Shown: positions 1 through 64,000 of the stretch, piece after piece
Numbering within the stretch: the first letter of the stretch is position 1
Layout: each line of letters starts with the position of its first letter
Assembly: GCF_965363235.1 (NCBI RefSeq)
Contig: NC_134842.1
Location: forward strand, 35,176,505 to 35,240,504
From: Mytilus galloprovincialis
Lineage: Eukaryota > Mollusca > Bivalvia > Mytilida > Mytilidae
Length of the DNA stretch: 64,000 bases
Direction: 5' to 3'
Notes under the pieces: model-generated
Told to the model about the DNA's origin: nothing
The model's input: only the letters and a program-made list of their open reading frames with translations
The model's database searches: none
Translations under genes and position numbers: made by a program

Positions 1-187
1 AATATAAAAAATTTTAAAATTTTGAACCAACCGTTTTATCAGAAAAAATACACTGGTTATATAGCAGTTTGACAAACACTCATTTTGATCATTGAGAAGC
101 TTAATATCCCTTTAACAACACAACGTTATTAAAACGTTTAGCTGATTTTACAGAGTTATCTCCCTGTAGTGTTAGGTACCACCTTAA
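1..187 (-). repeat. TTAA-flanked MITE, copy 1 (cut by window edge)
   Basis: One half of a short terminal-inverted-repeat element. It ends at 175-187 in GGTACCACCTTAA and shares its interior (an AGTTATCTCCCT stretch, then the AAAACGTTTAGCTGATTTTAC block) with the copies at 8540-8822 and 47236-47523. The other end lies left of the window. It sits in a Mondo intron and has no coding content. Confidence 0.75.
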
Positions 188-656
188 TGGACAATTATGG
201 AGGCCTACCGAAAATGGCAATATATGTTGCTGTCTTATCTGTAGGAACTTTTGTAACATCATAGTTATTTCCATCTTAATAGGGTCCATATTTGACAAAC
301 TGTAATTATGACATGTCTTAATAAGAGTATTGAATTGTTAATTATATGTGATATTGAATGTCTAGTCATTCAGCATGAATAATAGAGCTTTAAAAACATA
401 TCTATTAGACAGCAACCCTGCAACAGAAATAAAATTGAAAAGTCATCAACAGGTAACATATAGTTATCAACAAGTAACAAGTTCCTATATCATATCATTT
501 CATATAACAAGCTTTAAATTATTACGGATATAGAAAACTTCAGTAGAGATCTCTGATATTCATTCAACTATACATTGTAAGGAAATCCATATAGATAATT
601 TTATGGCAATATTTCCAGAAGATTTATTTAATAACAACAGATGACTTTTATTACAG
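188..656. other. Mondo intron, no recognised element
   Basis: AT-rich intronic sequence between the MITE and the first visible Mondo exon. It ends in a normal splice acceptor (ttacag, 651-656). I see no gene or repeat in it. Confidence 0.6.
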
Positions 657-3046
657 GGCAAGCCAGTGACAGTGAGAAGTAAATCTACAATGAGAACTAT
701 AGCTCCTGCACCTGTTGTACAAAAGACGTCCTACTCTGCCTTGGAGGAACTTCTTAAAACAGGTGAAACTCATATATAGGAGAGTATTGATTGTTAGGGA
801 TGTTATCTATTATTTTGTATTTAAGGAATGACTGTAATATTTTTTCTGTCTTTGAAGAAATAACATAAAAAAATTTGGTTCACACTGAATAACGTGCGTA
901 GCTGATAACAAAATAACGTCAGCCAATCAGAAGACGTGTTACATCCAAAATTAAATTATTTAAGGAATGACTAATATTTTTTCTGTCTATGAAGAAATAA
1001 CATTAAAAAATTGGTGCACACTGAATAAACATGTAGCGGGTTATTTAACAGTGTGCACGGTATTTTTTATGTTATTTCGAACAGACAGAAAAAATATTAC
1101 AGTCATTTCTTATAATTCAATTCTAAATTCCATTTTAAATCCTAGAAAACCATGAAAAAAGTTGATGACGTCACGGTCACATGACTAGATAAAGTCTATG
1201 GGCTAATAACAAAATAACGCAGCCAATCAGAAGACGTGTTGCATCCAAAATTAAATTATTTTATATTGTAGTTAATATAAAAGCTGTTTTTGAATAAAAG
1301 GAAAGACAGCTGTGGTAAAGAATATACCATAATACTTTAAATTATTTTAGAACTTGAAAGAATATTATTTTATTTGTTCATTAACAATTAATTATTTTCT
1401 TAAAATTCCTGTTAAAATTGAATTAAAGGGAAATTCCGCGATTTTTTACTTATCATCTAATTATGTTCATCTTAACATAAAAAACACATTTGCAAAGTTT
1501 TAAATTTATATTCCTTCTAATAACGGAGAAAATCAAGTATTTGTAACTTTTTTGGTTGAATTCTCGAGTGGGTCGTGACGTATTAGCCCGATTTATTGAA
1601 TTCTGGGAAAAAATAAAATCTGTTTAACTCTTATAGCTTATCGACCATATACGTAATTAAAAGCGCACAGCTGACGAATGGTCGAAGTTATGAACCACAA
1701 TATAAGAATGAACGAAAATGAATATGCATATACCGTTTTGTATTGATTGAATTTAACTCCTATAAAATTATCTCTAGTAAATGTTTTTGAATAAATTTAA
1801 TTAATTATTGTTGAGATTTTTTTCATAAAATATTTATTGAACATTTTTAAAGCAATTGCTTTTATGCTATCGCGTATGGCCATCTTTGTGACCCAGATCA
1901 GAGACTCCGCCCATATCAAGCCATAGTATTTTGTTAAACAGGCTCCTGGTCTGTCATTCTTTAACACCTATGTATGTTTTCTAATGTAATACATAGCTTG
2001 AAACTTAAAAAAAAACGTTAGTGGATTTAAGAAGTTTCAGAATATGTTTTGTAGATGTATTTTTGTATTTAAAGGGTCAACCGTTTGACTATCAAATAAC
2101 ATAGAAGTCCGAGTGAAAAAAAGTACATTTTTATAACTGCGATTCCGTTTTCCGCCGTTCGTACGATGTTTAAACAAAATATGGATTCATTTCAGTTGTT
2201 GATTTAGTATTGAAAATTTAACTGAATTATCTCCTATTAAATACGGTTTTATATGTTTAATTTGTGTTTCTTTAAGAGGTCAGGTGCTCTTGTTCATTCA
2301 TAAAATTATCGTTCATTCATACATTTATCGTAAAATCAAAATCACTACACAGGTTAATGCGTAGTGTCAAATGATTACCTGTAATCTAAAAATAGACAAA
2401 CTTTGTTTGCGCAAATAATTTAGCGGAACGAAACCCTTGTTGAAAACACATAACAATAAGTTCGTTTTCCTTTTCTGTCAAAACTCCGTAATATTTATCG
2501 ATCACCTTACTAATGAAATGGACCCGTCCAAACGTAGTAGATGCCAAGTCGGTCCAGATGAAGAGATATTTCAATTTGGAATTTTCTAGTTACATAGATT
2601 GAAAAAAGTACGTCTTTTTAAATATCATGATCAAAACTTGGTATGCATAACAAATGTCAGATGAAACCATTATCCTCGTCTTTTCAGTGAACAAGTCTAC
2701 TACGTTTGTTGACACTCGACGGTCCACCGTGTTAGCAATTTTATTTCACATGTTTTCGAAATATTGAAGATCATTTTTCGCAATGTTTCCTGAAAATTGA
2801 TAAATGTCAAAGCAACGTAGAGCTGTTTGTTCTTGTTCGTATAATAAAATTGAGAATGGAAATGGGGAATGTGTCAAAGAGACAACAACCCGACCATAGA
2901 AAAACATACAACAGTAGAAGGTCACCAACAGGTCTTCAATGCAGCGAAAAATTCCCGTTCCCGGAGGCGTCCTTCAACTGGCCCTAAACAATACATATAC
3001 TAGTTCAGTGATAACGATTTAATGTCATGTTTGTCTGTGATGACCC

Positions 3047-3077
<31 letters not shown>

Positions 3078-6000
3078 ATTTTCGGGATTGCATGAGAATT
3101 ATAGTTATCTCGTATCCACATGCACTTGTTTCTATCCATAGGAAGGTTGACTATCCATATAAAACTATTTTGGATAGAAACAAGTGCCTGTGCTCGTACC
3201 GCATCAGAAGGACATACATGTATATCAACTGAGCAATAATGTTTGGAACTTAGTTTTAAAAATGATGACAAAGTACCATTATGAAAATATTTTTATTAAG
3301 CTGAAATATATATTTATTTTTTACATGTTTATGTCTTGTAAGATATTTGATTTCTTTCCCGTTTTTTAACATTTGCGTCTGGAAAGTTGAAATGTTTTAA
3401 CTTAATCATTTGTGTTAATGGTTAAATATAACTTAATAATGAAAATTGTTAAAATTAAATCAATAAAGGAAATTATTGCCCAGTTACAAACACTACCAGG
3501 GGATAATCCATGATGATTTCTTTTTGAGTTATATGTTTCAGCACATGTATATTTGACCCCAACTTTAGCCTGGTAAACGTGTTGTCTCCTTGTGAAATAT
3601 AAAACATATTAAAAATGACTTTCTGCTAAAGTCTTTTATTTATATAAAGTTAAAACCTTTTACTTCTAACTAGACAACACTCATGTCAGGTTTAATTATT
3701 ATATATATGTGGATGAAAAATAAAAGTCCCCAAACATTAACATGACAGCAATTGCTTTTACAGCCTTTAAGGCTTTGATTACTGATATTGAACTGAAAAT
3801 ATTTCAGTTCTATTTACCGTTATTGTTTTGATAATCATTTCAATGCAACTAATGTGTGAGCAGAGTGTGTATATTATTTTGTAAAGGTCACTGTATATTT
3901 CTCGGCTTGAGGTCAATTCGTTTACCTTGTAGCTATTTAGCCGCAGGTGTGAGTTCAAGCGTACACAGGTATACATGTTGTTATTTGGAAAGGATAAACA
4001 GAAAGGATTAGAAAGAGTATGCTGTCACGATGTTAATACACTAAGATTTAATACACGACGAGAATAAAGATACAATAATTAAATTGTGTAAATTAATTGA
4101 AAATAAAATTCAGATTCGTAATTCCGAAAGTGTATAAAAATAAAAGGAAACAATTTTTGATTACTCAAGTTCTTAGCCGCAATTGGCGTAAAGATTCAAA
4201 TATGAAGCAAAAAATAGTAGTTTTAATCTTTTATAAAAACTAAATGCAATATTACCCAATTTGATATACCATTGTACATCTGTTTGATATCATTGACTTT
4301 ACCGGAATTTCTTAACTTGTATTCAAATCTGGCTGTGTTTAAATGCTAATAAAACTATTGCAATTTTAAAGTTTTTAATTGACAAAAAAATACAACATAC
4401 AACATGCATGATTTTTTTTTAGTTTCTTCTTAACATTTTATTCTTACATAATTAAATTCATTTGACAATCATTTACACGAACTTTTTGTGAAAAGAATAT
4501 CAATTATCTAAGCTAAGGCATTATTTCTTTTGAGGATTTTTGAGGATTTTTTTTTAAATTCTATGATAATATTTGTGCAATGTTGAACATGATAGCCGTC
4601 ATTAATCCAAATAAGTAATACAGTAGTTGTAATAAAAGTTATATTTTAGTCATGCATAACTGATATTGACGAATTTATAATAGTTCGTCCATACATCGTT
4701 GTTCTTGAAACAATCATTATTAGTATACATGTAAGTTTCCTGACGTATAAGAGCCATTGAGGATGAGCTCCAGAGAAATCAGACTAGTGGCGTTTCGTTC
4801 GTTTGTTTGTTGGGAAAGGAGAGGAAATGCAACCGCTTGTACAGATAAACGACAGAATTACCATACAAGCATTTATAGTCAACACAATCAGAAAGAGTTC
4901 CCATCGTTAGACGGGGAATATGAAGGCTTCCAAGAATGAACAAGTGACATGTCTAACTCTGAACAGTTAGAAAACAGACTATCGACATCGACCGCTTGTT
5001 CTTAATATTTGAAACTGTATGCATATATATACGTATACGTTTTGATATATATATAGTGATGAGTTCTTGCGTCTGACAAAAACTAAATTCCTTCATGGTT
5101 ATATCTTGGGGTACGTCTAAACACCGCTCAGGACCTCCTGAGTGCACTCAGGACATACAAAGTGCACCCAGGACCCTTTATAGTCATCGCATTTGCACAC
5201 AGGATGGATGTATATATGCGTTACATGCTGCTTATCTAAGAATTAAATTATTTGAAATCGAACTAAGATGGATATGTTAATTTTTTTTTAAATAATGAGG
5301 GCACGTGTCACTGATTACACAACTACTGAGCCGTGAATTATCCAATCAACAAAATTAATTGGATTATCTTTATTGATGTTTATGGATTGTGATGTTTGTA
5401 CAATGTTGCGTTAAATTTTTTAAGATTGTTTAATGCAGGTAAATTTAAATTATGAACAGTGAAAATAGTAAATTGTTTGAATATGGAGAGAAAAAATAAG
5501 ATATTCCATTCGATGTTCTTTGTATTTTTCATTTTGACGGCTAAATTAATTATTTTGTGTTCTGGAGTTTATGAATCTGTAACAAGTTCGATTTTTGTTT
5601 TTCTTTGGGATTTTTCTCTCTCTCCATATCAATTTAATAAACAAAAACAATGTTTACTAAATATCAAATTTTATTCTCAATAAACCATACACATAGGTAT
5701 AGAAAGACAATTACATGTATGTACAATATTTACAATGACAATATTTACAATTTTAAAAGAAGTCTAATATCTTGGCTGTGTACGTGCTGTCCTTGGTTAG
5801 GCTTGCGTGCAAGCTTCTGGGGTTTTGGCACTTCAAAGTCTGAGCACGAAGACTTAGTTGTGGTTTGGACGGATTCTTCAGAATTTACAGTACATTAAAA
5901 GTACTCAAGGAATTTAATACTGGACAAAAACCTTGCTCAATCTCTGGAAACACTCCTCGTAGTTGAAAGGACGCCACATTTTGCAATAAATTTATCTATA

Positions 6001-9000
6001 TTTTTGAACGTTTTCAAATGAAATGAATTGATTGAAAATTTCCAAACTATATGTAGATTTCTCATATTTCGCAACTGGCTTCAATTATTACAAACAAAAC
6101 GAAGGTTTATTTAACATTTTTTCCAAAACAATATATCTTCTTTGTTCTATATTTTTCAAAAGAAATCTAGGTTTTGTTTGTTTGCCAAGCTTACTTGTAT
6201 GAGGTTAGACCCATCACTAATCACTTTTAATTATTCAAGATCAATCGACCTAATCAACATGATAATTGGTATTCAATATAATCATCGGTCATGCCTGACA
6301 TATTTCATAAAAACGGCGCGTGCCGATGAAAACTCAAATAACTTCTTAAATATTAAATTGAATGTATCGAAACAGAAACTATCAGATGACGAATTAAATT
6401 ATCTATCGAATGCATACCTTCACCAACCACTAAAACATATGTTTCATGTCCTGAGTGCACTTTGTATGTCCTGAGTGCACTCAGGAGGTCCTGAGCGGTG
6501 TTTAGACGTACCGTATATCTTGCCATACGTTTATATTGGTTTGTAAGGTGATTACTCACAATCGTTATTTGAAAATCCTGTTTGTGAGATGTAGATTCAT
6601 TTCAATACAGAAATTTCGTCTATATATTTCACAAGTGTATAACACGGAGAAGCTCTGAAGGTTCATTACTCCCATTTTGTTTGGGTGTGAACCATCGATG
6701 TTTACAGCAATATCACAGAATAAGATGATGGTGGTAGAAAGAACTATGGGCGTCATGTGGCAAATATTACATGCATATCGGACAATGAGTTGTCAATCTG
6801 TATGAAAAGATTTCCAATACAACCATATTATTGAGAAGGAATGTTTACATGCTATACTCTCGTACTAGTATTACAGGGTTCTTGTGGCGTTCACCTTAGA
6901 CACACATCTTTTTAACGATGTTTAAAAAAAAGACAGAACCAATTTAATGTCATATTTCCCTATTTTTTTAAATATAACTAAAAGTCTTTTATCTGACAAG
7001 AATACCCCTATTTAGCGAACAAGTAATTTATTCTTTTTTCTGTTATTGAATACCAAGAAAGAAAATAAATCCCGAAATTAATTTGAAACTTTGATACTCA
7101 AAAGTTTCCCAGCAAAATATTCACATTCCCTGGGGATAATTAGTGTTCGTCCAGTGGCATATATAACAATTGTGATGACGAATTACTTCCTTTGTTCGAG
7201 AACAATCTTATTGAAATATAAATCTGTGATTTTACTAGGTCCACAGCTTCAATGAACCAAAGCAAAAGTTATACATCGACCTGTATTTAAATCAAATTGG
7301 TTCTCTTCTTCTTCTGGTATACAATAGTCTATCGAGATTCGATGATTACATACTATTGGCATACGTGGACTAGTCTATTTACAACACTTTTACCCCTATT
7401 TATTCAAAATATATGTTTTTTTCTTATGTTCAATGTATACATGTATATATTTTAAATTGCGCTATAGTTCCGTAACTTTCTATCCAGTCGTATAAACGAA
7501 TCGTCGGCAAGTGCGTACATTTTTTTAAATCAATATTTCTGGTCTGTTCCAATTGACAATGACTATATATTACATTTTCCCAAATTCACCCTTGGAAAAA
7601 ATATTTAAATAGATTTTAATTTCATCAAATCTTATTTTTTGGGTATTATTTATATGTTTATGAATTATATTCTTTACACCAGAAATGTTATTTATAAACA
7701 AGCGTATGAGTTTAGTAATGACAAGTAAGACAGAGTTGTATATTATTCATCTGATAGTTCAAAATGGAAAGTTATAAGTTATAAGTTATCAGCCGTGTAC
7801 ACTGATCAATACCTGCAGAAGTGAAACGATGCATGAACTTGCAAGCCCGACAGGAAATCGCTTGAATACCTGGACGTGTCACCTCACACCCCTCACAATA
7901 CCTTTGGAAGTAATACCTTTAGCCATGCTGGTGATCAGATGAGGGAAGATCAAAATATATTTGTTTATTACTTTAAAGAATTATGAACAAATTAGATTTT
8001 CGAAAACAATTTTCACGGAACACTTATTTATGATTTCAACTTTGACTTTTCACCTAATTCCAATATCAACAGTTTAAAAACAACAGACCATGGTAATTTA
8101 AAAAAAGTAAGAATATTTTTCGTATCAAGTTAGTTAGTCGGATAAAACAACCGTACGATTGACAAGATATCGACACGCAATTACGACTACATCGGTTACT
8201 GTAGTTTTGTTTCTTTGTGGTTTATAGACATATCGTTTTTATTAATCGGGAAAGAAGACAAAATGGCGGATCGCCGAGAATTGATACTCTAAATTTAAAA
8301 TCGATGGTGATCGCTTATCTAGCGGAATAAAACTTTAATATCTATGAATTTGAGCATTTTTATACAGAATGAACATAATATCAATTTTTGATTTTTTTGC
8401 GAAGTTTCCCTTTAAGGCTCTGGGGTTCTTTCCTTAAGACAAGTTACATGTATATGTAAAAAAAGATGCCTAGACTTTTAAGTAGAAAATTGACACAAAT
8501 ATTTAATGATTACTGTACATGTGGGTTCATTATTATTTGTTAAGGTGGTACCTAACACTACAGGGAGATAACTCTGTAAAATCAGCTAAACGTTTTAATT
8601 ACGTTGTGTTGTTAAGAGAATATTAAGCTTCTCAATGATCAAAATAAGTGTTTGTCAAACTGCTATATAACCAGTGTAATTTTTCTGATAAAACGGTTGG
8701 TTCAAATTTTTTGAAATTTTTATATTTTTGTAAAAGGGTCAAAGTAAATACTTTGTCAAAATTTTAAGAAAATTAAACGACCCAAATTAATTTTAGCTAA
8801 AGTGTTGGGTACCACCTTAAATACCAATTGAATATATTAAAGTGAAACCCCGATTTAAATTTTTAGCAGATTATAATTTTTTTGATTAGGTTATACACAG
8901 AATATTGCAAAACCACGAAAACTGGTACCCATAAAATAAATGATTCCACAGTATAACGTGTCAAGCTCTTAAATGTTCTGGTTTCCATCTTCTTGTACTA

Positions 9001-12000
9001 GGTAGTTGTATCAGCCATAGGATGTTTTCTTCTATTTTAAAGAAATATAATTACAGCATATTTCTTTTATGCTGTTATTTTGTTGATTTAAAATTTGAGT
9101 TTAATTGTATTTTACATATAGCCTAAACATTATGTCATTTAAAGATAGTCAAAAAAACAACCAGCTAGAAATTATATCATTTGAATCAGAAAAAAATCAT
9201 TTAAATGGCCTATATTAAACTTTTTTTCAGGTACTTATCCAGGAGCAGTAATTAATGTGAAGAATGAGGGCAATAAAGCATCGGCTACCTATGTTTCATC
9301 AACTCCGGTCAAACCAATAAAGCCAGCCTTATCTTCTCCAGCATTGTCCACCACAATTGATAAACAAACTTTACCAGTAAGTAGGGATACTCTAGTCAAA
9401 CCAATAAAACAAACCTTATCTACTCCTATCTCTATAAACTTATGCTAATTTGATTTCCTGTCAAACAGACCCTATCCTCTCTATCATGTCTATACATGCC
9501 TTAAGGTAATAATTATTTGATGCCTCCAATCAAACAGACCCTATCCTCTCCATACATGCCTTAAGCTTATAATTGTTTTGATGCCTTCAGTCAAACAGAC
9601 CATATCCACTCCATACATGCCATAAGCTTATAATTATTTGATACCTTCAGTCAAACAGACCCTATCCTCTCCATACATACCTTAACCTAATAATTAGTTG
9701 ATGCCTTCAGTCAAACAGACCATATCATCTCCATACATACCTTAAGCTAATAATTATTTGATGCCTTCAGTCAAACAGACCTCATCTTGTCTATCCTTGC
9801 CATCAACTTATGATAATTGGATTATTCCAGTCAAACAGACCTTATATTCTCATTTCATCAGCTTATGATAAAGTTTCAGGAAGTATTATTTCAGCTAAGT
9901 TTAATTGGTGTATGTAAGACACAACATTGGATATATCACCAATTTATAGGTTTAATCTCTTTTTTCCCCGTGGAACCAGCTGTGACAGACAGACTAGAAA
10001 ACCACACCTTCAGCTGCTTTTTATGTCCCTCCTGTAGCAGAGGGGGCATTTAGTTTTACCCTTGTCTATAAATCTGTCTGTACATCCCAAAGTTCATTTC
10101 TGATCTCTAACTTTAGTTTGCCTCATACAAATCTTTTGAAACTTATACGAAAATGCTTATATCTTCAAAACACAGATCAAGTTTGAATTTTGGTGCCTTC
10201 ACTTTAAACGTTCTAGAGAAATTAAAAAAAATAAGTATTTCCATTCTCTAACTTTAATTTGCCTCCAAAGTTAAAAAGTTGCACAAGGTGTATAGTCATC
10301 TGTACTTAATTCAATTCTATTCGTCTTCTATTAGCTTTAATGTTATGTATAAAAAAGAAGATGTGGTATGATGGCCAATGAGACAACTATCCACAAAAGA
10401 CCAAAATGACACAGACATTAACAACTATAGGTCACCTTACGGCCTTCAACAATGAGCAAAGCCCATACTGCATAGTCATCTATAAAAGACCCCGATAAGA
10501 CAATGTAAAACAATTCAAACGAGAAAACTAACGGCCTTATTTATGTAAAAAAATGAACGTAAAACAAATATGTAACACATAAACAAACGACAACCACTGA
10601 ATTACAGGTTCCTGACTTCGGACAGGCACATACATAAATAATGTGGCGGGGTTAAATATGTTAGCGGGATCCCAACCCTCCCCCTAACCTGGGACAGTGG
10701 TATAACAGTACAACATAAGAACGAACTATAAAAATCAGTTGAAATATGTGTTTACATATTTTTCTTCCACAGACTGTAAAGACAGACAGTCATTTACTGA
10801 AGTCCATCAGTACAGATGATAGTGAAATGACTAGTATTTTATCATCGATTGGTAAACCTACTTTTCATAGTAAGTAATAGTATATCAATATTTATTATAC
10901 TCTTTGCTATTTAAAGCAAAGCTCAGGGTGTATAATAATCATTTTATACATTTGTCTTGCCACACTTTCTTTCTGTAAATTCAAAATCATTGACTAAATT
11001 CAAGAAATAGTTCAGTAAATCTTGATAGGTAATAGCATCGTGCTCCTCTGGCTAATTTTGCTTGCTTAAAAAACAAATGAGTATTCGTAAACTTTGAAAA
11101 TTGCAAAGTCCGGGGCTTTCCATTGAAGCCGGTAGCCGGTGGAAATCTGCCGTTTACGGTGGCTTCAAGTGCCGGCTACTTCACTGACAAAAATATAAAT
11201 TCAAAAAGAAAAAAATATCTTTTTCAAATGTTTACAGGCAGCCGAGAGACGTATTGTCGAAAAGTCGATCATGATAAACAAGGATGAAAAGTCAGTGTTT
11301 ACGTTGGGCTTTATATAGTTCACATGAATTCAGGTCACTGATTGGTTGTCTATTTAAAGTCAGAATGCATTGTTTCTTTTCAAAGATAACAAGAGAGACG
11401 TTCTGGTGGTCATTGAACGATAACAATTGAGACGTTCTGATAGTCATTAACTCGTTGGCTTTTTTTTAATTTTAAAACGTGAAGACAATCAGATAGGATG
11501 ACAATCTTATGTTATGGAATAATATCAGTCAAATTAAAGAAAGTGTAGTAGATCATATTGTTCAAAATCTGGAAAACAGTATCTTTTGAAGCTCATTTTT
11601 CAAAACCCATGTGGTGTTCAGAGAATCAAGGTCAAAAACGAAAGTAGAATATTGTCGACTCAATTTCAAATAAATAACATTTCCAAATGATTTATGTATC
11701 CGACCTATTGAACAGTTTACAAAAAAGAGAAATTTGTTTACAAATGCACGTAGTTATGCAAAAAATAAATAGATCAAGATTTATAATAAACCGAATTATT
11801 ATATAAATAAAAGTAAATGAATTTTAAGCATAAGGTAATAAAAATTTAAAAAAACTATAACATAATAAAAAAAAGAAATTTCTTTGAGATTTATTTTTCT
11901 TTAATTTCATACATAAAAAATGGTCATTTGAAAGATGAAATTAGGTGCCAGGAGATTGCGAGAATGCAGGATTTTGCTTTATTTATGCCAGAGCTTCTGG

Positions 12001-15000
12001 GGGGCCTTGAGCGGCCCACAGACCCCCTGCCGTAAGGCACCAAGCTTACAGCTTGGTGGGCATCCGGCATCACCGAACGCATGTTATAGCCGCCTATAAT
12101 TTTAATTGAGCCTTCTACTTCAATTTCAAGGGAAAACCCTGAAAGTCTAAAACTTAGTAGTATGCTGAGGTGAAAAACAATATAAAATAAGATGTGTTAT
12201 GATTGTAGTATGATTGCCAATGAGAAAACAATTTATCAGAGTCCAAATGATGTGTATTTCAGGGAGATAACTCTTTAAATCAGTTATGCGTTTGTAAAAG
12301 TCAAGTTTCTTCAATGAATTTTAAGCATTTACCTGAAACAGATTGGAAATAATCAATGTATCCAAGAAGCTTAGAATATATTTATGAAAATGGCTGACAC
12401 AAACGTACTGATGATTTTAAGAGTTATTTCCCTTAACCTAGGTCTACCTCCTTAAGCAGCTATAGGTCACTGTGAGTCATTCATCAATGAGCAAAATCAA
12501 TATGCAACAATCAGAAGTCCAGAACAAAAAAAACCTTTTAATTTGTATATCAAGCAGTAACTCTGTAAATCAAAATAAAATCCACCTTATCTGATTTAAC
12601 GTTGTATAGAACAGTTCTCTACAAATTTAGTCCGATGCAAATCAAACTTTTATAATAGATTCTCTGTTAGTTCTTATAACAAATATTACCTTCATAATAT
12701 TCTGTAGAAACTACGAAATGGATAGACTATATATATTGACATCAAAATGATCAACTTGAGAAGTAACATACTATTTTTTTGTCAGATGCATACTGCCTGT
12801 TTTCTAATTCTTTGAACTTTTGAATAACAAAGTTCATCACACTTTTATCAGAAAATACTGAATGAATGACTTCATATTTAAGCAATCTTAATAGTGAAAA
12901 GTTGTATTAACCTTCATGTACTTTTTGAATCTGACAGACACCTACTTCCTGTTTGATTTATGAGTACTCCGGGTGCGGGAATTTCTCGCTACATTGAAGA
13001 CCTGTTGGTGACCTTCTGCTGTTGTTTTTTTCTATGGTCGGGTTGTTGTCTCTTTGGCACATTCCCCATTTCCATTCTCAATTTTATTAACTATATAACA
13101 GTTTGTTTTCATATTAAACACTTTTTTTTCTTTCTACAGTTAATACATCTCTAAGTGCTGACATACCTCTCAGTCCTGTGTCGTCTGCTGGTAGTCCTAT
13201 ACAGTCCATTGACAATCCATTGGATACTTCACTTGTAAGTATACAAAAAAAATTGTGTGTGTAGATTTTATACTGCCAGAGATAAATCAAGTTTTAATTT
13301 ACAAAAATGAGTTCATTTAAATTTCACTTAAAATGGACCTGTTGAACTTCTCCCATTATTACAATTTTGGATTAGGTTCAGTGATCTGGAAGGTTTTTTT
13401 CCCTATGGGCCCAGGGCCCCTCAAAAATAAATTCAATGTGTTACGGCCAGAAATCGCCTTTAAATTGTAGCCAACAAAAGACACAAATCAATAATAAAAT
13501 TTAACAATATTTATTATACAAAAGTTTACAAAAGGTATTACACAAATATTACTGTTAACTTAACTGTCAAAATATGAGTCCAATCAGTTATCTTTATCTG
13601 TATCCGGAAATCTTTCGGAATCCAATTTGAATATTACGTTCACTACTAATGTCACAATCCAGTATGATGTTGTTTGTAGAATAAAAGTGTCAATCCAAAT
13701 GCTGTGAATACTAATGTCTATCAATGTCTATGTCCAAGTTTAATTATGAGAGTTTAACTTTAGTGTCTGTATATATAGTGTTGTCAATGGAAAATTCTAG
13801 AACACTCTATAATGGAACATTGTGGAAAATCCTGGAAAGTTACAACGGAAGTTTCTGGAATAACGTAGAAGTTTAAATTACGCATCTTTTATAAGGATCA
13901 TTCTAGAAAGTTCCAATCATTCTGTGATTGTTCCAGTGATTCCTAAACTGCACAATTATAAGATTATTTGGTAAACAACTATCAGGCCATACAACACAAA
14001 TTAGGCCAACATAAATAAACATAATAATTACAATATCATAACAAATGGGCCATTTTAAAAAATAATGGGCCATGTTGTCAAATGAGTGGGCCATTTGAAT
14101 TGACTTCTGTAAAAAAAAAAAGTATCAGTATATTTTAGCAAAGAGGTGTTGGTACTTACCTTTATTATTTAAAAAAATATCATGGATGTTGTTCCTGTGA
14201 TTTTGTTATTTCAATTTCAATGAATATACAATAACTTCTTCAAACCCGAACAATCTTTAAGTTAACCTTTATTTACAATGTTTAAACTGGTACTGTTGCC
14301 TTATTCATGTTCATGGTTTTTTTTTGTACATTAAATTTGGGTCTTCGTCGATACCATACTTATTCCAGACGTTCCGTATCAGAGGACATTTCAGGCATTT
14401 CCTCTGCACTTCTTGTATTATTATAACTTCATCACGGTGACAAGAACAACAGTATAGAGTACCATTAATGCATAGAACAAAACAACAAATCACTGAAGTC
14501 ATGTTTACAAAATGTCAAAACGAGCCAAAGACCAAAAAATGACAAGGACAGTTAAGCGTCTTTTATGGAGAGAAAAACTATATTCCTAAAAAGTCTTTCG
14601 GGTTCTTCAAACGAAATAATAGCAAGCTAAACTAAATGAGATTATTATTAGAGTTTAATCTTGTCTGTACTAGCCAAATTTCACAAATTTAAAGTTGTTT
14701 ATAAAAAAAACATATCATGAATGATGGTTAATTACGTTTTTCGGGTTATCAGTTAGATCGCATGGTTCTATTATTACAATAGGAAAACACCCGAGACGTT
14801 AATTCGCATGGTTCTATTATTATAGGGAAACACCCAAGACGTCCCAAAAATATATAGGTGCTCCTATTATTGGAGGAACATTACACAGTTGTGTACACAC
14901 ACATGGCGGCACGGAACACGATCGGAAATCCATTTGACGATATCTAAGCGTTTGAAACGAAGGGAAAAATATTGTGCGCCATGGGGGCGCTTACATTTGT

Positions 15001-18000
15001 CACTGTATGCCCCATTTCTTGTCAATATGCGCTATAGGCGCAGGGCACACATCCTTCTCGATCACTGTATGTTTATCTTTAGGAAAAAAGAGATACGTTG
15101 TTCTTGTACCCCTGATTAGGTTTGGACACTGAGCTTTGCTCTAAATGTACCTGCCATTTCATGTAGTATGCAAAATATTATTTATGAAAGAAATACATTT
15201 TATACTGTCAAGCAATGTGTGTGATAAAAACAATTTTAACATTTATATCATATATTTTTATAAAAAAATGAATAATGAATAAATAATCTACCAAAATTTA
15301 AAAATTATTTGGAAATCAGCACATGTGCATTTGATTACAGGGTTCTCCTACTGGCTACAATAAAGACAAAGAGGCAATACACAGATCATCAGAGCAGAAG
15401 AGAAGGTTTAATATCAAGGTTGGTTCTCATGTGTTTGTCTTTTAGATCTTCCAATTAGCGAAAAATCAACTTTAATTTTAGTAGAAAAGTACTAATATTT
15501 TTTGCATTGAAAGTGAGACTTGTAAGATAAAATCAACTCATCCTGATCGTGAAATTTGAATACCATAAGATTTTGAACGAATGACTTTATTAATAGCTAA
15601 AATAAAAATCTTCAAAACAGATTTTTTTTTTTATAAATGACTAAAATTTACTACAATGTATATGGAAACACTGGCTTCTACTATGATTGTTCAATAAGAT
15701 GTTCGATCAAAACCATACAATCCATACCAGTGCTACATCAGTGTATTTGGGGCAAATGTACATAAATAATATAAGCTACAGTCATAACATGTATTGATCC
15801 CCAAGGGTGACTGGGGAATAGAAATATGGTCACTTGGTCTTCTCCCGACCAGCAGTTAAACGCTTGCCGAAGTGGGGTGTCCGTTTGGCTGTGCGATATG
15901 TATCAAGTTTGCAGTCACATCCGGTCAGAAGGGGGACGTTAAATCTGATGCCTCGTGTAAAGAGAGTGCCACGCTCTTTGCACGTTAAGAACCCTTGCAA
16001 CAACTCTTTGAGGGGTCCATAGGTGGCCTGTTGCAAGGCAAAATTTCTGTCCCTATCCAATATACCCTCATTTTCCAGTGGCAGTCCAAATTTCCCCGAC
16101 CATCATCCCAGATGGTCTCTATTGTATCAACCTACCTAATGTATTTATTGTGAACTTCTTCTCATCCTGAATATGCATGAAATATTTGCCACTGGATGTT
16201 AAGCAACCAACAAATAATCAATCAATCATAACATAAATTTATATTTTATCATTTCAGCATGGTTTTGATACTCTTCATGTTTTAATCCCAGCAATAATGC
16301 AAAACAGTAATGCTAAAATCAGTAAAGCAGCTATGTTACAGAAAAGTATGTACATTACTACAGTAAAGTGTAAATACAGGTTTGAAATAATACACCCTTC
16401 CAAAATCATGATTATCTGACTATTTACATCTTTGCAGATAATGAATAATGAAAATAAAAACTGTTTGAAAAAAAATAAGTGTAAAGCAACTGAATTGCAA
16501 AATAAAGATTATAGAATCAGTTCATTTGTTATGCTAAATTAAATCTTGCATGTTCAAATTTTTTGAATATACTGTAAAAGCAGAATTTTTTGTGGATGAT
16601 TTAATTTCGTTTATTTCACAGAAAGAATATATCCACAAAATTAAACCCCACGAAAATCTAACCTTCATATAATATCACTATCATTTACTGGAAACCACGG
16701 AATTATATCCCCATGAAATCTTATTTAGAGACAAAACAACGAAATTTTAACCCAAACAAAAATTAATGTTTCTACAGTATTATTTTATTGAATCAACAGT
16801 TTTTAAATATCTTGCAGTTAAGATCATCTCTTGCTCTTTATTTGTAGCTGCTGAGTATTGTAAAAAGTTAAAACAAGAAAGAGCGCAAATGCACAATGAA
16901 GCAGAAATCTTAAGGAATGAAATAGAAACATTAAATAATGCAATAGGGTAAGTCTCTACATATTAGAATACTTATTAGTGCAAAATTTTACTTTTTTAAT
17001 GTTTTATGTGTGTGTAATAGTTTACATCATAAATAGATACCCAATATCTGTTTTTTTTTCTATTATGTTTGAACAACTACTTTTTAATAATAATAATAAA
17101 TGATTTTAACGTAGTATTCAAAATGGCAAAATGTATTATTGTTAATTCAGCAATTATTGCAATTTTGTCATTTTAGACTTAAATGCGATTGAAAATTTTG
17201 CGATAATTTCTGAATTTACAGAAATTCAAATCAGATTGGCTGCCTCACAGTACTAACTGCTCTTTGATTTTTTGGGAGTGAGAATAGGATAAATTTAACA
17301 ACAATCAACAAGTAAATTGAACCTTTATATTTACAGACAATGTCAAGCACAGCTTCCGGCCACTGGTGTTCCTGTGACACGACAGAGAGCTGATCAGCTC
17401 AAGAAAATGTTTGACGAATATGTTAAGAATAGGACACTAACAAACTGGAAATTCTGGATTGTATCCTTTGTATAGAATAACTTGCTTTAAAGTTCTACTA
17501 AATACACTTAATATTTTACATTCAAAAGGTCCAAAACTGTATTTAAAAACCATCTGATTTTTTTCTGACTTAACTTACACTAAAGCATCAAGATTAACCT
17601 TTGTTTAATTTATGTCTTGAAGGTGATATGGATAATTATAGATTTTATAATGAGTAAGAATTGGATATTGCTTGATATCAAGTTCGTTATCTGATTTAAA
17701 TATTATCCTTGGCAAGTTTTTGATACTATCTAAGTAAAAATAGTTGATATAAAGTGATATCCTATTTGCACAAGTTGTTTAAAGTAACTATTCTCTCTAC
17801 ATTTGATAGGAAAATCTGCAACTTATACATTCATCTATTGCAGCCTGATGTCATATAATTTTTTCTTTTTTTTTAAAGCTTCAAAATGTAATAGAGTAGG
17901 CAAAAGAAGATTTTAAGGTGAATAGCATGATTGTTACGTTAATCATTTAAAAATGCATTGTGATCCTTAATATTATTTCAGTTTTCAAAAATAATAGCCC

Positions 18001-18578
18001 ACCTGTTTGACACGTTTAATGCCATGGTGTCTACCAGTAGTACAGAGGAGCTGTGTAGAACTACACTCAGTTGGTTAGATCAACACTGCTCCTTGGTCAA
18101 CCTACGACCAGGTAAGTTGGCAATTATTACATCTCCACCCTTGGAGTAGGGCTAGCCAAGTTGCACTCATCTTTTTAGTCCATTAGTATGTTCATCAGTT
18201 CATCCAAGAATTGTTTTTGTCATATTTTTCAGAGATTTTCCTGTTTGACAATAATTTGAATATAAAAATGTTTCACATTAATTATTTTGTCAGATATTTC
18301 TCCAATACTACTGAACAGATTGACTTCATAACTGGTTAGCAGTTCAACAGTGATGAGTTGCAAATGTATATCCACTTTTAAGATCTCGTTGATTGCTATT
18401 TCCACTATGTAAAAATCACAATAATTTCTGATTTTACAGTTTGTTAAATAATTTCATTTCAGATGTGACTAATGCCTTGACATCATTGAGTACAACAACA
18501 AGTATTCTATCTGATCCCTCCAAACTGCCTGAACAAGCTACTAAAGCTGCACTCAATCCTAAATCTGAACCACGGTGA
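657..18578 (+). CDS. Mondo (MLXIP/MLXIPL): Mondo-family bHLH-Zip transcription factor (MLXIP/MLXIPL), C-terminal ten exons
   Basis: Glucose-responsive nuclear transcription factor family that dimerises with Mlx and binds E-box-type carbohydrate response elements (family knowledge). Exons read from splice sites: 657-762, 9231-9376, 10773-10869, 13140-13234, 15341-15418, 16258-16345, 16848-16947, 17337-17460, 17982-18111, 18463-18578. Every junction is GT-AG and all phases agree, giving 1080 nt or 359 residues plus stop TGA at 18576-18578. The first four exons encode a Ser/Thr/Pro-rich linker. Exons 5-7 encode the bHLH-Zip and exons 8-10 the Mondo/Mlx C-terminal dimerisation domain. Motifs such as QLPATGVPVTRQRADQ, NWKFWIFSKII and ILSDPSKLPEQATKA line up with vertebrate MondoA/ChREBP from memory. 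The N-terminal glucose-sensing region lies left of the window. Introns hold many repeats. Which vertebrate paralogue is closer cannot be judged; invertebrates usually have one. Confidence 0.93.
820..1261. repeat. Interleaved direct and inverted repeats (MITE/foldback debris)
   Basis: About 70 bp at 965-1035 (with TATTTTTTCTGTCTATGAAG) is repeated in inverted orientation at about 1040-1110, giving a near-palindrome. A second direct copy of the left arm lies at about 822-890. A ~60 bp block with GCCAATCAGAAGACGTGTT occurs directly at about 901-960 and again at 1202-1261. The simplest reading is a small foldback element duplicated onto itself. Confidence 0.7.
1266..2847. other. Mondo intron, repeat terminus only
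   Basis: No gene seen. At about 1425 a stretch starting TTAAAGGGAAATTCCGCG looks like the end of an inverted-repeat element. A related inverted stretch lies at 8403-8416. The rest is unremarkable AT-rich DNA. Confidence 0.5.
2848..3020 (+). repeat. Dispersed repeat R2, copy 1
   Basis: Begins AATTGAGAATGGAAATGGGG and runs through GACAACAACCCG, CACCAACAGGTCTTCAATG and TCCCGGAGGCGTCCTTCA to CTAGTTCAGTGATAACG. The same unit recurs at 23935-24115 (+), 12958-13090 (-) and, as a fragment, 25270-25345 (-). No coding content. I recognise it as an abundant mussel repeat from memory. Confidence 0.8.
3048..3077. repeat. Poly-C tract, ~30 C
   Basis: An uninterrupted run of about 30 C just after the R2 repeat. 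It could form G-quadruplex or i-motif structure, and its length in the assembly is probably unreliable. Confidence 0.95.
3122..3187. repeat. Perfect 17-bp inverted repeat with 32-nt loop
   Basis: GCACTTGTTTCTATCCA at 3122-3138 is exactly complementary to 3171-3187. It may be a small foldback element or a hairpin. No function is evident. Confidence 0.85.
3191..5099. other. Mondo intron, nothing recognised
   Basis: AT-rich intronic DNA without recognised exons, genes or repeats. The short ORFs have no coding-like composition. Confidence 0.5.
5109..6513. mobile_element. Non-autonomous MULE-like DNA transposon, 1.4 kb
   Basis: Long terminal inverted repeats of about 65 bp (5109-5174 and the complement of about 6449-6513), nearly identical, starting GGTACGTCTAAACACCGCTC and containing repeated CTCAGGAC motifs. 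The element is flanked by a perfect 9-bp direct repeat TATATCTTG at 5100-5108 and 6514-6522, a target-site duplication of the 8-11 bp size typical of Mutator-like elements. No transposase is visible. Near-identical arms and an intact duplication suggest a fairly recent insertion. Confidence 0.85.
5670..5894 (-). other. Possible captured 3' terminal exon inside the MULE-like element
   Basis: On the minus strand a frame is open from 5894 down to a stop at 5745-5747. Its composition looks protein-like (for example SDFEVPKPQKLARKPNQGQ), unlike the surrounding AT-rich DNA. About 70 nt after the stop comes AATAAA (complement of 5670-5675). No ATG begins the frame, so it would be a terminal exon. 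Gene capture by Mutator-like elements is well known, but the source gene is not recognised and the reading could be chance. Confidence 0.3.
6523..8510. other. Mondo intron, nothing recognised
   Basis: AT-rich intronic DNA. The only structure seen is a repeat terminus near 8403-8416 (the complement begins TTAAAGGGAAACTTCGC), related to the one at 1425. No gene found. Confidence 0.5.
8511..8953. mobile_element. MITE family M2, split by a nested MITE
   Basis: The left part (about 8513-8540, GGGTTCATTATTATTTG) and right part (about 8822-8953, ending AAATAAATGATTCCACAG) match the two ends of the intact copy at 31796-32001 and the copy at 38349-38533. They are separated by the TTAA-flanked MITE at 8540-8822, so this element is older than its guest. 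Confidence 0.75.
8540..8822. mobile_element. TTAA-flanked MITE (M1), complete copy 2
   Basis: About 280 bp with terminal inverted repeats GGTGGTACCTAACACT and the complement AGTGTTGGGTACCACC, bounded on both sides by TTAA. Because it interrupts an identifiable M2 MITE, the single TTAA left after removing one copy restores the host context, so TTAA is best read as the target duplication. That points to a piggyBac-type mobiliser. No ORF. Confidence 0.8.
9377..9850 (+). repeat. 60-bp minisatellite abutting a Mondo exon
   Basis: The motif TCAAACAGACC begins at 9461, 9530, 9591, 9651, 9711, 9771 and 9831, so the period is 60 bp after the first units. The first unit, at 9396, reads in frame from the exon as LVKPIKQTLSTP and resembles the exon's own TPVKPIKPALSSP. 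Later units can still be read as VKQTLSSPYMP before a stop. The array appears to derive from a coding repeat that expanded past the splice donor at 9377. Confidence 0.85.
9985..10290 (+). repeat. Dispersed repeat fragment
   Basis: Starts near a GTCCCTCCTGTAGCAGAGGG hairpin-like segment and continues with text resembling the tandem-module elements elsewhere in the window (ATCTCTAACTTTAGTTTGCC repeated once). Probably a truncated bivalve element. Boundaries are uncertain. Confidence 0.45.
10351..10744 (+). repeat. Dispersed repeat R1, near-full copy
   Basis: Begins with an A-run and GATGTGGTATGATGGCCAAT, includes CCTTCAACAATGAGCAAAGC and GGACAGGCACATACATAA, and ends AACTATAAAAATCAGTTGAAA only 28 bp before a Mondo exon. 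A longer copy is at 30201-30800. Fragments are at 12189-12250, 22922-23020, 24773-24960, 25717-25785 (all +) and 28783-28820 (-). Non-coding. I recognise it as one of the most abundant mussel repeats. Confidence 0.8.
10870..12188. other. Mondo intron with GC-richer repeat scraps
   Basis: No gene seen. Two GC-rich pieces (11107-11190, with GCCGGTAGCCGGTGG; 11940-12090, with GGGGCCTTGAGCGGCCC) stand out from the AT-rich background and may be the two ends of an unidentified element of about 1 kb. Confidence 0.4.
12258..12457. mobile_element. Diverged M1-related MITE
   Basis: Left end AGGGAGATAACTCTTTAAATC and right end AAGAGTTATTTCCCTT are inverted relatives of each other and of the subterminal part of the M1 MITE. 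The right edge reads TACCTCCTTAAG, a degraded version of the M1 terminus. Older than the other copies. Confidence 0.55.
12958..13090 (-). repeat. Dispersed repeat R2, reverse copy
   Basis: Complement of the R2 unit. It runs from GGGTGCGGGAATTTCTCGC through GGTCGGGTTGTTGTCTC to CATTTCCATTCTCAATTTTA. It ends about 50 bp before a Mondo exon acceptor. Confidence 0.8.
13439..14098 (-). mobile_element. LTR-like retroelement relic (solo LTR candidate)
   Basis: Read on the minus strand, the block has the order of a long terminal repeat: heat-shock-type promoter elements, a TATATATA box (13770-13777), a transcribed stretch, AATAAA (complement of 13510-13515) and an end in ...GGCCGTAACA at about 13439. 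The upstream edge near 14098 is a guess and no target duplication was established. No internal retroviral genes are seen nearby. Family unknown. Treated as a fossil. Confidence 0.45.
13790..13913 (-). promoter_or_regulatory. Heat-shock element cluster with TATA box
   Basis: Three perfect three-unit HSEs of the alternating nGAAn/nTTCn type lie at 13790-13802 (GAAaaTTCtaGAA), 13848-13860 (GAAgtTTCtgGAA) and 13901-13913 (TTCtaGAAagTTC). A near-continuous imperfect array sits at 13815-13837. A TATATATA box is 12 bp beyond the leftmost HSE, so the arrangement suits transcription on the minus strand starting near 13740. HSF trimers bind this motif (established). Confidence 0.7.
14101..15340. other. 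Mondo intron with a short tandem duplication
   Basis: No gene recognised. A ~50 bp unit (CGCATGGTTCTATTATTA...AACACCC...GACGT) occurs twice in tandem at about 14758-14850. The remainder is AT-rich intron. Confidence 0.5.
15780..16232 (+). repeat. SINE-like element with (ATCA)n tail
   Basis: GC-richer 450-bp unit starting about GATCCCCAAGGGTGACTGG and ending CACTGGATGTTAAGCAACC followed by AATCAATCAATCA, a short tandem-repeat tail like that of several SINE families. Two long antisense frames inside are by-products. I recognise the CACTGGATGTTAAGCAACC tail as common in molluscs. It lies 26 bp before a Mondo exon. Confidence 0.6.
16569..16779. mobile_element. MITE with TACTGTA termini
   Basis: Starts ATACTGTAAAAGCAGAATTTTT and ends AAAAATTAATGTTTCTACAGTAT. 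These are imperfect inverted ends with TA at the borders. About 210 bp, non-coding, inside a Mondo intron. Confidence 0.6.
17136..17232. repeat. Small MITE-like inverted repeat
   Basis: TTAATTCAGCAATTATTGCAA and the inverted partner TTGCGATAATTTCTGAATTTAC. The same ends occur in the element at 47977-48173. Confidence 0.5.
17337..18578 (+). other. Mondo (MLXIP/MLXIPL): Mondo exons 8-10 in window: C-terminal dimerisation/cytoplasmic-localisation domain
   Basis: Exons 17337-17460, 17982-18111 and 18463-18578. They encode the domain shared by Mondo and Mlx proteins, which in vertebrates controls Mlx pairing and cytoplasmic retention. Visible landmarks are CQAQLPATGVPVT, MFDEYVKNRTLTNWKFW, HLFDTFNAMVSTSS and LSWLDQHCSLVNLRP. 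The tail ends LNPKSEPR-stop, about where vertebrate proteins stop. Confidence 0.92.
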
Positions 18579-18772
18579 CAAAAGGATACAAAGGGAAGAT
18601 AACCCTTCCAAAAATAGTGCTTTCAAGATGGCTGCTTCAAGCTTTTGTTGGACTTGCAGAAACAGAAGACTTGAAATTACCTTTGTACTTAATGAGAAAT
18701 GCAGGGTTGATTCTTGTAGTTTTTGATAGGAAGTGTGATAATGGAATGGAAATTTAAAAGACGTCCTAATTC

Positions 18773-18860
18773 AGGAATAAAATGTTTTAATTATAAAATA
18801 TTATTTGTAAATTACATGGTATTCTTACCCAATAAATCTTGTATCAGGAATAAAAGTTGT
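18773..18860 (+). terminator. Mondo 3' UTR with duplicated poly(A)-signal block
   Basis: Three AATAAA hexamers at 18776-18781, 18831-18836 and 18849-18854, about 200-270 nt after the Mondo stop. The first and last belong to a ~75-bp tandem duplication (GGAATAAAA...TTTGTAAATTACA). These are the best visible polyadenylation signals; the transcript may extend further. Confidence 0.6.
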
Positions 18861-19030
18861 TAATTTTAAAGACAAATTTGTAAATTACACATGACAAATA
18901 CAAGGTTAGTGTTTTCCTATAATTAAGACCTATGTATAGTATTACAGGGTATGAGAGTTGTTTAAAATATTTATATGTATCGAAACAAAATCAAAATAAC
19001 GAGAGAATGAAGTATTAGTTGATAAATCCA

Positions 19031-19221
19031 TGTACAGCCAAACCTGTTATAAAGGTCAACTTTAGTAACTTACCCGGTAGCCATTCTTGTCTGTTCACCA
19101 TCATTTATTCATACTATAGTTATACATATGCATTTTGACCTCAATTCAAAGGTCACCCCTTTTGTAAGGTTATATTTCTGTATTCAAGAGTTCGACCTTT
19201 ATTTACAGGGTTTGGTTGTAC
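19031..19221. mobile_element. Small MITE downstream of Mondo
   Basis: About 190 bp with inverted ends TGTACAGCCAAACCTGT and (complement) TGGTACAACCAAACCCTGT. No coding content. Confidence 0.6.
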
Positions 19222-19369
19222 CACATTAGTTATAGACTTTAATATGTTCATGATGTTAGATAATAGATTAATGCTTTAAAAGCTAGAATTAAGTATTCAA
19301 GAAAATCCTTTGTACAATAAACCCTGTCTAAACTGAACTCATATGGAAAGGTTAAATTTCATGTTTTTT

Positions 19370-19590
19370 TAAACATACTACAAGTTGATATCAATCAAGC
19401 TTCTCAAGGATCAAGATAAGTTTTTACAACCCCTTTATATCCAATGAAATTATTCCTGTAAATTGTGTTGTTCAAATTTCTTGAAATTTTCATATTTTTT
19501 ACAACTGTTCAAAATAAGTATTTTAAAAAATTTTAAGAAAATTAAACGAGCAAAATCTATTCGAGTCCAAGTGTCTGGTTCCCACTTCAA
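19370..19590. repeat. Degenerate M1 MITE
   Basis: Shares several blocks with the M1 MITE (AAGCTTCTCAAGGATCAAGA, TTCAAATTTCTTGAAATTTT, AAGAAAATTAAACGAGCAAA) but lacks clean ends. An old copy. Confidence 0.6.
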
Positions 19591-19599
19591 TCTCTAAAC

Positions 19600-20725
19600 T
19601 TTCTAGTTTGAGTTATGGATGACTGTGCTGAATGTATCTATATTTATACATACAGTTATTTTCCCTTCATTCGTATGAAGTGAAAGTTCTTCTCATTTGT
19701 TCCATTAAAGGAATGCTTCCCATACAATATGGAAGTACGTAGGTGCCATAGAATAAGGACCAGTCAAAATATCAGTACCTAGTCAATATTAATCAATTTG
19801 TTGGTTTGTGATTATATAATCGTCTGTTACAATTGATTGTGAACTAACCTTCTAACCCTTTTGTAATACTTTTTAAATTGTTCAACAATGATTTCTTCCC
19901 CTGTTTTATGTTGAGTTCCGTTTTGACAGGCCTCGTTGGTTTTTTTAATGATAGGCATTGAATAATATGTGCTATTTTTTTAAATTTAGATGATATGCAC
20001 TGTATATTTTTTATGAAATATTTATTTTGGATGGGTTTAATTTAATTATATAATTAGAGACTTTATTATAAAAGTTATCATGATTTGTCTACAAGGATTA
20101 ATTGTCCCATTGATAACATATAATTGTACGGTTCCATCTCATCATGGAATCTGCAAAAAAAAAAATAAATGAAAAAATGAAAAATGATTTCTCTTTACGG
20201 CTTTCTCAGAAACAGGTCCTGGTTTGGTCTGAAACTGGATACCTCTAGAAATATTTTGGTGATAGGTTTTTTATTTCCAAACTTGATTTTTTGTTTCAAA
20301 AACTAGTTATAATGCAAGACAATTATGTTTGTTAAATTTATAAAAAGTAACCTATGCAGATACAGTTGAAAAAAGTGGATAAATATAATTCACTTTTAAA
20401 CAAATTAAGTGTGTGCTATATTAACATTGTCTTATTAAAAATTTATTTTATTATCTGGTAATGGTTTGTTAAGTGATTCTATGAATTATAGCTTTAATAT
20501 ATAAGTTAATCACCAAATCATAATTGTATATATATTTTATTCTATATTGTAGAACTCTTTTTGTGCCATCAACTATGGTGTACTTTTTTGTTCACTTGTA
20601 ATGTATGAATAGGGCAAATATTGTGTAAAAAGTAGTTTTTAGTACATAAGCTTTGAATTCCTACAAAATGTTATACCGCTAAGTTTCACTTCTGATATTT
20701 TTATTCATTTATCTATTAATTTTTG
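19600..20725. other. Intergenic, nothing recognised
   Basis: AT-rich DNA, possibly distal Mondo 3' UTR. No exon or repeat recognised. Confidence 0.45.
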
Positions 20726-20726
20726 T

Positions 20727-21806
20727 CGAGCCTGCAACTTTTGGTTGCTGAAAGCTCGACATAGGGATAGTGATCAGGCGGCGGCGGTGTTAGCTAACTT
20801 CTTAAAAGCTTTATATTTTAGAAGGTAGAAGACCTGGATGCTTCATACTTTGTATATAGATGCCTCATGTTACGAACTTTCCGTCAGTCACATGTCCAAT
20901 GTCCTTGACCTCATTTTCATGGTTCAGTGACTACTTGAAAAAAAAGTTAAGATTTTTTGTAATGTTAAATTCTCTCTTATTATAAGTAATTGGATAACTA
21001 TATTTGGTATGTGCGTACCTTGCAAGGTCCTCATGCCCGTCAGACAGTTTTCACTTGACCTCGACCTCATTTCATGGATCAGTGAACAAGGTTAAGTTTT
21101 GGTGGTCAAGTCCATATCTCAGATACTATAAGCAATAGGTTTAGTATATTTGGTGTATGGAAGGACTGTAAGGTGTACATGTCCAACTGGCAGGTGTCAT
21201 CTGACCTTGACCTCATTTTCATGGTTCAGTGGTTATAGTTAAGTATTTGTGTTTTGGTATGTTTTTCTTATACTATATGCAATAGGTCTACTATATTTGG
21301 TGTATGGAATGATTGAAAGGTGTACATGTCTAGCTGACAGGTGTCATCTGACCTTGACCTCATTTTCATGGTTCAGTGGTCAAAGTTAAGTTTTTGAGTT
21401 TTGGTCTATTTTTCTAATACTTTATGCATTAGTCAACTATATTTGGTGTATGGAAATATTTTATGATTTATATGTCTGTTACTCAGGTTTTATTTGACCT
21501 TGACCTCATTTTCACGATCTATTGCTAAGTGTTAAGTGTTTGTGTTTTGGTCTGTTTTTCTTAATTTATAAGCAATAAGTCAACTATATTTGTTGTATTG
21601 AAGAATTGTTAGCTGTACATGTCTGCCTGGCATGGTTCATCTGACCTTGACCTCATTTTATGGTTCATTGATCAATGTTTTGTTTTCTTTGGTTAATGTT
21701 GAGTTTATGTGACAGTTGTAATAAAGCTTTATATTTAGGTCTATCAACATAATATCAATGATTAGTAAAGAAGGCGAGACATTTCAGCGTGTGCACTCTT
21801 GTCTTT
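20727..21806 (+). mobile_element. Tandem-module element P1 (pearl/Helentron-type), ~1.1 kb
   Basis: Opens with a hairpin (GTCGAGCC...AAGCTCGAC, 20729-20759), then a GGCGGCGGCGG stretch, then about six modules of ~147 bp, and ends GGCGAGACATTTCAGCGTG near 21800. Each module carries TGACCTTGACCT or a variant. Perfect copies start at 21202, 21349, 21495 and 21642. A hairpin head plus internal minisatellite plus conserved tail fits the non-autonomous bivalve pearl or Helentron-derived elements. No ORF. Confidence 0.7.
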
Positions 21807-23934
21807 TTTTTATAGGACAACAACAATAATCTACAATTAATTATTTATTAATTAAAATAATCTTAATTATAAGATACGCTTCAAAATTTAAAAAAAAACA
21901 GTATGAAAGTTAATCTTCAAAATTAACTATCTTTGAAATTGGAATTACAACAGTTACCCAGCATTAAAGCAATAAAAGTTCTCCAGCCAATATGCCTTTT
22001 TTGTGAGGATTGGTTGTTTTTTCATTATTAACACTGGTGATCTCAACATTTGTAATATGAAATTGCAATATTTTTTAATTTTTTTTGCAATTGTCCTCAA
22101 AACAGTTAACTTTCATAATTGTGATTTATAGCAATGCAATTTCTAAACAAATAATACTCCTTTTTTCAAATGTAGTAAATGCTTGATCTAAATCATTCAG
22201 TAATTTTGTCATATTGATAGATAATGAATTCAAAGTTTTGCTTTTTACATCTCCATTGTAGAATGCTTTTTCTGGAAAAAATTAAATAACAAAGTAAGTC
22301 GTCTGAATTTGATCAATGTAGTTTTCTTTTAGGTGAGATTTCATAGATAAGGATAGAAAACTAGAATTCACAAAAACACTAAGTAGACAGAAACTACCTT
22401 TCCAGTGCTTCTGCGCTTTGATTTAATAGTAGCATCAGATCCTCATCTTGTGAGCCTTTTGATAATTATATGATTACCAAGTATCTGTCTATATAATTCT
22501 GACTACCTTTGAAGGCTTGTTATGAGGTATAATTCTTTTATTTGTAATTTTGAGGATACAGAATTATATTAAGAAGATAACATGAGGGGTAGGGGGTATA
22601 TGCTTGGACAAACAGGAAATAAAATGGCCTTTTCACAATTAATTAAACCTTTTTTATAAGCTTCCACAGTGCTTTTTTACTGACTGCACAAAACATGCTA
22701 AACAATAAGCTTCAAGCATGAAAAACATGAATATATGTCATACATATTGCACAAAAATAGCCATTTAGCTAACTTTAGCACACACTACACTAGATCTTGT
22801 CACATTTTCAATTGGCATTATTTCATGCACATTTTGTATATGAACTACCTCTCTCATGTTAAGTTCTATTGAAATCCATCTCATTGTTTTAGAGTAGTTT
22901 CACTTTTAATTTTTATATCATATAAAAAAGATTAAGATATGGTAACATATCATTGCCAATGACACAACTCTCCACCAGAGACAAAATTATGTAGAAGTCA
23001 ACAAATAATATAGGTCATAGTATTGTTTATTTATTCTAAAATTGAACTTACATAGACACAATTCAATCCCTCAAGATAAATCCTATTAAATATATTTTAA
23101 ATCAAACAGACCATGGAAGGGGAGTTGCACCTATAACGCACAGATTGAATCCTCTATGTACCTAACGATAACAATTTTTATCTTTGATCTTGTTGAACCT
23201 TGTTTTGGGGAAAGATTGCATGCAATGCAATATAAAAACATACGCTACTGACTTGGATAACTATATCTTTCAGGGGATGTCACTTCTTTGAAGATACATA
23301 AAATATAGTGCATTAAACATACCATTCTCAAACAGCTTATCCCGAAGTCATAAATGGAATAGGTGTTCAGATATTTAAGTTACAAAATGTTGTTATACTT
23401 GTCATGACAATTACACAACTTGTGCAAGGTACAGAAATCTTATATCTGTTAAAAAAATAATCATTAAAATTGGAGTTATCTTCCTTTGATGAAGCAAATA
23501 CAACCGATGCTTTATACAATGCAATGTTCATTGAAAAATTAAAGCAATTATCCCTTCCGTACTTGCAAGCACTTTGATAACTGAAGATTTTGTCAAACAC
23601 CTCACTACACTTTGCATTTGTACTTACCCTTAATCACTTTATTAACATTTCAAGCTTTTTGTACCAAGGCAGATTTAATGGGACATGAATATTAAGAAAA
23701 TGTAATGGCATATATACCAGTACTTCAATAATTCCATGCCCATTTATCCTTTCTCCACCTGTTGGTTATTTTCCTCTGATTTTCCTATAGTGACATTACT
23801 AAAAAAAAGTCAACCATGCCTGATGACGTCAAACAAAAAGAACATGTCATGTTTCAGATCATTGGAAAGGAATGCTTAAATTTGTCTACATATCGTCTAA
23901 AAATGAAACAGATGCCTCCATTAAATTTTATGCA
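21807..23934. other. Intergenic, R1 fragment only
   Basis: No gene recognised. An R1 fragment (GATATGGTAACATATCATTG onward) lies at 22922-23020. The rest is AT-rich. Confidence 0.5.
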
Positions 23935-24115
23935 ATATAAAATTGAGAATGGAAATGGGGAATGTGTCAAAGAGACAACAACCCGCCCAAATAAAAAACA
24001 ACAGCAGAGGGTCACCCACAGGTCTTCAATGTAGCGAGAAATTCCCGCACCCGGAGGCGTCCTTCAGCTGGCCCCTAAACAAATATATACTAGTCCAGTG
24101 ATAATGAACGCCATA
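23935..24115 (+). repeat. Dispersed repeat R2, copy 2
   Basis: Same unit as 2848-3020. It starts AAAATTGAGAATGGAAATGG and extends to CCAGTGATAATGAACGCCAT, so it is slightly longer on the right than the first copy. Confidence 0.8.
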
Positions 24116-25990
24116 CTAATTTCCAAATTGTACATATTTCTATGTGCTTGAGTGTTAAATTTTAGATATTTAAAAACGCTCGACTTGTGTTTTCATTTTC
24201 AAAACTTAGCTGTCCCCAGTGAAGAAATATCATATCACACTTGATGCAGTAGTAGAGTCTATATTCTTAGCAGCTTTTTTTTTCTTAATCTTTCATTGAT
24301 CTTAGACATATTCTTTTCATGTCACTCTTAAAAGATCTTCAAATCACAATTTATTTGCTCAATTTTTCAAGTCATTTAGTATGTATGCTGTCATTAAGAA
24401 TTTTGTTTCATATAGATTTATATATAGATTAGCATATATATGTGGCATTCAATTATAGACCATTTTCATGCATTTTTTCTGAGTCAGAATAGTCAGTCAT
24501 TTTAGTTTTAATATGTTGTATGTTAGTATGTTGTTTAAATTATTAGCTTGTGTAGTGGCTAATAAGCATATGCTGTTGTTTATTGTGTATTATTGAAGTG
24601 ACATTAATGATCATGTGTAAAGTATGTGTACATAAGTCACATGGTGTTATAATATAATAAAATATAATATAGCCATTTATAAATTCTATCTTATTCAGTA
24701 TGAACTGGGAAAACGAATTTAAACTTTAGGTTGGTCAGAAATAGTATTATGTACAATGGACAACATCATAAAAAAGAGATGTGGTATGATTGCCAATGAG
24801 ACAACTAACCACCAGAGTCGAAATGATGTGAGTGTTACAAAAGGTCAATGTATAACCTTCAACAATGAGCAAAACCCATATTGGCTTTAAAAGGCCCTGA
24901 CGTGACAATTCAAAGCAGTAAACTAACGATTTGATTTATGACCAAACAATGAAAAGCTCATCAGAGATGAGATCAGTCATAGTGGTGGAAATTGTTTAGA
25001 CTCCTTATAGAAGTTCTTGCCCTGGCCTGAATGATGATTTTTATCCATTTTTTCACAAAAACTATAGGCGTTTGAGAGAAATTTTACAAGGCAAAAAAGA
25101 TCAAACTAATATCTACAAATAAGAAAAAATGGCCAAATGACCACTCTAGCTACAGGGTGTATTGCTATTGAACACTGTAATAGATACATATAAACTATAA
25201 AGAGCAAAAATGATCATCAATACAGACCCTACAAAAATGGCACTAAATAATATGTATAGATAATATACAGATATTCTGTTGTGGTCTGCTCTTTGGTCCG
25301 ATTGTCTTGACATATTCCCTATTTCCATTCTCAATAATTGCAAACATAAGAATTGCATTAAAGAAAAAAAATAACAAAGTGGTATATTTTGGCTAGTTGA
25401 GTGATTCAATGAGCCTCTAGTTCAAATTCCCACCATGTTTCAGAGACTTCTTATAAAAACAGATAGACAGAAACATTGAACTGTAATGGTCAGCAATACA
25501 GCATATAATTTAACCTAAACCATCCGATGACTCTTTCTTGGAGTTATTTCTTTTAAATGACGATTTTTGACTAATTATTGTGTTAAGATTAGCAGCTACA
25601 GCACACAGCTAAAATGATCAGCAATACAAGATCCTTAAAAGTCGTATTTGAACAAAACCCTTTTAGAAGTTACTACCCTTAAATGATTTTTGTTAGTCCC
25701 CTACCTTCACGGTTAAAAAAAAAGGAAGGATGTGGTATGATTGCCATTTAAACAATAAATTAGAGACCAATTAAAGTAGATTTGAGATAACCTGCAACAC
25801 AATCTTGCCTTATATATCAAAACTATCATATATTGAAATATAGGCTTGTAAACAAGAAAAATCAACAAATATACTAATATTATCTTAATCACCTCTAGTT
25901 ATTGCCTATCAATGACGATTTATGTGTTTTTGTCTTTTATATTGAAAAATATGTAGGCAGAAACTGAAACAGCAAAGAAGCCAGCACATA
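24116..25990. other. Intergenic with R1 and R2 fragments
   Basis: Contains an R1 fragment at 24773-24960, an R2 reverse fragment at about 25270-25345 and an R1 scrap at about 25717-25785. No gene found. Confidence 0.55.
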
Positions 25991-26004
25991 ACAAGATTCT
26001 TTTT

Positions 26005-26460
26005 CATGCCTTGCAGCAAAATGTCGTGGGGCATTATAAATTACCCCTGTCCATCCGACCGCCTGTCTGTTCGTCCGTCCGACCAGATTAGGATACATTG
26101 TTTCTCTGGCTATCTCCTCTACAGTTTTGGAGACACAGCTTTAGTATTTAGTAGGATGTTCATACACATAATGGAGGTGTGCATGGCCACAGGATTTTGA
26201 TTTCTTTAAAGTATTTTGAAAATGACAGGTAGTTGGAGTTAGTCATTTGTTTTTGATACTGGTTGCATAAGACATCATGGTTTGTTCGAACTTCGGCTAT
26301 CTCCTCCTACATCATTTTTCATTTGTGTCTTACAGAAAGCGTAACATTTTCAAATTGTATGCCAACATCATTGTTTGTCAAATCTAAAATATGTGGAACC
26401 ATACTCATGTATATAGCAGAACAGAAAGGGAAGGGCAATGTCCATAACTACTTTATTTAT
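26005..26460 (+). repeat. Dispersed repeat with TCCGTCCG-rich head
   Basis: Starts near GTGGGGCATTATAAATTACC, followed by CTGTCCATCCGACCGCC and a GTCCGTCC run, then text such as CTATCTCCTCTACAGTTTTG that recurs loosely about 190 bp later. It resembles a truncated tandem-module element. Ends uncertain. Confidence 0.5.
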
Positions 26461-26461
26461 T

Positions 26462-26665
26462 GGATATCTGCATAGTCTTGCATTTCATTGTAGGCTTTTC
26501 GTTATAGTCTTCCTCCTGAACCCTTAAACTTTAAAGTTAATTGTTATCCCCTAAGGTGTTGAATTTCTGCATAGTCTTGCATTTCATTGTAGGCTTTTCG
26601 TTTTAGTCTTCCTCCTGAACCCTTAAACATTAAAGTATTGTTATCCCCTAAGGTGTATTGGTCCA
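26462..26665 (+). repeat. Two-copy ~100-bp tandem repeat
   Basis: The block from TCTGCATAGTCTTGCATTTC to TTATCCCCTAAGGTGT occurs twice head to tail (about 26467-26563 and 26567-26659) with few differences, indicating a recent duplication. Confidence 0.85.
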
Positions 26666-27000
26666 TTTAATATGCCATCTTAACACTTTGGACAATGATT
26701 TTGCAGGCTAGATCAATGAAATACGTCGACATACAAGTATGAATTGTGAAGTGTAATGGCCTTGGAAATATTGATTACTAGTATATGAAATATGACATTT
26801 GCAGCGGTCTCATATGCCTACATTTTTTGCCAGAAACTCATATTGTAGGTTTATATCAGCATTGTTCCTGACACTTTGGGAAATTAGTGCTGATCAAATA
26901 TCTTGAAAGAGTTATGCCTCTTGAAAATATCAATTGTTATGAAAATCACATTGCATTTTCTCTGATATTAATAAAAACTTTCGTAGAACAAAACCGTTTT

Positions 27001-28292
27001 AGCTCACCTGGCCCGAAGGGCCAAGTGAGCTTTTACCATCACTTTGCGTCCGTCGTCCGTCGTCCGTCGTCGTCCTGCGTCCGGCGTCGTTAACTTTTAC
27101 AAAAATCTTCTCCTCTGAAACTACTGGGCCAAATTTAATCAAACTTGGCCACAATCATCATTGGGGTATCTAGTTTAAAAAATGTGTCCGGTGACCCGGC
27201 CAACCAACCAAGATGGCTGCCATGGCTAAAAATAGAACATAGGGGTAAAATGCAGTTTTTGGCTTATAACTAAAAAACCAAAGCATTTAGAGCAAATCTG
27301 ACATGGGATAAAATTGTTTATCAGGTCAAGATCTATCTGCCCAGAAATTTTCAGATGAATCGGACAACCCGTTGATGGGTTGCTGCCCCTGAATTGGTAA
27401 TTTTATGGAAATTTTGCTGTTTTTGGTTATTATCTTAAATATTATTATAGATAGAGATGAACTGTAAATAGCAATAGTGTTCAGCAAAGTAAGATTTACA
27501 AATAAGTCAACATGACCAAAATGGTCAGTTGACCCCTTAAGGAGTTATTGCCCTTTATAGTCAATTTTTAACCATTTTTCGTAAATCTTAGTAATCTTTT
27601 ACAAAAATCTTCTCCTCTAAAACTACTGAGCTAAATTACTCCAAACTTGGCCACAATCATCTTTGGGGTATGTAGTTAAAAACATGTGTCCGGTGACCCG
27701 GCCATCCAACCAAGATGGCAGCCACGGCTAAATATAGAACATAGAGGTAAAATGCAGTTTTTGGCTTATAACTCAAAAATCAAAGCATTTAGAGCAAATT
27801 TGACGGAGTGAAATTGTTTATCATGTCAAGATCTATTTGCCCTGAAATTTTCAGATGGATCCGACTACCGGTTGTTGGGTTGCTGCCCCTAAATTGGTAA
27901 TTTTAAGGAAATTTTGACGTTTTTTGTTATTATCTTGAATATTATTATAGATAAACTGTAAACAGCAATAATGTACAGTAAAGTAAGACCTAAAAATAAG
28001 TCAACATGACCAAAATGGTCAGTTGACCCCATAAGGAGTTATTGTCCTTTATAGTCAATATTTAACAATTTTTTATAAAATTTGTAAATTTTTACTAACA
28101 TTTTCCACTGAAACTACTAGGCCAAGATCATTATAGATAGAGATAATTGTAAGCAGCAAGAATGTTCAGTAAAGTAAGATGAAAAAGACATCACCATCAC
28201 CAAAACACAATTTTGTCATGAATCCATCTGCTTCCTTTGTTTAATATTCACACATACCAAGGTGAGCGACACAGGCTCTTTAGAGCCTCTAG
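27001..28292 (+). mobile_element. Helentron-like non-autonomous element H-A1 (2 modules)
   Basis: Head AGCTCACCTGGCC followed by a hairpin arm GGGCCAAGTGAGC, then a GTCC/GTCGTC-rich tract, then ~500-bp modules beginning at 27095 and 27597, then a tail with CCAAGGTGAGC (inverted match to the head), a terminal hairpin GGCTCTTTAGAGCC and final CTAG (28289-28292). It is flanked by T on both sides. Asymmetric inverted ends plus a 3' hairpin and T/T insertion are the Helentron pattern (established for the class). No Rep/helicase. Three relatives occur at 59-63.5 kb. Confidence 0.7.
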
Positions 28293-29348
28293 TTTATTCA
28301 GTGATAGCCCTAAGCTTGTTCCTTGGATAGATCAAATATGTGCAACGCTGGGGACATTATTCTTTTATATAATATAGAAAGACTTGAAAGTCCGTGCACA
28401 CGTCGAAAATTAATGTAAGGGATTTGATGTGGTGGATTCAGTGGGGGTTGGGGTTGTAGAGGGAAATATTTGATTTAACAACATAAAACTAAATCGTTCC
28501 AACAATTATTGGCATTACCTCGCTCGGCAGTATATTTTCTTATTTTTGGAATTACGTTCCTTTCAAAAATTATGAATCCGCCCCCCAACGTTCACGGCCG
28601 ACCTTGCTGTTCTTAAAAGTTTCTTCCGACAAGAAGGTATATAAATCTAAAAAAAGTACATTTATTACTTGTTTTATTTTTATAATTCAAAGAATGGTGA
28701 AATAAGGATGTATTTGGTTTATAGAAATCTTTTAAACCAAATGAATAATTTTAATTCAATAGAAAATTGGCTTTAAAATACTACATAGTTGGCAATCATA
28801 CCACATCTCCGTATTTTTATTTTGAAGAAAAAAAGTGTTATTTCTATTTTATTGGCTCACAAAGAGCATACTACAATATATGACATTATTTGAGACGACC
28901 ACAAAACAATAATCAAGTAATAAATTTAGTAATAGATTAACATTCTTCTGTTAAGGGCGGATTTTAACAGGATGCTTACAACTTATGATACGAGAAAAAG
29001 GGCATTTTTGAGGTAATATAAACTTGATATAAGTCATTGATGCATTCTACTTGTGTTACATAATTTTACTAGTTTACTGACTCCAGTAACAAAAGAGGTA
29101 AGCGACTTTTTATGAAGATATCTCAAGGTTCAAATATCACAAATTTACATTGACTTCAGTTTTCTCTTAACACAAGTAATAAACCAACTTCATTCTTAAT
29201 TTGATAGAATAATCATTGTGACCTTTCATCTGCTTCACACATAAAACAGATTTACGCTTAATTTAGTACCTAACAATGCATTTATTACTATTTATACAAT
29301 CATTATATATGTTTTTAGGGTTATTTATCGCAAGAACAAGGCTACAAG
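28293..29348. other. Intergenic upstream of the VWC gene
   Basis: No repeat except an R1 scrap in reverse at 28783-28820. The promoter of the VWC gene should lie at its right end, but no clear TATA box or initiator stands out. Confidence 0.45.
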
Positions 29349-32300
29349 ATGTTGCGCATTAGTTTGACCGTCATTCTAGTAATTGTACTATTGGAGAAAT
29401 CTTACGGTAAATATTTAGTACTATTATACACACATTTTCAAAATACATAATTGTTTTTTCTTCTTAAATTGTTCAATAAATTAAAAAAATAATCTACAAA
29501 TAATACATTTTAATTACTGATGTCGGGTTTTTTCTTTTCTTTCTAATATTTTTTCAAACAAAAAGAAAGTTTTTTTTAATATTTTCTGAATTAAATCAAG
29601 GAGTCTGTAAAAAAAAAACTTAATTATTTCAGAGGTTTTGTAAAGTTCCTAGTCAATATTTAGGGATTATTTGAAAGTCACTTATCAGTTCAGTGATTAT
29701 ATGTACTTTTTGAAAACTCAGGAAATTTATAAATTCACGGTTACATATGTATACTAGATGTTTATATTAATAAAAAGTAAAACCATAGGTGCTTTGAGGA
29801 CAGGATCCTGTTATGAGCCCCCATAGTCGCTCATAACAGGATCCTGTTCTCAAGTACCTACGAGTAAAACGCCTGAGGTGAATAAAATGCACGTGCGGAT
29901 CCAGGAATTAATGTTTAAGGGTGCATAAGAATTACTAGTTATAAGACCATATATTTGACAAAATGTCTTAAATTTCTTTTGTATGGGGGATAAGGTGTCG
30001 GATTTGGCACAGTCTGAATTCGCGCCTGCAATAGCTCTGGAAGGGGTTAACTGTTTGCTTGTCTTTAAAGTATGGCAACTAACGCTAAAGCAAAACTTAG
30101 ATCCATGCATTTGTATGCATTAATTTATTTATTAAGCAAGACGAGTTTTTAATGCCACTAAGTTAGGATAAAGATGATATTAACATAGTTCAGTCTCTAT
30201 AAAAAAGAAGATGTGGTATTATTGCCAATGAGACAACTCTCTACCAGAGATCAAATGACACAAAAATCAACAGCTATAAGTTACCGTAGGGCCTTCAACA
30301 ATGAGCAAAGCCTTTACCGCATAGTCAGCTATAATAAATCTTGAAATCCCAAATGTAAAACATTATATACAATTCAAACAACCAAACTAACGGCCTAATT
30401 AATGTAAAAAACAAATATGTAACTCAGCAACAAATGACAACTGACTGAATTATAGGCTACTGGCTTAGGACAGGCACATACATACATATTGTGGAGGGTT
30501 AAAAATGTGAGAGGGATCCCAACCCTCCCGGCCTAACACGGGACACAGGTGTAACTGTTACAGTACAAAATAAGAACGAACTATAAAAATCAGATGAAAA
30601 AAGGATAAACTAATCAGATGGATACAAATTGAAATACATAACATAAACACGTAGACGTGACCCTATACTTGTACATACCAACAGCAACACGACAAAAAGT
30701 ACAGATTTGAGAGTTCTCGCAGTTACTGGCAGCTAGTTCAAAGCCAATAACAACTAATATAAAAAATCACGCATCTACTAAATTTGTAAAGTAAATCACA
30801 GATTCATTTAATAATATATCCCTGTCATGCATAATTGCATTTCGAAAATTTCTTGTCAATGGCGCTCGAAAGAAATTTATAAAATAACAACAACGAAAAA
30901 CGCATAAATAGTCTTTCCAATTCCCAATTATTCCTTTTTTTTTTTTATCGTTATCTTGTATATAACATTTGTTTACAGGCAGAGAACAATATGGAGATTA
31001 CTGTGAAAAGTTTGGTCTAGATGAAATACAACCTCCCATATTTAATGGAGAAAGGTTTTGTTTGAGTGATAGAGAATACAAGTACTGTAAAAGCTACAAC
31101 TGTCCAACTCCAGATTGTTCTAATCCATTAAGGCCTGCTACTGGAGGATGTCGGTATTGTAAAGGTAATATATAGATTGGACAATTCCATTTAGGATCTT
31201 AGAACGACGGTGGATGTTTTTTTCTGAGGGTATCAAGTCATTTTCCTATCTGGCATTGATGGGCTCATAAGATGAGAGATACCCACTTTTTTTGTCTGTG
31301 GGATCTTTTTTAAATATGAAAACATTAGGGGTTGATGGCACAATGTGGCATCTAAGGGATTATAATTTGCATGAAAATTTTCTCAAGTGGGCCTTTGACA
31401 AGGTAACCATTCCGGCATTCCCTCTGTCCAGAAATAAATGGAATGTCCCATTAAATTATAGTTCTCTGCAAGTTAACGTGAAGGTGTGTACAAAGGTAGT
31501 GCATGTAGTGTACAATATTTGTTAGTGTAAGACGTAAAATTTCGCTGCGAGTTTAAGGCACATTGAAGTAAAGTCGATTAATTTTGGCCATAATTTGTAT
31601 CTGCCAAAACAACACGCTTGTCATCACCTATAATGTATGTTTGATAAAAATATGCCAATGTTTATATTTCCAAAAAACATACATGACTTTTTTTTATTTA
31701 GAGTATTTTGAACAACAAAGATTCTTGGAAATTTCTATCATTTATTCGATCGACTTCACTTTTATTAATGAAAAAAAAAAACATTCATTGAGTTTTGTGG
31801 ATTCATTATTATTCGTGGGATACCAATTTTCGTGGATTTCGTTGGTACAGGTGAACCACAAATTTTTATTTTCAAAGAGGTACACATTTGCTATTGGGTT
31901 ATATTCAGACTATGACAAAACCTAAAAAGAAAATATCCACGAAGGTACAAGATTTTCTGATTCCACGAAAATTGTTACCCACAAAAATAAATGAATCCAC
32001 CGTTTCATATTTCTAATTAATAAAACATTTTTTTTTTTTTCATTTTTTTTTTATCTTTTATTTTTTTTAATTTTATTTTTTTATCTTTTTTTTTTTCAAT
32101 AGTCAGGATTTTACATACCCCAATAAACTACCATCTTACAATGGTATCAAGGGGTGAATACAGAAAAATAATGCAATATACAACATGTATCTCGAACTAA
32201 CTCATAAAACATACATCTTTTCAATTTGATAACAGTTGCGTTAAAGTCATTAGTTCTGAAGAAACGCATTGTTTTTGTAAAAATGATACCTTAAAAACGG

Positions 32301-33183
32301 TCACATCAAAATCGTGTTAAATATAGCCTGATTAAAATCTAGTAACATACAGACATATATATGCGAGGGTCTAAATCGGTCTAAATCGGATTTACAAAAC
32401 AGAAAATAACGGACAAATTGGAGGACAATGAAAATAAAGAATGAACGAATAGATGCTAAATGAATATAAAATAATGGGTTGCTAAAATATAAAGAATAGA
32501 GAATAATGAGCCAAAAAAATAAATAATAAAGAATAGAAAAAAGGCATAAAATGATAAGAAATATTATAGCGCGTATATTATAGCTCTTCATCTTTTATAT
32601 ATGCTTTGGATTTCAAATATTTTGGCCACGAGCATCACTGAAGAGACATGTATTGTCGAAATGCGCATCTGGTGCAACAAAATTGGTACCGTTGATTTTA
32701 TTATAGAAGGAAGACATACCTTTTGAGTCTGTTTATGTTGTGCACACATCGTTGACAATATAATTGATTTTGCAAGTCATACAACTGTAAGGTTTAGCTA
32801 GCCTAGCTATAAAACCAGGTTTAATCCACCATTTGTTTATATAAGGAAATAAAGTCTGTATCAAGCCAAGAATATGACAGTTGTTATCCATTCATTTGAT
32901 GTGTTTGAGCTTTATTTTTATTTTGCCATTTCCAAAAGGACTTTCCATTTAGAATTTTCCTATTTCGGTATTTTTTTGTTATTTTACTATCTCCCACCAA
33001 TGATATGCTTTTTTCATTGCAGATTATTGTAGCTATGGTGGAACAATGTACCCTATTGGTGCCGGATTTTCAATCAATTGTTTGGATGGATCAAACAGGT
33101 GTGCGTGTAGTACAAACAATCGGATTCTTAAAACACGTATTGGAACTAGTCCAAGAAGAATGTGCTTTAAAAAACTGACATGA
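29349..33183 (+). CDS. Secreted von Willebrand factor C-type cysteine-rich protein (134 aa)
   Basis: Three coding exons: 29349-29406, 30979-31164 and 33023-33183, all GT-AG with consistent phases (405 nt). Exon 1 encodes a signal peptide, MLRISLTVILVIVLLEKSYG, with a hydrophobic core. Exon 2 has seven cysteines and ends NCPTPDCSNPLRPATGGC followed by RYC, the typical end of a VWC domain. Exon 3 has five cysteines and starts DYCSYGGTMYPIGAGF, the typical start of a second VWC-like module. The protein is probably extracellular; VWC modules often bind TGF-beta-family ligands or build matrix. No transmembrane segment. A possible poly(A) signal ATTAAA is at 33331-33336. Specific function not recognised. 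Confidence 0.82.
30201..30800 (+). repeat. Dispersed repeat R1, longest copy
   Basis: Same start as the copy at 10351 (A-run then GAAGATGTGGTATTATTGCC) but continues about 200 bp further, through ATACCAACAGCAACACGAC and TTCTCGCAGTTACTGGCAG. Lies in intron 1 of the VWC gene. Confidence 0.8.
31796..32001. mobile_element. MITE family M2, intact copy
   Basis: Inverted ends GTGGATTCATTATTATTCGT and (complement) GTGGATTCATTTATTTTTGT. About 205 bp, in intron 2 of the VWC gene. Other copies: 8511-8953 (split) and 38349-38533. Confidence 0.75.
32632..32675 (+). ncRNA. Hammerhead ribozyme motif HH1
   Basis: All type-I hammerhead parts are in order. Stem I 5' arm GCATCA; core CTGAAGA (matches CUGANGA); stem II GACA/TGTC with loop TGTAT; GAAA; short self-complementary stem III ATGCGCAT; cleavage-site C at 32669; stem I 3' arm TGGTGC. 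Compared with HH2 and HH3 the arms differ but still pair. It is followed by a conserved AAATTGGTACC tail. Lies in intron 2 of the VWC gene. No core base departs from the consensus, so it may be active. Confidence 0.75.
32750..32995 (-). repeat. Dispersed repeat R3, reverse copy
   Basis: The complement matches the repeats at 36930-37080 and 37850-38070. Shared blocks (given on the + strand here) are TAGCTATAAAACCAGGTTTA, TATGACAGTTGTTATCCATT and CATTTGATGTGTTTGAGC. Confidence 0.7.
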
Positions 33184-33489
33184 TGTGTTTGGAAACTATA
33201 GTCTCTCACTTTCCTCCTTCAAAACTTAAGATACGTAGATCACTCACTCATTAATTTTGTAATTTTCGTCACAAATATGTATAATATTACTTTAGATTAA
33301 TGGACATTTGTAGCAATCATTATAAACTATATTAAAAATCAGTGTTAAAACGAGTTGTTTGCATGAAACGGGTTATGTTCTTCTAATACCTTTTGTGATG
33401 GTATGATACTAAACCTCTAACGGAAAGGATTATGCTCGATTTTGCATACGATGAAGAGAGAATTGGCTTTCAATCAGTTCAATTGGAGC

Positions 33490-33800
33490 TGGCGTGTCAG
33501 TAACTGGTAGTAGTCCTAAAAATTGTTTATGTATGTGTCATTGTCGTTTTGCTTAGTTTCTTTTCCTACTACTTATTTGAACATCAGAATCGGACTTCTT
33601 TTGAACTATGTGTATTGCGGTGTGTTTGTTTATTCTGTATTGGCTAGAGATATAGGGGGAGGGTTGAGATATAAAATAAACATGTGTAACCCCAAGTGAA
33701 GAGCCTATGGCCTTTGTTGGTCTTTTCTTAAAATTTAGTTCATTTATTTGTTTCGGAGTTTAGTGTCTATAGTATCCTGCTAGTCCTAGCATTGATCGTT
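33490..33800 (-). repeat. Diverged dispersed repeat (R1/R2-like)
   Basis: Contains TTGGCTAGAGATATAGGGGG, GAGGGTTGAGATATAAAATA and AGCCTATGGCCTTTGTTGG, which I recognise as the extended form of the mussel R2-type repeat. It follows the VWC gene. Confidence 0.5.
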
Positions 33801-33876
33801 AATCCTTTTTTGTCAATTGTAATGGAAATTATTTCCTTGCTGTAATCTTCTTTAGGTCTGGTCATGTCTTTTCAGA

Positions 33877-34240
33877 GCCAATAATGTGTCCGAGACACAT
33901 ACTCTCACTTTGTCCAAGTTTGCACTTTGTAGAACGCACGGATAATCCTGCATGTTTTATTTTGTCAAGTACAGATGATCCAGATGTTCGCTCAATGTAT
34001 GCTGAAGATAATTTTATTATCAAAGTAGACTACGGCAGTGCTATATCAATTCAAAACACGGTCCATGAGACGCACAAAGGTTGCTGGTGATGTCTTCATT
34101 TCAAACGGCATTCTTCGAACTAATATAGACCATATGGTGTCACAAATGCTGATTTTTCTTTGGTGACCCAGACAGTCGGATATGATAAAAGCCCTTTGGT
34201 ACAAGTAAGTCGAACAGACTCAGATATTTTAGTTGTCTTT
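33877..34240 (+). pseudogene. Decayed gene piece, family unknown
   Basis: Starts right after a good acceptor (tcttttcag). The first frame reads protein-like (CPSLHFVERTDNPACFIL, then AEDNFIIKVDYGSAISIQ), followed by further coding-like stretches in other frames (for example GDVFISNGILRTNID and DFSLVTQTVGYDKSPLVQ). The reading frame is broken about twice, and the hAT-like element at 34241 cuts off its end. No family was recognised, so function cannot be stated. It is unlike its AT-rich surroundings. Confidence 0.45.
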
Positions 34241-34891
34241 CAGGGGCGTAGCTAGGTATTCATTCAACTGTAGGCACAAATCGGCAGGGGGTCTGGGGCC
34301 GCCCATGGCCCCCAGCCGGTCCAGGGCAGAGCCCTGGTAGGGGGTTCAGGGAGGCGAAGCCCCCCCCGACGAAAAACGGATTTCAGCGTTTTGGCTGCAA
34401 AATTTTATGCACAAAAATATTAAATTTTCTGGTTATTTAATCAGGATAATTATAGTATACATGATGTAAAGTTCGAACAATTATCAATAATTTACCATAA
34501 CATCTGAATGGTGAATTAAATAACGTAGTACAATTGGAAAATCCAATATTAAAAAAAAAATATTTACAATAAGTACATGTGTCTAAGTTGAGGTTCATTC
34601 AAGTTTTTGTTGATAGAATTGAAATGATCTGAACCGAAGTTTTAGTTTATAGTTTCTTTATAAGGTACACACATAAAAAAAATTTCAATTCTATCCAATA
34701 ATCCATTCACTAAGGACGAGAGACTAGTGTACGCATCAGTGATATTCGATAATTAGAGTTGTGACAACTTCACTGGAGTTCATCTACATATTATAACGTT
34801 GTTTATTATTTTTTTTTAATAAAACAAAATATTTGTGAAAAAATTATGTGTAGGCACGTGCCTAAAGTGCCTAACGGCAGCTACGCCCCTG
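34241..34891. mobile_element. hAT-like non-autonomous DNA transposon, 651 bp
   Basis: Terminal inverted repeats CAGGGGCGTAGCT and (complement) CAGGGGCGTAGCTGC, typical of hAT elements. The borders carry a near-duplicate GTCTTTC / GTCTTTTC, an 8-bp-type target duplication with one length difference. Interior: a GC-rich stretch at 34270-34370 and otherwise AT-rich, with no transposase. Inserted at the edge of the decayed gene piece. Confidence 0.75.
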
Positions 34892-34984
34892 TCTTTTCAA
34901 GTACATAGCTAATAGACATGTTCACCATAAGCCGATACCGAAACCAAAAATTGTAGTGAGGTAAATGATAAATGTTCATAATGT

Positions 34985-35290
34985 TTATTAACTCAACCAT
35001 TTAACTCCATTGTATGGTTTGAAATTTGAATACACTAGATTTTGTATTACTTCAAAAGTAAGAATTATTCGAAATGCTAAGGATTTTCTTATCCCAGGCA
35101 TATTTCTTAAGCCGTATTTGGTACAATTGTTTGGAATTATGGTTCCTCGATGCTCTTCAACTTTGTACTTGTTTGGCTTTATAATATTTTGATATGAGCG
35201 TCATTGATGAGTCTTATGTAGACGAAACGCGCGTCTGGCGTACTAAATTATAATCCTGGTACCTTTGATAACTCTATACTATTTTGGATT
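34985..35290 (+). repeat. Hammerhead-bearing repeat unit (retrozyme or Penelope-linked type), copy 1
   Basis: Unit containing ATGCTAAGGATTTTCTTATC, CTTCAACTTTGTACTTGTTT and the HH2 motif, ending CCTGGTACCTTTGATAACT. A shorter relative with the same tail and HH3 follows at about 35370-35462. Hammerheads occur in circular-RNA retrozymes and Penelope-like elements of bivalves (established), so this is probably a fragment of such an element. Confidence 0.6.
35198..35241 (+). ncRNA. Hammerhead ribozyme motif HH2
   Basis: Stem I GCGTCA with TGGCGT; core TTGATGA; stem II GTCT/AGAC with loop TATGT; GAAA; self-complementary stem III ACGCGCGT; cleavage C at 35235. The first core base is T where consensus needs C, so this copy is probably inactive, but its overall fold is kept. 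Confidence 0.75.
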
Positions 35291-35386
35291 TGTACCAAAC
35301 TTGGACAGAAGCTTGTTTATGATCAGATACTAGTATCGAGACGGAAATTTTGGTCTGCTTTGTCTTTCTAACCATTTTTTATCTGA

Positions 35387-35430
35387 GCGTCACTGATGAG
35401 TTTTATGTAGACGAAATGAGCGTCTGGCAT
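35387..35430 (+). ncRNA. Hammerhead ribozyme motif HH3
   Basis: Stem I GCGTCA with TGGCAT (one mismatch); perfect core CTGATGA; stem II GTTT/AGAC with loop TATGT; GAAA; stem III ATGAGCGT (imperfect); cleavage C at 35424. It shares the CCTGGTACCTTTGAT tail with HH2, 190 bp upstream. Confidence 0.72.
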
Positions 35431-35469
35431 ATCAAAATATAAGCCTGGTACCTTTGATGATTATGTACT

Positions 35470-36800
35470 TCCATTCATCAATTCACACGAATCTATCAAA
35501 AAAGCAAACTTCAATTCAACCATTATTGAATACAGTAACACAAGTAATATACAATTTGAGATGCAATTCAGTTATGATGTACATAATTCGTGAAGCAGGT
35601 ATCGTCATAGGGTAAGAGTTGCACATCGTTCTATAATAGGTGCAATATCGTTCCGACTATGTCTTTAAAGAGAATATATTATTTTATAAATTTTTATTCG
35701 TCTTATGGAATGATACATTAACTCTTCTTGCACGAATCTTTTGATCGAAACGTTTGCGTTGATCGCGGATTTTTGCATTTTAATTTTATAGTTGCCTTAC
35801 ATTTTATAATGATGCAATATGATATTCCGATGGATATATGGTATCGCCAAGTAAGTAACAATCACGAGGAAACGGAAATATCTCGTGTTGACCGATCGCA
35901 CCCATCTATGTGCAAGTCATTGTGTCATTGTTATGACCCAGTAAATCAGTTTTAATGTATTTTATTTTCTTTCCTATGTATATTATGACTTGCGTATTTA
36001 TACAGTGTATATGACAATGCCCACTATAAAACAATACCGGTTTTTAGGTCGGGCGATTTATTCTTTGGGAGGTTCCATCAATAGATCCAAATACCTCTTT
36101 TATTCTGGCCAATCACCCTTCATAGATTCCCAAGTTCTTCGGCTGAAGGCCATATTATCATTAATCTGAATGATTGATGAAAACTATAGATAACTTCATG
36201 AATAAAAGTTTTGCTAACATCAAACATCAAAGCCATTTGTTCAAATGTAGGGTAACTGCTTAACCAAATCAAATCCATTAAAAGTTTATTTTGATAGCTT
36301 AAACGTACCAGTCCTTTATTCTACTATCTTACTCTCTCATTTTTTTATGTATTTTATTAAATGTGTATCCACATCTTAACTGAATATAACTTGCTTTAGG
36401 ATATTTAATATTTAATGCTTGTAAATTTCACTTTGCTTTTGTGATAGATTCATGTTAATTGTTGAATTGAAGTAATACTCTATCTAGTGTATTAAAATTT
36501 CACACAATATAATGGACTTACATGGTTGCATTTATTAAACATTATAAAAATTTACCATTTATCTCACTACTATTTTTGGTTTGGGTATCGGTTTTGGTAT
36601 CGGCTTATGGTGAACATGTCTAATACCATGAATCGGATAATTGTCTGACAAATGTATATCATTAAGTTTTCTATAGTTAATGCATATTCTGATTGCATTG
36701 TCTGACTAAGTTATTAAGACCATGGGGGCACTCCATGCACTCTTTAATAGTTTGACAACACCATTCTCAAAAGAGACTAAAATGAACAAATAAGTCAATC
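35470..36800. other. Intergenic, nothing recognised
   Basis: No exon or recognised repeat. A pair of segments (34920-34945 and 36590-36620) with inverted GGTATCGGCTTATGGTGAAC suggests that a larger inverted-repeat element of about 1.7 kb spans 34915-36620. This was not traced in full. Confidence 0.4.
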
Positions 36801-36929
36801 TAATATTCCATAGGAAACTATGAAATGAACCACACAAATCTCACCAAAGATGTGTGCTCTGGAATATCAAACTTTTACCAATGTTTCTGCACCAGATGCT
36901 CCAATAATGGCACCCATTGTGCATCTCTA

Positions 36930-37080
36930 AAAAAAGTAAAATACCAAAAAATACCGGACTCTATAAGGAAAATTCAAAATGGAAAGTTTCAAAATCAAAC
37001 ACTTAAACACATCAAATGAATGGAAAACAACTGTCAGATATAGAAAATGGTGAATTGAACCTAGAAATAAGTTACATTTG
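36930..37080 (+). repeat. Dispersed repeat R3, copy 2
   Basis: Contains AAGGAAAATTCAAAATGGAA, ACACATCAAATGAATGGAAA and ACAACTGTCAGATATAGAAA, matching 37850-38070 and the complement of 32750-32995. Confidence 0.65.
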
Positions 37081-37849
37081 GTGATATCAGAAATGAGGAG
37101 AAGAAGATTGGATTTTATGGTAATGAGAGAAACATTTTCATTGTCATTTGAGACAACCTAATTCTGCTGATGTCTGTAAAAATTTCTAGAAGAAAGAACT
37201 TAAACTTAAACAATAACAGCCATTGGTTCCAAAACTTCCTTTTAAGCAGCTATTCTCTATCAAGGAAATCATGCTTTCATATCAACTGGGAGATATACCA
37301 TAGAAGCTAGTTTGCAGATATTGCTGGCTTGATGCTACATAGGAATGGAAAGTTCACAGCAGCAGCAGTCACCAAGTTTTGATGAATTATTGATTTAGAG
37401 GTAAAAACAAAATAGAAAGACTATGTTTTCACATATATTTCAAATTACATAGTTTAACAGATAACATTAACCAGAATATAAGTCACAATGTCAGATCCCA
37501 CTATAATGTGTCTGTATTCCTTGAACCACTAAATAAATGTCAAAGTCATAGTTTGACATAAAATCAAAAGGTCTTCTTCACAATACACATGTGTGCTAAG
37601 TTTCAAGTTGATATGATATCAAAGTAAAGTACCTTTACCAAAAAATTTAACATGAAAATGTTCTGATTTCACTTTATTATATTTCTATGTTCAGTGAACC
37701 ATGAAATAAGACTCAAAGTTCTGTTCGCATAAATATATAAATGCAGATAAAAACATGCATACATGTTAATTGTTGTCAATTTCAGGCACAAGTTATTGAA
37801 CTTCAGAAAAACCTAATACTTCAATCTTCAAAAAAAATATGTAAAACCT

Positions 37850-38070
37850 AAAAAACAGCCTCTGTAACAATTATGACAAATTCAATATTGGAAAAAGATA
37901 AAATAACAAAAATACCAAAACTCTAAGAAAAATTCAAAACTAAATGGCAAAAGCTCATACACATCAAACGAATGGATAACAACTGTCATATTCCTGGCTG
38001 GGTACAGCTATTTTCTTATGTAAAAAATGGTGCATTAAACCTGGTTTTATAGCTAGCCTTATGAACTTTT
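37850..38070 (+). repeat. Dispersed repeat R3, copy 3
   Basis: Contains ATACACATCAAACGAATGGA, ACTGTCATATTCCTGGCTGG and CCTGGTTTTATAGCTAGCC. The clearest copy of the family in the window. Confidence 0.7.
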
Positions 38071-38348
38071 CTGTATTAAGCTGAAGTTTTCAACAGATAT
38101 TGATCATGAGCAAGAAATGGCCTAAATGCATTTTGTACAAGACAATATTTCATTGTTTTTTATTTGGATCTCAACGAAGATGACAATAACAGACAGTGCT
38201 TCTAACTATGTGGGTGGATGATTTTTTTTGATGATTTTTTAATGTAGTCAAACAATGATACAATAAGTGATGCACTTACAGAAATTTTCCGCTAATATAA
38301 AAGTGTTTTACAATAGCTACTATTACAGACAACATCATCTTCTTTATA

Positions 38349-38533
38349 TGACTGTGAATTCATTATTATTTGAGGGATACCAATTTTTAAGTTTTTCATT
38401 GTACATGTGTATGTATATTTTTCATTAAATTTATACACATTTTCTTTAGTTTTGTAAGCACACTTTTGCAAAACCATAAAATCAAATAGAAATACAATTT
38501 TTTCACTATCCACCAAATAAATAATTCCACAGT
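38349..38533. mobile_element. MITE family M2, diverged copy
   Basis: Ends TGTGAATTCATTATTATTTG and ACCAAATAAATAATTCCACA match the termini of the copy at 31796-32001. Confidence 0.65.
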
Positions 38534-39115
38534 AATATAATTAAATGCTGTAATTCTGTTGTAGGTTCTTAATTTTGAACCATTTAAAGTAGAAGTACTG
38601 TTTCACTTCCTTTTTCAAGACTATTTTTTATGAACTGCTCTGTTGTAGCCTGGCATCCTGACCCAATCTAATACTTTGTCAATAAGACCAGGGGTAATAC
38701 AATCCATGTGGCCAACTATCAGTGCTAATTAAGACTAAATTACTGTGCATGTTTTATAAACAAGAAATATATCGGCTTCATTGTTAATGAACAGGTGATT
38801 CACAATATAAATCAAAAACGGTTGGATAAGATTTGCCTAATTATTCAAAATTTGCGTTTTATATGTTATTAAAAAAAAACACAATTAATTCCTGGCAATA
38901 CAAATATTTCCTGCCATGCGTCAAGAAATGACACTATCCCACAATGCATCATTCTGACACTCAATTGACGAAACAATGTTGTTGTATTCCGCTTGGCTCT
39001 ACTGTCTAGCAGTGACCCAGGATCCCAGTCTACTCTAAAGCAGTACAGTCTTCTATGATACAAATATAAAAAACAACAACACTACTATATTACAAATCTA
39101 GAAAAAATGACAACA

Positions 39116-39121
39116 TTTATT
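39116..39121 (-). terminator. SETD6: SETD6 poly(A) signal overlapping the stop codon
   Basis: On the minus strand the gene ends AGT TAA TAAATG, so AATAAA (complement of 39116-39121) shares bases with the stop codon at 39120-39122. If used, the 3' UTR would be only about 15-30 nt. Other signals downstream cannot be excluded. Confidence 0.45.
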
Positions 39122-42100
39122 AACTGGTGGCCTGTACAATTTGCTGTAGTATTTGTTTTTGTCCCTGAGTAGTATACATAGAATAGAGCTGTCTGGATGA
39201 TAGTGTTTGAGCCTTCAGTAATTGAGATTTTTCTTCCTCTAAAGTTGTCTGATATAAATTCTGTGTTTTCTTCGCACAGCTGGAAAAAGAAAACTTGACG
39301 TTAAATCATGCCAAGAACCTATAAATTTTGAAAACCTAATCACAGGTACTTTTTGCAGTGAAACCTATTTAACAAGTAGGAGACTACAGATTTTTTTTCA
39401 CATTATATGACAGATATTTGTAATGACCAATATATAAACTTTTCCCATTTCTGTTGTTGTGAAAACTTGTGATTTTGGCTTATTTTATCTCTAATGAACT
39501 ATTCTAGAATCATTAAACAACATTTTCATGAAAATACAGCGAACAAAAAAAAAACAATTTGAAATCACTGCAGTATTACCGATAGTTTTCAATTTTTTTT
39601 ACCCGTCTTCCCATGGCATAAAAAGGCTGTTGGGACAATGTGCATATACAGATTATACACAGCTTATTAAGGTAATGCAAGATTTAATGTAGACTGGATG
39701 TTTATTGGCCATAAATGTAAAAAAAAAATCCCTAAACAGACACTTGCTTCTAAATTTTAGTAAGATCTAGTTAATAATTCTAATTAGAAAAATATAGGAT
39801 GAGAATTTCGTGGGACAGACATATATAGGTAAAACAGTATAAATCCCTCCTTCAAATGGGGGAATATACCAAAGTCTTGTTAATTTTGCTGTGTTGGTAT
39901 AAAAACCTGGTAAATTTTCCAGACATACCTGCACAAAAATTTCTTCCATTTCTCTGGTAATTTCTCAATTGCCTCTAGAAAAAAATATCATACAATTAAA
40001 AATGATTTGAGTATAGATATAACACTACATGAACAGAAAACAAAACTAGCCATTTATATACAAACGAATAATTTAATAAAATTTATAGTCTTTGTTATCT
40101 TTAAAACCAGATGCTCCGCAGGGCACAGCTTTATACGACCGCAGAGGTTGAACCCTGAACGATTGGGGCAAGTATGGACACAACATTCAAGCTGGATACA
40201 GCTCTAAATTTGGATTGTGATTAAATAGTTGACACAGCATAGGTTTCTGACACAGAATGAATGTGGTCTAATGAACTTAAAAACATTTTTTTGCCTTTGA
40301 GCATTCACTATGCTGTTGAATATTAATCCTCTCAAAAAAATGCTTGAAGAAATTTTCTTTTTATTTATGAAATCTGAAAAATTTAACCCCCCCCTTTTTT
40401 TTTCACATCCCCCTTTCCCTTTTTCCAAAACTGATCTCAATTCAAATTTCTAATGGAGTTTGCAACAATAACTGCTCATTTAAATAAATCATAAAATATT
40501 AAAATGTAACAAAAGGTGCTTGTTATCACTGAATGGTAAAGATTGTTTTAATTTATCAGTTGGTAGTAAAAGTGAATATACATTGTATATTGTATAAAAC
40601 AATGATTTAAGTTGACTCAACTACTATTCTGGACAAAGAAAGATTATTCCAATCAATTGAAAATTTCTTGCTATTGCACAATATTGTGCAATTAGATATT
40701 TCTGGCTATTGCGCAATACTGTGCAATTGAAAATATTTGCTATTGCACAATACTGTGCAATTGAAGATTTCTTGCTATTGCGCAATACTGAGCAATTGAA
40801 AATTTCTTGCAATTGCACAATACTGTGCAATTGAAGATTTCTTGCTATTGCTGAATACTGTGCAATTGAAAATTTCTTGCTATTGCACAATACTTAATAT
40901 AATAATTTTGGATCCTGATTTGACTGGCCCATAAACAAAAATCTAAGTACATGTTTAGATTCAGCATATCAAAAAACCCCAAGGATTCAATTTTTGTTAA
41001 AATCAAACTAAGTTTAATTTTGGACCCTTTGGACCTTAATGTAGACCAATTTGAAAACGGGACCAAAAATTAAGAATCTACATACACAGTTAGATTTAGC
41101 ATATCAAAGAACCCCAATTATTCAATTTTTGATGAAATCAAACAAAGTTCAATTTTGGACCCTTTGGGCCCCTTATTCCTAAACTGTTGGGACCAAAACT
41201 CCCAAAATCAAACCCAACCTTCCTTTTATGGTCATAAACCTTGTGTTTAAATTTCATAGATTTCTATTTACTTATACTTAAGTTATGGTGCGAAAACCAA
41301 GAATATTGCTTATTTGGGCCCCTTTTTGGCCCCTAATTCCTAAACTGTTGGAACCAAAACTCCCAAAATCAATCCCAACCTTCCTTTTGTGGTCATAAAC
41401 CTTGTGTCAAAATTTCATAGATTTCTATTAACTTAAACTAAAGTTGTAGTGCGAAAACCAAGAAAATGCTTATTTGGGCCCTTTTTGGCCCCTAATTCCT
41501 AAAATGTTGGGACCAAAACTCCCCAAATCAACCCCAACCTTCCTTTTGTGGTCATAAACCTTGTGTCAAAATTTCATCGATTTCTATTCACTTTTACTAA
41601 AGTTAGAGTGTGAAAACTAAAAGTATTCGGAAGACGACGACGCCAACGTGATAGCAATATACGACGATTAAAAATAATTTAATTGGACTTAAAAGATGTT
41701 GTCTAAATGATATAAAATGTTGTAATTTTTACCAAATTCTAAACTTTCTTCTTCTTCCTCCTCTTCATCTTCACTCCATCCATCTTTCTCCTTATGTTCT
41801 TTGTATTCTTTCTCATTCATTAATAAAACCTGGAAAAGTGTAATCACCATAATTTAACTGTATAAATTAAAGAAAGAAAAGAAAACATTGCAGAGAATAT
41901 TTTCTAAAACAGAATATGAAGCGATCAATATTTGTTACTAATTGCTGTGGACTAAGAGTATTTTCTGGCTGGTGTTAAAACATTTCTAAGTCTATTCTTA
42001 TATTCCTTAAATAGTTCTTTAATACTGGAAAGATGTATTTGTATCAATTTTACCCTATTCAAACTTGATTACACATTTGTGTAGGACTGTCATTTATTAT

Positions 42101-45100
42101 TCACCAAAGTCAAGCAGTTTTAAGATTCTATTAATATCTTCTTCCTTCTCCAGTCAAATCAGAATAGATTTAATCAAGAGAAACGACAAAAAAGGATTAT
42201 AAGTAATTCTGAAAAGGTCATGATATACAAGTACAAAAATGTATCTACTATTGTAAAAATATTTATGAAATCAGTTGCTGATCTTAAATCTTCAATCACC
42301 TTACCCGTATAACCTGGTACATCTCGTCTTCTGTTAAAACACCTGAGACTCCGACAACAAAACTACCATCACGTATCATCAGTTCCTAGAATGAAAAATA
42401 ATTTCTTCAACATTGTCCAGAAATCCTACTTCTTTTGTCTGTGCAGCACAACATTGTTTTTTCTTGCAATTTCATAAAGGCAAAGGGAAAACAAAAATTA
42501 TTATTGTATCTCTTACTTTAGGGCAATTAACACAAATCCCTTGATTTTTTGTACAGATTAGACTTTTCTGTGAAATGTAATGATGACAATAATATATCCA
42601 TACAAGTTTTTGAAATATTTTAATGAGAAATTAAAATTGAAGACTAATTGCTGATTGAGTAGTTGGTTGTTGGTGGTTTGTTTGGTCATTTGTGTTGTTC
42701 AACTTTTTGGTAATTGTTGTTTTTCTTTCTGTGTATTTTCATTGTTCCACAACAAATTCTATATTTTTCACCAGTTTACAGCCAATTGCATAGAGTGTGT
42801 ATGTAAAGATAATATTTTTGGTTAGCTTGCTTGCTAACTGAACCGTGAAGTCATTATATGGTTAGGTAAACTACCCTTCTTTAAAAGTAGACTATAGATA
42901 ACCAATCTATCTGTCTGTAGGACTAGACTACTTGAAAAGGAGGAGAGTATACCTTACCTAATAAAGACTTCACTGTTGAAATAACCAACGGCCAACAGTC
43001 CTTGAGATTCTGATTCGACAAAACTAATTAATTAAATAATAATATGTCAATTACCATGTCGATGAGGAAATTTGTCTTGTCCTTTAGTAACGCTTCATTG
43101 TTTATTGGTAATTCTTTGGCAGCTTCTAATACAACTGATATAGGTATATCTACCTGAAATAAATAGTGCAGTACAATTTTAGCAACTTTAACTTCTATAA
43201 ATATGAATATGCTACAATGTGCAAATCTTTAGCTGTTAAATGTGAAGGAAATTATCAATTTCAGTTTTTTAATGCTACATTTTGTACTAGTTTGAACTCT
43301 TGCTTTAATTTTGTTATAATGTTAAAATTAATACAATGTAGCTACTCATATTTTTAAGTTCAAAATTACAACAGGTATTAAAATAAAACAACCACACAAA
43401 TTACAGAAGATTCCAACGAGTATGAAGCTAAATGTAGATTCTTTGGTTACCTTCCTTGCTAGCTCAACCATGAAATCATTATTTGGTAAGGTACACACAC
43501 CTTTGGGTGGAGTCAATAGTTAAACAGAGAACCAATCAGAACTAGTGACAGAATATAAACATTGTAAAACTAGTTTTACAAGTCAGTTTAAAAATAAGTT
43601 TTCAATCTAAATTTAAAATTTATTGACAAGTATAAGCCAATTCACAAGCATGTTGTAGGTGTGTTTGATTTGCCAATTTTATTACAATAAATCACTCAGT
43701 TCATTTCTAAATCCAGTTATGTGTATGTATAAGGTTAATGACCCCTTCTGTAGTTTTTGAATTACGAATGTTTCAAACTGCAATAACATAAAAACAGCAA
43801 AGATAATGAATAATAGAGATGGGCCATTTTGTACATTTACAATGAGAAAACTTCTATCAAGCATTATTATTTGTAGTTTTATTGCATTTAAAAGTTAAAC
43901 AGGATTTTGTGGCAAATAAACCAAGATTTTTGTAGAATGAAATCCACAGATATTTTTGTTATAAAATTTTAAGCATAGATTACTCACTTGATTTTCTATG
44001 ATGTGCTAATATTAATTGTTTACAAAAAGTCCTAGACAACCGTTAATGTAAATTAAAAAAAAATCGTCCGAAGTCACGAAATTTGAGCGCACCCTAGAAG
44101 GTGTACTTGAATTGGTCCATATATATATATTTGTTTAAACCAATATCTAAATTTATAAACTTGTTTTAATGAAATCTTTGCTAGCACTGCTTGCCTCCAT
44201 ATATCAAGTACTAAATTGCCAACTATGAAAGTGCAAGGGGAAATGCTGTGGATTTTCTATAAAATTTCCATTTGTTTACCATTGAATCAACACAAGGGAA
44301 CAAAACATGAACCGTAACTCCGCTTCTAACTTATTGTAATACATAGAATTTTTTAATTCATTCAAAAATGAAAATGAAATGAAATTTAATTTGCAAAGTT
44401 GTTTAGGGAAACCTGCTTGTATGAAACATACATATTATAAACAGGCCATTGATATGGGTGTTTTCATTCCATGATGTATTGGTGCTATGCTCCTCCCAAT
44501 TTTAAGGTAATAATCATTTCATGGTTGAGCTAACAAGGAAGCTAACCAAAGAATCTACCCGTAGCTTCATACTCGTTGGAATCTGCTGTAAACATTTCTA
44601 AACTTGACAGCCTCCAATGAACACTGATTGTTCATGCTTGTACCTGTTCAATTTGCAAACAAATGGGAAAAGCTACATTTCATATCCAAAAAGTTCATTA
44701 CTTGTTTTATTCAATTTATTACTTATTGCATTTAAAATAAAACATTTAGTAACACAAATAAAGGTAACATTAGACTAGTCAGACTATCACTGCAATTTGG
44801 AACATGACTCAGGTTTTTTAACAGGGCCTTAAAGCACTGTGGTGCCCTGATGCTATAATTTCTACAATGGTTCTACCGTATAGAGGGTTATTTTCGCGGG
44901 GTGTAAATTTTCGCGGAGAGAACAAATTTGCCAAAATAAATTCCACCAATTTAAAAGTGCACAGGCAAAAGTATAGTTAAAAGTTTTGAATCCGCCAAAA
45001 TTATAACCGCCAAAATATTTCGTTCACTGTATTCAATGAAAATCGTGAAATTATACACTTTTGAAAATAACCCCCTTTACAGCATCTTGGATGACTCTAT

Positions 45101-48100
45101 TATAGAATGTATAGGAGCCATGGTGCTATCTTTTTGGAAAACCAGTGCTATGAAAATATCCATGGTGCTATTTGAACATTCTGGCGAGAACACTGTGACT
45201 TATAATGCTATAACTAATTATGCTATGATTCTTTTTTTATAACAGGAAGCTTAGCTTTAATAAACCTACAGTATCATAATGATTATTAGGGAATTGTTCT
45301 GCAAAGCCATACATTTGTAGAAGCTGCCAATTAGCTAACTGGCCATATGTGTTGTAGATTTCTTCTCCCTAAAAAAGAATAAGTGGTTATTCAATGTTGT
45401 AGATTTTCTGCGACAACCATTTTTTATGTTTCTATGACCTATTTCCTAAATTTTCTAAATAGTAATTCTTTATAAATAGTATGTCATTTAACATAAAACA
45501 AAATGAGTAAATTAAGCTGGTGAGCCCTCTAATGAAACCCCACTATAAATATGCGGTAAACAGGAAGTGGATGAGGAATCAAATCAAAAATTCATCAAAC
45601 AGTAAGTAAAGCATGCTTACATGAAGTTAAATGCTGAAATGCAGGAAGCTCTTATTTATAGTTCAAAGGAAAAAAGAGAACAAAATTCTTTGGGATAGAC
45701 AATCCAAAACATGGATGGATGGATTAACAGATAAAGACTATGATACCAAATCCTAAAAAAGGTATAAATGGATGCTAAGGTTGGTTAAGCATGTTTATTT
45801 AACAATCAACATTTAATGTCTATTAAATGTCCATAAAACACATTAAGCTAAGATTTTTTTTAAAACACCTTCTGTCACTACACTCATTAAGTTTAATCCT
45901 CCCTTAGAACTACCTTTTTGATTGTTTTAGTTGCTACCATTTTCAATGCATCTGTTTCAAAAGAAAGTTGAGCATTATTTTTTGCCACATGATTTAATAT
46001 ATCTGCCATTGGCACCATCATAGGAGGTGGACTATCGTCAAATTCATCGTCTGGAGGTTCAGTAAAGCTGTAAGCCATAACAAAAGCCACCATCTGCTTG
46101 TAAAACTCAAGGCTTAGACTACATTCTCTACAAAAAAAAAAAAATTTTAATTTTTGATAATACAGATATAGATTTTAAACGTGCACCTTTTTAAATGAAA
46201 AAAATATAATCATTTATGGATATCAATTTTAAATAAGAAAATATCTTCTAAAAAGAATATAGAAAACTATTCATTGATGTATTTCATTATTTCATGAACT
46301 ATCAAAAGTGTCTTTGCAGAGTTATCTCCACTTTCAACATTCAATGGCTTAACACGACTGCATCAATTTATTGAATGTCTGTGTTCTCTTTCTGACAATT
46401 GATTGTACAGAAATGACAAAAAAATCTTTAAACTGTTGTAGAATACACAATACAAGAAGAAAGTTGATGTGGAACTCTAATGTTCTAATTACATTCTACA
46501 TGTCTGATCAATGAATTTTTAAACTGAAGTATGGTCATTATCATAAAAAAGCTTTTATCCAATATGTAACACAAATCAATAAATATCATATTCAATATAT
46601 AAACAAACCACTTGCTAATTCTGATTTGTATGGATTCATTTAATTTTGTGGGTTACGAATAATAGTTTTTTCTCAGATATTTGATTTACCGTTTTTGATT
46701 TTGGCCTAGTAGTCATTTAGAAAGTTTGTATTTGTTAAGAAATCACATCTCTTACCCAAATAAATCTGAATGCTTCTTTACAAATGGCAAAACAATGTCA
46801 TTGAACTCAGTAGAAATGTTCTTCAAGTCTTTATCAACAGCTTCTATTACCCCTGTGCTTTTGAGCAGAGATTTTCTCTCTGTTCTGAAATAAAAAAAAA
46901 GTACCATTTATTTCATATACTTATCAATTGCAAAACACAACATTTTTGGTTTCAACATTATCATTTGATTTTAATAAAGTTTTGCAAGATCTATAGTTTT
47001 CTCATTTACCAGTATGTTTGTATGTTTGGTAGACAATTATTTGTATTTTCTTCTGTTTTGTTCAGGGTTTGCTTGTCCTTCTTTCTTTGATTTCTTTTTT
47101 GCTTTGAACTATTCACATTTTTTTTTACATAGGCCATGTGTCAAGAATATATCAAGCATAAACTATTTATCATAAAAGTAATTAATTTCATCACAACCAA
47201 GAAGAAACAGAGAGATATGCCAAAATGTAGGCTTTAAGGTGGTACCCAACACCTTGACTAAAATTAATTTGGCTCGTTTAATTTTCATAAAATTTTGACA
47301 AAATATTTACTGTGCCTTTTTTGGCCCTTTGAAAAAAATATAAAAATTTCAGAAAACTTAAACCAATCACTTTCTGGGAAAAAAATGGTTCGATAGATAG
47401 CAGTTTGACAAACACTAATTTTGATCATTAAGAAGCTTAATATTCCCTTTACAACACAACGTTATTAAAACGTTTAGCTGATTTTACAGAGTTATCTCCC
47501 TATAGTGTTAGGAACCACCTTAACAGTTACTGTAAGTTCTGAAAAATAGAGACAGGATTAGGTTGCCACCCTGTAGGTACTTGGCTTGCTGATATTTATC
47601 CAACACCTAAGTTCAATTTCTGAAATGGTTAACATTGCTGCATATGATATGCTTGTTTCATGTCAAAAGTTTAGGTATTCTAGATTTGATACATTCACAT
47701 TTAAAGCAAAAAAAAAATCATAAACCATAGATATCTCCATGCAGAAAATGTATAAACTCCAAATATCTTGTTTGCAGATATATATCTACATGCACAAAAA
47801 TAACCCCAAACTATTGAGATCTCCTATGCAGATAAAGCCCATATCATAGATTTAAAAAAAATCTCAAACCACAGTGAGCTTTAAATTTGCTGCAAACAAA
47901 GTCCAAACCTAAGAGATCTATATGCAGAAAAAACTCATGACAACCAAATATGCAGAAAGAGACACGACAAACAAATACTGTAAATTCAGAATTTATTGCA
48001 TTTCTTTAAGAAAGGACGTCAATGCCAGATAAATGATTGATTTTTTGGGAAATATGCATAACGATATATGTATCAGATATCAGAATGAGAGTTCTCATTA

Positions 48101-50703
48101 TTGTGGAACATGCACAGTCGCATATTTAGCATTAATAAAAACATCTGAATAATTTCTGAATTTACAGAATGCAAAAAAAACCAAGAATAAATAGACATTT
48201 AATGCAGTCAAGATGATAAGCATTGATTTTGGTAAAATAGCTAACAGAATTTGTAAATGTCTGGTATCAAAAAGATAATGCTGAAATTCTGATTACTGAG
48301 GGCCCTCATGGGGTTTTTGATTATGTGATTACTTGGCCGTTTTTTTAATGATTATTTGATTATTAAGCCAAATATTTCATGATTATTTGATTACCTAGGA
48401 CTGTATTTTTAGTTTATGATTATTTGATTACTAAAGATAAGCAAATATTTAATGATTATGTGATTATATTGGCAAAAAAATGGTGATTATGTGATTACTA
48501 GGACCCCCCCATGAGGGGCCTCATTACTGATCTGAGCTGTTACTTCAAATACAAGGAGATGCTCAACGGCTCTTTGACAGATTTTAAAATCTGTAATGCA
48601 AAATCATATAAAACCTTTAAAACTTGTTTCAATTAATAAAGTAGTATTCAACTTTAAGATTTTTTAAAATGAATTAAGTGAGCTGTAAGTATTAAATGTG
48701 TATGTATTATAAGGTTAAAATTCTGTAAAATCTATGCTGGTATCAATTACATATGCGCATCTGAAATAAATGTATATTATATGCATACTCAGTCCAAAAC
48801 ATGGGTAGATCTAATTGTTTGAAGTCTGGCACAAGATCAAGGTATGGTCTCCATTTAGACTGAGGATTATTGTACTCATACATCAGTGCGAGGAGGAGAG
48901 GAACCCAGCCACTGCTACTCTTCAAACTGTCTATATCTGAAATTGTGCAAATAAAATTAATATTCCATTTTTATTTTTCTAAATAGTTTATTAGAACTAT
49001 TAATTACATGAATGTTTAATATATAGCATCATGCTTATTGTAGAGATCAGACATTAATAAGTTTCATTTTGATTTTAACTCACTCTTGAGAGGTTTAAAC
49101 ATGTATGTTCATGGGTTGTCTTCCCTTATTTTAATACAACATATGGCTTCAGCAATTTTAGATCTAAAATTATATCAAAATAACACTCTGAGTATATTTA
49201 GAAAAGGCAGATGTTTTAAGCTTAACATTCATACAAAGATATATCATTGCAATGTCAATGTACATGGTACTGTGGTCAAATTTAATTACATTAACAAAAC
49301 AATATGCTGCAACTAAATATATTACCAAACAGTATAGAGAGTTTAAATGTACATTTACAAAATCATTGTTGGTTGCTAACTGCTATAATTGTTTTCTATA
49401 CTTTTGTTGTTGCACAAATGTTAAGTGTAATATAATCAGGTTGTTGTATTTCCACATATATTGTCATCCTGTGGCCTGTTATTGCTAACTACATGAACTA
49501 TATGATCAATGCAGCATGGGTTAAACTCATTATTTAAACCTCTATAGCAACCTCTAATTGTTAACATATATTTTGTCCTTTAACAGATAGTTGATGCATT
49601 ATCATGACAACTATATGTATACCATATCTCCTTATTCATGTTATTTATACAGGACAGTTGTATCTAAAAGAAAATCAATACATTTATTCAATACCATTTT
49701 GTATCTGTTGTGATATAGTAGATGTTTGTGGCATTAACAGACAGGATCGTGGTATCTGAAACAGACACTCTCCTTCCTCTATATCCTCTAATGCTACAGC
49801 ACCATATTGTGCACAAGAACCCTCATTTCCTACATTCACCTGCAAGATACAGTAAATATAACACCAATAGTCATTAGTGAACCTGATTTCACATTTCGCA
49901 CTAGTTTTTTGGCTGTTTATTTTTTTATATTTTTTTTTTGTCTTGGGCCTGTTCTTTTATAACTTGTGATTTGATTAAACCTTGATAAATGCTGTTTGAA
50001 ACGATTTTCTAATTTGTCTGTCTCCTTGGCTAGTACTAGGCCATATGAAATAATTTGATTCTGACTGTTATTCAGAAAAGAGTTGGGGGACAAATATTTG
50101 ATATTCGTGGAATGGTGCAGGAGGATTTCATTCCCATTCAAGTCATTTTCATTTGATGATACACGTTTTATTATTTTTTTATCATGACTTTGCCTCGCAA
50201 ATTTTTTACATGTAATATGCACCTTTGAACACAACGGTTTCCTGTTTTTTGTGATAAGGAATATTAATTTTCATCCCGTTTTGCAAAAGGTTATAAATTT
50301 TCAGCTCTTACCAGTAACAAATTAAATGCCAGTAACAAATTAAATGCCAGAATATCCAACCTGTACCAATCGTTCACTCTATGCAGACCAGTGTTACCTC
50401 TTACTCCTGAATGTATTATATCAATGCATTTTGTTTGGAAAGAAGTTAGTAAAGCGTTTGTAACCTCTGCCACGCTCTGGCTCGGCTTCATAATAAATTA
50501 GTCTCCCCCTTTTTCCCCCAAAACAAAGTATTTGTAATCATATCAAAATGACAGTTTATGCATACTTTAGGACTTAGATTGAAAGAGTTTTCTGTAATCC
50601 ATTCCTTAAATTTGTTTAAAGAATGCTCATTAGCTTTGAAGGTAGACAATTTGATTGGATTTTCTTCGACAGAATTTGCCGGTCGTTTTATAGAAGCTGA
50701 CAT
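39120..50703 (-). CDS. SETD6: SETD6, SET-domain protein-lysine N-methyltransferase
   Basis: In vertebrates SETD6 monomethylates lysines on non-histone targets such as RelA (family knowledge). Eleven exons from the 5' end: 50566-50703, 49695-49839, 48789-48936, 46756-46884, 45914-46127, 45270-45368, 43055-43153, 42305-42385, 41733-41829, 39929-39974, 39120-39279. All are GT-AG with matching phases; 1356 nt gives 451 residues, near the human length. Landmarks: [13 protein letters not shown] (about 105), [13 protein letters not shown] (about 220) and the catalytic-type [16 protein letters not shown] (259-274). A Rubisco-LSMT-like substrate-binding domain follows, ending [14 protein letters not shown]. 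An acidic EDEEEEEE run lies near 370. The ATG at 50701-50703 is chosen because MSASIKRP matches the family start and the open frame upstream has no match. Introns hold many repeats. Confidence 0.95.
40109..41668 (+). mobile_element. Tandem-module dispersed element P2, ~1.56 kb, in a SETD6 intron
   Basis: Head CAGATGCTCCGCAGGGCACA, then TATACGACCGCAGAGGTTG, a middle with a short minisatellite, then three ~160-bp modules (AACTGTTGG at 41181, 41342, 41501) with text such as TGGTCATAAACCTTGTGT, and tail GAAGACGACGACGCCAACG. Head, module array and tail match the architecture of P1 at 20727. I recognise it as an abundant mussel repeat. It makes no protein; the long antisense frames are by-products. 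Confidence 0.7.
40660..40902. repeat. ~36-bp minisatellite with palindromic core
   Basis: About seven units of ATTTCTTGCTATTGCACAAT type. Each contains the inverted repeat TTGCACA-ATAC-TGTGCAA with small changes. It lies inside element P2. Confidence 0.85.
42815..42970. repeat. Fragment related to the foldback element at 43403
   Basis: GGTTAGCTTGCTTGCTAACT and CCGTGAAGTCATTATATGG resemble the arm of the element at 43403-44593. A partial copy in the neighbouring SETD6 intron. Confidence 0.5.
43403..44593. mobile_element. DNA transposon-like element with ~90-bp terminal inverted repeats
   Basis: The left arm (43403-43490, AGATTCCAACGAGTATGAAG ... GCTCAACCATGAAATCATTA) is nearly complementary to the right arm (44505-44593). 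1.2 kb, AT-rich core, no transposase seen. Target duplication not resolved. Lies in a SETD6 intron. Confidence 0.75.
44879..45081. mobile_element. MITE with GAGGGTTATTTTCGCG end
   Basis: Starts TAGAGGGTTATTTTCGCGGG and ends GAAAATAACCCCCTTTACA, with several internal TTTCGCGG/CCGCCAAAAT stretches. About 200 bp, ending roughly 190 bp from a SETD6 exon. Confidence 0.65.
47236..47523. mobile_element. TTAA-flanked MITE (M1), complete copy 3
   Basis: Ends TTAAGGTGGTACCCAACAC and TAGTGTTAGGAACCACCTTAA. Same interior as the copies at 1-187 and 8540-8822, in opposite orientation to the 8540 copy. Lies in a SETD6 intron. Confidence 0.8.
47977..48173. mobile_element. MITE with TACTGTAAATTCAGAA end
   Basis: Left end TACTGTAAATTCAGAATTTA and right end AATTTCTGAATTTACAGAAT are inverted relatives. 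About 200 bp. Related to the repeat at 17136-17232. Confidence 0.65.
48300..48522. mobile_element. hAT-like MITE with perfect 8-bp target duplication
   Basis: Ends GGGCCCTCATGGGG and CCCCATGAGGGGCCTC, flanked by ATTACTGA at 48292-48299 and 48523-48530. The interior is built from repeated TGATTATTTGATTAC-type units. The intact duplication suggests a young insertion. Lies in a SETD6 intron. Confidence 0.85.
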
Positions 50704-50989
50704 ATTGAAGTTCAGCACAAAATCGATCGATCGAAAAATAATAACGATGATATAATTATCTAAAATATAATTATTATTTGAGAAATTTAGTTTTGTCGCA
50801 TATCTGAAGTTTAAATATTTTATTTTCATTTGTTATTAATTAATTTTATTTTTATATTTACTGCTGGACTTGATAGTTTACATTGGAGGCAAGGTGATTG
50901 TTTCAAGGTCTGTGGATCATTATGTTGCAGACGACGTTAGTGTGAAGACGTGTACACTACCTATCTCTTCTCTGCACGTGTAAATATCA
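50704..50989. promoter_or_regulatory. Putative bidirectional promoter, SETD6 / WD40 gene
   Basis: Only 286 bp separate the SETD6 start codon (minus strand) from the WD40 gene start codon (plus strand). The right half is GC-richer, with CGTG-containing motifs (GACGTGTACAC, CTGCACGTGTA). No TATA box is obvious for either side. Shared or coordinated transcription is inferred from the geometry only. Confidence 0.55.
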
Positions 50990-53900
50990 ATGGCATTTAT
51001 GTTTAGTCAGAGATCAGAGAGCAGTCTCTCTGTCGCAACAAATGTGTCAAACAATTCAAAAACAGGTCCATACTTGGAGGGAAATTTAAAACTCATTGAC
51101 ACTTTGTAAGTATAATTTTAGGATGCATAATGTTAGATTTTATTAAATTAAGTACAAAATCCTATCAGACTTGTTATGCCTTTTCAAAACATACACAATG
51201 AGCGAATACCTTGTCAATCTATAAATAAAATTAGATGTCACAACTACAGTCTATAGTCGCCGTCACGTAAAATTGGCACCATGTTTTTTGTCAAAATTTT
51301 CTTAAATATCGACCGCGTTTACTGAAGATCATGTTTTTCAATTAGCGGAATCAAATATCATTCCAAAAATCAACTACTGTCCTACCTTTTATTGTGTTTG
51401 CACTGTATAATCCTGACCTTCACATAATCCAAGATTAATTTGTATGGTGGAATCCGACATTGTTATTACCGGAAGTGTTGCCGTGGAGTTCCTTACCTTA
51501 CCTTACCGCTGAATCTTCTTCCGTCCTTCAGGACAACCTCCAAAGGAGTAGTAGTAATAATCAACCTCCACCATCAAGAAATAAACAGTTGTATGTACAC
51601 AATATATACAGTTTTTCTTTTATTTTGTACACAAAATTCCACTCACACACGATTCAATGTTTATCTTCTAGTCTTAATAGGTGTGAGTAGAAATCCTTTT
51701 CACCGTAGTTTTTACTGGCGGCTTTGTCTTATCGTACAGTATAGTGTGGAGTGACCCACGCTTACTATGCTGTTATAATATTCGTTTATTTTCGGGTTTG
51801 GTATAGCAGTATAGTGTGGTGGAACCCACGCTTACTAAATATCTTCATACTTTTTGGATGGTTTACATCACAGCTGTTATAATTTTAATTTAACTTTCTT
51901 TTTCTCTTTGTGTTGAATTATCGTTCTGGCTCTAATGGAATGAAGGGCAAAACACAGTTTTCGAGATATAAGTTCACAGTTCTGCTCACCTTTCTTATTT
52001 AAAATTATATCTGTTTGAAGTTCGTTAATTTTCGAGCAGTCCAGAATTAATTGTAATTTGGAGTCTGTATTGATGTTGTGAAACGATATTGTTGTTTCCT
52101 TTATCAGCAGGTCGTCTAGTTGTTTAATGAACGGCTGACGTATATTTTCCAAAATTTTACATTTAAGTAGCAGATGTTCTATATCTTCGTTGTCTTGATC
52201 ACATAGCTTACACGTCGGCGATTCATGCTTGGTAAAACTTGCACGTTTAGCCTGTGTCATGTATGTACCAGTGACCATTTTAAGTTTAATTCCTATTGAT
52301 AATGCCCCTTTTGATGGATTGTTGTCATTTTCCAAATCAATGATTGGATGGCAACTTCTCGGTAAAAAAGTATCACAGTTAAGATGAATCAGTGAGGAAT
52401 AGAATGTACAATCATGAGTTATTCTTTGAACCCAGTATGAATCCGTCTTTTTTTGTATCAATTTCTTCCATTCATATTTACTTGGTGGATTATCCAAGAA
52501 TTGAAAAATATCACTAAATCCATATTTATATAAAAGTTTTTTGGTAATAACATACCAGCTGCTACTGCTGTCTAATTCAATATGTAGTTGTCTATATGCA
52601 AGTTGTTTCTCCACAGATTTATCATCCTGTCTGCATATATTGTTGAACAGGGTTAGACATTTTGTGTCAATTGATGCTTCAATTGGAAGTACGCCCGATA
52701 TGATGTAAATAGCTGGATCTGGGGTGTTTGGAGGAAGCGATAAGACTTTTTTCAGTAGTGATTTTTGAAACTTCTCTAATTTAGTCATGTTTGATGGACC
52801 TGGTTGTAGTATTTCTAAACCATAAGTGAGAACTGGTTGAATGTATGTTTTGTAGATAGATATTGATGTTACTGGGTCCAGCCCATTGGTTCCATGAAAT
52901 CCAGCCGAAAGCAGGCTATATGCAGTGCGACGTGCTTTTGTTGTGTTTTGTTCAACATGAAGTGTTTCTGATCTCATTCTTGATGTTGATCGAATTATAC
53001 CTAAATGTGATGAACTTGTAACATTCGGCATTTCTTGATTGTTCAGGTTATAAACACAATTATGATTGGTAGCTTTTCTAGATTTGTTATCCACCTCTAT
53101 GATTACACTTTTTTGTGGTTGTAACGTGTAATGATGCAATTGACTGTATTGCAGAGCATGGTTGATTAAAATTTGTAAATCATAAGGGTTGTCGCTCAAG
53201 ACTGCGATATCATCTGCACATGCTACAGCATTAATATTGATGTGTCCGATCATACATCCTTGATTTGATGTTTCATATAGAGATAATAAGTCTTCAATAT
53301 ATAATTTATACAAGTCAGCACTCAATAGTCCCCCTTGTTTGACTCCTTGGTGTACTTTAAATTCTTTTGACAGTTGGTTTTTCCATTTGATGTTACAGCT
53401 TGTGTTCAAGTGAAGATCATCAATTAGTGACCAGGTTGTTGGGTCAATATCTAATAGAAACAGTTTTCTCATCAGCATATTTATAATGACAACATCAAAT
53501 GCTGATTTAGCATCTAGTAAGGCTATGTAAAATGAACTATTTTTGTCACTATATTGCCTGTACACTTCCTCAAATATAACCGCTGCATTTAAGGGCGATG
53601 TATTCGGGGTGAATCCTCTTTGTAATGGTGATTGTTTCTTCAATAAAACTGGTCTAAAATTAATTCTTGCAATATATTCCAAAATTTTACATAGTATAGG
53701 TAGTACTACAATTCCTCTGTAGTTTTTAGATTCATTTTTGTTGCCTTTATTCTTGAATATTGGAGAAAGTAGTCCTAATTTGATAATTTCAGGTATTAAT
53801 TTGTTTTGGAGTATGATATTGACTAAAATTAGCAGATAATCGGTGAAGTCATCTCCTGCATATAATATATGTTCAATTGATAATCCAAAAATATCTTCAG

Positions 53901-56900
53901 ATTTCCCAGTGTTAATTGCCTTAATGGCTTCTAAGAGTTCTGATCTTGATACAGATCTAGGCGGTACTTGATCGCATATAGTTTTTATTGCTTTATAGTC
54001 CATTTCACAGAGATCTTGATGTTTGCCATCGTAGGTTGAATTTGAAATAGGTTCAGCTAGGGTTTTAAAATGTTCATGCCAACCTTCAATTACTTCCTCA
54101 TGCTCATATTTGTTGTTTGCAACATGCAAGTCATTGATAAAGATGTTTTTATTGTTTCTTTGCTTCTTTACAAGCTGGTAGAACAGTCTCTTATCTTGGG
54201 TGTTCGCAGTTATTATTCTATCTCTTTCAACATGTTTACGCTTGTTTTCTTCTTTTCGTATTTCAGATCTGAAAACTCTTCTTGTTTCTTTTTTCCTTCT
54301 AACTGATGGATGATCAGGGTCATATGGTCTACCTTCATCTTTCCAAATTTTATATGCCGTTTTGTTTTGATGCAAACTGTCTTTTATTTGAGGATTCCAT
54401 ATTTTTAGCTTCAATTTGTTTTTCCCGTATGATTTTTGGGTACAACATGTCTTTGCTGATGCTGAAAGTATTTCCATTGTTTCTTCCACTCTATTTGTAA
54501 TTGAGTCTTCCTGAATATTAAGTTTTTCTAATAATACCGGAATTTGTTTATTGATGATATCACTATATCTTTCAGTATCTACTTTGTTCCATCTGATTCT
54601 TGATTGTATATTATTTTCTAAAGGGTCCTTTTTAGTAAGTTCACATGGAAGTATGACCTTGATTGGATAGTGATCAGATACATTGGATGGTATATCAACT
54701 AACCTTGTAGATTCGAGATTTCTAGAGTTGTTCACTTTGTATATGAAGCAGTCAATTTCAGACACTTCGACTCCTTTTACATTAATAAACGTTGGACCTT
54801 TTAAATCTATTTTCATATTGCATTCTTCAATGAATTTATTTAATTTACGTGCTCTTCTTGAATTATTTGTTTTGGATATATCTTCATTGAAGTCGCCTCC
54901 TATAATAACATCATGGGTTGTATCATATTTCTGGATAAGTTCAAATAATTGGTCGATACACTCGCTATATTCATCATATTTGTCATTATCTGCCTTTGTT
55001 GGTAAATAAGCTGAGACAATTAGCACTGGTTTTTTTATTGATAACTCAATGCATTGAATTCTGTTATTGCCATCGTCTAAAGGTTTTACATATTGATCAA
55101 TGGTTCTATCCCATATAATAGCTACTCCTCCATATCCTCTGTGAGATCTAATAAATAAGTCACATGTGCTACTGTCTGAGTCAACAGCTTTTCCTTTGCC
55201 GCAAAATTGAGTGTGTATTTCGTCTAACAAATAAAGTTCATGATCAAATAGCCAGTGTTCTTGGAGCAATAAAATATCCATTTTGTTTTTAAAATTTTCC
55301 ATGAAAGGGGAAATTGTCTTTGCATTTTTACAGTTAAAAGATAAAATTTGAAGGTTCTTTTGTGGTGAACTGGCCTCATCATGTGTTGCACAAATTATAG
55401 TTGGTTTGGTCTTACCCCTAAAAAATGGTTCTGTTGGACTGGAAAGTTAGGGTTGTTTTGGATATAATTAGAGGCAACTGGATAACCTTGTCTCAGCATG
55501 CCATGTTGAAGAGGATTGTATTGAAGATCATTGATATTTGGTGTTATATGAGCAGCTGGATTCATATTATGTACACTGTATCTTGACTGATTTGTCACAA
55601 TAGGAACCTTATCACTGTAGAATAATGGTTGTCCAAAGGTAGGTGGTGGTGGTATATGGTTTGGAGTCTCAACCCTTCTAGGTTGTTGAGATACTTGCGG
55701 TTGGTCATTATTTTGTCTTGTTGTAGGAGGAGGTTGTGTCGTTAATTTTGCTGTGGTGTTTGTTGTTGTATTGTGGGTCATATATGATCCCAGAGTCGTG
55801 TTGTTTCCCACTTTTGTTCTCTCCTTATAGGTTGATGGTTCATGACCTTGAGGGTCATTGTTAATGTTGTTAGGTGGACTGCCAGAGCTCTCATTGAATT
55901 GGTTGATTATCTTATCAAACTGAGTGTCCATTTGCTGTAATATAAATACTGAAACTTTTTCATGTAATTTTGTGACAGCTTGATCAATGTGCTTGTTAGC
56001 AGAGCTTTGTTGGTAAGAGTTGCAGTTGTGAGTCTGCTGTTGTTGAGTATCATTGTTGTCAACATTGTGAGTGTTTACATCACATTTTTTTTGGAGAATT
56101 TTGTTTGATTTTTCAAGTTCATTGATTCTCATTTCCAGTTTGCTGACATATGACTGTAACCAGACTCTTTCATTTTGCATTTCTTCATTTATTTTTTCTC
56201 TTATTTTGAGTTCTTCTTCCTTTTTCTTAAGTTTCTGTTCTCTTTGTCTTATTTCACTCATTTTAATTTCTTTTGTTTTCTTTGGCATGTCTATTTCAGA
56301 TTCAGATGGTTGAGAATTGTGGTTTTCAGCGATGACATGGATATGTTCTGTTGGTACGTTTTGGATGGTACTGCTTAGAATAGTTTTAGTTGGATTAACT
56401 GAGGATGAATAAGGCTCTTTAATTTGAGTGTTTTGATCTTTATCTAGGGTCTCAATCCTGCTATTATTGCTTTCCTTTGATATATCAATGTCAATTTCAC
56501 AGCTTGAGCATATGTATTCATGTCCATCGTACGATGTACAAGAGATGTGGCATGGTTGAGTGCAGGATGAACATCGCACAACCTGTGCATCTATGATTTT
56601 GTTACAGATATTACAGACAGCATGTAATTCCTCATCTAGCAGTGCTTGTAATCCATTTTGACAATTATGACTCTTAATTGACTGAGTAGATGAATAGGTT
56701 GATTCTATAAGTGTATTTTTAATTGCTTTCACCGGATTCAATGATTGTGTGGTAACATGAGGGTCAGATATGCAAAGTTTGCATGTATAATACTCATTAT
56801 CATTTAATTTTTCAGCTGCTTCAATTTCAGTGTCAGATAATTTGATACATTTATAGTGTACCCAGTGGTGTCCCTTGTCACAGTATATGGCTCGTGATTG

Positions 56901-59900
56901 CACATTTCTGTTACATTTGCTACATTGCGCCTCATCAGTATAATTTAACGGTCTGTGCATTGTATTATTATCTTGGGGTGCCAGATCATGTGTTAATTGA
57001 CTAGTCAGCTTATGCAGTTCTTCTTCAAGTTTCTCATTTAGTCGTTTGAGATCTACTTTGTCTCCATTAAGGATCACTTCCTGTATCACTTTATGTATTT
57101 CAGGTATATCAGTTGTAATGAAGGTGTGGACATCTTTACCATTTACCAGAAACTTACAGTTTGTGTAATAAAGAGTGAGTGTATACTGATGTAGATTTTT
57201 ATTAAATACTTTGAAAACTTTACTGACTGTGAGTCCTCTTCTGTCTTGATCGTCTGTTGTTTTGGCGTATCTATTGTCTGGCATGATATTTTCGTAGTAG
57301 TGTGGGATGGCATTCTTTATTAATTCAAATGTAACTGCATCAACGGTCCCGACCAATCCACCTTTTGTTTGTTCATATGCAAAGTGCACTTCTCTTCTTG
57401 CAGCTAAAATTTTCTTGGAGATTGCTTTGTCAAGATTCAGATCAAAGGTTTTTTGTCTGTATTTTTCTTCAGAGGTCCTCGAGGCAGAGCGTGTTGATAA
57501 TATTTTATCCATTATACTTCTCTTTTACATATATATGTATATCTATTTAATGTTTAATATTATGTTATCTTGTGATATGGAGCTCTTTTAAAATGCAGTC
57601 TAAAATATATGGTACGAGTTAAAATAGTTCTATACTAATGCTAGCTGTAAAATATGCATTACACTAAAATCAGTTCTGATAAGATGTGATTAAAATTTAT
57701 GATCAGATCTTTAAAATGATAAAAGCAGTCTGTATCAAAACGTTGGTAAGATGTGGTTAAAAATTTTGAGATAGGCTTTTGGTTGATCACTGTTAGGAGC
57801 TAAAAGCTTATCGGTTTGTAGGCTCAATTATAAATTTCTGAAAAATGTCAGTATAGTGTGGGGAAATCCACGCTTACTGTTCAGGATAATGTTACTAAAA
57901 CCTTGCATGAGACTAGTATTTAAAATCTAAAATGACCTCTATCCTTTGGTTGTTTATCACTAGAAATACAATGTTAGTTTAGTGTGGAGAGATCCACGCT
58001 TACTTGTTCCAGAGAATGCAGCCAAACTTTATATGATGTCAGTATAGTGTGGTGTAATCCACGCTTACTGTTCAGGGTAATGTTACTAAAACCTTGGATG
58101 GGATTAGCAGTTAAAATCTAAAAAAAGACCTCTGTCCTTTGGTTGTTTATCACTAGAGATACAATGTTAGTGTAGTGTGGAGAGATCCACGCTTACTTGT
58201 TCCAGAGAATGCAGCGAAACTTTATATGATGTCAGTTTAGTGTGGTGGAATCTACACTTACTGTCTAGAAGAATGTAACCATGTGATTGTTAAAATCTAA
58301 AATAACCTTGGTCCTTCGTTCACTTTTAATACAGATAAAATGTGAGTTTAGTGTGGAGTAACCCACGCTTACTGTTTAGGAGAGAACATTTCCTGTTTTT
58401 CTTTTTCTTTTCATGTATAAAAGAGTGTAGTTTTAATAGTAAAGGGTTTCCAATTTAATACAGTTTAGTGTGGAGAAACCCACGCTTACAATTTACAGAT
58501 AAGATGTTCTCTGTTAAATCGTAGAATACTAATTTATATATCATACATAATTTAAAACATTTAATAATTAATCATCAAATTAATAAAAAAAATATTATAT
58601 GATAATTCCTCAAATTTTATTCAAGAAAATAAAATTATTTGGTATATACATATTTAAAATATATCTAATAATTCAACTGAAATTCTAATACAAATTGGGC
58701 TTGAACGGACTTCGGGGGCGAACATGTGAGGTGCGAACGTGTAGGGTGCGAAAGTATATTGGGCGCAAACGGACCTGATACCACCTGGGGTCATGTGGGG
58801 GAAACACATCATTAGACATTGTGACGTATAGGTATTTACTTTGTGACATCAAATCTGAGACTACTATAACACTATGTTATAGTAGTCTAAGATCAAAGGT
58901 TAACCATGATAAACCCTTTCCTCCATGGATTTTCTTTTTACATACTTGATTCGCATAGGATTTTTTCAGTGAAAAATAATCATCAGATTTAAAATATTAA
59001 TGCATTGCGAAAACAAATTTTTCATCAATGAAATTCCAGTCAGATGTTCTCATGAATATCCTTTTTATATTAGATACATTTTTTTTAAAGTCTGATGAAG
59101 TTTTATCCTAGATAATACGTTTCAACTGAGACACTACACAGGCGTCGAAAGGCGTCATTATGGAGTAAAGGGGGTGGCGTCAAAAGGCGTCATTACGGAG
59201 GAAAGGGTTAATTAAACATTCATGTAATTAGTAGCACCAATTATTGGAACATGTAAAATGTACAAATGAATGTGATGTAATGATATCATATGAGTGAGAT
59301 ATAATTTTAAATCTAGTATATGCCAAATAAGATATTTTTACCTGATGCATAATCCCGAAAAGAATTTGGGGGACAAACATTTGATATTTAGCATGTTTAT
59401 GGAAATGGCAGGAGGATTTCATTGATTTTCATTTGAAGATATACCTGCTACTTTTTAGCTCACCTGGTCCGTCGTCGTCGTCGTCCGTCGTCGTCGTCCG
59501 TCGTCGTCCGTCGTCCGTCGTCGTTAACTTTTACAAAAATCTTCTCCTCTGAAACTACTGGGCCAAATTAAACCAAACTTGGCCACAATCATCATTGGGG
59601 CATCTAGTTTAAAAAATGTGTGGCGTGACCCAGCCAACCAACCAAGATGGCCGCCATGGCTAAAAATAGAACATAGGGGTAAAATGCAGTTTTTGGCTTA
59701 TAACTCAAAAACCAAAGCATTTAGAGCAAATCTGACATGGGGTAAAATTGTTTATCAGGTCAAGATCTATCTGCCCTCAAATTTTCAGATGAATCCGACA
59801 ACCCGTTATTGGGTTGCTGCCCCTGAACTGGTAATTTTAGGTAATTTTTGCTGTTTTTGGCTATTATCTTGAATATTATTATAGATAGAGATAAACTGTA

Positions 59901-61781
59901 AACAGCAATAATGTTCAGCAAAGTAAGATTTACAAATAAGTCAACATGACCAAAATGGTCAGTTGACCCCTTTAGGAGTTATTGACCTTTATAGTCAGTT
60001 TTTAACCATTTTTCCTAAATCTTAGTAATCTTTTACAAAAATCTTCTCTGAAACTACTGGGCCAAATTAATCCAAACTTGGCCACAATCATCTTTGAGAT
60101 ATCTAGTTTTAAAAATGTGTGGCGTGACCTGGTCAACCAACCAAGATGGCCGCCATGGCTAAAAATAGAACATAGGGGTAAAATGCAGTTTTTGGCTTAT
60201 AACTCAAAAACCAAAGCATTTAGAGCAAATCTGAAACGGGGGTAAAATTGTTTATCAGGTCAAGATCTATCTGCCCTCAAATTTTCAGATGAATCCGACA
60301 ACCCGTTATTGGGTTGCTGCCCCTGAACTGGTAATTTTAGGTAATTTTTGCTGTTTTTGGCTATTATCTTGAATATTATTATAGATAGAGATAAACTGCA
60401 AACAGCAATAATGTTCAGCAAAGTAAGATTTACAAATAAGTCAACATGACCAAAATGGTCAGTTGACCCCTTTAGGAGTTATTGACCTTTATAGTCAATT
60501 TTTAACCATTTTTCCTAAATCTTAGTAATCTTTTACAAAAATCTTCTCCTCTGAAACTACTGGGCCAAATTGATCCAAACTTGGCCACAATCATCTTTGG
60601 GATATCTAGTTGAAAAAATGTGTGGCGTGACCCGGTCAACCAACCAAGATGGCCGCCATGGCTAAAAATAGAACATAGGGGTAAAATGCAGTTTTTGGCT
60701 TATAACTCAAAAACCGAAGCATTAAGAGAAAATCTGACAGGGTTTAATTGTTTATCAGGTCAAGATCTATCTGCCCTGATGTTTTCACATGGATCGGATA
60801 ACCCGTTGTTAGGTTACTGTCCTGAATTGATAATTTTAAGGAAATTTTGCCGTTTTTTGTTATTATCTTGAATATTATTATAGATAGAGATAAACTGTAT
60901 ACAGCAATAACGTTCAGCAAAATAAGATCTACAAATAAGTTTACATGACCAAAATAGTCAATTGACCCCTTAAGGAGTTATTGCCCTTTATAGTAATTTT
61001 TAACATTTTTCATAAATTTTTGTTAATTTTTAGAAAATATTTTCCACTGTAATTACTGGGCCAAGTTCATTATAGATAGAGATAATTGTAGCAACAAGAA
61101 TGTTCAGTAAAGTAAGATCTACAAACACATCACTATCACCAAAACACAATTATGTCATGAATTTATCCGTGTCCATTGTTTAATATGCACAAGACCATGG
61201 TGAGCGACACAGGCTCTTTAGAGCCTCTAGTTATTTTTCCCACAACCAGTTTACCTTGGCTGCACTGTGAAATTTAATTGCTCCTTTGAACAACCATTTC
61301 CTGCAATTTGTGTTGTAAGAAATTTGAAGTAAATTCTGAATTTCTCTGTCAGCTCAATGCTCATGGAGATAAATAAGCATGATATCATACATGTATGATC
61401 TTCATCGAATAAAAACTGATCTTATGCAAGTGCACGTATGTTCATGTAACATGTGTAAAGACCTTGATTGATTTTGGAAACTCAAATACGAAACAAAAGA
61501 TGTCTTTTTGTATAGATTTTATACCAACTCAATTTTCATACAGTTGCAGAATTTTTTGAAAAGAATTTACATCCTGAAAACGGTTAACAGATGTACTGTT
61601 ATTCAGTTGCACAAGGGTGATTTCCATGCAGGTCATGTGATATAAAAAATTCTACCCTTAAAAGAACTGTATGTTTTAATGTTAATTTTTTTCCAGGGAA
61701 TGTACAAATGATGTTATGTGTTGTAAATTCAATGCTGATGGTTCTGTGTTAGCTGTAGGACAAATTGATGGTGTAATAAAG
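50990..61781 (+). CDS. WD40-repeat protein, first two exons (continues past the right edge)
   Basis: Exon 1 is 50990-51105 (MAFMFSQRSESSLSVATN ... GNLKLIDT, ending in phase 2) and exon 2 is 61697-61781, joined in frame by GT-AG sites. Exon 2 encodes ECTNDVMCCKFNADGSVLAV then GQIDGVIK, a clear first WD40 blade (the F-x-x-D-G-S-x-L-A-V-G and D-G-x-I-K pattern). The start is chosen because it is the first ATG of the open frame and lies just after the divergent promoter. Which WD40 family it belongs to is not recognised from this short piece. The 10.6-kb intron contains a LINE on the opposite strand and three Helentron-like elements. No third exon was found before the window ends. Confidence 0.75.
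51743..51832. repeat. LINE 3' UTR hairpins (2 copies)
   Basis: AGTGTGG-N6-CCACGCT at 51743-51762 (loop AGTGAC) and 51813-51832 (loop TGGAAC), both inside a longer near-palindrome AGTATAGTGTGG ... CCACGCTTACT. Same motif as the seven copies at the 5' end. Confidence 0.85.
51877..55302 (-). CDS. LINE ORF2: AP endonuclease and reverse transcriptase
   Basis: 1141 residues from the first ATG. Endonuclease motifs in order: DILLLQEHWL (catalytic Glu), VSAYLPTKAD, VIIGGDFNED and SDHYPI. Reverse transcriptase: KNYRGIVVLPILCKILEYI, IALLDAKSAFD, KVHQGVKQGGLLSADLY and the active-site box VACADDIAVLS (Cys in place of the usual Phe or Tyr). A C-terminal zinc knuckle CKLCDQDNEDIEHLLLKC closes the protein. 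The endonuclease's first strand (LQILSFNCKNAK) lies upstream of this ATG in the same frame, so translation probably begins earlier, by frameshift or reinitiation from ORF1; the frame is open up to 55446. The protein nicks target DNA and copies the LINE RNA (family role). Confidence 0.93.
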   Translation of the reverse strand: MENFKNKMDILLLQEHWLFDHELYLLDEIHTQFCGKGKAVDSDSSTCDLFIRSHRGYGGVAIIWDRTIDQYVKPLDDGNNRIQCIELSIKKPVLIVSAYLPTKADNDKYDEYSECIDQLFELIQKYDTTHDVIIGGDFNEDISKTNNSRRARKLNKFIEECNMKIDLKGPTFINVKGVEVSEIDCFIYKVNNSRNLESTRLVDIPSNVSDHYPIKVILPCELTKKDPLENNIQSRIRWNKVDTERYSDIINKQIPVLLEKLNIQEDSITNRVEETMEILSASAKTCCTQKSYGKNKLKLKIWNPQIKDSLHQNKTAYKIWKDEGRPYDPDHPSVRRKKETRRVFRSEIRKEENKRKHVERDRIITANTQDKRLFYQLVKKQRNNKNIFINDLHVANNKYEHEEVIEGWHEHFKTLAEPISNSTYDGKHQDLCEMDYKAIKTICDQVPPRSVSRSELLEAIKAINTGKSEDIFGLSIEHILYAGDDFTDYLLILVNIILQNKLIPEIIKLGLLSPIFKNKGNKNESKNYRGIVVLPILCKILEYIARINFRPVLLKKQSPLQRGFTPNTSPLNAAVIFEEVYRQYSDKNSSFYIALLDAKSAFDVVIINMLMRKLFLLDIDPTTWSLIDDLHLNTSCNIKWKNQLSKEFKVHQGVKQGGLLSADLYKLYIEDLLSLYETSNQGCMIGHININAVACADDIAVLSDNPYDLQILINHALQYSQLHHYTLQPQKSVIIEVDNKSRKATNHNCVYNLNNQEMPNVTSSSHLGIIRSTSRMRSETLHVEQNTTKARRTAYSLLSAGFHGTNGLDPVTSISIYKTYIQPVLTYGLEILQPGPSNMTKLEKFQKSLLKKVLSLPPNTPDPAIYIISGVLPIEASIDTKCLTLFNNICRQDDKSVEKQLAYRQLHIELDSSSSWYVITKKLLYKYGFSDIFQFLDNPPSKYEWKKLIQKKTDSYWVQRITHDCTFYSSLIHLNCDTFLPRSCHPIIDLENDNNPSKGALSIGIKLKMVTGTYMTQAKRASFTKHESPTCKLCDQDNEDIEHLLLKCKILENIRQPFIKQLDDLLIKETTISFHNINTDSKLQLILDCSKINELQTDIILNKKGEQNCELISRKLCFALHSIRARTIIQHKEKKKVKLKL
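55395..57512 (-). CDS. LINE ORF1: PHD-finger and coiled-coil RNA-binding-type protein
   Basis: 705 residues, ATG at 57510-57512. The N-terminal domain (about 1-170) includes YTLTLYYTNCKFLVNGKDV, seen in other invertebrate retroelement proteins. Two PHD-like zinc fingers follow: about 196-250 (CSKCNRNVQSRAIYCDKGHH ... CKLC) and about 295-340 (CNICNKIIDAQVVRCSSC ... CSSCE). A charged coiled coil (about 415-480, REQKLKKKEEELKIREKIN) comes next, then a Gln/Asn/Pro-rich tail. ORF1 proteins of the CR1 group often carry PHD fingers, which may bind modified histones. It is presumed to form the RNP with LINE RNA. Confidence 0.88.
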   Translation of the reverse strand: MDKILSTRSASRTSEEKYRQKTFDLNLDKAISKKILAARREVHFAYEQTKGGLVGTVDAVTFELIKNAIPHYYENIMPDNRYAKTTDDQDRRGLTVSKVFKVFNKNLHQYTLTLYYTNCKFLVNGKDVHTFITTDIPEIHKVIQEVILNGDKVDLKRLNEKLEEELHKLTSQLTHDLAPQDNNTMHRPLNYTDEAQCSKCNRNVQSRAIYCDKGHHWVHYKCIKLSDTEIEAAEKLNDNEYYTCKLCISDPHVTTQSLNPVKAIKNTLIESTYSSTQSIKSHNCQNGLQALLDEELHAVCNICNKIIDAQVVRCSSCTQPCHISCTSYDGHEYICSSCEIDIDISKESNNSRIETLDKDQNTQIKEPYSSSVNPTKTILSSTIQNVPTEHIHVIAENHNSQPSESEIDMPKKTKEIKMSEIRQREQKLKKKEEELKIREKINEEMQNERVWLQSYVSKLEMRINELEKSNKILQKKCDVNTHNVDNNDTQQQQTHNCNSYQQSSANKHIDQAVTKLHEKVSVFILQQMDTQFDKIINQFNESSGSPPNNINNDPQGHEPSTYKERTKVGNNTTLGSYMTHNTTTNTTAKLTTQPPPTTRQNNDQPQVSQQPRRVETPNHIPPPPTFGQPLFYSDKVPIVTNQSRYSVHNMNPAAHITPNINDLQYNPLQHGMLRQGYPVASNYIQNNPNFPVQQNHFLGVRPNQL
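55419..55425 (-). promoter_or_regulatory. Candidate -1 frameshift heptamer, ORF1 to ORF2
   Basis: On the minus strand ORF1 reads CAT TTT TTA GGG, giving the slippery heptamer T TTT TTA in the zero frame. A -1 slip continues as AGG GGT AAG into the ORF2 frame, which is open from 55446. The ORF1 stop is at 55395-55397, 22 nt beyond the heptamer. No strong downstream stem or pseudoknot is obvious by eye. Confidence 0.55.
57855..58486. repeat. LINE 5' region monomers with seven hairpins
   Basis: Hairpins AGTGTGG-N6-CCACGCT at 57855-57874, 57981-58000, 58046-58065, 58174-58193, 58239-58258, 58350-58369 and 58467-58486. The loop is always 6 nt but varies in sequence. The first five sit in ~190-bp tandem monomers that alternate two spacers. 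The 58239 copy changes the right arm to CTACACT, which still pairs. The stem pairs better as plus-strand RNA (U-G) than in the LINE sense RNA (C-A mismatch). 5' tandem monomers act as promoters in several LINE families. Confidence 0.85.
58491..59456. other. WD40 intron 1, nothing recognised
   Basis: AT-rich, with a short GC-richer degenerate repeat of a GGTGCGAACGTGTAGGG type at about 58700-58775 and a duplicated GGCGTCATTA phrase at 59140-59200. No gene seen. Confidence 0.5.
59457..61230 (+). mobile_element. Helentron-like element H-A2 (3 modules)
   Basis: Same head (AGCTCACCTGG), GTCGTC-rich tract and tail (AGGCTCTTTAGAGCCT then CTAG) as H-A1, with three modules starting at 59529, 60031 and 60531 (about 500 bp each). 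Each full module carries an internal hairpin GTCAACATGACCA/TGGTCAGTTGAC (for example 59940-59967). T on both borders. Local ATG frames in each module differ between copies and are not genes. Confidence 0.72.
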
Positions 61782-61888
61782 GTATGTATAACCAGCTTTT
61801 GATTATTTCCACGTTAATTTTGAGCTAATGCATGAAGTAGAGATGGAATTTTTTTCAAAAGTTTGGGAATTCTCCCGAGTAGTTTTTT

Positions 61889-62589
61889 AGCTCACCTGGC
61901 CTTTTACAAAAATCTTCTCCTCTGTAACTACTGGGCCAAATTAAACCAAACTTGGCCACAATCATCATTCGGGTATTTAGTTTAAAAAATGTGTCTGGTG
62001 AACCGGCCACCCAACCAAGATGGCCGCCATGGCTAAAAATAGAACATAGGGGTAAAATGCAGTTTTTGGCTTATAACTCAAAAACCAAAGCATTTAGAGC
62101 AAATCTGGCAGGAGTGAAATTGTTTATCAGGTCAAAATCTTTCTGCCCTGAAATTTTCAGATGAATCGGACAACCCGTTGTTAGGTTGCTGCCCCTGAAT
62201 TTGTAATTTTAAGGAAATTTTGCTGTTTTTGGTTATTATCTTGAATATTATTATAGATAGAGATAAACTGTAAACAGCAATAATGTTCAGCAAAGTAAGA
62301 TTTACAAATAAGTCAACATGACCGAAATGGTCAATTGACCCCCTAAGGAGTTATTGTCCTTTATAGTCAATTTTTAACAATTTTCATAAAATTTGTAAAT
62401 TTTTATTATTAACATTTTCCACTAAAACTACTGGGCCAAGTTCATTATAGATAGAGATAATTGTAAGCAGCAAGACTGTTTAGTAAAGTAAGGTGTACAA
62501 ACACATAACATCACCAAAACACAATTTTGTCATGAATCCATCTGCTTCCTTTGTTTAATATTCACATAGACCAAGGTCAGAGACTCTAG
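61889..62589 (+). mobile_element. Helentron-like element H-A3 (1 module, damaged ends)
   Basis: Head AGCTCACCTGGCC joins the module directly at 61902, lacking the GTCGTC tract. The 3' end keeps CTAG (62586-62589) but has lost most of the terminal hairpin (GGTCAGAGACTCTAG). It starts about 108 bp after WD40 exon 2, so the module is in the following intron. Confidence 0.7.
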
Positions 62590-62712
62590 TTAAGTTTTAT
62601 TTTGCCATTTAATTAAAATTGATTGTTTGTCTCTGATATTCATATCATCATGATCATCTTTCCAAAATCTTACTAAAAGATTTATCAATGGCAGATCTAT
62701 GATGTCTTTTTT

Positions 62713-63496
62713 AGCTCACGTGGCCGAAGGGCCAAGTGAGCTTTTCCCATCACTTGGCGTCCGTCGTCTGTCGTCGTCCGTTGTCGTTAACTTTTACAAA
62801 AATCTTCTCCTCTGAAACTACTGGGCCAAATTAAACCAAACTTGGCCACAATCATCATTGGGGTATCTAGTTTAAAAAATGTGTCCGGTGACCCGTCCAA
62901 CCAACCAAGATGGCCGCCATGGCTAAAAATAGAACATAGGGGTAAAATGCAGTTTTTGGCTTATAACTCAAAAACCAAAGCATTTAGAGCAAATCTAACA
63001 TGGGGGTAAAATTGTTAATCAGGTGAAGATCTATCTGCCCTGAAATTTTCAGATGAATCAAACAACCCGTTGTTGGGTTGCTGCCCCTGAATCGCTAATT
63101 TTAAGGAAATTTTGCTGTTTTTGGTTATTATCTTGAATATTATTATAGATAGAGATAAACTGTAAACAGCAATAATGTTCAGCAAAGTAAGATTTACAAA
63201 TAAGTCAACATGACCGAAATGGTCAATTGACCCCTTTAGGAGTTAATGTCCTTTATAGTCAATTTTTAACAATTTTCATAAAATTTGTAAATTTTTATGA
63301 ACATTTTCCACTGAAACTACTGGGCCAAGTTCATTATAGATAGAGATAATTGTAAGCAGCAAGACTGTTTAGTAAAGTAAGATGTACAAACACATCATCA
63401 TCACCAAAACACAATTTTTTCATGAATCCATCTGCTTCCTTTGTTTAATATTCACATAGACCAAGGTGAGCGACACAGGCTCTTTAGAGCCTCTAG
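62713..63496 (+). mobile_element. Helentron-like element H-A4 (1 module, intact ends)
   Basis: Complete head with hairpin (AGCTCACGTGGCC / GGGCCAAGTGAGC), GTCGTC tract, one module from 62792, tail GGTGAGCGACACAGG with hairpin and CTAG at 63493-63496. T on both sides. The smallest complete member of the family here. Confidence 0.72.
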
Positions 63497-64000
63497 TTTG
63501 GATTCATGATGAATAAGTCCTGGTTTTACTCCATATCTTCATGTCTTCATATTTTTGTCATTGGAGATTCTCTTTACCGATTACTTTAATCAGACAGAAT
63601 TAGATATATTGATCATTGTAACTCTGACAAAACAATAAATCCATTTAGGTACATGTACTAGAAAGACATGAAAGACAACAAGAATTTACAAAAATTATAC
63701 ATTATAAAGTTGTCGCAATTAAACAGAACCTCAAATCAGTGTAAATATTTAGTTCATGTGTTTTTATTAAAAGTCATTGCTCAACACCTTGTTTATATTA
63801 TTTTGATATAAAACCTGCATGTGATAAGGCACATGATGTATTTAAAAAACTACATTTTAATTATAGAATTTGTTATACATGATTATATATGTAACAAATA
63901 AACATGTAGGTATGGTAGATTGAAAAGACCTTGGATGAATTTCAAAATTGATTACATTTACAGGTGCGAAGGGTCTTTTAAAATTTTTGTATTAAAGATT
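63497..64000. other. WD40 gene intron, nothing recognised
   Basis: AT-rich to the window edge. A possible acceptor (tttacag, 63957-63963) near the end is followed by a frame that stops within six codons in the phase needed, so no exon is called. Confidence 0.45.

What the first reader, a model, noticed from the sequence alone, without database searches (positions are those of the whole stretch)
32632..35430. Three hammerhead self-cleaving ribozyme motifs within 2.8 kb
Seen directly: 44-nt motifs at 32632-32675, 35198-35241 and 35387-35430 all follow stem I / CUGANGA-type core / stem II / GAAA / short stem III / C / stem I. Stems differ between copies yet still pair (stem II GACA/TGTC against GTCT/AGAC; stem III palindromes ATGCGCAT and ACGCGCGT). 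The self-complementary stem III suggests a dimeric hammerhead, as in retrozymes. Established: hammerheads occur in bivalve retrozymes and Penelope-like elements. Inference: two sequence sub-families coexist here, one inside a host gene intron.
Basis: partly seen in the sequence, partly recalled or inferred. Interest (0 to 1): 0.8.

Follow-up and report, generated by a model that had tools for sequence, protein, structure and literature searches.

The report
Three truncated retrozyme copies
The three self-cutting RNA motifs are broken-off ends of a known kind of mobile element, and its many copies elsewhere in this genome suggest that it is written into DNA from small RNA circles, starting at one fixed point just past the self-cutting motif.

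Summary
A covariance model built only from copies elsewhere in the genome finds these three in the window (E 1e-13 to 1e-19); Rfam's model finds none above its cut-off. Copy 1 is intact in sequence, copy 2 has core C3 changed to U, copy 3 has lost stem III.

They are solo, 5'-truncated pieces of two related tandem repeats of about 350 bp (families A and B). These fit the published mussel retrozymes (PMC7229834). With one hammerhead each, none should make an RNA circle alone.

Genome-wide, 78 of 82 sampled retrozyme ends stop about 34 (A) or 41 (B) nt after the cleavage site. Their 5' ends are scattered round the circle, there is no excess of target-site duplications, and 6 of 8 arrays have monomers more alike than any between arrays. 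An HHR-cleaved linear RNA could not be copied across that junction. Best reading: reverse transcription of a ligated RNA circle from a fixed internal start, as reported for a Penelope-like element (PMC11167929). A Penelope-like family here ends 45-52 and about 87 nt after its own hammerhead. The enzyme is inferred.

The parts
32577..32703 (+). Copy 1: family A retrozyme fragment, monomer positions A258 to A34 (position 1 = first base after the cleavage site), 127 bp
   Evidence: blastn 99.2% to a real 350-bp monomer of L046; 97-100% to tandem arrays
32632..32675 (+). Type I hammerhead of copy 1, core CUGAAGA, all 14 model pairs standard; cleavage expected after C32669
   Evidence: R1 65.2 bits; stems I and II in the minimum-energy fold
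32670..32703 (+). 34-nt 3' tail of copy 1, ending at the family A 3' terminus
35068..35279 (+). Copy 2: family B fragment, B186 to B44 (usual family end is B41)
   Evidence: blastn 92.1% to a real 355-bp monomer of L016
35198..35241 (+). Hammerhead of copy 2; stems pair but core C3 is U (35204), so probably inactive; cleavage would be after C35235
   Evidence: R1 72.2 bits; RF00163 28.8 bits, below cut-off 34
35236..35279 (+). 3' tail of copy 2
35346..35468 (+). Copy 3: older family B fragment, B279 to B44
   Evidence: blastn 80.5%
35387..35430 (+). Decayed hammerhead of copy 3: core CUGAUGA kept, stem III and one stem I pair broken; cleavage would be after C35424
   Evidence: R1 49.7 bits with four mispaired positions marked; RF00163 23.9 bits
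35425..35468 (+). 3' tail of copy 3

Best explanation
The three motifs are dead, 5'-truncated insertions of a short non-autonomous retroelement (retrozyme) whose full unit is a ~350-bp tandem repeat with one type I hammerhead per unit. Proposed cycle: a genomic array with at least two hammerheads is transcribed; the hammerheads cut it into units; a host ligase closes a unit into a circle (these steps are published for mussels, not tested here). A reverse transcriptase then starts at a fixed internal point 34 nt (A) or about 41 nt (B) 3' of the ligated cleavage junction, primed at a nick or break in target DNA, and runs round the circle until it falls off. This leaves a constant 3' end, a 5' end anywhere on the circle, and anything from a fragment (the window copies) to a concatemer, with no target-site duplication and often a loss of a few target bases. 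SHOWN here: fixed 3' end, scattered 5' ends, copies running across the cleavage junction, array-specific homogeneity in 6 of 8 arrays, no excess of TSDs. INFERRED: the circle as template, target priming, and a Penelope-like enzyme as the source of reverse transcriptase.
For: Ends: 78 of 82 de-duplicated ends fall in the preset bands A +31-39 or B +38-52, modes A34 and B41. In a sample chosen with a mid-monomer query that holds neither hammerhead nor tail, 19 of 20 loci end at B39-46. At the ends, match to the monomer drops from 0.95 at A33 to 0.33 at A35 and from 0.94 at B39 to 0.43 at B42, while internal monomers stay at 0.88 or more. 5' starts: no departure from uniform round the circle (KS p 0.47, n 78), 1 of 78 within 5 nt of the cleavage junction. 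So a cleaved linear unit, which begins at +1 and ends at the C before it, cannot be the template. One 28-hammerhead array has 27 units of exactly 350 bp, 23 identical, 5 substitutions in all; within-array identity exceeds the highest between-array identity in 6 of 8 family A arrays. 0 of 78 left flanks is shared with another insertion that has a different right flank, as copying of a linear array with its upstream flank would give. TSD test: shared words of 6+ in 4 of 78 against 6.4 by shuffling; 9 readable empty sites show losses of 1-10 bp (7) or 2 extra bases (2). Penelope parallel: PAc reverse transcriptase starts internally, 111-118 nt into an ORF whose hammerhead cut is at 26 (PMC11167929); in this genome a GIY-YIG/RT family ends +45-52 in 16 copies and about +87 in three read loci after its own hammerhead cut. 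The stretch just 3' of the start site (B41-120) is the best conserved between A and B (0.80-0.95) and folds into hairpins with double changes in 4 of 21 pairs.
Against: 4 of 82 ends lie elsewhere (L002 +108, L003 +33, L019 +160, L084 +12). One array (L067) is as mixed inside as between arrays and L046 only ties, which a single circle does not explain. Arrays of 28 and at least 37 units are far longer than the 1-4 units of the sampled loci, so some may have grown after insertion. Family A has a 5' hot spot at A258-259, 4 of 21. Samples were picked by similarity, so uniform 5' ends are only approximate. The 16 near-end Penelope copies were chosen because their match ended there. That family sits in (TA)n, retrozymes do not, and it does not share the retrozyme tail; no enzyme is shown to act on a retrozyme. 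Published text speaks of TSDs, when present, longer than 4 bp, against the result here.
Confidence: 0.74

Rival explanations
1. Uncut multimeric transcripts of genomic arrays are the template: the reverse transcriptase starts internally at the same point on a linear RNA, as reported in vitro for the Penelope-like element PAc, and the hammerhead plays no part.
For: PAc hammerhead mutants keep insertion activity in vitro (PMC11167929). Mixed arrays such as L067 and L046 fit copying of a mixed source array.
Against: 0 of 78 insertions carries a 5' flank shared with a copy that has a different right flank, though reading off the end of a linear source array should do so sometimes. 23 of 27 units identical in one array fits one circle better. 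The search for shared flanks covered only the sampled loci.
Confidence: 0.15
2. An ordinary SINE-like element: linear transcripts that end at the tail are copied from their 3' end, and arrays are later tandem duplications.
For: Constant 3' end and 5' truncation are SINE and LINE hallmarks.
Against: 38 of 78 copies are longer than one unit plus tail with scattered 5' ends; no tRNA-like head in 5 loci scanned; no excess of TSDs; 1 of 78 starts near +1 where a full-length transcript would begin. The 3' flanks listed show no common A-tail (by eye).
Confidence: 0.06
3. DNA route: extrachromosomal circles cut from satellite arrays re-insert, or a rolling-circle DNA transposon carries the repeat.
For: Tandem arrays, no TSD, concatemers.
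Against: DNA circles should open anywhere, yet 78 of 82 ends share one 3' site; rolling-circle DNA transposons have a fixed 5' end (recalled), here 5' ends are scattered.
Confidence: 0.04

Closest known systems
Mytilus galloprovincialis non-LTR retrozymes (Cervera and de la Pena 2020, PMC7229834)
   Same: [quoted passage not shown] here 350 and 355 bp, families A and B
   Different: Published sequences could not be compared (supplement not opened), and no call names the species here. The fixed 3' end, 5' truncation and empty sites are not in the sections read (13, 14, 17). They mention TSDs; none in excess here.
Penelope-like elements (Poseidon of Anolis, PMC11167929; GIY-YIG elements of this genome)
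   Same: Hammerhead a few tens of nt before the 3' end, internal start of reverse transcription, tandem copies, no homology needed between RNA start and target
   Different: Penelope-like elements code for RT and GIY-YIG; retrozyme units have no long frame (85 and 79 aa at most). The family read here ends in (TA)n and has two 3' ends.
Plant LTR retrozymes (PMC4918200, listing only; features as quoted in PMC7229834 and PMC7761336)
   Same: Hammerhead-made circular RNA, no proteins
   Different: Plant ones have LTRs, PBS, PPT, type III hammerheads and 4-bp TSDs; LTR, PBS and PPT were not searched for here by a dedicated test

Membership tests
Metazoan non-LTR retrozyme | Type I hammerhead | tested here: met
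   29 of 74 scored genome candidates pass RF00163's cut-off; window copies match model R1 but not Rfam's cut-off
Metazoan non-LTR retrozyme | Short repeat of about 150-450 bp in tandem copies | tested here: met
   350- and 355-bp units in arrays genome-wide. The window copies themselves are solo fragments
Metazoan non-LTR retrozyme | GC below 50% and no long reading frame | tested here: met
   GC 0.36 and 0.386; longest stop-to-stop 85 and 79 aa
Metazoan non-LTR retrozyme | Expressed as circular RNA through self-cleavage | not testable with these tools
   Published for M. galloprovincialis; no RNA data here
Metazoan non-LTR retrozyme | Target-site duplications longer than 4 bp, when present | tested here: not met
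   4 of 78 share a 6-base word against 6.4 by shuffling, 0 share 8. The source calls TSDs optional ('when present'), so this does not exclude membership
Penelope-like element | Frame with RT and GIY-YIG | tested here: not met
   No long frame in retrozyme units; so it may work like a Penelope-like element but is not one
Penelope-like element | Internal start of reverse transcription at a fixed distance past the hammerhead | tested here: met
   As a genomic signature only: 3' ends at +34 and +41
SINE | tRNA-derived promoter | tested here: not met
   ARAGORN finds no tRNA in L016, L046, L026, L067, L091; other Pol III promoters not tested

The most novel reading that the evidence does not exclude
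Animal retrozymes are mobilised by Penelope-type enzymes that copy hammerhead-made RNA circles: the enzyme binds the conserved hairpin block just 3' of the start site (B41-120), opens reverse transcription at a fixed point 34-41 nt past the ribozyme junction on broken target DNA, and rolls round the circle, so that fragments, single copies and satellite-like arrays are all products of one reaction that stops at different times.
Probability: 0.45. Interest if true: 0.72.

Novelty: new member of a known kind. Interest (0 to 1): 0.5.

Why it matters
The review PMC7761336 says that metazoan retrozymes show no motif that would tell which retrotransposon moves them, and PMC7229834 left open how the circle is primed. 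A fixed start point tied to the ribozyme junction gives a direct, testable signature of the template (a joined RNA), of the start site, and of a likely partner enzyme. It would also explain how a tandem repeat that looks like satellite DNA can be born in one insertion.

Tried and rejected
1) Shared 3' tail between retrozymes and a Penelope-like element. The element in L070 carries a retrozyme-like hammerhead and 41-nt tail in both inverted arms, which looked like tail sharing. Of 60 matches to that 3' region, only the locus's own two arms and one other place (C2:47245753) cover the retrozyme-like part; rejected as a rule, kept as an oddity.

2) The window's LINE as partner: its 3' region was read by eye and shows no retrozyme tail; no alignment was run.

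3) Target-site duplications: none in excess.

4) Rfam alone as arbiter: misses copy 1, though blastn and R1 are unequivocal.

5) Stability of the fold as evidence: no stretch folds better than its shuffles.

6) A/T preference at the insertion point: first two bases of the right flank 0.76 and 0.87 A/T against 0.68 in the window; weak and untested.

7) In the covariation count of the hairpin block, the number of doubly changed pairs (4) is not above shuffles (mean 4.1, 486 of 500 as high); cells with double changes are (38 against 13.8, 0 of 500). Most of this is the A/B split.

Rows dropped before counts: 102 rows from 68 loci and 21 from 20 loci gave 82 after removing matches under 88% identity, matches cut by a locus end, and duplicates.
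Full report
WHAT WAS CHECKED. The window is G000:C5:35176505-35240504 of a 1.385-Gb genome in 331 contigs. All three motifs are at the stated places: model R1, built from 25 copies outside the window, finds them at E 1.1e-19, 1.5e-17 and 9.7e-13, with the one other match up to E 10 at E 2.8. Rfam finds nothing over its gathering scores in the window and only copies 2 and 3 below RF00163's score in 30000-38000.

STATE OF EACH COPY. Copy 1 has every model pair and the core. Copy 2 pairs but has U at core position C3 (35204); in PAc a C3 change to G abolished cleavage (PMC11167929), and that C3 is essential in general is recalled. Among hammerhead-like instances in the loci, 10 of 202 carry this change (38 distinct sequences; overlapping loci counted more than once). 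Copy 3 has a broken stem III and one broken stem I pair. Only copy 1's predicted fold keeps stems I and II, and no stretch is more stable than its shuffles.

WHAT THEY ARE. blastn with real monomers places copy 1 at A258 to A34 (99.2%, 127 bp), copy 2 at B186 to B44 (92.1%) and copy 3 at B279 to B44 (80.5%), counting from the first base after the cleavage site. Family A is a 350-bp and family B a 355-bp unit in these references. Copy 1's query finds 145 matches, many in arrays with period near 350; copy 2's finds 40. Only the best candidates are scored by that tool, so copy numbers are lower bounds.

FIXED 3' END. Three independent window fragments stop at the same homologous place, which prompted a wider look. 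Of 82 ends kept after filtering (102 + 21 rows), 78 end in preset bands (A +31-39, B +38-52; modes A34 in 10 of 21 and B41 in 24 of 57). The four others are L002, L003, L019 and L084. Because the first loci were found with window copies that themselves stop there, 20 further loci were taken with a query from the middle of the monomer, free of hammerhead and tail: 19 of 20 end at B39-46, one (L084) at B12. An anchored count shows the drop from full match to background within two to three bases, while internal monomers run on (21 A and 54 B ends).

5' ENDS, TARGETS AND ARRAYS. 5' starts do not depart from uniform round the circle (KS p 0.47, n 78) and one of 78 lies within 5 nt of the junction. 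Family A has a cluster at A258-259 (4 of 21; simulated p 0.002 for the number of near-coincident pairs), found after the fact. Target duplications are not in excess. Of 78 joined flanks, 13 gave hits across the junction in the sequences held and 9 could be read: L014 -2, L026 -1, L032 -1, L035 -3, L040 -5, L055 -3 or -4, L065 -10, L027 +2, L083 +2 bases. No left flank is shared by two insertions with different right flanks; the one pair sharing a left flank exactly at the junction, in L015, shares both flanks and is a local duplication, and L026 and L055 lie in the same repeat family. A 28-hammerhead array holds 27 units of exactly 350 bp, 23 identical. Within-array identity beats the best between-array identity in 6 of 8 A arrays, ties in L046 and fails in L067. 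At least 37 units lie in a row on C1.

ARGUMENT. The hammerhead-cleaved unit starts at +1 and ends at the C before it. Copies that run from +34 or +41 backwards through the junction cannot come from that linear unit; they need a joined RNA. A closed circle explains scattered 5' ends, concatemers, uniform arrays and lack of upstream flank in one step. Uncut multimers remain a rival, and mixed or very long arrays need something more, such as template change or later growth.

LINK TO PENELOPE-LIKE ELEMENTS. In PAc, reverse transcription starts inside the RNA, 111-118 nt into the ORF with the hammerhead cut at 26, and a 30-40-bp genomic tail corresponds to two start sites (parts 1 and 2 of 4 read). 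In this genome GIY-YIG gives 147 matches among 150 scored of 1001 candidates, several in open frames of 780-911 aa. L069 has GIY-YIG above and RVT_1 just below Pfam's cut-offs. The L070 family ends, in 16 copies chosen for that class, at +45 to +52 after its GAAAGC/GC-type hammerhead cut (the AT run blurs the exact base), and at +87 in L070, L111 and L112; L110 gives +81, L069 +70, L073 +93 to the start of the TA run. The spacing is alike, the targets differ: this family lies in (TA)n and, L070 and one other place apart, has no retrozyme tail. So the enzyme is an inference by analogy.

CONSERVED BLOCK. Between A and B the windows of B41-120 are 0.80-0.95 identical, against 0.45-0.80 for the other windows, hammerhead included. 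The block folds into a hairpin stack and a UUCG-capped hairpin, 97.2% of cells paired, 4 of 21 pairs doubly changed; doubly changed cells exceed all 500 shuffles, the number of such pairs does not. In PAc the first 172 nt of the ORF, reaching past the start site, are needed in the RNA; a similar role here is a guess.

NOVELTY. The elements are of a published kind. Paper searches (listings of open-licence PMC only) and the sections or passages read (PMC7229834 sections 13, 14, 17; PMC7761336 section 9 and passages; passages of PMC10886601, PMC8490949, PMC11722881) show the circle-template idea and Penelope-like elements as candidates, but no fixed 3' end. Supplements and subscription papers, among them Cervera 2014 and Lunse 2017 (not held), were not seen, so this is absence in those searches only.

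Noticed in passing
window 51877-57512, - strand: LINE-type element with two long open frames: 1141 aa with RT and endonuclease matches, and 705 aa with a PHD finger.
   Followed up: partly
L070 (C11:45820500-45825000): Penelope-like element whose two inverted arms both end with a retrozyme-like hammerhead and 41-nt tail; isolated among 60 matches apart from one other place.
   Followed up: partly
L114/L115 (C5:5330000-5340900): 28-hammerhead array with 23 of 27 units identical; all five substitutions are at a G of the RNA-sense strand.
   Followed up: no
   Followed up: no
family A position 258-259 (window 32577; L022, L040, L046): Four of 21 family A insertions start at the same 5' position, more than expected by chance (p 0.002, after the fact).
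   Followed up: partly
window 33025-33174, + strand: Cys-rich exon-like stretch after a plausible splice acceptor, no Pfam match.
   Followed up: partly
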